A stretch of 34,426 bases of DNA from Nostoc sp. FACHB-280. GTDB lineage: Bacteria > Cyanobacteriota > Cyanobacteriia > Cyanobacteriales > Nostocaceae. Location: NCBI RefSeq assembly GCF_014697615.1, contig NZ_JACJSD010000063.1, positions 1 through 34,426 on the forward strand, given 5' to 3'. The notes below the pieces were generated by a model, which was not told where the DNA came from, searched no databases, and worked only from the letters and a program-made list of their open reading frames with translations. Both the position numbers and the translations under genes were made by a program. Positions 1 to 34,426 of the stretch are shown here, one piece after another (the first letter of the stretch is position 1; every line of letters begins with the position of its first letter).

Positions 1-1
1 A

Positions 2-115
2 GCAAGAACTTATTCTGATTTAGCGAAAGCGATTGAAAATGCTTTTAGCCAAGTCTCATTAAATGACATTTATAATTGGTTTACACATTCTTGTTACTGC
101 ACCTCACCAGAGTAG
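2..115 (+). pseudogene. C-terminal end of an IS630-like transposase (cut by window edge)
   Basis: An open frame enters from the left edge and stops at TAG 113-115, giving 37 residues. It contains a leucine/alanine helix followed by the string NWFTHSCYC and ends TSPE. An NWF-x-H-x-C-YC ending is what I recall for the C-terminus of IS630-family DDE transposases of cyanobacteria. No start is visible, so it cannot be said whether the element is intact to the left or a remnant. The terminal inverted repeat expected shortly after the stop could not be identified. The call rests on family memory of this C-terminal motif. Confidence 0.55.
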
Positions 116-215
116 AAAACGCTATATTAAAAACATGCTGCAAATAATTTTTAGTGGCAATTTTCAGCCAAAAAAAGAAGGAGATTGACAATCTATTATA
201 CGTAATTCACTAATC

Positions 216-1487
216 TTATTCGTTCATTTCTTTATATGTAGCCAATGCTGAAGGCGACAAGCGGCTGAGGTAACGGAATATCCAGTATTTCACGACTGTA
301 TCTAGAATTACGGGGAAGGTGGCAATAAATAGAAATATCAAACTTCTATTAGGTGCTAGTCCCAAATGCTCGGCTAACCCTTCAAGAATTACTTCCCAAC
401 CGTGTGGTGAGTGGAAACCAACAAATATATCGGTAAACAAAATAATTACAAAGGCTTTAGCACTATCACTCAAGCCAAATATCAGTTCATCTATAAAAGA
501 CTTGATGGCTGCGATTTCTTTTTTACCATTAGCAACTACAACAGCAAAAGCGACTAAGGAAATCAAATCAGCAAAAACATTACTGATAGCTTCTTGACTT
601 TTCTTGCGAAATTCTTGAGCTATTTCAATAGCCTTTTCTTTGACAGTAGTTTCGATTTCCTCTGGAGATAAACTAGGCGATTTCTTAAGTAGAGTTTGAA
701 ATTTTAATTGTTCTTCAAAGGTTTTTAACTCTTTGAAAGCTTCTTCCTCCATTTCAGTGTTGATAAAAATAGAGGTAATTTGTTGACTTCTAACACGCTC
801 TACTATAGGGCTGACTAAAAATTCTTTAGAAAACTGCTGTGTTAATAACGGGATCACAATTAACAGTAGCAGGAAGCGCACAGAAGTTCTAGTCCGATTT
901 TGGGAAATGTGGTAATTCCGAATAAAATCTGCTTCGGCGTTGGGAGAAAAATCTGTGGTAATTCGATTAATTGTTCTACCAATAGAACTTGGGAGAAATC
1001 CTATACTTTGATTATTCGTAGCAGGATTGATCAGATTAGATGTATTTTGATAAATTTCACTTTCAATTTTTAACGGCTGAGATATAGATTGTGGATTTAT
1101 TTTGCTAATTATTAATGTTTGTTGCTGATACTTTTCAATAACTTCATCAATGAACTGGAGTTTATCTAATAAAACAGGATTAGAAATTTCTAATAGTGAG
1201 CGGCTGGCTTGGAATTCTGCTAGTTTCAGTTTAATAAGAGTTAAATTTTGGGCTAGGATACTCTGCCAATAAGACATGACATTTGGTGTCTCATTTACGG
1301 ATGCGGCAGAAATGATTTGATTGTTAAAATGCTCTATTTCAATATCTCTGATTTTCCTTGCAGCATCATAAGCTTGGACAAGCGATCGCTCCGGTGTATT
1401 GACAAACCATTGTTTCATCACTTCCCAATATTCATATACCTTTTGCCGCAGCAAATCACTATTCTTTGTAAACAAAAAATTCTTCAT
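216..1487 (-). CDS. pxcA: Proton extrusion protein PxcA (CemA family)
   Basis: 423 residues, in the usual size range of cyanobacterial PxcA (formerly CotA), the relative of chloroplast envelope CemA. The N-terminal half is soluble and helical. The C-terminal half has about four membrane segments: near residues 204-220 (FLLLLIVIPLL), around 310 (LISLVAFAVVVA), around 345 (AKAFVIILFTDIFVGFHS) and near 385-405 (IFLFIATFPVILDTVVKYW). The HSPHGWE...EHLGL stretch and the final RYLSRLSPSALATYKE are characteristic CemA/PxcA features. Known role in Synechocystis: light-induced, Na+-dependent proton extrusion, with effects on CO2/HCO3- uptake. It lies 86 nt downstream of the carbonic anhydrase on the same strand, with a 12-bp inverted repeat in between, so it may be read through from the sbtA operon or from its own promoter. 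ATG start; no strong ribosome binding site seen. Confidence 0.93.
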   Translation of the reverse strand: MKNFLFTKNSDLLRQKVYEYWEVMKQWFVNTPERSLVQAYDAARKIRDIEIEHFNNQIISAASVNETPNVMSYWQSILAQNLTLIKLKLAEFQASRSLLEISNPVLLDKLQFIDEVIEKYQQQTLIISKINPQSISQPLKIESEIYQNTSNLINPATNNQSIGFLPSSIGRTINRITTDFSPNAEADFIRNYHISQNRTRTSVRFLLLLIVIPLLTQQFSKEFLVSPIVERVRSQQITSIFINTEMEEEAFKELKTFEEQLKFQTLLKKSPSLSPEEIETTVKEKAIEIAQEFRKKSQEAISNVFADLISLVAFAVVVANGKKEIAAIKSFIDELIFGLSDSAKAFVIILFTDIFVGFHSPHGWEVILEGLAEHLGLAPNRSLIFLFIATFPVILDTVVKYWIFRYLSRLSPSALATYKEMNE

Positions 1488-1515
1488 TACCGTATTCAGT
1501 GTAAACTAGAATTAA

Positions 1516-1557
1516 GATAGGGTAATCATGCGTTTAAAATATCACGATTACCCTATC
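1516..1557. promoter_or_regulatory. Perfect 12-bp inverted repeat between carbonic anhydrase gene and pxcA
   Basis: GATAGGGTAATC (1516-1527) is repeated as its exact reverse complement GATTACCCTATC (1546-1557) with an 18-nt spacer. It sits between the carbonic anhydrase stop (1574) and the pxcA start (1487). No T-run follows on the minus strand, so it is not a standard intrinsic terminator. It may be an mRNA stabilising/attenuating hairpin or a protein-binding site. Confidence 0.6.
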
Positions 1558-1573
1558 AAACATTAATAATTAA

Positions 1574-2248
1574 TTATTCTGAATATACACCAATCAACGG
1601 ATTTGGTACAGGGAAGGGACGATTTTCTAAAATCTTAAATTGACCAGTCTCAGCATCATAAGCAAAGACTTCACCAGTCTCAATTTCATAAATCCAAGCA
1701 TGAAGAGTCAACTGACCACTATGGAGTCGAGAACGAATAATTGGATGAGTTTCGAGATTTTCTATTTGCGTCAGTACATTCTGTTCAATGGCGATTCTTA
1801 AAAGCTTATCACCTGGGCAATCTTTATAGTTATCCATCACCAAACGGCGAGTTGGTTCAGCGTACTGCCTTAACCAGTCATAAACTAACGGCATTTGCTG
1901 TGCCAAACTACCTATCTGCAATAATCCTCGCATTGCTCCACAATGAGAATGACCACAAACAACTACATCGTTGATATTTAAAGCCTGAATTGCATATTCA
2001 ATTCCTGCACCTTCAGCACCGTGATGTGAGCCATAGGGCGGAATAATATTACCAACATTACGAATAACAAATAAATCTCCCGGCTGACTCTGGGTAATTA
2101 AAAAAGGATCAATCCGAGAGTCAGAACAAGTAATAAATAATACTTCTGGTGTTTGTCCTTGTGATAAATTTTCAAATAATTCGCGGTGTGTAATAAAATA
2201 ATTGTCGTGAAATTCATTTAGCCCCGCAATTATGCGTTTAATTGGCAC
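1574..2248 (-). CDS. Beta-class carbonic anhydrase
   Basis: 224 residues; interconverts CO2 and bicarbonate. Zinc ligands are visible as C41 (CSDSR), H100 and C103 (CGHSHCGAMRG), with the D43/R45 dyad of the beta class. There is no signal peptide, so it is probably cytosolic or carboxysomal. It lacks the long C-terminal extension of Synechocystis CcaA (about 274 residues). The start is GTG, supported by AGGAG nine bases upstream. It is the third gene on this strand after sbtA and sbtB (78 nt after sbtB, with a hairpin in the gap), which fits a role in using bicarbonate imported by SbtA. Confidence 0.93.
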   Translation of the reverse strand: MPIKRIIAGLNEFHDNYFITHRELFENLSQGQTPEVLFITCSDSRIDPFLITQSQPGDLFVIRNVGNIIPPYGSHHGAEGAGIEYAIQALNINDVVVCGHSHCGAMRGLLQIGSLAQQMPLVYDWLRQYAEPTRRLVMDNYKDCPGDKLLRIAIEQNVLTQIENLETHPIIRSRLHSGQLTLHAWIYEIETGEVFAYDAETGQFKILENRPFPVPNPLIGVYSE

Positions 2249-2286
2249 GATTAAAAACTCCTGAGTAATAAGCTAATGTGATTTTG

Positions 2287-2314
2287 AGAGACGTTGATAT
2301 TATCAATACGTCTC
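2287..2314. promoter_or_regulatory. Near-perfect palindrome between sbtB and carbonic anhydrase gene
   Basis: AGAGACGTTGATA is followed at once by TATCA-AT-ACGTCTCT, a palindrome broken only by an inserted TA. It lies in the 78-nt gap of the operon. In the minus-strand transcript it would fold into a long hairpin without a following U-run, so mRNA processing or differential stability is more likely than termination. Confidence 0.5.
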
Positions 2315-2326
2315 TTCAGAGCTTAT

Positions 2327-2620
2327 CTAATGGGCAATCCACTTGGCATCAGAGACAATACACACACCTCCAAATTTTTTGATGATTGGCTCAATTGCTG
2401 TTACTAATTCTTGTTCTTGTTCTTGTGTACAAACACTCATAATATAGCCATTAGTGAGTGTATGACTTTCTAAATCATTAAAAACTCTACCTCTATCTCC
2501 TTTACCTGTAACATCTTCAATTATTGTGTAACCAGAAACTCCGACTTTCTCTAAAATCTCCAGAACTTTTGGTAGTTCTAAAGAGTTTGTGACTATTTCG
2601 ACTTTCTTGATGGCTTCCAC
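2327..2620 (-). CDS. sbtB: PII-like signalling protein SbtB
   Basis: 97 residues with the ferredoxin-like pattern of PII-like proteins: KVEIVTNSLELPKVLEILEKVGVSGYTI, then a T-loop region (EDVTGKGDRGRV) and a last strand GGVCIVSDAKW. SbtB binds adenine nucleotides including cAMP and controls the bicarbonate transporter SbtA; its place immediately after sbtA supports the name. It is shorter than Synechocystis SbtB (about 110 residues) because it ends at SDAKWIAH and lacks the C-terminal Cys-x4-Cys redox loop. The start is GTG. GGAG sits nine bases upstream within the last codons of sbtA, and the intergenic gap is 4 nt, so translation is probably coupled. Confidence 0.88.
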   Translation of the reverse strand: MEAIKKVEIVTNSLELPKVLEILEKVGVSGYTIIEDVTGKGDRGRVFNDLESHTLTNGYIMSVCTQEQEQELVTAIEPIIKKFGGVCIVSDAKWIAH

Positions 2621-2624
2621 TTAT

Positions 2625-3602
2625 TTAAACTCCAATAGCTTTGATAATGTTGAAATACAAAGGAATGCCAATAATAATATTGAAAGGAAAGGTCAGTGCT
2701 AAGGCCATAGATACATACAAACTAGGATTAGCTTCAGGAACTGTCATTCGCATTGCTGCGGGAACTGCTATGTAAGAAGCACTGGCACAAAGGACTGCAA
2801 ATAGTAAAGAATTACCCGCAGACATGCCGATTAACTTGGCAAGAATGATGCCGACAATCGCGTTAGCTACAGGCATAAATATCGAAAAGACAATCAAAAA
2901 AGAACCAGTTTTACGCATATCTTTGATTCTTCTAGCTGCAACCATCCCCATATCTAGTAAAAAGAAGGCTAAGACTCCGTAAAAAATTTCTTGGGTGAAC
3001 GGATGTAGTTTCTCCCAACCTCTTTCACCTGTCAGTGTCCCGATAATTACGCTACCAATGAGGAGAAAAACTGAACCATTTAAGAAGGCTTCCCGTAAAA
3101 CTTCACCCCAAGAAAATTCGCCTTTTTGGTTTTCTTTCGCTGGCGCAAACAATCTCACTAATAAAATACCCACAATAATTGCTGGTGATTCCATTAATGC
3201 TAAAGCGGCTACCATGTGTCCGCCAGAAGAAATATTCAAAATTTTGAGAAATGATTGAGCAGTAATAAATGTCACTGCACTAATCGAACCATAAGTTGCT
3301 GCGATCGCGGCTGCATTGTACGCATCTAATTTAACTTTTAAAATGAAAAACGAGTACACAGGCACAGCAGAAGCCATCAATATTGCTGAAAGAAGTGTAA
3401 GAGCAATTTCAGAATTAATACCACTTTCTGTAATTTCATATCCGCCTTTGAAACCAATAGCTAATAACAGGTAAAGGGAAAACAATTTAGGTAATGGTTG
3501 CGGAATTTCCAGGTCAGATTTCAAAAAAATTGCCAGCATTCCTAAAAAGAAAAATAACACTGGCGGATTTAAAATATTGGACAGAATTAAACTGGAATTC
3601 AT
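2625..3602 (-). CDS. sbtA: Sodium-dependent bicarbonate transporter SbtA
   Basis: 325 residues with about ten hydrophobic segments in two halves. It begins NILNPPVLFFFLGMLAIFLKSDLEIP and includes the family-typical EIPQPLPKLFSLYLLLAIGFKGG and ALMESPAIIVGILL. SbtA is a high-affinity Na+/HCO3- symporter of the plasma membrane in the carbon-concentrating mechanism. The protein is shorter than Synechocystis SbtA (about 374 residues). The shortfall appears to be in the cytosolic linker between halves (around AKENQKGEFSWGEV). Two starts are possible: GTG at 3611, or ATG at 3602 with AGGGG eight bases upstream. The ATG is preferred because the AGGGG overlaps the GTG. The gene heads the block sbtA-sbtB-carbonic anhydrase-pxcA. 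Confidence 0.93.
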   Translation of the reverse strand: MNSSLILSNILNPPVLFFFLGMLAIFLKSDLEIPQPLPKLFSLYLLLAIGFKGGYEITESGINSEIALTLLSAILMASAVPVYSFFILKVKLDAYNAAAIAATYGSISAVTFITAQSFLKILNISSGGHMVAALALMESPAIIVGILLVRLFAPAKENQKGEFSWGEVLREAFLNGSVFLLIGSVIIGTLTGERGWEKLHPFTQEIFYGVLAFFLLDMGMVAARRIKDMRKTGSFLIVFSIFMPVANAIVGIILAKLIGMSAGNSLLFAVLCASASYIAVPAAMRMTVPEANPSLYVSMALALTFPFNIIIGIPLYFNIIKAIGV

Positions 3603-3611
3603 GTCTAGCAC

Positions 3612-3966
3612 CCCTGATATAGATTCTGAATAATAACTAAAAAACTAGCCGATTGATTCATGGATATAATCTCTGTAACAAAAGATTAACTATTCTCGGT
3701 TAATATATTTCAACATTGTGAACAATGTGTGTTTTTTGTATGTCATTGCTATGAATTAGCTCAAGAATATAATTTCTGATTTGTACGGAAATGAAAACTT
3801 CAGTAGATAATTACAGTCAATTCCTATCTACAACAAGACTTTGATCATGCTTAGGGAAACTTGGTTTAATTTAAATTAGTCTTCTGGCGGGAACTATCAC
3901 CGTGATTTTACGGTCAATGATGTTTTACACTTTCAGTAAGATACCTGATATTTTTGAGGAAGTTAG
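3612..3966. other. Divergent promoter region between sbtA and the COP23 gene
   Basis: 355 AT-rich bases without a gene. It must hold the promoter of sbtA (minus) and of the COP23 gene (plus). The one clear site is a 7-2-7 palindrome at 3713-3728. No clean NtcA box was found by eye. Confidence 0.6.
3713..3728. promoter_or_regulatory. Candidate operator, palindrome ACATTGT-GA-ACAATGT
   Basis: A perfect 7-bp inverted repeat with a 2-bp centre, 111 bp upstream of the sbtA start. Its size and symmetry fit a dimeric transcription factor site. Low-CO2 genes of cyanobacteria are controlled by LysR-type NdhR/CcmR and CmpR, but this sequence does not obviously match their longer-spaced motifs, so no regulator is assigned. 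Confidence 0.4.
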
Positions 3967-3975
3967 GTGTTAACC

Positions 3976-4539
3976 ATGAAATTGAGGTTGTTTGGCCAAG
4001 GCTTGATGGGAATTGGAGTCTCTTCTGTAGCGGCGTTGAGTGTGGTTGCAACTATTGATCAGCCTAGTTATGCGGGAGGGACGATTTTTAAATGTGAAAA
4101 GCGTCAAGGTGTACCGATAACAGTTGCTCAAACTCAAGATGGCAGAAAAGTCCCGATGATTCAATGGTCATCTCAAGATTACTTTCCTAAAGAGTGGAAC
4201 TCAGAACGTCGTTGTTATGAAGTGTCGCGGAGATTTCAAAGAAGTTATGACAATGGCAGACTCAAGTATATTAAAACAGGCACTTTGCGCGGACAACCTG
4301 TAGTGTGTGCGGCGGTAAATCAGAGTGCGCCTTGCACTGATAGTTCTTTGTTGTTTACTCTCAAACGTGGTAGTAATGCGAAAGCAACTTTGAGAAGACT
4401 GATGAATCGTCGGGGGTTAGTCGCTGGGAATGTTCTGAATGAAAGTGGGGGAGACTCATTGAACATTGATTTTGATACATATTTAAATCACGCGACAAAT
4501 GACCAAAATAGCGATATTAATCAAGATATTAATGAATAA
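3976..4539 (+). CDS. Secreted COP23-domain protein
   Basis: 187 residues. The N-terminus is a signal peptide (MKLRLFGQGLMGIGVSSVAAL, then a likely cut near PSYAGG). The mature part has the layout of the cyanobacterial COP23 (circadian oscillating protein 23) family: FKCEKRQGVPITVAQ..., PMIQW, ERRCYEVS, VVCAAV and APCTDSSLLFTL. Its four cysteines probably form two disulfides in the periplasm. The C-terminal 40 residues are acidic and Asn/Asp rich, probably disordered. The molecular function of COP23 is not established. Upstream GTG (3967) is possible, but ATG 3976 is preferred because AGGTG lies six bases before it. Two secreted trypsin-like proteases follow closely, suggesting they act together. 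Confidence 0.75.
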   Translation: MKLRLFGQGLMGIGVSSVAALSVVATIDQPSYAGGTIFKCEKRQGVPITVAQTQDGRKVPMIQWSSQDYFPKEWNSERRCYEVSRRFQRSYDNGRLKYIKTGTLRGQPVVCAAVNQSAPCTDSSLLFTLKRGSNAKATLRRLMNRRGLVAGNVLNESGGDSLNIDFDTYLNHATNDQNSDINQDINE

Positions 4540-4572
4540 TGCGATCGCTATTTTTATCTGTTGTAAACCCAA

Positions 4573-5334
4573 ATGAATGGTTCTCCGTTGACACTGGTTG
4601 TCTGTCTTGGCAGTATTTCCCTGATTTTGTCAGCATCAGCACCAGTTGTCAGTATTCCTGCACCAAATTACATTGCTCGGTCAATTACTGTCAAAGTTCT
4701 ATCTCAAGATTTTTTGGGTTCTGGTATTTTGTTGCGGCGTAACGGTGCAACATATACAGTATTGACCAATGCTCATGTATTACAAGCTGGTGATCCTCCC
4801 TATCGTGTACAAGCGCCAGATGGTAGGATTTATAGAGCTAATTTACCTCAACGCTTAAACTTCGGAAAAAACGATTTAGCTGTGTTGCAATTCAAAAGTG
4901 CAGGCAGTATCTATGCAATAGCATCTCTTGGTGCATTTCCCGCATCAGGAGATGAGGTCTTTGCTGCGGGTTTTCCGGCTGTGGAAGAACGAGGTAAAAA
5001 ACAAAGCTTGGCCTTTACTACAGGTAAGGTGAGTTTAGTTCTAGCCAAACCTTTAGAGGGCGGTTATCAACTAGGCTACACCAACAATATTAAAAACGGT
5101 ATGAGTGGCGGCCCTTTATTAAATGTTCGGGGTCAAGTGGTGGGAATTAATGGAATGCAAGCTTATCCATTGTGGGATCAACCATCAGTATTTGCTGATG
5201 GTTCTAAAGCCGATGCAAGATTGCATCAAATGATTATTCGCCTCAGTTGGGCTGTACCGATGACAAAGGTGAGACAGATGATGCCAAAAGCCGAAAACAC
5301 TACGGTTACTACTGTATTTAATCAAGCTGATTAG
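4573..5334 (+). CDS. Secreted trypsin-like serine protease (S1 family), first of a tandem pair
   Basis: 253 residues. An N-terminal hydrophobic segment (residues 6-25) should direct export, although no basic residue precedes it. The catalytic triad is visible: H68 in LTNAHVL, D101 in KNDLAVLQF, and S178 in NGMSGGPLL. There is no PDZ domain, so it is a simple protease rather than a full HtrA. It begins 33 nt after the COP23 gene and is followed by a paralogue with the same triad spacing. No good ribosome binding site precedes ATG 4573 and a stop lies just upstream in frame, so translation may be coupled to the previous gene. Substrate unknown. Confidence 0.85.
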   Translation: MNGSPLTLVVCLGSISLILSASAPVVSIPAPNYIARSITVKVLSQDFLGSGILLRRNGATYTVLTNAHVLQAGDPPYRVQAPDGRIYRANLPQRLNFGKNDLAVLQFKSAGSIYAIASLGAFPASGDEVFAAGFPAVEERGKKQSLAFTTGKVSLVLAKPLEGGYQLGYTNNIKNGMSGGPLLNVRGQVVGINGMQAYPLWDQPSVFADGSKADARLHQMIIRLSWAVPMTKVRQMMPKAENTTVTTVFNQAD

Positions 5335-5411
5335 CGGGTGAAAAATTTTGGATTTAAGATGTCAACGTTCTGTCAATCTATCGTCATCATTTTTTACGTT
5401 GGTGTGAGATT

Positions 5412-6209
5412 ATGAGACTTAATCGTGGATTTACAACAGCAATTGTCGGGGTAGCGATCGCCTTTACGCAACCAGAAATTGCCCGACCTTTAACTGCACA
5501 GGATGTTGCTAATCTTGCTCAAAATATTACTGTCATGATTAGTGGCCCGCAACTTGGCTCTGGAGTGATTATTTACCGCAAAGGCAAAACCTACAGCGTG
5601 CTGACTAATTGGCATGTGGTTGATGCGCCAGGAACTTACATCATCCAAACACGCAGTCAGACCCAATATCAAATTCAACCCACGTCTATCACCCGTGTTC
5701 CAGAAGCGGATTTAGCAATTTTACAGTTTAATAGCGATCAAGCCTACAATGTGGCGATTTTTGGCAACTCCGATGCCACCAGAGAAGGCACAACAGTATA
5801 TGTATCCGGCGCACCAGAACCATTACATGGCATTGAAAACCGTACTGTGTTAGTACCAGTCGGACAAATTATCGGGACTAATTCTCAAGACAAAGAAGGT
5901 TACACCTTAATTTATAGCAACACGACTTATCGCGGGATGAGTGGTGGCCCTGTGCTAGATGATAACGGCCGTTTAATTGGGATTCATGGACGCGGTGCGA
6001 GATCCGACGGGGAAAAAGTTGGGTTTAATTTAGGCATTCCCATCAATATCTTTGTTAATTCCAAAGCTGTAAGAACTTTGAAATTAGCAATCCCGATTTC
6101 TCAACCAAAAGATAAACCTGCATCGGCTAATGTTCCCGCCATTGGCAGACCATCAGTAATCAATGGTTCTGGCGGAGCCGCAGGTTCTTGTCCTGGTAGA
6201 ATTTGCTAA
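5412..6209 (+). CDS. Secreted trypsin-like serine protease (S1 family), second of a tandem pair
   Basis: 265 residues. A signal peptide (MRLNRGFTTAIVGVAIAFTQ) is followed by a compact S1 protease domain with H68 in LTNWHVV, D100 in EADLAILQF and S177 in RGMSGGPVL. Like its neighbour it lacks a PDZ domain. The last 40 residues are Gly/Pro/Ser rich and end with two cysteines (SCPGRIC). The pair probably arose by duplication: triad spacing is nearly identical, while the remaining sequence has diverged clearly. It starts 77 nt after the first protease. Periplasmic location inferred from the signal peptide. Confidence 0.85.
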   Translation: MRLNRGFTTAIVGVAIAFTQPEIARPLTAQDVANLAQNITVMISGPQLGSGVIIYRKGKTYSVLTNWHVVDAPGTYIIQTRSQTQYQIQPTSITRVPEADLAILQFNSDQAYNVAIFGNSDATREGTTVYVSGAPEPLHGIENRTVLVPVGQIIGTNSQDKEGYTLIYSNTTYRGMSGGPVLDDNGRLIGIHGRGARSDGEKVGFNLGIPINIFVNSKAVRTLKLAIPISQPKDKPASANVPAIGRPSVINGSGGAAGSCPGRIC

Positions 6210-6257
6210 AGACGGCAGAATTTAGAATAAAACTTTTTAATTTACACATTTTTTCAG

Positions 6258-6986
6258 ATGAAAAAAATATTAAATTTTAGTATTTTAACTGTATTACTAT
6301 TGCCAAATTTGCTAAATTTTGATGGTGAAAAAGCGATCGCCCAAACAGCGATCGATGAAGATAAACTCAATACAGTAAATGGTATGCCTTGGGCTGGCGG
6401 TGGTTTGCCTTTTAGTAAACTCGTGAATATCCAAGATACCCTAGTCAATTCCGCTTTAGGCAAAGTAGTTATTGATGCCCACGGCGAAGACCCCTTAAGC
6501 AGTTTAATTAAAAGTCCCTTTAGCGGCCCTCGTCCCGGCAGATTTGTAGTTGTATCTCTGTGGGGAAGCAAAATTGAAGGCTGCTTTGCTAAAATTGTCG
6601 TCCAAACCGCCCCAGCCGATGGCCAAGCGACATTAGAACAAATCGCTCCCACAACCATCGAGTTAGGTATTGATGGTCAAATTCTACAATTGACTCCTAG
6701 CCCTAATAGCAAAGTTAGAGGCTTTTCTGGCAAGTATACATATACCGAATATGAAAACAATCAAAATGTTTCATATAGCAATACTTGGTATATGTCAGAT
6801 ACTTTGTTTGCTATTAATGCTGATGCTGCTAACATTTTACGCAAAGCTCCACCCAAAGAAGTCCGGGTTCGGTTAACTTTTGCCAATGGTGATACTAAAG
6901 TGTTTCCTATTGGTAAGGGAACTGTGAAACATTGGCAAGAAGCTTATGGTTTTAATAGTGCTTGTACTGCACCAAATCAACCGTAA
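6258..6986 (+). CDS. Secreted protein of unknown function
   Basis: 242 residues. It has a clear signal peptide (KKILNFSILTVLLLPNLL), with cleavage probably near KAIAQT. The mature part is predicted mainly as beta strands and contains two cysteines (EGCFAK and NSACTAP) that could pair. I recognise no family. It is the fourth gene of a codirectional run (COP23, two proteases, this), 48 nt after the second protease, so it may be a substrate, inhibitor or partner of those proteases; that is inference from position only. Four HIP1-like bases mark its 5' part, so it looks like resident DNA. Confidence 0.7.
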   Translation: MKKILNFSILTVLLLPNLLNFDGEKAIAQTAIDEDKLNTVNGMPWAGGGLPFSKLVNIQDTLVNSALGKVVIDAHGEDPLSSLIKSPFSGPRPGRFVVVSLWGSKIEGCFAKIVVQTAPADGQATLEQIAPTTIELGIDGQILQLTPSPNSKVRGFSGKYTYTEYENNQNVSYSNTWYMSDTLFAINADAANILRKAPPKEVRVRLTFANGDTKVFPIGKGTVKHWQEAYGFNSACTAPNQP

Positions 6987-7324
6987 ATAAGGTAAAAAAA
7001 CTTAAATTTAATATCCAGACAAAATTAATTACACACATTGTTTTTCCATTCCCTGCTCCCTGTTCCCTATAACCAAAAATGAATTTAATTTTGTCCAACT
7101 ACTTATTAACTAGTCGTTGCTGATTAAGGGGATGAATTTTGTTTCGCGCCTTTGCGCGAAAAATCAATCTTTCATTTTGCTTCAACATCTCAATTCATCC
7201 CACATTTATGCAACGCCATTAACTAATAAGTAGTTAGACCACCAAGCTGAACTCAAGATTACTATTCAGCAAGTCCAATAATTCATGAATTCATAGCTAT
7301 AGCTCTATATAGAGTGTTTTTACT
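6987..7324. other. Intergenic region upstream of the caspase-like gene
   Basis: 338 bases. The first part holds a short pyrimidine repeat (about 7048-7069, CCCTGCTCCCTGTTCCCT). The middle is the nested inverted-repeat element at 7093-7239. The last 85 bases must hold any promoter for the caspase-like gene; no convincing -35/-10 pair was seen. Confidence 0.6.
7093..7239. repeat. 147-bp nested inverted-repeat element (MITE-like or large hairpin)
   Basis: The outer arms CCAACTACTTATTA (from 7095) and TAATAAGTAGTTAG (to 7237) are complementary but for one base. Inside them, CGTTGC pairs with GCAACG, then GGGATGAATT (7129-7138) pairs with AATTCATCCC (7192-7201). At the centre TTTCGCGC (7142-7149) pairs with GCGCGAAA (7154-7161) over a CTTT loop. 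The whole would fold as one long interrupted hairpin with a side stem. No ORF lies inside. It could be a non-autonomous mobile element or a structured RNA. Confidence 0.6.
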
Positions 7325-8983
7325 ATGGAAAAGTTTGCTCTTTTAATTGGCATTAGTGAATACGAGCCTTGTTTAGCACCAATACCAACTGCGATAAAAG
7401 ATGCTGATGCGCTACGAGAAGTGCTAACACATCCAGAAATGGGGGGTTTTCCCGAAGAAAATGTAACAATGCTACATAATCCCTCCCGGCTAGATATGGA
7501 AATCGCCATCTATAAACTCTTTTCGGAGTGCAAAAAAGATGACTTGGTACTTTTCTTTTTTTCGGGACATGGCATAACAGATGAGGTCGGAAGGCTATAT
7601 CTTTCTACACGAGAAACTCGCAAAGCTGAGAATGGAAAGTTAATTACACCAACTTCAGTAGCAGCAAGTTTCATTCACGAACAAATGTCTAACAGTCGTT
7701 CCAAACGGCAGGTAGTTATTTTGGATAGCTGTTTCAGTGCAGCTTTTGCTAAAGGTATGAGTGCAAAAGATGACTTGAAAGTTGACATCCAAGCTCAACT
7801 AGGCGGTAAAGGCAGAGCAGTTCTCACTTCATCCAGTCCCACTCAATACTCCATATTTGAAGATAATGAAGAACTTTCAATTTATACTCGCTATTTGGTA
7901 GAAGGTATCCGCACAGGAGCAGCAGATGAAGACGATGATGGGTACATTTCAATCGCTGAATTACATGAATATGCTAGGAAGAAGGTGACTGGAACCACAC
8001 CTCAGATGACTCCCCAAATATTTTATATTGCTGAGGAAGGAGATTGGATTCAGATAGCGACAACATTATCAAAGGCTTCAAGGCTGAAGTTTCAAAGAGC
8101 AGAAGCCTTGAAGAAAGAATTTAATAATTGGTTAGATTTAGTTTTCAAGTATGAAGCTGAGAAAAAAGCTGATTCATTACCTGATTCACTAGCAAATTCA
8201 TTAGCTGATGGCTTAATTGAAAATATTTTTACGCCTTGTTTAAAGAGATGGCGCGAGCGCAATGTTGGTTATTTCACAATTCTTGATTTAGAAAATAAAG
8301 TTATTACCGAGTCATCCCAATGGTTTGATAATGATGCGGCAAGAAGTTTAATGGAGAAAGCGGTAAATGATTGGATAATTAAAATATTAACTGTTCTCAA
8401 ACCCAATATTTCTAACATCGCCTACAAGTATAGTTTAGATGTTAGGGAATTTGAAGGTTTAATTTTTGGTGCAAGTGATGAAGTTAAGCTCAAAGAGAGA
8501 ATATGTGATCTCAGTAAATCACCAACCTTCAGGGTACTTTCTGAAGAACTTTTATCTGGAATTCGTCTTGCTATCTCAATACTTTCCGGATCACTTGGTC
8601 TCTTTGTAATTTTAGCATTACTACTTCTTGTGGTTGCATTAACAACACCATCTCGAATTGCTTTATTATTTGGTTCAGTATTAGCAAGTATTCTATCAAT
8701 AAAAATTTCAGATTTATTTAGTAAACTACCTGATATCCTGACTAAGGATTTGCCACTTTTGAGAAAAACCGATCTACCTGTATGGATGAGAAAAAAGATT
8801 AGTGATAAAGATATAGCTGACCAGTTAGCATCAACCAAACGTGAACTTAAATATCAGATTCAAAATGCTCTTAAACAAAACCCTATTTTAGTTAGTCAGA
8901 TTATTGAAGAAGCTATTCCAGAAATCAAGCGATCATTTGCGAAGAATCTAGAACAAGATTTGAAAAGTAATATAACGCAATAG
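7325..8983 (+). CDS. Membrane-anchored caspase-like (C14, orthocaspase/metacaspase) protease with EF-hand loop
   Basis: 552 residues. Residues 1-245 are a caspase-fold domain: FALLIGISEY, catalytic H82 in FFFSGHG and catalytic C136 in VILDSCFS. Residues 201-212 (DEDDDGYISIAE) match the 12-residue EF-hand loop DxDxDGxIxxxE, suggesting Ca2+ control. Residues 250-410 are helical with no family recognised. Two membrane segments follow (about 413-439 and 444-462), then a cytosolic helical tail of 90 residues. Bacterial caspases of this kind usually cleave after basic residues and act in stress, cell death or conflict systems. It follows four secreted-protein genes on the same strand after a 338-nt gap. 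There is no HIP1 site in the gene. No strong ribosome binding site seen. Confidence 0.88.
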   Translation: MEKFALLIGISEYEPCLAPIPTAIKDADALREVLTHPEMGGFPEENVTMLHNPSRLDMEIAIYKLFSECKKDDLVLFFFSGHGITDEVGRLYLSTRETRKAENGKLITPTSVAASFIHEQMSNSRSKRQVVILDSCFSAAFAKGMSAKDDLKVDIQAQLGGKGRAVLTSSSPTQYSIFEDNEELSIYTRYLVEGIRTGAADEDDDGYISIAELHEYARKKVTGTTPQMTPQIFYIAEEGDWIQIATTLSKASRLKFQRAEALKKEFNNWLDLVFKYEAEKKADSLPDSLANSLADGLIENIFTPCLKRWRERNVGYFTILDLENKVITESSQWFDNDAARSLMEKAVNDWIIKILTVLKPNISNIAYKYSLDVREFEGLIFGASDEVKLKERICDLSKSPTFRVLSEELLSGIRLAISILSGSLGLFVILALLLLVVALTTPSRIALLFGSVLASILSIKISDLFSKLPDILTKDLPLLRKTDLPVWMRKKISDKDIADQLASTKRELKYQIQNALKQNPILVSQIIEEAIPEIKRSFAKNLEQDLKSNITQ

Positions 8984-9006
8984 GGTTCAGTTAAAAGAAT
9001 AGTAAA

Positions 9007-9079
9007 TTGGGTGTAGTTATAGCGTAACCCAACAAAGTCTTGAGAATGTTGGGTTCCGTTCCTCTACCCAACCTACACC
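9007..9079. repeat. Cyanobacterial intergenic palindromic repeat (GTTGGGTT type)
   Basis: AACCCAAC (9026-9033) and GTTGGGTT (9048-9055) form a perfect 8-bp stem inside a unit that begins TTGGGTGTAG and ends CCCAACCTACACC. I recall this kind of unit as dispersed between genes in many Nostoc-like genomes. It lies between the convergent caspase-like and lptC-like genes and could act as a bidirectional end structure. Confidence 0.5.
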
Positions 9080-9098
9080 TGCTTTTTACTTTTTACTT

Positions 9099-10358
9099 TT
9101 AATTCCTCTGTTTTGGTGATTCGGGAATAATTTCTGTCACGACTCGATTACCTGTTTTACCACCACTCACAACAATGTTGTCTGTTTCCAAATTACCAAC
9201 GGCTGTATCTCCATTAAATGTTAAGGCTGGGCTGGCTTGGCGATAAACTACATTTCCCTGGGCTTCTAATAATTTTTTATCGAGATACCAAGTTAAATTC
9301 TGAGACTTTAAAGACTGACGACGCTGACCAATGGCGTTGACATTGCCTACTACATAAACTGTTTTTTGGGGGATTTTCATCTCAGCTTGATTACCAGTCA
9401 CCGTCAGTTTTTCAGCCCGGTGAAATACCCGCACAGGAGAATTTGTTCTGATATTTTCTGTATTCATATCCCAGACCATCGAGTTACCAATGATTTGAAC
9501 TGGTGGATCTAATAAGTCTGCCTGGGCATTTTTGTTGATGGTAGCAATTTTAGTTTTTAAGTTAAATTCAGCAGAATTACCGCGACCACGGTCGGTAATT
9601 TTATTATTTTTATACCGTTCAAATTGTAAAGGGCGATCGCCAATTAATTTTTCTTGTTTAACCTGCCAAATTAAATGTTCTGTCCGCATTTTGACTTGGG
9701 GATCAGTCGCATTAGCAACGACTTTACCGATAAACTCGGCTACTTGTTCGCGGGTTTTGACTCGTGCTTCTTGGGCTATGGCTTGTAACTGTTTATGACT
9801 ACCATTGATTTGATTCCGCATAATCAGTAAACCATCTTTGGGTAGCCATTCCATTTCGTTACCTTGCAAAACCACACCATTAGTAGGGTCTGTGGCTACA
9901 ATTTTCCCTTTGAGAAATAGTCGTTTACCATCTTGTTCAATATCTGCTAAGTCGGCTTTAATTTGATAAACTATTTTGCCATCTTGATATAATTCTCCAT
10001 AGGGGTTTTCGGCTTGAGCTATTTCTTTTTCTTTGGTGTATCTTGCCTTTTTGGCTTTGACTGTCCAAAGTGGTCGCCCGACTTCATCGGCTTGTTCTAA
10101 GGTGACATCAAAAAAAGTTAATTTACTATCAGAATCTTCTGGCGAGGAACTTTGATTATTTTGATTGGAGTTGTTTGCAGGTTTACCACAAGCCCCTAAA
10201 CTCATCATTAACAGTAAAGTCAAGACTAGGTAAGACCATTTGGTTGTAATTGAGTGGAATTTCAAAAAACTCAAGTAATGAAAGTGGGGGGATTTATTTG
10301 TTATTCCCCCCAGAAATCTAAAATTTATTTTTGCTATCTGCCAACCTTGCTGCTTCAT
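9099..10358 (-). CDS. lptC: LptC-like lipopolysaccharide export lipoprotein (OstA/LptC family)
   Basis: 419 residues. A lipobox is seen at SLGAC57, so the mature protein is probably lipid-anchored. About residues 80-410 are repeating short beta-strand units (GRPLWTVKAKKARY..., GEMEWLP-like, NVNAIGQRRQSLKSQNLTWYLD, LLEAQGNVVYRQ) typical of the OstA/LptC beta-jellyroll superfamily. Enteric LptC is about 190 residues; the long form with extra repeats is what cyanobacteria carry. Expected role: moving lipopolysaccharide from the inner-membrane Lpt complex toward the outer membrane. The ATG overlaps the stop of the upstream NYN gene (ATGA), indicating coupling. The 40 residues before the hydrophobic segment are unusually long, so TTG codons near residues 29-32 are alternative starts. 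Confidence 0.75.
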   Translation of the reverse strand: MKQQGWQIAKINFRFLGGITNKSPHFHYLSFLKFHSITTKWSYLVLTLLLMMSLGACGKPANNSNQNNQSSSPEDSDSKLTFFDVTLEQADEVGRPLWTVKAKKARYTKEKEIAQAENPYGELYQDGKIVYQIKADLADIEQDGKRLFLKGKIVATDPTNGVVLQGNEMEWLPKDGLLIMRNQINGSHKQLQAIAQEARVKTREQVAEFIGKVVANATDPQVKMRTEHLIWQVKQEKLIGDRPLQFERYKNNKITDRGRGNSAEFNLKTKIATINKNAQADLLDPPVQIIGNSMVWDMNTENIRTNSPVRVFHRAEKLTVTGNQAEMKIPQKTVYVVGNVNAIGQRRQSLKSQNLTWYLDKKLLEAQGNVVYRQASPALTFNGDTAVGNLETDNIVVSGGKTGNRVVTEIIPESPKQRN

Positions 10359-10987
10359 GTATCCTGAATTTCTAGATGTCCGTCATGGTCTGTTGGGTCA
10401 TCCAAAAAACCCATTCCCGATAAGGGACGATAGGGGTAACTTTGGCGTGGTGTTTTTTGGATATCTTCTTTGATAGCTTCTAAATCAATGTAGCGATCGC
10501 TCACATTAATTAAACTATCACTGGTCATGGAGCGTAAACTCACAACCTCTACCCTTACACCACGATAGCTTACAGAATTGACGGCATAGGCTAAATCGCC
10601 ATCTCCACTCACCAACACCGCCGTATCATAAGAATCAACCAAAGCCATCATATCAACAGCAATTTCGACATCTAAGTTGGCTTTCTTAGAACCATCTGGG
10701 AGTTGTACTAAGTCTTTTGCAATGACGCGATACCCATTCCGACGCATCCACAACAAAAAACCTTGCTGCTTTTCGTTGGTTCTATCGACCCCAGTGTAGA
10801 AAAAAGCCCGCAACAGCCGTGAACCACCTGTTAACCGACACAACAACTTGGTGTAATCAATTTCAATTCCTAATTGCAAAGCAGCATAAAATAGATTTGA
10901 GCCGTCAATAAATATAGCGACTCGGCCTCGATTCTCTAAAACTTGTTCTGGCGTAAATATCGAGTCGTTTTCTAAATTATTCAACAT
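10355..10987 (-). CDS. labA: LabA-type NYN-domain protein
   Basis: 210 residues from ATG 10987, which has GAGG nine bases upstream; a TTG at 11035 would add 16 residues but has no such support. The NYN (PIN-like nuclease) fold is visible: VAIFIDGSNLFYAA near the N-terminus, then KANLDVEIAVDMMA, VLVSGDGDLAYAVN and GVRVEVVSL. The acidic residues of IDGSN, DVEIAVD and SGDGD would bind the metal. In Synechococcus LabA lowers the amplitude of KaiC-dependent circadian transcription; related cyanobacterial proteins may be RNases. The 3' end overlaps the lptC-like gene by 4 nt. Whether this is the true LabA or a paralogue cannot be told from one sequence. Confidence 0.8.
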   Translation of the reverse strand: MLNNLENDSIFTPEQVLENRGRVAIFIDGSNLFYAALQLGIEIDYTKLLCRLTGGSRLLRAFFYTGVDRTNEKQQGFLLWMRRNGYRVIAKDLVQLPDGSKKANLDVEIAVDMMALVDSYDTAVLVSGDGDLAYAVNSVSYRGVRVEVVSLRSMTSDSLINVSDRYIDLEAIKEDIQKTPRQSYPYRPLSGMGFLDDPTDHDGHLEIQDT

Positions 10988-11072
10988 GTTGTCATACCTC
11001 ATTTTTATCTTGATATTTTTGATACAAATTTCCAAGTTTGACTTTTAGTTAGAGCGTTTTATGATAATTTTC

Positions 11073-11100
11073 CGGGGCTAATGATTTAATTTCAGCCCCG
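11073..11100. terminator. GC-rich hairpin downstream of metG
   Basis: CGGGGCT (11073-11079) pairs with AGCCCCG (11094-11100) over a 14-nt loop. On the minus strand, in the direction of metG, it is followed only by GAAAATTATC, so termination may be weak. It lies between the metG stop (11158) and the labA-type gene start. Confidence 0.45.
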
Positions 11101-11157
11101 ATAAATTTTTCGAGAGATTTGAGAGATTAGAAAATGTTCTAAAAGAAATTAAAAAAA

Positions 11158-12759
11158 CTAATCGTTTTTCGGAGGTTCTATACGTTTAAAAATTGGTTGA
11201 GGATTCCCCAACAGTTGTTTATTAGATAGTAACCCCCATTGGGAATGAATGGAGAATGGGGCAGCAGTTGCTGTTTGATTTTGTTCGTTAAAGTTGATTC
11301 CAAAACCCAGTTGCTGATAAATTTCACTACTGATATTGGGAATCACTGGTGAAAGAAGATATGCTGACAGCCTGACTGATTCCAAAACTGCGTAAAGCAC
11401 TTTTTCTACTTCCTGCTGCTGTCCTTGTTTATATAGTGACCAAGGTGCTTGTTCATCAATAAACTTATTACTGGCTTGTACCAATGACAGAACAGCTTCG
11501 CAGGCTTGATTAAAAGCTAGTGCTTGATATGCTTGTTGTACCTGTTCCCCTAGACGTAAGCCAATCGTTTTCAAAGGATTTGCCGCAGAAATGGTTTCAT
11601 CTGAAACTGACACTTGATTGCCAGCACAGTATTTCTTCACCATGTTCAAGGAGCGATTTAACAAATTACCTAAATCATTTGCCAAATCTGCATTTAAAAC
11701 GTTGATGAATCTACTTTCATTAAAATCGCCATCTTTGCCAAATTCGATTTCCTTAAGAAAGTAATAACGAACCGCATCACTACCATATCTCTCAACTAGA
11801 GCGATCGGATCAAGGGTATTACCCAGCGCCTTCCCCATTTTCTGCCCATCTTTGGTCAAAAATCCATGCCCAAATACTCTATCTGGTAAAGGTAAGTCTG
11901 CCGACATGAGCATTGCTGGCCAGTAAACTGCATGAAAACGCAGAATATCTTTGCCGATTAAATGCAAGTTAATCGGCCACCATGTTGCTAAAGCATTAGC
12001 TAAGGTTGGTTCAGCATCAGGTTCTAATAATGCTGTGACATAACCCAGCAGCGCATCAAACCAGACATATAAAGTTTGGTTAGGATCAGTTGGAACAGGA
12101 AAACCCCAGTCAAGATTAATCCGGGAGATGGAAAAGTCTTGTAAACCTCGACTGACAAAGCTTAAAACTTCATTACGACGGCTTTCGGGTTGAATGAAAT
12201 CTGGGTGCGATTGATAAAACTCTTCTAATTGAGTTTGGTATTTAGATAAGCGAAAGAAATAATTTTGTTCGTCTCGCCACTCAACTTCTTTATTGGTATG
12301 AATCGGGCAACGCTTACCGTCTAATAATTCTCTTTCTTCTTTAAATTCTTCGCAGGCTACGCAATACCAGCCTTTTTGCTGCCCTTGGTAGATATCGCCT
12401 TTTTGCCAAACGCGCCCAAAAAATTCTTTAACAATCGCTTCATGTCGCGGCGCAGTTGTCCGACTAAAGCGATCATATTGAATGTTTAATTTCTCCCATA
12501 AGGTGACAAAACTGGGAACAATCCCATCACAAAATTCTTGGGGCGCTTTACCTAAAGACTCTGCTGAACGTTGAATTTTCTGCCCATGTTCATCTGTACC
12601 TGTTATTAACAGGACACGATGTCCTTTGAGTCTTTGATATCTAGCCACTACGTCTGCGGCGATGGTTGTATAAGCACTTCCAATATGAGGGACATCGTTT
12701 ACATAGTAAAGGGGTGTTGTCAGTGCAAATGTCTGGTCTGTTTTATCCACTAGGTTCAT
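11158..12759 (-). CDS. metG: Methionyl-tRNA synthetase
   Basis: 533 residues; charges tRNA-Met in the cytosol. The class I signatures are present: PHIGSAY at residues 24-30 (HIGH motif) and KMGKA at 307-311 within DGQKMGKALGN (KMSKS motif). One zinc knuckle is seen as C133-x2-C136 and C151-x2-H154. The C-terminal half is the helical anticodon-binding domain. The protein ends at about residue 533 without the EMAP-like dimerisation/tRNA-binding extension of E. coli MetG. ATG start; the 374-nt region upstream is shared with a divergent acyltransferase gene. Confidence 0.96.
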   Translation of the reverse strand: MNLVDKTDQTFALTTPLYYVNDVPHIGSAYTTIAADVVARYQRLKGHRVLLITGTDEHGQKIQRSAESLGKAPQEFCDGIVPSFVTLWEKLNIQYDRFSRTTAPRHEAIVKEFFGRVWQKGDIYQGQQKGWYCVACEEFKEERELLDGKRCPIHTNKEVEWRDEQNYFFRLSKYQTQLEEFYQSHPDFIQPESRRNEVLSFVSRGLQDFSISRINLDWGFPVPTDPNQTLYVWFDALLGYVTALLEPDAEPTLANALATWWPINLHLIGKDILRFHAVYWPAMLMSADLPLPDRVFGHGFLTKDGQKMGKALGNTLDPIALVERYGSDAVRYYFLKEIEFGKDGDFNESRFINVLNADLANDLGNLLNRSLNMVKKYCAGNQVSVSDETISAANPLKTIGLRLGEQVQQAYQALAFNQACEAVLSLVQASNKFIDEQAPWSLYKQGQQQEVEKVLYAVLESVRLSAYLLSPVIPNISSEIYQQLGFGINFNEQNQTATAAPFSIHSQWGLLSNKQLLGNPQPIFKRIEPPKND

Positions 12760-13133
12760 GCAGAATAAAAAACAAATTATTAAAACGTTTTATACTTAGT
12801 TACGAAGGCAAAACCACGCAATTATATTACATTACTATCTCTTTTTCAAAGTTCATCTTAATATTAGCAAATTTCTAGAGTTCAGAAATGTTTTGTAATA
12901 AGTACAAATTTGGCTAATTTCAGCTCTAAAAACAGAAAGGCGAATTTCATAAGGTTGATCTGAGGTTGTTTCTTACATAGATTGTGACCAAAAGTACAAC
13001 GCTCTAAACATAGAAAAATCGTTTGCTTTTATAGATAAGACATTTCTATCCTAAGAGGGTCGTAGCATTAGTAAAGAAATGTAAAAATTAAATCAAGATA
13101 AACTACGATATTTTCCCAAAAATATATTTAGAT
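12760..13133. other. Divergent intergenic region, no feature resolved
   Basis: 374 AT-rich bases between metG (minus) and an acyltransferase gene (plus). Both promoters should be here, but no convincing promoter pair, hairpin or small ORF with support was seen. Confidence 0.5.
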
Positions 13134-13859
13134 ATGAGTCTAAATAGCCCATTAGATATTTCTCGCTTATTTTTAGCAACTTTTTCCACACGAATGTTTC
13201 GCTATTACGAGGATCGCATTCCTCGTGATGCAAGTTTGTTAATAGTGAGCAATCATCGCAGCTTTATGGATGCCATGATTTTAATGACGGCGTTATCAAG
13301 TCCGATTCGTTTTGCTTGTCATCACTACATGGGACAAGTGCCAATTTTGCGCGAAATTGTCACCGGACAATTAGGTTGTTTTCCATTAGAAACAGTGGAA
13401 AATCGTCAGCAAAGCTTTTTTGCTCAATCACAGATGCTATTAAAGTCTAAGCAGATGGTAGGCGTTTTTCCTGAAGGGGCCGAACCGATGGTGCAATCGA
13501 CTCCAGCATCGGCGGTGGGGGAGTTTCAGCGCGGATTTGCCCATTTAGCGTTGCGGTCTAGCGTACCAGATTTAGCCATTTTACCAATTGCGATCGCCTC
13601 TTTAGAAGAAGTCAACACTACAGCTTTTCCCCTAAAACTGTTGAGTTTGTTTGACCCTTCCGAACCTCTATTTAACCAATATGGATGGCATCCATTAGTG
13701 ATATATCAACGGGTAGCTGTACTCATTGGTCGCCCCTACTGGATTAAGAACGAACATCAAAGTCAATATCATGGCAAACAAGCCAAGAAAGTTATATCTG
13801 AAATCACCCAACATTGTCACGGTGAAATCGCAAATTTACTACAACAAGGATGTTATTGA
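13134..13859 (+). CDS. Lysophospholipid acyltransferase-family protein (LPLAT)
   Basis: 241 residues, no clear membrane span. The acyltransferase motif HX4D is H41-D46 in SNHRSFMDAM and the second motif is FPEG at 112-115 (GVFPEGAEPM). The motif GAE rather than GTR after FPEG separates it from classical PlsC and resembles the LPLAT half of plant phytyl-ester synthase/diacylglycerol acyltransferase-like proteins and Synechocystis Slr2103-type enzymes. The next gene on the same strand encodes a hydrolase like the other half of those plant proteins, so the pair may act on the same neutral lipids (phytyl esters, acyl-plastoquinol or triacylglycerol). The specific substrate is inference. Confidence 0.78.
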   Translation: MSLNSPLDISRLFLATFSTRMFRYYEDRIPRDASLLIVSNHRSFMDAMILMTALSSPIRFACHHYMGQVPILREIVTGQLGCFPLETVENRQQSFFAQSQMLLKSKQMVGVFPEGAEPMVQSTPASAVGEFQRGFAHLALRSSVPDLAILPIAIASLEEVNTTAFPLKLLSLFDPSEPLFNQYGWHPLVIYQRVAVLIGRPYWIKNEHQSQYHGKQAKKVISEITQHCHGEIANLLQQGCY

Positions 13860-14201
13860 TGTACAACACCAAGGCCTAATTTTGAAGATTGCTTTGCTGG
13901 CGTTTTAATTGTAATTTTTTGCTGATTTTAGATATATATTGCTAAATATGATCTAACAGAATTTTTGTATAAGATTAAATTATATTTACAATAATTTGAT
14001 TGAATATTTAAGTGAGTTTTTATTAGCTGAGTTATGATTTTAACAGACTTTTACCTGTAATACTGTCGAAAACTTCAACTCACTATTTTGAACTGATAAT
14101 TTTTGTCTGTTTATGAGAATCATTTTTAAAAAAAGTCTCAAAAGATAATGATTTTATGCAGGTAAAACGATAAAAATCCTCAAGGAAATTAAAGTTATAC
14201 A
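13860..14201. other. AT-rich spacer between the acyltransferase and hydrolase genes
   Basis: 342 bases, very AT rich. TTTTACCTG (14049-14057) and its reverse complement CAGGTAAAA (14159-14167) are 100 bp apart, of doubtful meaning. The second arm is only 35 bp before the hydrolase start. No gene seen. Confidence 0.45.
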
Positions 14202-15029
14202 ATGCCAGAAGTTGAGTTAAAGCCGTGTTTTCTGACTCCGAAACGAGTCCAACCAGAGTATCCGCTGTTTGTTTATTTACCGGGAATGGATGGGACTGGT
14301 GAGTTATTGCGATCGCAAACATCGGGACTAGAAGCAGGCTTTGATGTTCGCTGTTTGGCGATCCCCAGAAAAGACTTAACGACTTGGGAAGAGTTGACTA
14401 ATAACGTCTTGGACTTAATTCACGCAGAATTGGAGAAAAGTTCCCAAAGGTCAGTTTATTTGTGCGGAGAATCCTTTGGCGGCTGTTTAGCGATGAAAGT
14501 AGCCACCAAAGCCCCGCATTTATTTAAACGGATTATTTTGATTAACCCAGCCTCAGCTTTTCGCCTACGTCCGTTTTTAGATTGGGCATCCCAGCTATCA
14601 TGCTTAGTGCCAGAATCCTTGTATGATATTGGGGCGTTGGGTTTATTGCCGTTTCTGGCATCTTTAGAACGTATGACCAGAAGCGATCGCCATGAGTTGC
14701 TAAAAACTATGCGTTCTGTCCCATCAGCAACAGTAAATTGGCGATTGGCATTATTGCGAGAATTTGCCGTGGACGATAAGCAATTACGTCGCCTGACGCA
14801 ACAAGTATTATTAATTGCTGGTGCAGGCGATCGGCTTTTACCTTCTGTGACAGAAGTGAGGCGAATCGCTGCTATTTTACCCAAATCTCAGGTTCTAATT
14901 CTGCCTAATAGCGGTCACGCCTGTTTGCTAGAACAAGATATTAGTCTTTATGAGATTCTGCAAAACAACAACTTTTTGGAAACTCCGACTCACAAGGTTT
15001 ATAAGCTACCAGTGAAGGAATTAGGGTGA
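14202..15029 (+). CDS. Alpha/beta hydrolase, similar to the esterase half of plant phytyl-ester synthases
   Basis: 275 residues with a complete alpha/beta-hydrolase plan. The oxyanion/N-terminal strand is FVYLPGMDGTGE; the nucleophile elbow is GESFGG, the acid lies in AGAGDRLLP, and the histidine in NSGHACLLE. PGMDGTGE and the LINPAS strand are features I associate with the hydrolase domain of plant PES/ELT proteins, where it precedes an LPLAT domain in one chain. Here the LPLAT gene is upstream as a separate gene (342-nt gap). Likely an esterase/thioesterase working on lipid acyl groups. No signal peptide, so cytosolic or thylakoid-associated. Confidence 0.8.
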   Translation: MPEVELKPCFLTPKRVQPEYPLFVYLPGMDGTGELLRSQTSGLEAGFDVRCLAIPRKDLTTWEELTNNVLDLIHAELEKSSQRSVYLCGESFGGCLAMKVATKAPHLFKRIILINPASAFRLRPFLDWASQLSCLVPESLYDIGALGLLPFLASLERMTRSDRHELLKTMRSVPSATVNWRLALLREFAVDDKQLRRLTQQVLLIAGAGDRLLPSVTEVRRIAAILPKSQVLILPNSGHACLLEQDISLYEILQNNNFLETPTHKVYKLPVKELG

Positions 15030-15039
15030 GCTGATAGCA

Positions 15040-15160
15040 GGAGGCAGGAGGCAGAAGGCACTCATTACTCATTACTCACACTTCGACTTACCTCGACTTC
15101 ACTCGGTACAAGTCGCTCAGTGTACGGCACTCAAACTTGTACTTGTTGGAAGATGTCAAG
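15040..15160. repeat. Short tandem repeats after the hydrolase gene
   Basis: Heptamer-like repeats GGAGGCA/GAAGGCA run from about 15040 to 15060, then CTCATTA twice. An interrupted palindromic stretch with CTTCGACTT, GTACAAGTCGCTCAGTGTAC follows. Typical short tandemly repeated and dispersed repeats of filamentous cyanobacteria. Confidence 0.55.
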
Positions 15161-15206
15161 TTAGTCTTGATTTCGCTACAAACAGATTAGAGCGACTGGC
15201 ATAACA

Positions 15207-16358
15207 ATGACAAACCAACCCCAAAAACCATCCAAAGTAGAAATTACCAATCAAACATCCGCTAAAGAGAAATCATCGTTATTTGACTCTTTGGCGACGA
15301 CTGGTAAAACATTTTTTGATACAGCCTTGGGAATGGGTGCAGCCGCAGCTAAACAAACACATAAGTTATTTGGACAAGCAACTCAAACTACTGGTCAAGT
15401 AGTTGATCACCTCAGTCAAAATTGGCTGATTAGAAGGCTATCGGGTTTTTTAAATCTGAATTGGCTGATTGGTGCTAGTGAAAATGTTGACCTAGAAAAA
15501 GCCGCAGCCAGCGTGAAAAAACTCAAGCAACAGCATCCACAGGAATCGCCTAGCCAGATTTCTCACCGCATCATGCTAGACACTGCCACCAAAGCTGGGG
15601 GGATTGGGTTTGCCAGTAGCATTTTACCAGGGGTAGCAGCAGCATTATTAGCAGTTGATTTAGCTGCAACCATGAAATTGCAATCGGAAATGCTGTATAA
15701 AATTGCGGCTGCTTACGACTTAGATTTAAAAGATCCAGCCAGGAAAGGCGAAGTTTTGACAATTTTTGGTTTGGGGTTGGGTGGTAATCGTTTATTAAAA
15801 GCCGCCGGATTGGCGCTACTGCGAAATGTGCCGTTTGCAGGTGCAGCGATCGCCACTAGTTCCAACGCGGCCTTAAGCTATTCTCTAGGTTACGCAGCTT
15901 GTCGATTTTACGAAGCCAAACTAGATGAATCTGTTTCCTTAACATCACCAGAAACTTTGGCGAACTTGAAAGCAGAAAGTGAAAATTACCTAGAAACTGC
16001 GATCGCTCAACAAGCCATCATGGATAAAATTCTCGTTCATGTAATTCTCGCCAGCCATCCCGAAAAAACCTGGGAAGAAATTTTACCAGAATTGCAAGCA
16101 TTAAACCTCAGCCCTAATTCCCTGGATGCGATCGCCAAAAATATCAAGTCACCGCAACCATTAGATACACTCCTCAATCAACTCAACCGTGATTTTGCAA
16201 TCCCACTGTTGGCACAATGCCAAAGAATTGCTCAACTTGACCAGCAAACCACAGGAGTAGAACAAGAAATCATTAATGCAATTATCAATAAATTTGACAT
16301 TGACATCACCGAAGTCGAGTCAATAGTTAATACTTCTGATTCCAACACTAGCCTCTAG
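15207..16358 (+). CDS. EcsC-family protein
   Basis: 383 residues. Residues about 120-235 fit EcsC: MLDTATKAGGIGFASSILPGV, a hydrophobic helix AAALLAVDLAATMKLQSEMLYKIAAAYDLDL, then GEVLTIFGLGLGGNRLLKAAG and PFAGAAI. The N-terminal 110 residues include an amphipathic region rich in Ala and Thr, and the C-terminal 130 residues are helical and soluble. EcsC is poorly understood; in Bacillus it lies with an ABC transporter, but no transporter is near here. The gene ends 30 nt from the convergent Uma2-like gene. Confidence 0.6.
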   Translation: MTNQPQKPSKVEITNQTSAKEKSSLFDSLATTGKTFFDTALGMGAAAAKQTHKLFGQATQTTGQVVDHLSQNWLIRRLSGFLNLNWLIGASENVDLEKAAASVKKLKQQHPQESPSQISHRIMLDTATKAGGIGFASSILPGVAAALLAVDLAATMKLQSEMLYKIAAAYDLDLKDPARKGEVLTIFGLGLGGNRLLKAAGLALLRNVPFAGAAIATSSNAALSYSLGYAACRFYEAKLDESVSLTSPETLANLKAESENYLETAIAQQAIMDKILVHVILASHPEKTWEEILPELQALNLSPNSLDAIAKNIKSPQPLDTLLNQLNRDFAIPLLAQCQRIAQLDQQTTGVEQEIINAIINKFDIDITEVESIVNTSDSNTSL

Positions 16359-16386
16359 CCTCTAGCCTCCAGCCCCTAGCCTCTAT
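16343..16386. repeat. CCTCTAG-type short tandem repeat between convergent genes
   Basis: Degenerate heptamers (GCCTCTA, GCCTCCA, GCCCCTA) run across the end of the EcsC-like gene and the 30-nt gap before the Uma2-like gene. The last residues of the EcsC-like protein (NTSL) are encoded at the edge of this repeat. Confidence 0.6.
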
Positions 16387-16388
16387 TC

Positions 16389-17081
16389 CTATTCAATCTG
16401 CTCAGGATCAATACCCATTTCTCTGAGGCGTTGCTTTAATTGCTCTACTTGCTGTTCAGCCTGCTGTTGAGCCTGTTCAGCTTGCTGTCGAGCTAAAGCT
16501 TCTGCATCTATTCTTTGTTGTGCTTCACGTAGTGCTTGCGCCTGTTCTGTAGGGTTCAGTAGTTTCTCTCCTGTATCTTCTCGGTAAAAACCAATCAGTT
16601 CTCCTTCTACCTGCAACCGCAAACCCAATGGTTCACTACGATTGTCGGTAATCAACTCATAAGAATCTTGGCGCAACCTATAACCCCGCAACTGTCCTTG
16701 TACCCATTCGCCTCTGGGGTCAAAAAGCCAGTATTCTTTAACACCAAGTTGCTCGTACAAAGTCTTCTTAAATTCCTGATCGTGATTTTTCGTCCCCGCC
16801 GAAGTCATCTCAAAAATCACCGATGGAACTTCCCCTTCTTCCCACACTTTATAGTTATCTCGACCACCAGGCGCGACATTAAAAATTACCATCACATCAG
16901 GGGCAACGCGCAACTTAGGAAACCCTTGAGCGTAGTAGAGAAATTGATTGGCAAGGACTGTTGCTTGTTGTCCTACTAAATACTGACGCAGAATTTCTAG
17001 TGTCGCCAGTAATACACATAAATGAGCATAGCTTTCTGCCACTGGTTCACCATCGGAACTAGGATAGAACACTTCTGTCAT
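16389..17081 (-). CDS. Uma2-family (DUF820) PD-(D/E)XK nuclease-like protein
   Basis: 230 residues. The Uma2 core is visible: APDVMVIFNV, then VPSVIFEMTSAGTKNHD, then FKKTLYEQLGVKEYWLFDPRGEW. The acidic D of PDV and E of FEMTS would be the metal ligands of a restriction-endonuclease-like fold. Residues 185-222 are a Gln/Glu/Ala-rich coiled coil, common in this family. Uma2 genes occur in dozens of copies per cyanobacterial genome; their role is unproven. Flanked by short tandem repeats at both ends. Confidence 0.88.
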   Translation of the reverse strand: MTEVFYPSSDGEPVAESYAHLCVLLATLEILRQYLVGQQATVLANQFLYYAQGFPKLRVAPDVMVIFNVAPGGRDNYKVWEEGEVPSVIFEMTSAGTKNHDQEFKKTLYEQLGVKEYWLFDPRGEWVQGQLRGYRLRQDSYELITDNRSEPLGLRLQVEGELIGFYREDTGEKLLNPTEQAQALREAQQRIDAEALARQQAEQAQQQAEQQVEQLKQRLREMGIDPEQIE

Positions 17082-17138
17082 TAGTCATTTGTCCTTTGTT
17101 ATTGGTCAAGAGTCAAAAACCCACACTTGAAATAATCT

Positions 17139-17200
17139 TTCACACTTCAGACTTCAGACTTCACACTTCTGACTTCTGACTTCTCTTCACACTTCAAATT
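17139..17200. repeat. Short tandem repeat ACTTCAG/ACTTCTG
   Basis: Heptamers CACTTCA, GACTTCA, GACTTCT repeat about eight times between the divergent Uma2-like gene and pepA. This is a typical short tandemly repeated sequence of heterocystous cyanobacteria, not a CRISPR (no spacers). Confidence 0.7.
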
Positions 17201-17247
17201 TTTGAGCAATACTGGTACAAGAAGGAATCTTTAAACAAAATCCCAAA

Positions 17248-18726
17248 ATGGCAACAATTAAACTTAGTAATCAGCCTCTGCTGGAGTGGGCAGGCGATAG
17301 TTTGGCAATTGGATTATTTGAAGATGCGGTAGAGTTAACAGGTGAACTGGCGACTTTGAATGAAAAGTTTGCTGGCATCTTAAAAGAAGTCATTGCCGAA
17401 GAAGAATTTACAGCCAAAGCCAATAGCACTGTTTTTGTTCGTGTCGCAGGCGGTGGTGCGGTTAAAAAAGTAATTTTGGTTGGCTTAGGAAAACCAGACG
17501 CACTGAAAGTAGATAGTCTGCGGCGGGCGGCGGCGGCGGCGGCGAAGGTAGCCAAAAAGCAAAAAAGCAAAACTCTCGGATTTAGCTTTCCCTTGTGGAA
17601 TAACGACCCAGCAGCCACAGCCCAAGCGATCGCAGAAGGTGTAGAGTTAGCTTTATATCAAGATGTGCGCTTTAAATCAGAACCAGATGATAAAGGCGCA
17701 AAAGTTGAAACTGTTGAATTGCTGGGCTTTGAAGGTCAAGAGGATGCGCTCAAGCGTGCCAATCAAATTGTATCTGGGGTCATTTTAGCCAGGGAGTTGG
17801 TAGCCGCCCCAGCTAACACAGTTACACCCATTACAATGGCCGAGACTGCCCAAGAAATTGCTAAAGACTACGGCTTGCAATTACAAATCCTGGAAAAAGA
17901 AGATTGTGAAAAATTGGGTATGGGTGCTTTCTTGGGAGTCGCCCAAGCCTCTGATTTACCACCCAAATTCATTCACCTCACCTACAAACCAGAAGGTACA
18001 CCCGCAAAGAAATTAGCGATTATCGGTAAAGGTTTAACCTTTGATTCTGGGGGATTGAATATTAAAGGTGCAGGTAGCGGCATTGAAACCATGAAAATTG
18101 ATATGGGTGGTGCAGCTGCTACCTTGGGTGCAGCCAAAGCAATTGCCCAACTCAAGCCCGATGCCGAAGTTCACTTCATTTCTGCCGTTACCGAAAACAT
18201 GATTAGCGGTCGCGCCATGCACCCAGGCGACATCCTCAAAGCTTCTAACGGCAAAACAATCGAAGTGAATAACACCGATGCTGAAGGGCGTTTAACCTTG
18301 GCTGATGCTTTGGTATATACAGATAAATTGGGCTTAGATGCGATCGTGGATTTAGCCACCCTCACAGGTGCGAACGTAATTGCTTTGGGTGATGATATCG
18401 CCGGTTTGTACACCCCCGATGATGCTTTAGCTTCCCAGTTAGAAACAGCAGCTGGCACATCCGGCGAAAAAATTTGGCGGATGCCAATGGAAGAAAAATA
18501 TTTTGAAGGCTTGAAATCGGGGATTGCGGATATGAAAAACACCGGGCCGCGTCCTGGTGGTTCAATTACCGCCGCCCTATTCCTCAAGCAATTCGTCAAA
18601 GATACCCCTTGGGCGCACTTAGACATTGCAGGGCCAGTCTGGGCAGACAAAGAAAATGGCTACAACGGCCCCGGCGCAACTGGCTACGGTGTGCGGATGT
18701 TGGTCAATTGGGTACTTGAGCAATAA
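17248..18726 (+). CDS. pepA: Leucyl aminopeptidase (cytosol aminopeptidase, M17)
   Basis: 492 residues; removes N-terminal residues from peptides using two metal ions. The M17 catalytic domain shows [14 protein letters not shown] (D266, catalytic K273), MKIDMGGAA and the signature NTDAEGRL at 342-349 (D344, E346, R348). The N-terminal domain carries a run of six alanines encoded by a GCG/CGG-type triplet repeat (about 17521-17545). Length is normal for bacterial PepA. It is followed by a repeat element able to form a terminator, so probably monocistronic. Confidence 0.96.
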
Positions 18727-19074
18727 TAAAGTCAAAAATAAAAAGGCAAAAGGCTCTGTCTTTTAACTTTTGCCCTGACGCTCCTGCGTCGCTAACGCTG
18801 CGCTAACGGGTGAGCCAGTCGCTCATGGGGGAAAACCCAAGACTGCGCTGGCTCACCTTTTTACTTTTAACTTCTCGCGTGTTATCTTGGGCTTGCCGCC
18901 AAAATTATGTTGCAATAATGACAAATGATGCGGAGTACTGACTACTTTTTGCTGGACTCAGCACTCAGAACTCAGCACTTAGCACTTAGCATAGTAATTT
19001 GGCAGTGAAAAAGTTACGGTTTTTTAACAAAGCCAATCTGGTAAAATTTGTAAGGTTTCTATAAGCTCTGAGCA
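18727..19074. other. Repeat-rich spacer between pepA and plsX
   Basis: 348 bases. It holds a dispersed repeat with a hairpin (18809-18857) and a short tandem repeat of the ACTCAGC/ACTTAGC type at about 18956-18990. The last 70 bases before plsX should hold its promoter. Confidence 0.6.
18809..18862 (+). terminator. Hairpin plus T-run after pepA, formed by a dispersed repeat
   Basis: GGTGAGCCAG (18809-18818) pairs exactly with CTGGCTCACC (18848-18857). CAGTC/GACTG and GGG/CCC pairing continues inside, and TTTTT follows. It is built from a repeat unit (GCTCATGGGGGAAAACCC) that I recall as common in Nostoc-like genomes. It can work as an intrinsic terminator for pepA. Confidence 0.55.
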
Positions 19075-20100
19075 ATGGGATCGACTAGCGCACGGATAGC
19101 AATTGACGCAATGGGGGGGGATCACGCACCCAAAGAAATCGTTGCTGGTGCATTACGCGCCAGCGAAGAATTGGGTGTGAAAGTCTTGCTAGTTGGTGAT
19201 CCCCAACAAATTAAAGCTGTCATGCCGCCAAAAACTACTTTGGAGCGGGTGGAGATAGTTCCTGCTGAAGAAGCGATCGCTATGGATGAGGAGCCTTTAA
19301 ATGCGGTTAGACGCAAACGTAAGGCTTCGATTAATGTAGCGATGGATTTGGTCAAAAATCAACAGGCAGACGCTGTATTTTCTGCTGGACACTCTGGGGC
19401 AGCTATGGCATCAGCATTGCTGCGTTTAGGAAGATTGCCAGGAATTGATCGTCCAGCCATTGGTACAGTTTTCCCCACGATTATGGCTGGCAAGCCAGTA
19501 TTGATACTGGATGTAGGTGCAAATGTAGACTGCCGCCCGAAATTTTTAGAGCAGTTTGCTGTGATGGGTTCAATTTACAGCCAATATGTTTTGGGAATGG
19601 ATTCACCCAAGGTAGGCTTACTCAATATTGGTGAAGAAGATACCAAGGGTAATGAGCAAGCACTCCGCGCCCATGAATTACTAAGGGAAAATTCTAGTAT
19701 CAATTTTACTGGTAATGCCGAAGGACGTGATGTACTTTCGGGACAATTTGATGTGATTGTCTGTGATGGCTTTGTGGGCAATGTGTTACTCAAATTTGCC
19801 GAATCTCTGGGAGGAGTAATTCTGCAAATCTTACGTGAAGAACTGCCCCAAGGCTTGCACGGTCAAATTGGAACTGCCCTTTTAAAACCAAATCTCAAGC
19901 GAATTAAGCAACGGATGGATCATGCGGAGCATGGAGGTGCTTTACTGTTAGGTGTGGCTGGAGTTTGTTTTATCGGTCACGGTAGTTCACAAGCACCTTC
20001 AATTTTTAGTGCAATACGTATGGCAAAAGAAGCAGTTGATAACCAAGTGCTGCAAAGACTTCAATCGCAGTACGAAATCCTACAGCGTGAGAACGGTTAG
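19075..20100 (+). CDS. plsX: Phosphate acyltransferase PlsX
   Basis: 341 residues; converts acyl-ACP and phosphate into acyl-phosphate for phospholipid synthesis. The N-terminal ARIAIDAMGGDHAPKEIV and later AVFSAGHSGAAMA, ILDVGANVDCRP, GNVLLKFAESLGG are family hallmarks. A G8 run at 19113-19120 encodes part of MGGD. It starts the run plsX-fabH-fabD-plsC and ends 77 nt before fabH, the usual order in cyanobacteria and many other bacteria. Confidence 0.96.
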   Translation: MGSTSARIAIDAMGGDHAPKEIVAGALRASEELGVKVLLVGDPQQIKAVMPPKTTLERVEIVPAEEAIAMDEEPLNAVRRKRKASINVAMDLVKNQQADAVFSAGHSGAAMASALLRLGRLPGIDRPAIGTVFPTIMAGKPVLILDVGANVDCRPKFLEQFAVMGSIYSQYVLGMDSPKVGLLNIGEEDTKGNEQALRAHELLRENSSINFTGNAEGRDVLSGQFDVIVCDGFVGNVLLKFAESLGGVILQILREELPQGLHGQIGTALLKPNLKRIKQRMDHAEHGGALLLGVAGVCFIGHGSSQAPSIFSAIRMAKEAVDNQVLQRLQSQYEILQRENG

Positions 20101-20177
20101 TCATAGTGTAATTGTCATCCGTGATTTGTCCTGAAAAGGATGAATGATGAAAACGCTGAGAGCTTGGGAGAGCAGGA

Positions 20178-21170
20178 GTGCAAAAGTTAGGCATAGCATT
20201 TACAGGAAGTGGCTCGGCAGTTCCCGAAACTTCCCTCGACAACCAGGCACTAACAGCACTGGTTGAAACATCAGATGAATGGATTACCACAAGAACGGGT
20301 ATTCGTCAACGGCGAGTATCACTTTCGTCAGGTTCCTTGACTGAATTGGCGGCGGCAGCAGGGGAAAGAGCGATCGCCGCCGCCGGCATTCAAGCTACGG
20401 ACTTAGATTTGATTTTGCTGGCAACATCTACCCCAGATGATTTGTTCGGCACGGCTTGTAGAGTCCAAGCCCAGTTAGGCGCAACCACAGCAGTCGCCTT
20501 TGATTTAACCGCCGCTTGTTCTGGCTTTGTATTTGGGCTGGTAACGGCTGCTCAATACATCCGTACAGGGGTATATCAGAATGTACTGTTGATTGGGGCA
20601 GACATCCTCTCCCGTTGGGTAGATTGGCAAGACCGTAAAACTTGTGTGTTATTTGGTGATGGTGCGGGTGCGGTAGTATTACAAGCAGCCGAAAGCGATC
20701 GCTTGTTAGGATTTGCCCTCAAAAGCGACGGCACCCTCAATCATCAACTTAACCTTGGCTATGCAGCAACTCCCCAAGAACTACTCCCAGGCATCAACGT
20801 TTCTCAAGGCACTTACCAACCCATCAGTATGAATGGCAAAGAAGTATACCGCTTTGCTGTCCAAAAAGTGCCGGAAATTATTGATAAAGCTTTATTTGAA
20901 GCCAACTTGACCGTTGATCAAATAGATTGGTTAGTCTTGCATCAAGCTAATCAACGCATTCTAGATGCCGTTGCCCAACGCCTAGAAATTCCCGAACAAA
21001 AAGTTATTAGTAACCTTGCCAATTACGGCAATACCTCCGCCGCTTCTATCCCCCTCGCCTTAGATGAAGCAGTGCAACAAGGCAAAATTAAACCCAATAA
21101 CATCATTGCTGCATCCGGCTTTGGCGCAGGTTTAACCTGGGGTGCAGCTATCTTCCAATGGGGAAGATAA
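20178..21170 (+). CDS. fabH: 3-oxoacyl-ACP synthase III (KAS III)
   Basis: 330 residues; condenses acetyl-CoA with malonyl-ACP to start fatty-acid synthesis. Catalytic residues: C114 in TAACSGF, H255 in LHQANQRI and N285 in NYGNTSA. The start is GTG at 20178 with GGGAG seven bases upstream; the protein begins MQKLGIAFTGSGSAVPE. It is followed after a short AT-rich hairpin by fabD. Confidence 0.97.
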   Translation: MQKLGIAFTGSGSAVPETSLDNQALTALVETSDEWITTRTGIRQRRVSLSSGSLTELAAAAGERAIAAAGIQATDLDLILLATSTPDDLFGTACRVQAQLGATTAVAFDLTAACSGFVFGLVTAAQYIRTGVYQNVLLIGADILSRWVDWQDRKTCVLFGDGAGAVVLQAAESDRLLGFALKSDGTLNHQLNLGYAATPQELLPGINVSQGTYQPISMNGKEVYRFAVQKVPEIIDKALFEANLTVDQIDWLVLHQANQRILDAVAQRLEIPEQKVISNLANYGNTSAASIPLALDEAVQQGKIKPNNIIAASGFGAGLTWGAAIFQWGR

Positions 21171-21190
21171 GTATTAATAAGTAAAAAGTT

Positions 21191-21226
21191 AAAAGTAAAA
21201 ACGTAAAAATTTTTACTTTTGCTTTT
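21191..21226 (+). terminator. AT-rich hairpin between fabH and fabD
   Basis: AAAAGTAAAAA (21191-21201) pairs exactly with TTTTTACTTTT (21210-21220), followed by GCTTTTTT. It looks like a weak intrinsic terminator, which could lower fabD expression relative to fabH. Confidence 0.4.
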
Positions 21227-21258
21227 TTCCTTTTGACTTCTTAACTGACTATTGACCA

Positions 21259-22134
21259 ATGACTAAAACTGTATGGGTGTTTCCCGGACAAGGTTCCCAA
21301 GCACTGGGAATGGGAACAGACTTATTAGATATACCAGGTGCTAAAGCAAAATTTACTCAAGCTGAAGAAATTTTAGGCTGGTCTGTTAGCGATATCTGCC
21401 AAAACCAAGAAGAAAAGCTAGGACAGACTCTTTATACTCAGCCTTGCCTTTACGTAGTGGAAAGTATTCTCGCTGATTTGATGCGCGAACGGGGACATCA
21501 GCCTGATTTGGTTGCTGGCCATAGTTTAGGTGAATATATTGCCCTTTACGTTGCAGGGGTTTTTGAGTGGTCAGCAGGTTTGCGTTTAGTTAAACGCCGT
21601 GCTGAACTGATGGATAGTGCGGCTGGTGGAATGATGGCTGCTTTGATGAACTTTGACCGCGAACAATTGGATGCAGTTATAGCCGAAACGCCAGATGTAG
21701 TTTTGGCTAATGATAACAGTCCAGGACAAGTAGTCATCTCTGGAACTCCTGACGCTGTGCAAGCGGTAATGTCGCAAGTTAAAGCCAAACGTGCAACACC
21801 ATTAAAAGTTTCTGGGGCGTTTCACTCACATTTAATGTCGGCGGCTGCTAATGAGTTCCAAGAAATTCTGGAGACAGTAGAATTTCAGTCTGCAATTGTA
21901 CCTGTAATGTCGAATGTTGAACCGACACCAGCCACTGACGCACAAATTTTAAAACAGCGTCTCACGCAGCAAATGACAGGTTCAGTCCGTTGGCGAGAAA
22001 TTTCGCTGCAATTACCAGCTAACAACATTGAACAAGTTATAGAAATTGGCCCTGGTAATGTTTTAACTGGGTTAATTAAACGCACCGTTACTGATTTAAT
22101 CTTAAAGAACGTCCGTAATGCTGCTGAATTATAG
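21259..22134 (+). CDS. fabD: Malonyl-CoA:ACP transacylase
   Basis: 291 residues; loads malonate onto acyl carrier protein. The N-terminus has VFPGQGSQ, the nucleophile is S89 in GHSLGEY, and the partner histidine is H189 in SGAFHSHLM. GQVVISG and the C-terminal IEIGPGNVLTGL are typical. Third gene of the lipid run. Confidence 0.97.
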   Translation: MTKTVWVFPGQGSQALGMGTDLLDIPGAKAKFTQAEEILGWSVSDICQNQEEKLGQTLYTQPCLYVVESILADLMRERGHQPDLVAGHSLGEYIALYVAGVFEWSAGLRLVKRRAELMDSAAGGMMAALMNFDREQLDAVIAETPDVVLANDNSPGQVVISGTPDAVQAVMSQVKAKRATPLKVSGAFHSHLMSAAANEFQEILETVEFQSAIVPVMSNVEPTPATDAQILKQRLTQQMTGSVRWREISLQLPANNIEQVIEIGPGNVLTGLIKRTVTDLILKNVRNAAEL

Positions 22135-22440
22135 CAGGAGGCAGAAGGCAGGAGGCAGGAGGCAGGAGGTAAAGTTTTACTATGCCTAGTATTCGTGCTT
22201 TTTAAATGTCCTCACCTATACTTCGACTGCTATACCAGAATAGGGAGTAGGGACGAAGAAATCAAAAATTAAAAGGCAAAAGTAAAAAATAGACTCACTT
22301 TTAATTTTGAGTTTGCAAAGGGTATTCCAAAAAAGAAATTATCCCATTTGTGTAATGCCTTTATCCCCCTTGTCTTCCTTGTCCCCCTTGTCCCCCTTGT
22401 CCTAAGTCCCAACTCACTACTCCCCACTCCCTAATGTCCT
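22135..22440. other. Repeat-rich spacer between fabD and plsC
   Basis: 306 bases. GGAGGCA heptamers follow the fabD stop directly (22135-22168). An AT-rich inverted stretch lies near 22262-22315. A pyrimidine repeat (CTTGTCCCC units) runs from about 22368 to 22402. No gene seen. Confidence 0.6.
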
Positions 22441-23079
22441 ATGTCTCGCAGTCGTGAACCGTTAATCAGTCTGGCGCTTTACCACGCTTTCAAATGGTCG
22501 ATTGTCAGCCCCATGCTTCATGCTTACTTTCGCGGGAAGATTTATGGGGTTGAAAATGTGCCGCAATCAGATCCTTTGGTAGTTGTGAGTAATCATGCTA
22601 GTTATTTTGACCCGCCGATAGTTTCTAATTGTGTGCGCCGTCCGGTAGCTTATATGGCTAAACAAGAGTTGTTTGAAATTCCGGTTTTGGCACAAGCTAT
22701 GAAGTTGTATGGTGCTTACCCTGTGAGTCGCGGTAGTGCCGATCGCAATGCCATTCGGGCTGCTTTAGAATGTTTAGAAAATGGTTGGGCTGTGGGAGTG
22801 TTTTTACAAGGGACTCGCACGCCTGATGGCAGAATTACTGACCCGAAAAAAGGCGCAGCACTCCTAGCAGCAAAGGCGCAAGCACCAATTTTACCTGTAA
22901 GTTTGTGGGGAAGCGAAGGAATTTTAGAAAAAGGCTCATCCATACCCCGCGCTGTTCCCCTGACGATTAGAATTGGTGAGGTAATTGCACCGCCAAGTTC
23001 TACTAACAAAGACGAATTAGAGCGTATAACCCAAAAGTGTACGCAGGTAATCAACGAAATGCACGATTTAGGACGTTAA
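22441..23079 (+). CDS. plsC: 1-acyl-sn-glycerol-3-phosphate acyltransferase
   Basis: 212 residues; makes phosphatidic acid from lysophosphatidic acid. The catalytic HX4D is H52-D57 in SNHASYFDP. Motif II is PVSRGSADR. The usual FPEGTR motif reads FLQGTR (codon CAA), so the glutamate is replaced by glutamine. Later PILPVSLWG is normal. Position after plsX-fabH-fabD supports a phospholipid role. The altered motif may be a feature of this cyanobacterial subgroup. Confidence 0.88.
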   Translation: MSRSREPLISLALYHAFKWSIVSPMLHAYFRGKIYGVENVPQSDPLVVVSNHASYFDPPIVSNCVRRPVAYMAKQELFEIPVLAQAMKLYGAYPVSRGSADRNAIRAALECLENGWAVGVFLQGTRTPDGRITDPKKGAALLAAKAQAPILPVSLWGSEGILEKGSSIPRAVPLTIRIGEVIAPPSSTNKDELERITQKCTQVINEMHDLGR

Positions 23080-23179
23080 TGAAAAATATGCTTTTAGGTA
23101 GTAGCGATCGCCACTGTATTTTTATATGTTGCTAATATCGACTAGCGATCGCTAAACTAACTCATTTTTAAAATATTAT

Positions 23180-24217
23180 ATGACAGGCTTTGATGCCAAG
23201 AACTTTTGGAATCGCTTAAATAATTCGGCGTTAGTCCGCTTTTTGTTGTTAGTGGCCGCTGGCTGGGCGTTCGTACAACTTTTGGCATACTTTGAAGCCG
23301 TAATTGTAATTTTTACATTTGCTGCTATTTTAGCTTTCTTACTCAGCTATCCCGTACATTGGTTGCGGCGGTTTTTACCTCATGGGGTAGCTGTAATTGT
23401 TGTCTTCTTACTCAGCATTGTGATTTTAGGCGGATTATTAATCACAGTTGGGATAGCAGTTTTATCCCAAGGACAGCAATTAATCGATAGTATTTCGGGA
23501 TTTTTAGGTTCTCTTGCGCCTTTTTTAGAAAGAGTAGAAGAATTTCTCCGTAACCGAAATCTGCAAATAGATTTGAGTGTAATTGAAGAACAATTGCGAG
23601 ATCAAGCCATATCAGGTTTAGTTACTAGTTTAACTTTTTTACAACAGTTATTAACTAATTTTGTCACCTTTATTTTAATTGCTGTGGTAGCATTCTTCAT
23701 GCTGCTAGATGGCGACAAGCTATGGAATTTTATTTTAAAAATAGTCCCTAAACAACGTCGTACAAGATTTACCAATATCATCAGACGCAGCTTTTTAGGA
23801 TTTTTTCGCGGTCAGTTATTATTGAGTTTGTTTTTAACTACAACTACTTTTATAGTCTTTGTAATCTTGCAAGTTCCTTTTGCTTTATTATTATCTGTAA
23901 TTGTAGGCTTTTTAGATATTATTCCAGGTATCGGAGCAACTTTAGGTGTTAGCACAATTACTTTAATTGTATTATCTCAAAATGTTTGGCTGGCATTGAA
24001 AGTATTGATTGCTTGTATTATCCTCCAGCAAATTCAAGATAATCTCATTGCACCTCGGATTATGCAAGGTGCGCTAAATCTAAATCCGGTTGTGGTGTTT
24101 TTTGCATTATTAGTAGGTGCTAGAGTTGCTGGATTATTAGGAGTTTTTATTTCTATTCCCATTACGGGAGTAATTGTATCTTTATTTGAAATTGATGAGA
24201 TGAAAGCTGAGGTTTAA
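23180..24217 (+). CDS. AI-2E family transporter (PerM/UPF0118)
   Basis: 345 residues with about eight membrane segments. Family features are LSYPVHWLRRFLPHGVAVIVVFL, the soluble helical loop around residues 100-140, FFMLLDGDKLW and DIIPGIGATLGV. The last part is NLNPVVVFFALLVGARVAGLLGVFISIPI. Members export small solutes or serve as Na+/H+ antiporters; the name from AI-2 export (TqsA) does not fix the substrate. ATG start; two HIP1 sites lie just upstream. Confidence 0.88.
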   Translation: MTGFDAKNFWNRLNNSALVRFLLLVAAGWAFVQLLAYFEAVIVIFTFAAILAFLLSYPVHWLRRFLPHGVAVIVVFLLSIVILGGLLITVGIAVLSQGQQLIDSISGFLGSLAPFLERVEEFLRNRNLQIDLSVIEEQLRDQAISGLVTSLTFLQQLLTNFVTFILIAVVAFFMLLDGDKLWNFILKIVPKQRRTRFTNIIRRSFLGFFRGQLLLSLFLTTTTFIVFVILQVPFALLLSVIVGFLDIIPGIGATLGVSTITLIVLSQNVWLALKVLIACIILQQIQDNLIAPRIMQGALNLNPVVVFFALLVGARVAGLLGVFISIPITGVIVSLFEIDEMKAEV

Positions 24218-24310
24218 AAAAGAGTCATTAGTCATTGGTCATTTCTCTTTTGTCCCTAGCCTCTAAGCTCTCATGTAAAATCGAATATATACAAAGAAAA
24301 ACGTGCAATC

Positions 24311-24604
24311 ATGTCAGATTTAAGGGCAGAGTTAACAGAAGGTTTAGATGAAGCGGAATGGGAATGGTTGATTCCTCATGTGCAGCGCGATGCAGTGATT
24401 TTGGTCGCACCAGGGCTAAACTTGTTAGATGTGGCAGAAGCGATCGCTAATGATAACACGCAATTTGTACAGCAGTGGATTGACGAGCAATTAATCACCA
24501 AACCTTCCGTAGACCAAGTGGGAATATGGAATGGCGATCGTCAAAAACGCTTTAACACTTTGATTGTACAGCCCTTTGTGCTAGTACAAGAAATGGCTGC
24601 GTAG
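24311..24604 (+). CDS. DUF2288 family protein
   Basis: 97 residues, acidic and soluble: LRAELTEGLDEAEWEWLIPHVQRDAVILVAPGLNLLDVAEAIA-type sequence is typical of DUF2288. Function unknown. Length matches the family. It is convergent with the YdcF-like gene and shares an AT-rich bidirectional hairpin with it. Confidence 0.8.
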   Translation: MSDLRAELTEGLDEAEWEWLIPHVQRDAVILVAPGLNLLDVAEAIANDNTQFVQQWIDEQLITKPSVDQVGIWNGDRQKRFNTLIVQPFVLVQEMAA

Positions 24605-24618
24605 GCAAGTAACACAGT

Positions 24619-24662
24619 AAAAAGTAAAAAGTAAAAAATTGATTTTTGCTCTTTTACTTTTT
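24619..24662. terminator. Bidirectional AT-rich hairpin between DUF2288 and YdcF-like genes
   Basis: AAAAAGTAAAA (24619-24629) pairs with TTTTACTTTTT (24652-24662). The second arm runs into the stop codon of the minus-strand gene. A- and T-runs on both sides allow termination in either direction. Confidence 0.5.
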
Positions 24663-25257
24663 ATCTTCTGCTCTCAATTCTGGGTTTCCCACCCTTGCTA
24701 GGGTCATTTGCACCAGTATAACCAGTTGCTACCCACATTAACGCTCTAGCTCCATCACGGATAGATTTTTCTATTGGTTCTGGTGGTGATTTTGAAGGAA
24801 CAGATATCGGCTGAAAGTCAATTCCTCTGCTACCTAAAACTATCTCACCGATGACCGAAGCACGACGCATGTGGAAATCGGATGTAATCAAATAAACTCT
24901 TTTTATTCCCTTAGCTTTCAAATCATCTACTAAACTGGTAAAATTAGTAACTGTATCTACCGCTTCATAATCCAAGTGTAACCGCTTGGGATCAACACCA
25001 GCCTTGACAAACACACTGCGAGTTGTTCTAGGTGGACTCCCACCCGTAATCCAAATGGGTAACTTTGGATGCTTACGTACAAACTCCGCAGTAAATTTCT
25101 CTCTTTCTAATTTTCTGGTTGAACCACCCAATACTAAGACTGCTTGAGGTGGCTGGGATTGTTTTTGAACTTCTTTGTAACCGAACCAAATTAATATCGG
25201 TAAGGCAAGAAGCATAAACCGAAAAGATTTACCTGTAAACAAAAAATTGTTCTTCAA
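24661..25257 (-). CDS. YdcF-like (DUF218) membrane-anchored protein
   Basis: 198 residues. An N-terminal hydrophobic anchor (FMLLALPILIWFGY) is followed by the DUF218 core: AVLVLGGSTRKLER, LPIWITGGSP, a loop with DTVTNFTSL, and VYLITSDFHMRRA with the typical acidic/histidine pair. DUF218 proteins (ElyC, SanA, YdcF) affect envelope integrity; the reaction is unproven. The long reading starts with TTG at 25257; ATG 25215 would also give an anchored protein and may be the real start. The C-terminus is basic. Confidence 0.8.
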   Translation of the reverse strand: MKNNFLFTGKSFRFMLLALPILIWFGYKEVQKQSQPPQAVLVLGGSTRKLEREKFTAEFVRKHPKLPIWITGGSPPRTTRSVFVKAGVDPKRLHLDYEAVDTVTNFTSLVDDLKAKGIKRVYLITSDFHMRRASVIGEIVLGSRGIDFQPISVPSKSPPEPIEKSIRDGARALMWVATGYTGANDPSKGGKPRIESRR

Positions 25258-25323
25258 GGCTCTATGATTTCGTGTAGCTAAGACGTATATTCTCTGAATA
25301 AGCTAAAAATATAAGTTAGAGTA

Positions 25324-25354
25324 GCAGATTTTTAGCAAATCTGCCCTGTTTTTT
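25324..25354 (+). terminator. Plus-strand terminator-like hairpin without an upstream gene
   Basis: GCAGATTT (25324-25331) pairs exactly with AAATCTGC (25337-25344), followed by CCTGTTTTTT. There is no plus-strand gene in the preceding 700 bases, so it would end an unannotated short RNA or antisense transcript. Confidence 0.4.
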
Positions 25355-25647
25355 CCAAGGAATTTGCTGTTTCTACCTACTAATAAATTGAACATAAAAC
25401 CCATTAGCAGGCATTTAAGAGTTAAATTCACACAAATTCGGAATATTCCGTAAAAACTGCTGACTAATCATCTTGCTTCCATACTCTTGTAACTTACAAT
25501 CATCGGTTTATACCTTTAATCATCCTCTTTCGTTAGCTACCGGATGAATTGTACACTTAACCTTCAGAGATGGGTAGCATTATGGCCAAAAATTTGTATG
25601 ACTGAGCTAACTTGTCGGGCTATCACTCCATACTGAACCACTTACGA

Positions 25648-25684
25648 CACTAGAAGCACTCCGTTTTCATGAGTGCTTCTAGTG
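25648..25684. terminator. Perfect 14-bp hairpin at the end of the four-gene cassette
   Basis: CACTAGAAGCACTC (25648-25661) and GAGTGCTTCTAGTG (25671-25684) are exact complements over a 9-nt loop. It begins 23 bases past the stop of the last cassette gene. No T-run follows on the minus strand, so it may be a factor-dependent end, an RNA-stabilising hairpin or a repeat. Confidence 0.5.
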
Positions 25685-25707
25685 CCAACCTCTAAAAAAA
25701 TTAACAT

Positions 25708-26136
25708 CTAAGTTGTGTAAAACCTAACTTTTCCATCAGGATTGTTCTGATTGAATTTATCAGCAGCAATACTCGCGCTACCTGAAAGTCTGCTAATAAT
25801 TCGCTCATGCAAAATCATGGCTTGTTCAATATGACCATCTTCAATCATTTTTTCAAAAACTCTCATACTGACAGCAATGACGTTTTTGTTATTTTCAATA
25901 TCTGCCTCTAATTCAGCATCTAACTGTGCCATTCGACGCTCGATTGTTATACGTTGAAGCTCGGCATTTTTTTGGAATTTTAATCGATCAGTATTTTCTT
26001 CGTTGATTTGTTTCGCTAGATCCAATGCTTTACCGACTAGTGGAACCATCTGAAAAGCCAGTTCAACATATTCCGAAACTTGTGGGACTGCAACAATTTC
26101 TGCATAGTGTTTATTTGACATAATTTTCTCATCCAT
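25708..26136 (-). CDS. Small helical protein of unknown function, last gene of a four-gene cassette
   Basis: 142 residues, no family recognised, no signal peptide and no membrane segment. Residues 15-45 include a hydrophobic patch (EYVELAFQMVPLVGKALDLA). Residues 45-85 look like a charged coiled coil (RLKFQKNAELQRITIERRMAQ, AELEADIENN). The tail after residue 120 is Asn-rich and polar. It begins 6 nt after the stop of the membrane-protein gene, so the two are probably co-translated; AGGA of that gap can serve as ribosome binding site, and MSNKHY five residues in is an alternative start. Role unknown; likely partner of the upstream membrane protein. Confidence 0.65.
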   Translation of the reverse strand: MDEKIMSNKHYAEIVAVPQVSEYVELAFQMVPLVGKALDLAKQINEENTDRLKFQKNAELQRITIERRMAQLDAELEADIENNKNVIAVSMRVFEKMIEDGHIEQAMILHERIISRLSGSASIAADKFNQNNPDGKVRFYTT

Positions 26137-26142
26137 AACTTC

Positions 26143-27171
26143 CTAGTTCCTTCGATTAATAGGCTTAACTATTTCTTTTTGCATGATGGTCTTTAATGAC
26201 TGTCCTCCTTTGTAACAATCTTCAACAGCTTTTTGCTCTGTTTCTGGTAACTCAGATAATTTTTTACCTTGAGAAGATAATTGAATCACAGTATCAAGAT
26301 GCCGCATTATACAATTTACAGCAACTTCATGAACCCACCTTTCCTGCTTAATTCCTTCTGAAATCTTTCCATAGGTTCTTATAGCTCCGCTAATTTCCTC
26401 ACACATTAGATCAACATCTGCTTGTAATTTCTCAAGTTTTGTACGCTGCTGAGATGTAGTATAGAGATAAGAAATTCCACTAATAGCTGTGGCAATAGCA
26501 ATAGAGGCAATATCACCCTTTTGTAACTGTGTGAGATTTTTCCCCTGCAAAACACTTACTACATTTTGCGAAAAACCTTGAAATACGTTTGTTAATTCTC
26601 TATGAATCGCGTCAGGTTGTAAATCATTAGGATAGACAAAATCAAGAGCAACCTTTAATTCTCTTGGCGTTGGAATATTTTCATCTCGGAGACATAGTTC
26701 ATGAAAAAATGGTCTGATTGCAGCTTCATATTTTGGTATTAAGTCGGACTGTAGCTGATTCCTGTATTGTATTAATTGGTAAATATCATCATTAAGTACT
26801 AATTCAGCATCTAGTACTTGATTTTGAGCCATTTCATAGCGACTTTTTATTGAGTCTGCCCAGCCTTTGGGGTTCTCAAAGATGTTACTTGTTGACCGCT
26901 TATGCGAAGGTTGGATAGAAGGGTCATATTCATATAAGTTATGTTTTTGTCTTGCTAAAGCAATTGCTCTTTTGCGCTCTTCCTCAGTTTCTTTTGCTGC
27001 TCTTATTTTTTGTTCTTTTGCTACTCTTATTTTTTGTTCTTTTGACCAAATAACATATCCTATAAAAGTAATCGCACCTAAAATCAGTGCCACTAGAGGT
27101 GTTGCTGCCAAACATAATAGATAAATAATTCCAAGTATAAAAAAGCCGAATAATTTTAAGCAGCCCATCAT
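26143..27171 (-). CDS. Membrane protein with coiled coil and large cytosolic domain, unknown function
   Basis: 342 residues, no family recognised. Two membrane segments lie at the very start (about 5-24 and 26-44: FGFFILGIIYLLCLA, LVALILGAITFIGYVIW). A basic coiled coil with an eight-residue internal duplication (KEQKIRVA/KEQKIRAA), encoded by a 24-bp tandem repeat, follows. Residues 120-215 are helical; about 222-242 (GDIASIAIATAISGISYLY) is hydrophobic enough for a third span or a buried helix; the rest is charged helices. AAGGG precedes tandem ATGs. The gene lies 193 nt after the 619-residue protein and 6 nt before the small coiled-coil gene. The layout suggests a membrane-bound effector or scaffold; this is inference. 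Confidence 0.7.
   Translation of the reverse strand: MMGCLKLFGFFILGIIYLLCLAATPLVALILGAITFIGYVIWSKEQKIRVAKEQKIRAAKETEEERKRAIALARQKHNLYEYDPSIQPSHKRSTSNIFENPKGWADSIKSRYEMAQNQVLDAELVLNDDIYQLIQYRNQLQSDLIPKYEAAIRPFFHELCLRDENIPTPRELKVALDFVYPNDLQPDAIHRELTNVFQGFSQNVVSVLQGKNLTQLQKGDIASIAIATAISGISYLYTTSQQRTKLEKLQADVDLMCEEISGAIRTYGKISEGIKQERWVHEVAVNCIMRHLDTVIQLSSQGKKLSELPETEQKAVEDCYKGGQSLKTIMQKEIVKPINRRN
26997..27044. repeat. 24-bp tandem duplication inside the membrane-protein gene
   Basis: Two copies, 26997-27020 and 27021-27044, differ at one base (CTGC versus CTAC at the start). They encode the repeated octapeptide of the coiled coil. The frame is kept. Confidence 0.85.
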
Positions 27172-27364
27172 TATAACCCTTTAAAAACTCAAAATTTTAC
27201 AATCCAGTTTTTTAGGAGACGTTTTAGGAATTTCAACCAATTTCAGAAATTCTGTTTAATCAAATTTCATTTTACAAGTAATTTTTTTTATTACTGATAA
27301 CTGTAGTTAAAAAGTTACGCATAATATATTCACGTTGAATATGATTTTATTTCAAAATCGAATT

Positions 27365-29224
27365 CTAAACTTCAAATCCATATTTTTCTCTTAATAAAAT
27401 TTTCAGTTCATTATTAGGTTCTTCTCCATAACAAGAACCAATAACCTTTCCATAATTCTCTAAATCAAGAATACTTGTATTTAATTTGAGTGCTTCTATA
27501 AACTCTTGTTCTAAATGTGGACTTACATAAATAAAATAATATGCCCATCGACCGCTACTATCTTTAGCCTTGAGTTTATGAATAAGATGACCTCGTTCTG
27601 CAAAAAACTTATTTTCATGCTTGTGATTATTGTTTTTTTGCTTTAGTGCATCTACATTACCCATACCAATAAGTCCTAAAAAACAACGTTCAGGTAAGTT
27701 GTATTTATCTTGATCATCCTTTGAGGAATTTAATCCATACTTGAGTGCAGAGACAACTTGAAAATTACCTATAAACACTAAATAAACTAATGCTTCGTCA
27801 CGGTCATTATAAGAGTACATATTATCCCGAAAAACTTGCAGAAGCGGGTCTATCATTTCCGTTATAAAGCACCCTAGCCTTCCTAACGCAATGGCTACAC
27901 GTCTTTTAGCTATGCTCGGTAAATGTGAAAAGATTAAACTTTTTATCGCTTCAATATCTTTTGGGTGATGGAGATGTGATATTTTTGGTACATTCTTTAG
28001 AGGCTTACCTCCATCTGCCACAACCACCCATTCGTAAATCCAGTCTGCTTGAGCAAATACAGTTTTTTTAGGAGTACATACACTCAAAATCAGAGCAGAA
28101 TAACTCCGCGCAAAAGCATCATGTTTGTTATTCATAACAACTTGCCGCAAAATGTCTAGTTCTTCATTAGCAAAAGTATAGTTTTTATAAGAAAAACTAT
28201 CTCTTGCGCTTGTTAGCCATGAAAGCGCCCATATTGCTGTAGTTGACACTGCATAATTACTCTCTGTATCTTGTTGAACAGCAGTAAGCAATACTTTTAC
28301 TACTTTACGCAAGAGTAAATCTGGTAAGAAATCTATTCTTGTACTATTCTTCTGAACTTGTGGACGATAAAATGTTTCAATTAAGTTGAATGCTGCGTTA
28401 ATTCGTTCTTCAACCGAGTATAAGATATTTAGTTTTTCCAACAAGGGTGTTAATATTTGAGTTGCATTTCCGACATTGAGAATTTCAATATTTGTGATTG
28501 CTATATTGAGAAAAATACTACCAATTTTGTTTCGACGATCATCACGATTTTGTATATAACTTTGTAATAATCTTTCATACAAGATTTGTCCAAAACAAGA
28601 CTGCATAACTGAAGCAAAGGCTTCATCCATTAAAGTATATGATTTGCTTAAGCCATCAAGGTCGCTGAGATTATTTATAGCTTTATCTATTACTAAATAA
28701 ACTGTCTCGTCCTTCAAATCAAGCTCTGTTGCTAGGCATTGCATAGCAAAATTAGACAAAGCACGAGCTTCTTTCGATGATCTTTCATCAGATAACAGCC
28801 TTAAAATTACATCATCAGCAGTGACAAGACCTAAATACTCTGACTGATTGTTTTTTTGACCTATTTTAGATATCGCAAGACGCATAAACTCCCGCCAGTG
28901 AGTAGCAACAACTGGCTCAGTTTTTTGATTTGTACCCAAAATTTCAATTGGTCTGTCTACAATCGGTATGTTATGCACCTTTTGAAACAAAGAATCTAAT
29001 ATATCTAAACTTTTTTGTTGGCGCTCTTTTTTTAGAGATTCTATGTTCTTAGCTACCCTTACTATTTCTTTCTCACATTCTTCAATTTTTTTTCGTAATC
29101 TAAATCTTTGTTCTACACTACTAATAACAAGTTCTTTCTCTAGATAAGCAAGTTGTTCTTGCCACCAAGTCTTCGCCTCTTCTAGATCCTTTAAAATCCC
29201 ATATTCCCGATTATCTGCTGACAT
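27365..29224 (-). CDS. Large helical-repeat (HEAT-like) protein with an N-terminal effector-associated-like module
   Basis: 619 residues, soluble, mostly alpha-helical. Residues 10-65 form a helical hairpin/coiled coil (WWQEQLAYLEKELVI, then RFRLRKKIEECEKEI). It resembles the N-terminus of the upstream 159-residue protein and cyanobacterial effector-associated/death-like adaptor domains. Residues about 110-530 look like HEAT/ARM-type helical repeats (for example AKRRVAIALGRLG, DEALVYLVFIGNFQVVSALKYGL). The last 60 residues (WAYYFIYVSPHLEQEFIEAL, then LENYGKVIGSCYGEEP and EKYGFEV) look like a separate compact module. No catalytic motif is visible, so a sensing or scaffold role is the best guess. 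The start has GGAG seven bases upstream, inside the end of the preceding gene (3-nt gap): coupled translation. Confidence 0.7.
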   Translation of the reverse strand: MSADNREYGILKDLEEAKTWWQEQLAYLEKELVISSVEQRFRLRKKIEECEKEIVRVAKNIESLKKERQQKSLDILDSLFQKVHNIPIVDRPIEILGTNQKTEPVVATHWREFMRLAISKIGQKNNQSEYLGLVTADDVILRLLSDERSSKEARALSNFAMQCLATELDLKDETVYLVIDKAINNLSDLDGLSKSYTLMDEAFASVMQSCFGQILYERLLQSYIQNRDDRRNKIGSIFLNIAITNIEILNVGNATQILTPLLEKLNILYSVEERINAAFNLIETFYRPQVQKNSTRIDFLPDLLLRKVVKVLLTAVQQDTESNYAVSTTAIWALSWLTSARDSFSYKNYTFANEELDILRQVVMNNKHDAFARSYSALILSVCTPKKTVFAQADWIYEWVVVADGGKPLKNVPKISHLHHPKDIEAIKSLIFSHLPSIAKRRVAIALGRLGCFITEMIDPLLQVFRDNMYSYNDRDEALVYLVFIGNFQVVSALKYGLNSSKDDQDKYNLPERCFLGLIGMGNVDALKQKNNNHKHENKFFAERGHLIHKLKAKDSSGRWAYYFIYVSPHLEQEFIEALKLNTSILDLENYGKVIGSCYGEEPNNELKILLREKYGFEV

Positions 29225-29227
29225 TCT

Positions 29228-29707
29228 CTATCTCCGAACTATTCTCTTAATTTTCTGCCATGCTTTGTACATCAAGCCCTCGGTTTCCATCTCCAGTTCG
29301 TAAGATGCGATCGCAGGAATTAAAGGCAACACTACCTTCAACTTGGCTGAAGCTGCTTTATCTTGCTCCTCTAACTTGTCTCGAATTTCGTGCAGCAGAA
29401 AAATTAATTCTGAAGGATGAGTAGTAGAAGATATCTGTTCTATAGATACAACTGCTTGTTCTACTTTAACCAGTTGGGTTTCTGCTTCCTCATCAGAGAT
29501 AATAATTGCTTCTTGTGGGTAAAGTCCCCAGTATTCTGTTTCGTATTTACGAATAGCCGGAAGAATATCTCGCCTAATGCGTTGCTTCATCTCAACCCTC
29601 ACAGTTATATGAGGATTCATGATTAACTCTTTTTCAAATTCCCCTAGTTGTTCGTAGAGTATATTTAAAATATCTTTTAAGTCGTTCAGTCTATCGTAAT
29701 CGCCCAT
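29228..29707 (-). CDS. Small protein with effector-associated/death-like helical module, first gene of the cassette
   Basis: 159 residues. Residues 5-62 show the pattern LYEQLGEFEKELIM, then R-rich helix VEMKQRIRRDILPAIRKYE and a final EYWGLY. This is the arrangement I recall at the ends of many cyanobacterial STAND-ATPase, caspase and CHAT proteins (an EAD/bacterial death-like adaptor). The next protein starts with a related EQLxxxEKEL motif. Residues 80-150 form further helices with an acidic coiled coil (LIFLLHEIRDKLEEQDKAA), and the C-terminus is basic (KIKRIVRR). No enzyme motif and no membrane span. Likely an adaptor that binds the next protein by like-with-like pairing; that is inference. 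It carries the only HIP1 site of the cassette (29308). Confidence 0.65.
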   Translation of the reverse strand: MGDYDRLNDLKDILNILYEQLGEFEKELIMNPHITVRVEMKQRIRRDILPAIRKYETEYWGLYPQEAIIISDEEAETQLVKVEQAVVSIEQISSTTHPSELIFLLHEIRDKLEEQDKAASAKLKVVLPLIPAIASYELEMETEGLMYKAWQKIKRIVRR

Positions 29708-30294
29708 AATTTAATTTATTTTTGTTAAAATAATACAGTTTTAGAAAATTCTGAATTATGAAATCAAATCATTTGAGTTAATTTTTATACTTTAACTAAA
29801 GTAATATCTTTCTTTTTTTACGCCAGAGTGAAGCCTTAATTTTTAGTTTGATGAAATGCCAGAGATTTGTTAATTTTTCCAAAAACCACATCAATAAGGG
29901 TATACTGTTCCAGATTTGATTTTTGACAAAATAGACTGGATAAAAGCTTGACATAATATATGCAAGTTTAGTTTTTCAGTATATTTAGCAATATTGAATC
30001 AAAATTATTCTAATCTAAATAGGAGTATTTCAGCATTTCTTCTGATTAGAATAGCATAAGGTTTTTCTGTCTTGCAAAACTCTGCAATAAATGGTTTTTA
30101 GTCGATATGCCTGTTTGTTGGAATGTTTGACTCTTGAAATGACGTAAAATCCAGGGCTTAAAATATATGTATTACATATCTTTACAACCCACCTCAATTT
30201 ATGGGGATCTCAGTGTTTCCCCCTAAAGTCACTTGTTTCACAACTTTGTGAGCTTTCCCTTGTTTTTTGAAGATTGAAGGGATTATTTAGTAAA
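29708..30294. other. AT-rich upstream region of the four-gene cassette
   Basis: 587 bases without a supported gene, strongly AT rich. It lies between the cassette start (minus) and the 3' end of tRNA-Arg. An inverted repeat TATTCTAATC/GATTAGAATA is at 30006-30015 and 30044-30053. The cassette promoter should be here. No integrase gene and no copy of the tRNA 3' end was seen. Confidence 0.55.
30006..30053. repeat. Perfect 10-bp inverted repeat upstream of the cassette
   Basis: TATTCTAATC (30006-30015) and GATTAGAATA (30044-30053) are exact complements separated by 28 bases. It may be a binding site pair or the end of an element; 300 bp before the first cassette gene. Confidence 0.35.
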
Positions 30295-30368
30295 CGGGAC
30301 TGGTGCGTCTCGAACGCACGACCTAGCGCTTAGGAGGCGCTCGCTCTATCCAACTGAGCTACAGCCCC
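30295..30368 (-). tRNA. tRNA-Arg (anticodon CCU)
   Basis: 74 nt fold as a full cloverleaf on the minus strand. The acceptor GGGGCTG pairs with CAGTCCC, with discriminator G. The D arm contains AGCTCAGTTGGATAGAGC. The anticodon stem AGCGC/GCGCT holds the loop CTCCTAA (anticodon CCU, reading AGG), and the T arm has GTTCGAA. The 3' CCA is not encoded. Its 3' end faces the four-gene cassette. Confidence 0.95.
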
Positions 30369-30400
30369 AACTACGAAGCATAAATATAATAGCAGTAGTT

Positions 30401-31486
<1,086 letters not shown>

Positions 31487-31795
31487 CTATTTAATGTGTG
31501 TGCTAATTGACTATTTTTTAGTATGCGCGATCGCCTGTTAGCAAGCTTGACTCTTTTGAGGTAACAGCTAATAACCGCATATCTCTACTCCATACTCATT
31601 CTTTTGGCAGATGATTAACTCCCGACTCTAGATAGAACCGTCTATGTAATTACAGAAGGTATGCTGAATATCATTAAAAGCCAAGTAAAAAAAAGAACTG
31701 AAATTTCTTGAGTTCTTAGGAGATTAGTATTGCAATCTCTTGTTGAGTAAGGGTTTAGCTTTGTCAACCAATATTTTAGGAGTGTAATTAATATT
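31487..31795. other. Divergent spacer upstream of tocopherol cyclase and the 31796 gene
   Basis: 309 bases. A HIP1 site lies near 31529. AAGAACT and AGTTCTT near 31697-31720 form a small hairpin followed by AGGAGATTAG. No gene seen; promoters for both neighbours should be here. Confidence 0.45.
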
Positions 31796-32467
31796 ATGAC
31801 AAATTCAGGCGATCGCGAAACTTATAACAGCGAAACTAAACAACAATCCTATACCGATAATTATGGTAACACTCACACCAATGTGACCCGCACCAGTGAA
31901 AGTGTTAACAACAATGCGAGTTCTTATAGAAATGGTTACGCCAACGGTCGAGAAATTGAGCGGAATTACCAACAAGCTAATTTAGCTGCCCGTGACAATG
32001 ACAATGCCTCTCGTGGCTTATTATTAGGCATTTTGCTCACATCTTTAGCTGGCTTAATTGTTGGTGCATTTTGGTACTTTAATCAACCCAGAGAAACAGT
32101 AGTTAACGAAACTCAACCAGTCGTAACTCCTTCACCTAACAGTGGGCTTGCATCCCCCCAACCACAACAAACCACAATTATTGAAAGAACCAGAGAAGTA
32201 CCTGTTGTAGTTCCTCAACAGCAAGTACCACAAGTAAATATACCTGCTCAACCAGACATTAATATCACCGTTCCATCTCAACAACCGTCCAATTCAGAAA
32301 CACAAACCACTCCTCGCCAAGATAGTACTAACAAATCTGTCGATGGGGGTCAAACCAATACATCTAAAACTGTCGTACCTCAAACCTCAGATCAACCCAA
32401 CAGCACATCAAATACCAATTCTTCTACTACTGATAATATTGGTAGCGACAAGAATCAGTCTAGATAA
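31796..32467 (+). CDS. Single-span membrane protein with Gln/Pro/Thr/Ser-rich tail, unknown function
   Basis: 223 residues. The first 70 residues are polar and Asn/Tyr rich (SYTDNYGNTHTNVTRTSES) and lack a signal peptide. A single membrane segment lies at about 74-94 (GLLLGILLTSLAGLIVGAFWYF). The rest is low-complexity Pro/Gln/Thr/Ser/Asn, probably disordered outside the cytosol. No domain recognised. It is monocistronic, with repeats after it and aldolase 455 nt downstream. Might be an envelope or surface-exposed protein. Confidence 0.7.
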   Translation: MTNSGDRETYNSETKQQSYTDNYGNTHTNVTRTSESVNNNASSYRNGYANGREIERNYQQANLAARDNDNASRGLLLGILLTSLAGLIVGAFWYFNQPRETVVNETQPVVTPSPNSGLASPQPQQTTIIERTREVPVVVPQQQVPQVNIPAQPDINITVPSQQPSNSETQTTPRQDSTNKSVDGGQTNTSKTVVPQTSDQPNSTSNTNSSTTDNIGSDKNQSR

Positions 32468-32742
32468 TCCCCTCAGATTTCCAGTCTGGGGCTACATCAC
32501 CAAAGCCTGCCTATTGCGCTGGTGCTGCACTTAGCGCACCACGCAGGCTAAATATAGTTCATCTTGCACACAAACACACTTCGACAGGCGAGAGTTACCA
32601 TCTCCGCAGACTATCTTAAAACCCGCGCAGGCGGGTTTAGTTTGTATAGCCCCAGACTTTAGTCTGAGGGCTATTTGCTATTAGGACTGATGCGCCTTTT
32701 GGAATCGCCAACTACTAAATCTCTTAAATGTAACGTAGCACA

Positions 32743-32764
32743 CTTGACAGTCGTCTAAGTCAAG
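32743..32764. promoter_or_regulatory. CTTGAC-N10-GTCAAG inverted repeat upstream of fba
   Basis: Two exact 6-bp half sites, 159 bp before the aldolase start and about 60 bp before the candidate -10 box. Could be an operator or part of an upstream promoter (it contains TTGACA). Low certainty. Confidence 0.3.
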
Positions 32765-32824
32765 TATGAGGCATCTTGATGAGAGATGACGTAAACTTTT
32801 TCAACATAAACACCCGACTCTAGT

Positions 32825-32830
32825 TATAAT
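32825..32830 (+). promoter_or_regulatory. Candidate -10 box (TATAAT) for fba
   Basis: A consensus TATAAT 93 bp before the aldolase start. The -35 region (around TTCAACA at 32800-32806) matches TTGACA poorly. Confidence 0.35.
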
Positions 32831-32922
32831 TTCCTATAAGTTGAAAAAACTCTTAAGAATTAGCGTAACTAATACGCTGCTCTCAAACCGACTAGCTGAC
32901 AACCACATTAGGAGGACTATCT

Positions 32923-34002
32923 ATGGCGCTTGTACCATTGCGGCTGCTCTTGGATCACGCAGCTGAGAACGGTTACGGCATCCCAGCTTTCAACGTTAAC
33001 AATTTGGAGCAGATTCAGGCAATCCTGAAGGCTGCTGCCGAGACAGATAGCCCCGTAATTTTGCAAGCTTCCCGTGGCGCTCGTAACTATGCAGGTGAAA
33101 ACTTCCTGCGCCACCTGATTTTGGCTGCTGTAGAGACCTATCCTCACATTCCCATTGTGATGCACCAAGATCATGGTAATGCTCCTTCTACCTGCTACTC
33201 AGCTATCAAGAACAACTTCACTAGCGTGATGATGGATGGTTCCTTGGAAGCTGATGCTAAAACCCCTGCCAGCTTCGAGTACAACGTTAATGTTACCCGC
33301 GAAGTTGTGAATGTAGCTCATGCTTTGGGCGTAAGTGTAGAAGGTGAACTCGGTTGCTTGGGTTCTCTGGAAACTGGCGCGGGTGAAGCTGAAGATGGTC
33401 ACGGTTTTGAAGGTACTCTCGACCACTCTCAATTGCTAACTGACCCTGATGAAGCTGTTAGCTTTGTAGAAGCAACCCAAGTAGATGCTTTGGCTGTAGC
33501 TATCGGTACTAGCCACGGTGCTTACAAGTTTACCCGCAAACCAACTGGCGAAATTTTGGCAATTAGCCGCATTGAAGAAATTCACCGTCGTCTACCTAAC
33601 ACCCACTTGGTAATGCACGGTTCTTCTTCTGTACCTGAAGATTTAATTGCTTTGATTAACGAGTACGGCGGTGCTATTCCTGAAACCTACGGTGTACCTG
33701 TAGAAGAAATTCAAAAAGGTATCAAGAGCGGTGTTCGCAAGGTGAACATCGACACCGACAACCGTTTGGCTATCACCGCAGCTGTGCGCGAAGCTTTGAC
33801 CAAAAATCCCAAGGAATTTGACCCCCGTCACTTCCTCAAGCCTTCTATTACATATATGCAGAAGGTTTGTGCTGAACGCTATGTACAGTTCGGTACTGCT
33901 GGTAACGCAAGCAAGATTAAACAAGTTTCTCTGGAAGAGTTTGCTGCTAAGTATGCTAAAGGTGAATTAAACGCTGTCACCAAGGCTGCTGCTAAAGTTT
34001 AA
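32923..34002 (+). CDS. fba: Class II fructose-bisphosphate aldolase
   Basis: 359 residues; zinc enzyme of the Calvin cycle and gluconeogenesis, also able to act on sedoheptulose bisphosphate in cyanobacteria. Signatures: [18 protein letters not shown], the metal/catalytic [22 protein letters not shown] with the metal-binding glutamate, [18 protein letters not shown] and [13 protein letters not shown]. It has the strongest ribosome binding site in the window (AGGAGG, seven bases before ATG) and a strong terminator, in keeping with high expression. The codon bias is distinct from neighbours, as expected for an abundant enzyme. Confidence 0.97.
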
Positions 34003-34070
34003 TTTAGCTAAAGATTTATAGGGAACACTTTTGTGTTTCCTTTAACTGAGGGTTTTAATATTAAAAATAA

Positions 34071-34103
34071 ACCGAGAAACTGTTATGTTTCTCGGTTTTT
34101 TTG
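34071..34103 (+). terminator. Strong intrinsic terminator of fba
   Basis: ACCGAGAAAC (34071-34080) pairs with GTTTCTCGGT (34087-34096) over a TGTTAT loop and is followed by seven T. A weaker hairpin (GGGAACAC/GTGTTTCC, 34021-34040) precedes it. Confidence 0.92.
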
Positions 34104-34249
34104 TTGACATCAATTTATATAAGAGGGACATGATATGACACAGAAGCTAAAAAAGAGACGGAATAAGTTTTCTTAGCTTCAGCTGCTTTGTCACTCTTTC
34201 AACTCCTGAATTGTGAATTGTGAATTCTTATATAAAAACTATTAAGTAG

Positions 34250-34426
34250 CTAGGCGCAATTAAATATAAAACGCTCAAGAGCATATCCATCCTTAAGGCT
34301 TCTGGCTTCAATGCCATCAATAATTGCCATCGCTAAATCATAATTATTATCAAACATCTGTCCAGCAATTTCATGAGTCTTCAATTGATGCCATTCCTCC
34401 TCAATTCGATTCATTTGAGAACAATA
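34250..34426 (-). pseudogene. C-terminal end of an IS630-like transposase (cut by window edge)
   Basis: An open frame of 58 residues enters from the right edge and stops at TAG 34250-34252. It reads NRIEEEWHQLKTHEIAGQMF, then a helix with IIDGIEARS and ends ALERFIFNCA. The NxIExEWHQLK part matches the last catalytic-glutamate region of IS630-type DDE transposases (usual form NPIExxW). It differs from the fragment at the left edge, so two distinct elements are involved. Whether the gene is intact beyond the window is not known. Confidence 0.65.

Follow-up and report, generated by a model that had tools for sequence, protein, structure and literature searches.

The island and its four genes

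The stretch of DNA analysed here (the window) comprises positions 1-34,426, i.e. 34,426 nucleotides, of contig NZ_JACJSD010000063.1 of Nostoc sp. FACHB-280 (assembly GCF_014697615.1). It carries four minus-strand genes, p1 to p4 (Table 1), whose limits and spacing (gaps of 3, 193 and 6 nt), as read in a first-pass annotation, are confirmed by our ORF calls. That these frames are more than chance is indicated by protein searches, which returned 269 (p1), 40 (p2) and 30 (p3) other relatives, partial ones included (for p1 the best 120 of 270 are listed, the window's own among them; the p2 search scored 8000 candidates). A scan of genome contigs with a single sequence gave three loci only. The five 1-kb blocks between 25001 and 30000 have a GC content of 0.30-0.37, in agreement with the AT-richness ascribed to the cassette, albeit this is not unique to it since other blocks have 0.33-0.48. 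An obvious enzyme motif is indeed absent: the Walker A pattern occurs in none of the four proteins and neither Pfam nor NCBIfam gives a match at or above curated cut-offs, nor do PADLOC, PHROGs (E 0.01) or NCBIfam offer a credible match for any of them. Solved relatives of p1, p2 and p3 were sought by sequence, with none at E 0.1. The readings of p2 as a helical-repeat protein and of p3 as a membrane protein stand as well, the former through HEAT_2, which is sub-threshold in the window's own p2 (22.3 of 27.7 bits) yet listed for many relatives, the latter through its hydropathy.

Table 1. Features of the locus (positions in the window).
Feature	Positions	Strand	Basis or remark
Island, whole insert between conserved flanks	25468..30293		about 4.8 kb; flanks to ~25467 and from 30294 adjoin in sister genomes
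Left end of island	25462..25566		~83% identical to integrase-element end in two sisters (blastn-short vs L138, L143)
p4, small, partner of p3	25708-26136	-	ATG ORF, 142 aa; helical/coiled-coil by reading only
p3, membrane protein, N-terminal hydrophobic hairpin and long helical bundle	26143-27171	-	ATG ORF, 342 aa
p3 N-terminal hydrophobic segments (residues ~1-45)	27037..27171	-	hydropathy
p2, EAD9-like hairpin, HEAT region and C-terminal module	27365-29224	-	ATG ORF, 619 aa
p2 C-terminal 88-aa module (residues 532-619)	27368..27631	-	separate ORF in L006/L007/L008
p2 HEAT region (~residues 75-530)	27635..29002	-	blastp to P0033, P0036, P0040, P0041, 44-49% identity in main alignment
p2 N-terminal EAD9-like hairpin (residues 9-74)	29003..29200	-	hairpin HMM, hhalign, EAD9 profile
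p1, adaptor-like, constant	29228-29707	-	ATG ORF, 159 aa, all-helical by prediction
p1 N-terminal helical hairpin (~residues 5-48)	29564..29695	-	family-level kinship to p2 N-terminus
tRNA-Arg, anticodon CCT	30294..30369	-	ARAGORN; same tRNA at 10/10 sister loci

The cassette is missing from the tRNA-Arg site in all ten sister genomes, two of which have an integrase element there instead. The insertion in the window is precise, the island abutting the 3' end of tRNA-Arg(CCT), and the relatives have empty sites, as is characteristic of a tRNA-integrated island. The island is a recent gain, and as cargo of the tRNA-Arg integration site the locus has two modules side by side. Our literature search on tRNA-Arg islands found no related work. 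Within the island, promoter-like sites number 11 against 18.9 in shuffles, i.e. fewer than expected, and terminator-like sites 6 against 2.2, i.e. more but all of them inside genes; neither count was used.

A scenario to be weighed at this point sees the island as a selfish or addiction-type element with genes for its own maintenance. In two sisters integrase elements occupy the tRNA-Arg site, their end resembling the left end of the island, and on a Nostoc plasmid a p1 relative lies beside a tyrosine recombinase, all of which would suit such an element. The window, however, holds no relative of the sister integrases and one copy only of the tRNA end - the sister element at L138 has both an integrase gene and a duplicated tRNA end - and tRNAs were found near p1 at none of the 21 p1 loci scanned, nor in L058, within the stretches examined. 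We regard this scenario as very unlikely.

The p1 family, its partners and the hairpin

The p1 family has no Pfam, NCBIfam or PADLOC match and is present in 73 of the 388 sampled genomes of the order (about one fifth). Plasmids contribute two relatives (Nostoc sp. C057, Calothrix sp. PCC 7716), both below 60% identity, and relatives among viral contigs, which would speak for a phage origin, were not confirmed. The AF2 model of p1 (pLDDT 66.9, pTM 0.45) has helices at 3-30 and 34-65, and we claim no fold, given its middling confidence and a best Foldseek match at E 1.3. DASH_Ask1, which at E 0.1 matched 27 of 30 members (best 3.7e-4; 15 of 20.7 bits for the window's p1), was set aside as a helix match.

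Partners were surveyed in 81 stretches (the window, L007, L008, L039-L078 and L080-L118 minus L117), with L006, L079, L117 and short search loci left out as duplicates and with part of the 73-genome list covered. Six of these stretches (L058, L059, L074, L076, L077, L088) have no p1 ORF at 40 bits, L058, L076 and L077 having been fetched for p3. Among the close p1-family ORFs of the fetched stretches (at least 200 bits), 11 of 17 have a gene for a hairpin protein exactly 3 nt downstream - in one case (L043) itself a p1 with an extra hairpin - and for 64 of the 81 p1-family ORFs the next gene is without hairpin, all counts coming from a simple ORF caller (longest ORF, greedy) with which small false ORFs may hide partners and contig ends cut some. 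Hairpin partners start with a helical hairpin of about 65 aa that is fused to HEAT, GUN4, NB-ARC(-TPR) or STAND-like ATPase modules, and genes after the farther p1-family members encode nSTAND1, NACHT, NB-ARC, FGS and GUN4. GUN4 is a frequent partner; single cases are TRADD-N, as TRADD-like_N fused to the p1 domain in L070 (4.1e-15), and bDLD3, found in the hairpin protein of a Tolypothrix cassette (6.8e-32). In L087 the p1 domain is fused to WD40.

One may ask whether p1 and its partners are, instead of a conflict system, a scaffold for general intracellular signalling, e.g. of tetrapyrrole or stress status via GUN4. Besides the frequency of GUN4, the spread of p1 relatives over 73/388 genomes and the lack of any PADLOC defence model matching the four proteins would be in line with this idea. 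Its partners, however, also include STAND NTPases, FGS and the single bDLD3 and TRADD-N, the presence of p1 is patchy and here tied to an island, and GUN4 itself figures among the variable domains of ternary and TRADD-N conflict systems in passages of PMC7159879 and PMC8195603. A scaffold outside conflict is, in our opinion, unlikely.

The first-pass annotation proposed an N-terminal motif common to p1 and p2. This is borne out at the level of families, for which profile-profile comparison with hhalign gives a probability of 96% and an E-value of 4.4e-9 (for a single comparison), yet it is weak when the window's p1 and p2 alone are aligned (35% over 46 residues, E 0.018). An HMM built from 14 partner N-termini matches the p1 N-terminus in 16 of 17 close and 35 of 81 p1-family ORFs (E 0.01); the window's own p1 is not matched by it at E 0.01, nor by the A3 model in the genome at E 0.1. 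Outside p1 genes and their next genes, the HMM finds a single ORF among 1157 in the 81 stretches; this is a hairpin gene in L053, two genes away from p1. Could the similarity be generic coiled-coil resemblance, with no special module common to p1 and p2? The HMM's miss of the window p1, its weak match to an ordinary-looking coiled coil (L175, 0.0037), the middling p1 model and the lack of specificity of the EAD9 profile under its cut-off (10 of 14 control genomes have matches, all of them sub-threshold) would allow for that. Against it speaks the confinement of HMM matches to p1 genes, next genes and that one L053 ORF among the 1157, although the 14 partners are its seed, and we think generic resemblance highly improbable.

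By its sequence, the N-terminal module resembles effector-associated domain 9 (EAD9). When 307 frames were compared, the hairpin HMM matched the EAD9-profile hits ranked first, second and fourth (L149, L150, L164) at 5e-7 to 7e-7, and not the third (L151); the three matches are an EAD9-iSTAND protein, whose neighbours are AAA/MoxR-like, vWA and FGS genes, a protein that by eye starts with TIR, and a caspase-EAD9-FGS protein. L149 and L150 exceed the EAD9 cut-off when counted with frame neighbours; as whole proteins L149 (22.3) and L164 (16.9) stay below the 25 bits, which leaves some doubt about their own EAD9 label. The window's p2 hairpin scores 14.6-14.8 bits with EAD9 (PF19962) and does not reach the cut-off of 25, for which reason we describe it as EAD9-like rather than file it as EAD9, and for other partner hairpins in the genomes scanned the E-values with EAD9 are no better than 0.06 to 0.5. 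In the genome of the window itself the EAD9 profile finds nothing above the cut-off, and so no ternary core is seen there to which p1-p2 could couple. What is found agrees with the pattern of EAD systems, namely like small non-enzymatic modules in adjacent genes, with a constant p1 and a varying partner; on the constant component the hairpin is recognised by HMM in 16/17 and in the window p1 by family comparison only. The effector-associated or death-like modules ascribed to p1 and p2 hence hold up as EAD9 resemblance in conflict-type company, yet neither protein matches a death-fold family.

Behind the hairpin, p2 has the HEAT region of NACHT-HEAT proteins, with the hairpin in NACHT's place: residues 75-512 align with the part after NACHT in P0036 (49%), and p2 has neither Walker A nor an NTPase match in Pfam that would point to a P-loop NTPase. 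Its C-terminal module recurs at the end of a plasmid protein of 1050 aa that looks like a STAND ATPase; plasmid relatives of this module are two (Nostoc ATCC 53789, Runella sp. SP2), and phage matches none.

p3-p4 and the question of one system or two modules

p3-p4 is a rare membrane gene pair behind p1-p2. p3 has a strong match in only two genomes, and the only other one with the pair (G173) has p3 and p4 adjacent in L058, p4 being 73% identical there. Marginal p3 matches in G214, G500, G724-726 and G749 (E 1.3e-4 to 9.3e-4) are short or, in G214, interrupted by an internal stop and were not counted; a p4 match in G139 (29% identity, E 2.7e-4), in a frame that by eye reads like a histidine kinase, was taken as coiled-coil chance. 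No plasmid relatives of p3 were found and none among viral contigs were confirmed. Fold searches with p3 brought up IKK/TBK1 scaffold domains, BAR domains and long-helix pore formers, all without significance, and scattered matches to CCB1 (4 of 24 members) and YajC (3 of 24) were discounted as due to helices or membrane segments.

The proposal that all four genes form one system is not supported: as a conserved set they are not seen among the clusters listed, and at p1-p2 loci in Tolypothrix, Calothrix and Plectonema p3-p4 is absent from the 14.5 kb covered. By the first-pass annotation's own account, genes not conserved together would speak against its idea, which applies to the set and not to p1-p2. 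The set is two modules, p1-p2 (A) and p3-p4 (B), with no sign of p3-p4 travelling with p1-p2, and on sequence grounds a conflict-system reading is supported for the former; the latter may belong to such a system too.

Whether the modules act together is a different matter. They may be unrelated cargo: p1-p2 would serve in conflict or signalling, and p3-p4, a membrane pair of its own, would share the island with it by chance. This view gains from the 193-nt gap between p2 and p3, from the strong matches to p3 in only two genomes as against p1 in 73/388, and from L058, where p3-p4 is paired without p1-p2, with the qualification that this contig stops some 110 nt upstream of the p3 match and p1-p2 is hence neither shown nor excluded there. 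Furthermore, among the matches listed no contig of equal size other than the window's occurs in both p2- and p3-family clusters, seven p3 contigs being longer than 26 kb. This size comparison is indirect, however, as it uses the longest contig of each cluster only (40 p2 and 30 p3 non-window relatives) and draws on a p2 search over 8000 candidates and on 120 of 270 p1 entries, and one p1 (P0074) and one p3 relative (P0050) do lie on contigs of equal size (2856), which may be chance. Against mere co-residence also stand the common strand, the compact island and an ORF with hydrophobic segments that follows p1-p2 and a small ORF in L006 (EcsC by Pfam) and L008; in L007 the small ORF precedes a 195-aa non-hydrophobic ORF, not a membrane protein. 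Unrelated cargo, to our judgement, comes near to even odds.

A proposed mechanism and its known counterparts

Our preferred explanation, an EAD-type p1-p2 module with neighbouring p3-p4 on a tRNA-Arg island, has a probability of about 0.6. Module A would be a two-gene unit of the EAD type known from predicted conflict systems, and quite probably p1-p2 does belong to an EAD-coupled conflict network. p1, the constant adaptor, would bind p2 through their like N-terminal hairpins, and the HEAT superhelix of p2, which in NACHT-HEAT proteins follows the NTPase, may serve as recognition surface; that HEAT is the sensing part has, we believe, an even chance. Once an invader or damage within the cell is detected, p1 and p2 in complex might alter their state or oligomerise and pass the signal on to an effector. 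The immune role of p1-p2 is inferred. Module B is the most plausible effector here and might act on the membrane; since this link comes from position, a joint action of p3-p4 with p1-p2 is put forward tentatively, and membrane damage or growth arrest as the outcome is doubtful. A more far-reaching idea, rather unlikely as a whole, is that p1-p2 is an NTPase-free split NLR in which an EAD9-like hairpin replaces the NACHT-HEAT switch and HEAT sensing is passed on by adaptor assembly alone, with p1 an unnamed adaptor family for many cyanobacterial receptor types and the slot behind the pair open to one membrane effector or another (p3-p4 in the window, EcsC in Tolypothrix).

The pairing of p1 with a sensor-like helical-repeat gene recurs in other cyanobacteria with many partners and looks like part of a predicted self-defence machinery. 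If our explanation is correct, the small p1 family is a marker for a network of variable sensor genes that extends over about one fifth of the genomes sampled in the order.

Among known systems, a close parallel is the EAD principle, above all EAD9 (PF19962; Kaur et al. 2020, PMC7159879): a small helical module occurs in two adjacent genes, one constant and the other fused to swapped domains, and top EAD9-profile matches are recognised by our hairpin profile. The window hairpin, however, is far below the Pfam cut-off and the constant p1 is neither MoxR-vWA nor GAP1 nor another core named in the passages of that paper considered here. The iSTAND/VMAP MoxR-vWA ternary systems (PMC7159879) share an EAD9-type module and FGS, HEAT and GUN4 as variable domains, and differ in that no MoxR, vWA, iSTAND or VMAP match is found among the four island genes; one genome (G303) has an iSTAND/MoxR/vWA system plus a p1-p2 cassette. 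To TRADD-N proteins and their STAND-NTPase neighbourhoods (Kaur et al. 2021, PMC8195603), the fusion of the p1 domain to TRADD-like_N in L070 and the p1 relatives that precede NB-ARC (AP-ATPase) genes provide a likeness, whereas PF20694 is absent from the window p1 (E up to 1) and from 30 A1 members (E 0.1). EACC1/EACC2 two-gene systems (PMC7159879, PMC8195603) likewise combine a constant component with highly variable partner domains; unlike them, p2 has no caspase match and p1 no transmembrane-like segment (the constant protein of EACC1 has one TM helix). NACHT-HEAT (NLR-like) proteins, finally, differ from p2 in their NTPase, in place of which p2, devoid of an NTPase match and of Walker A, has the hairpin, yet the HEAT region of p2 is 45-49% identical to that of P0036, P0040 and P0041. 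An EAD-HEAT protein without NTPase would, if our explanation is true, mean that receptor and switch of NLR-like proteins are separable.

The cassette as accessory DNA at tRNA-Arg(CCT)

The four ORFs which the first-pass annotation had placed on the minus strand have exactly the limits and gaps it gave them (ORF check) and were named p1 to p4 by transcription order. Searches of all four against Pfam, PADLOC, NCBIfam and PHROGs gave no credible match, a sub-threshold HEAT match in p2 excepted. The cassette is real, accessory and more structured than could be known from a first reading. The window is one complete contig of its genome, and the gene at 30401-31486 is present in 11/11 genus genomes examined, the window genome counted. 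The two flanks, the left one reaching to about 25467 and the right one starting at 30294, adjoin in all ten sisters (the other genus genomes examined): flank ends lie 22-41 nt apart in seven (L135, L136, L137, L139-L142), an eighth (L144) has 144 nt between them with the left alignment stopping earlier, and an element of about 2 kb separates them in L138 and L143.

The same tRNA-Arg(CCT) was found in 10/10 sisters. Both 2-kb elements encode a 397-aa ORF; that of L138, the one scanned with Pfam, matches Phage_integrase (1.1e-10) plus an arm DNA-binding domain, and that of L143 reads like it. Since integrase elements occupy it in two sister genomes, tRNA-Arg(CCT) is an integration hotspot of the genus. 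The L138 element has the tRNA end copied at both of its ends, and the left end of the window matches the ends of both elements at about 83% identity; neither a relative of the sister integrases nor a second tRNA-end copy was found in the window. Flanks joined in sisters, a tRNA at the border and an element-like left end therefore identify the cassette as accessory DNA at an integration site; an integrase-type element may have left it there or carried it along. p3 is absent from 10/10 sisters, and p1 has no match in G324, the one sister covered by the profile survey.

Features of the cassette, its integration site and related loci
Feature	Location	Remark
p1 (159 aa)	29228-29707	window, minus strand
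p2 (619 aa)	27365-29224	window, minus strand
p3 (342 aa)	26143-27171	window, minus strand
p4 (142 aa)	25708-26136	window, minus strand
tRNA-Arg(CCT)	30294-30369	directly at island border; ARAGORN
~2-kb elements with tyrosine integrase ORF, hardly any cargo	L138:6563-7756, L143:5759-6952	at tRNA-Arg(CCT) of two sisters
407-aa protein, TRADD-like_N plus C-terminal p1 domain	L070:7551-8774	
660-aa protein, p1 domain at its end	L075:6685-8667	no Pfam match at 1e-4
1050-aa protein with terminal p2 module	L148:3094-6246	Nostoc ATCC 53789 plasmid pNsp_l
Consecutive genes for EAD9-iSTAND, AAA/MoxR-like, vWA-CoxE and FGS proteins	L183:4535-9554	G303

The p1 family and its partners

A protein search gave 270 p1 relatives including the window's own, the best 120 of 270 being about 64-84% identical. 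The A1 profile of 30 members, none with a weighty Pfam match, has a match in 73/388 genomes drawn from the order. Across 81 fetched stretches we count 81 p1-family ORFs at 40 bits or more; exactly 3 nt behind 11 of the 17 scoring at least 200 bits lies a protein with an N-terminal helical hairpin, and of the full 81, 17 have a next gene that carries the hairpin (at least 25 bits). At this 3-nt spacing the partner's C-terminus is HEAT (window, L039, L007, L008), GUN4 (L040, L041, L042, L043), NB-ARC-TPR (L048) or a STAND-like ATPase (L045), while the partners in L052 (12 nt gap) and L057 (44 nt gap) carry NB-ARC-TPR and FGS, respectively. Distant p1 relatives, with partner classes assigned by similarity to Pfam-scanned examples, lie upstream of nSTAND1, NACHT, NB-ARC or GUN4 genes with no recognisable hairpin there, and FGS genes lie near some of them.

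Fusions occur as well. p1 is fused to WD40 in L087; a WD40 protein begins with a p1-type hairpin in L055, and the same hairpin starts similarly sized proteins in L082 and L083 (the Pfam scan covered L055). The Tolypothrix locus (L006) also has a second, shortened p1, and behind it comes a hairpin–bDLD3 fusion (6.8e-32). The N-terminal 500 residues of the 660-aa L075 protein could be an effector. A 419-aa protein (L050:1879-3138) has two p1 domains with a hairpin in between. On plasmid p057_E of Nostoc sp. C057, typed as mobilizable, a p1 relative and then an FGS gene (L147:5001-6463) sit beside a tyrosine recombinase.

An EAD9-like hairpin

An HMM seeded with 14 partner N-termini matches the N-terminus of 16/17 close p1 ORFs, the window's p1 being the sole one without a match, and of 35/81 overall; among 1157 ORFs its matches are p1 genes, genes directly following them and 1 other ORF. 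In a single hhalign comparison the p1 family (window p1 included) aligned with the partner hairpins at 96% probability (E 4.4e-9), and window p1 shares 35% identity with window p2 over 46 residues (E 0.018). By these HMM matches and the hhalign comparison both families carry like modules, that of window p1 being more diverged.

In Pfam, 7/14 partner hairpins touch EAD9 (best E 0.003), Spc24 being equal at 7. A PF19962 search of 15 genomes gave 2 matches over cut-off and many weak ones; control genomes had weak matches in 10/14 and over cut-off in none. Weak EAD9 matches are seen in the partner hairpins of the window (0.205), L052 (0.056), L041 (0.107) and L057 (0.487) and also in other proteins. 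The reverse test is the telling one: among 307 frames the hairpin HMM matches the first, second and fourth best EAD9 matches (L149, L150, L164; 5e-7 to 7e-7), the third (L151) gives no match, and L175 is the single weak other match (0.0037). As the HMM recovers top EAD9 matches while the window hairpin reaches 14.8 of Pfam's 25 bits, we label the module EAD9-like, genetically behaving like an EAD but falling short of formal Pfam membership. The helical effector-associated modules proposed earlier for the first two genes are supported as an EAD9-like hairpin in both families, in window p2 below the Pfam EAD9 cut-off.

p2, the p3-p4 pair and known conflict systems

Behind its hairpin (residues 9-74), p2 aligns over residues 75-512 to the post-NACHT region of P0036 (49%) and over comparable stretches to P0033, P0040 and P0041 (44-45%); P0021 has the p2 HEAT region (67%) behind a different N-terminal part. 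No Walker A is present in p2. The hairpin occurs in 29/41 p2-family proteins returned, the window's included. The last 88 p2 residues form a separate ORF in L006, L007 and L008 and are fused in others, and the p2 C-terminal module (60% over 91 aa) ends the pNsp_l protein, which has no Pfam match at 1e-4 and by eye resembles an HTH joined to a STAND ATPase.

p3 has 30 relatives beyond the window protein; in genomes it is rare, strong matches being confined to the window genome and G173 in overlapping samples of 291, 386, 217 and 20 genomes. Among 388 genomes p4 was found in the same two, adjoining p3 in both, with a weak match in G139. Upstream of the p3 match the G173 contig extends for about 110 nt, short of where p1-p2 might lie. 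An indirect test, size-matching contigs between the p3 and p2 families among the clusters listed, returned none but the window's. Two relatives from one source, P0074 (p1) and P0050 (p3), lie on contigs of equal size (2856); if they share one contig, p1 and p3 would lie close together there, with no full-length HEAT partner. The p3 model (pLDDT 76.6, pTM 0.61) predicts a hydrophobic N-terminal hairpin plus a long helical bundle, with very low confidence at residues 209-238; Foldseek and VIA-align gave IKK/TBK1 scaffold, BAR domains and long-helix pore formers, none significant.

Behind p1-p2 and a small ORF, L006 encodes a 251-aa EcsC protein, and L008 has an ORF of equal length and hydropathy in that place. 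A variable membrane slot is a lead rather than a result since L007 (Calothrix) has a soluble-looking 195-aa ORF first and hydrophobic ORFs after. The small-ORF run there (L007:9773-13444), several members with a hydrophobic segment, also holds an ORF reading like an AAA ATPase. The four-gene set divides: p1-p2, half of the cassette, has good though indirect support as part of an EAD-type conflict network of cyanobacteria, but p3-p4 is a rare membrane pair, with no size-matched contig shared with the p2 family beyond the window among the clusters listed, and its relation to p1-p2 may be read either way. In the favoured reading, p1 and p2 would assemble via their hairpins, the HEAT region of p2 would recognise a trigger, and the signal would pass to an effector, a role that p3-p4 may play here at the membrane.

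Taken together, the available parts of PMC8195603, PMC7159879 and PMC10907252 describe EADs and EACC1/2, TRADD-N with STAND neighbours, and GUN4, FGS and HEAT among variable domains. The p1 family does not appear in these parts, though supplements may name it otherwise, and judged by title or abstract opening no paper found treats it. L164 combines caspase, EAD9 (16.9 of 25 bits) and FGS matches. G303, a Tolypothrix, carries a p1-p2-EcsC-bDLD3 cassette and also the L149/L183 gene (iSTAND 1.3e-35; EAD9 22.3 of 25 bits, E 1.1e-4), whose gene row has the ternary conflict-system arrangement described by Kaur et al. 2020 (PMC7159879).
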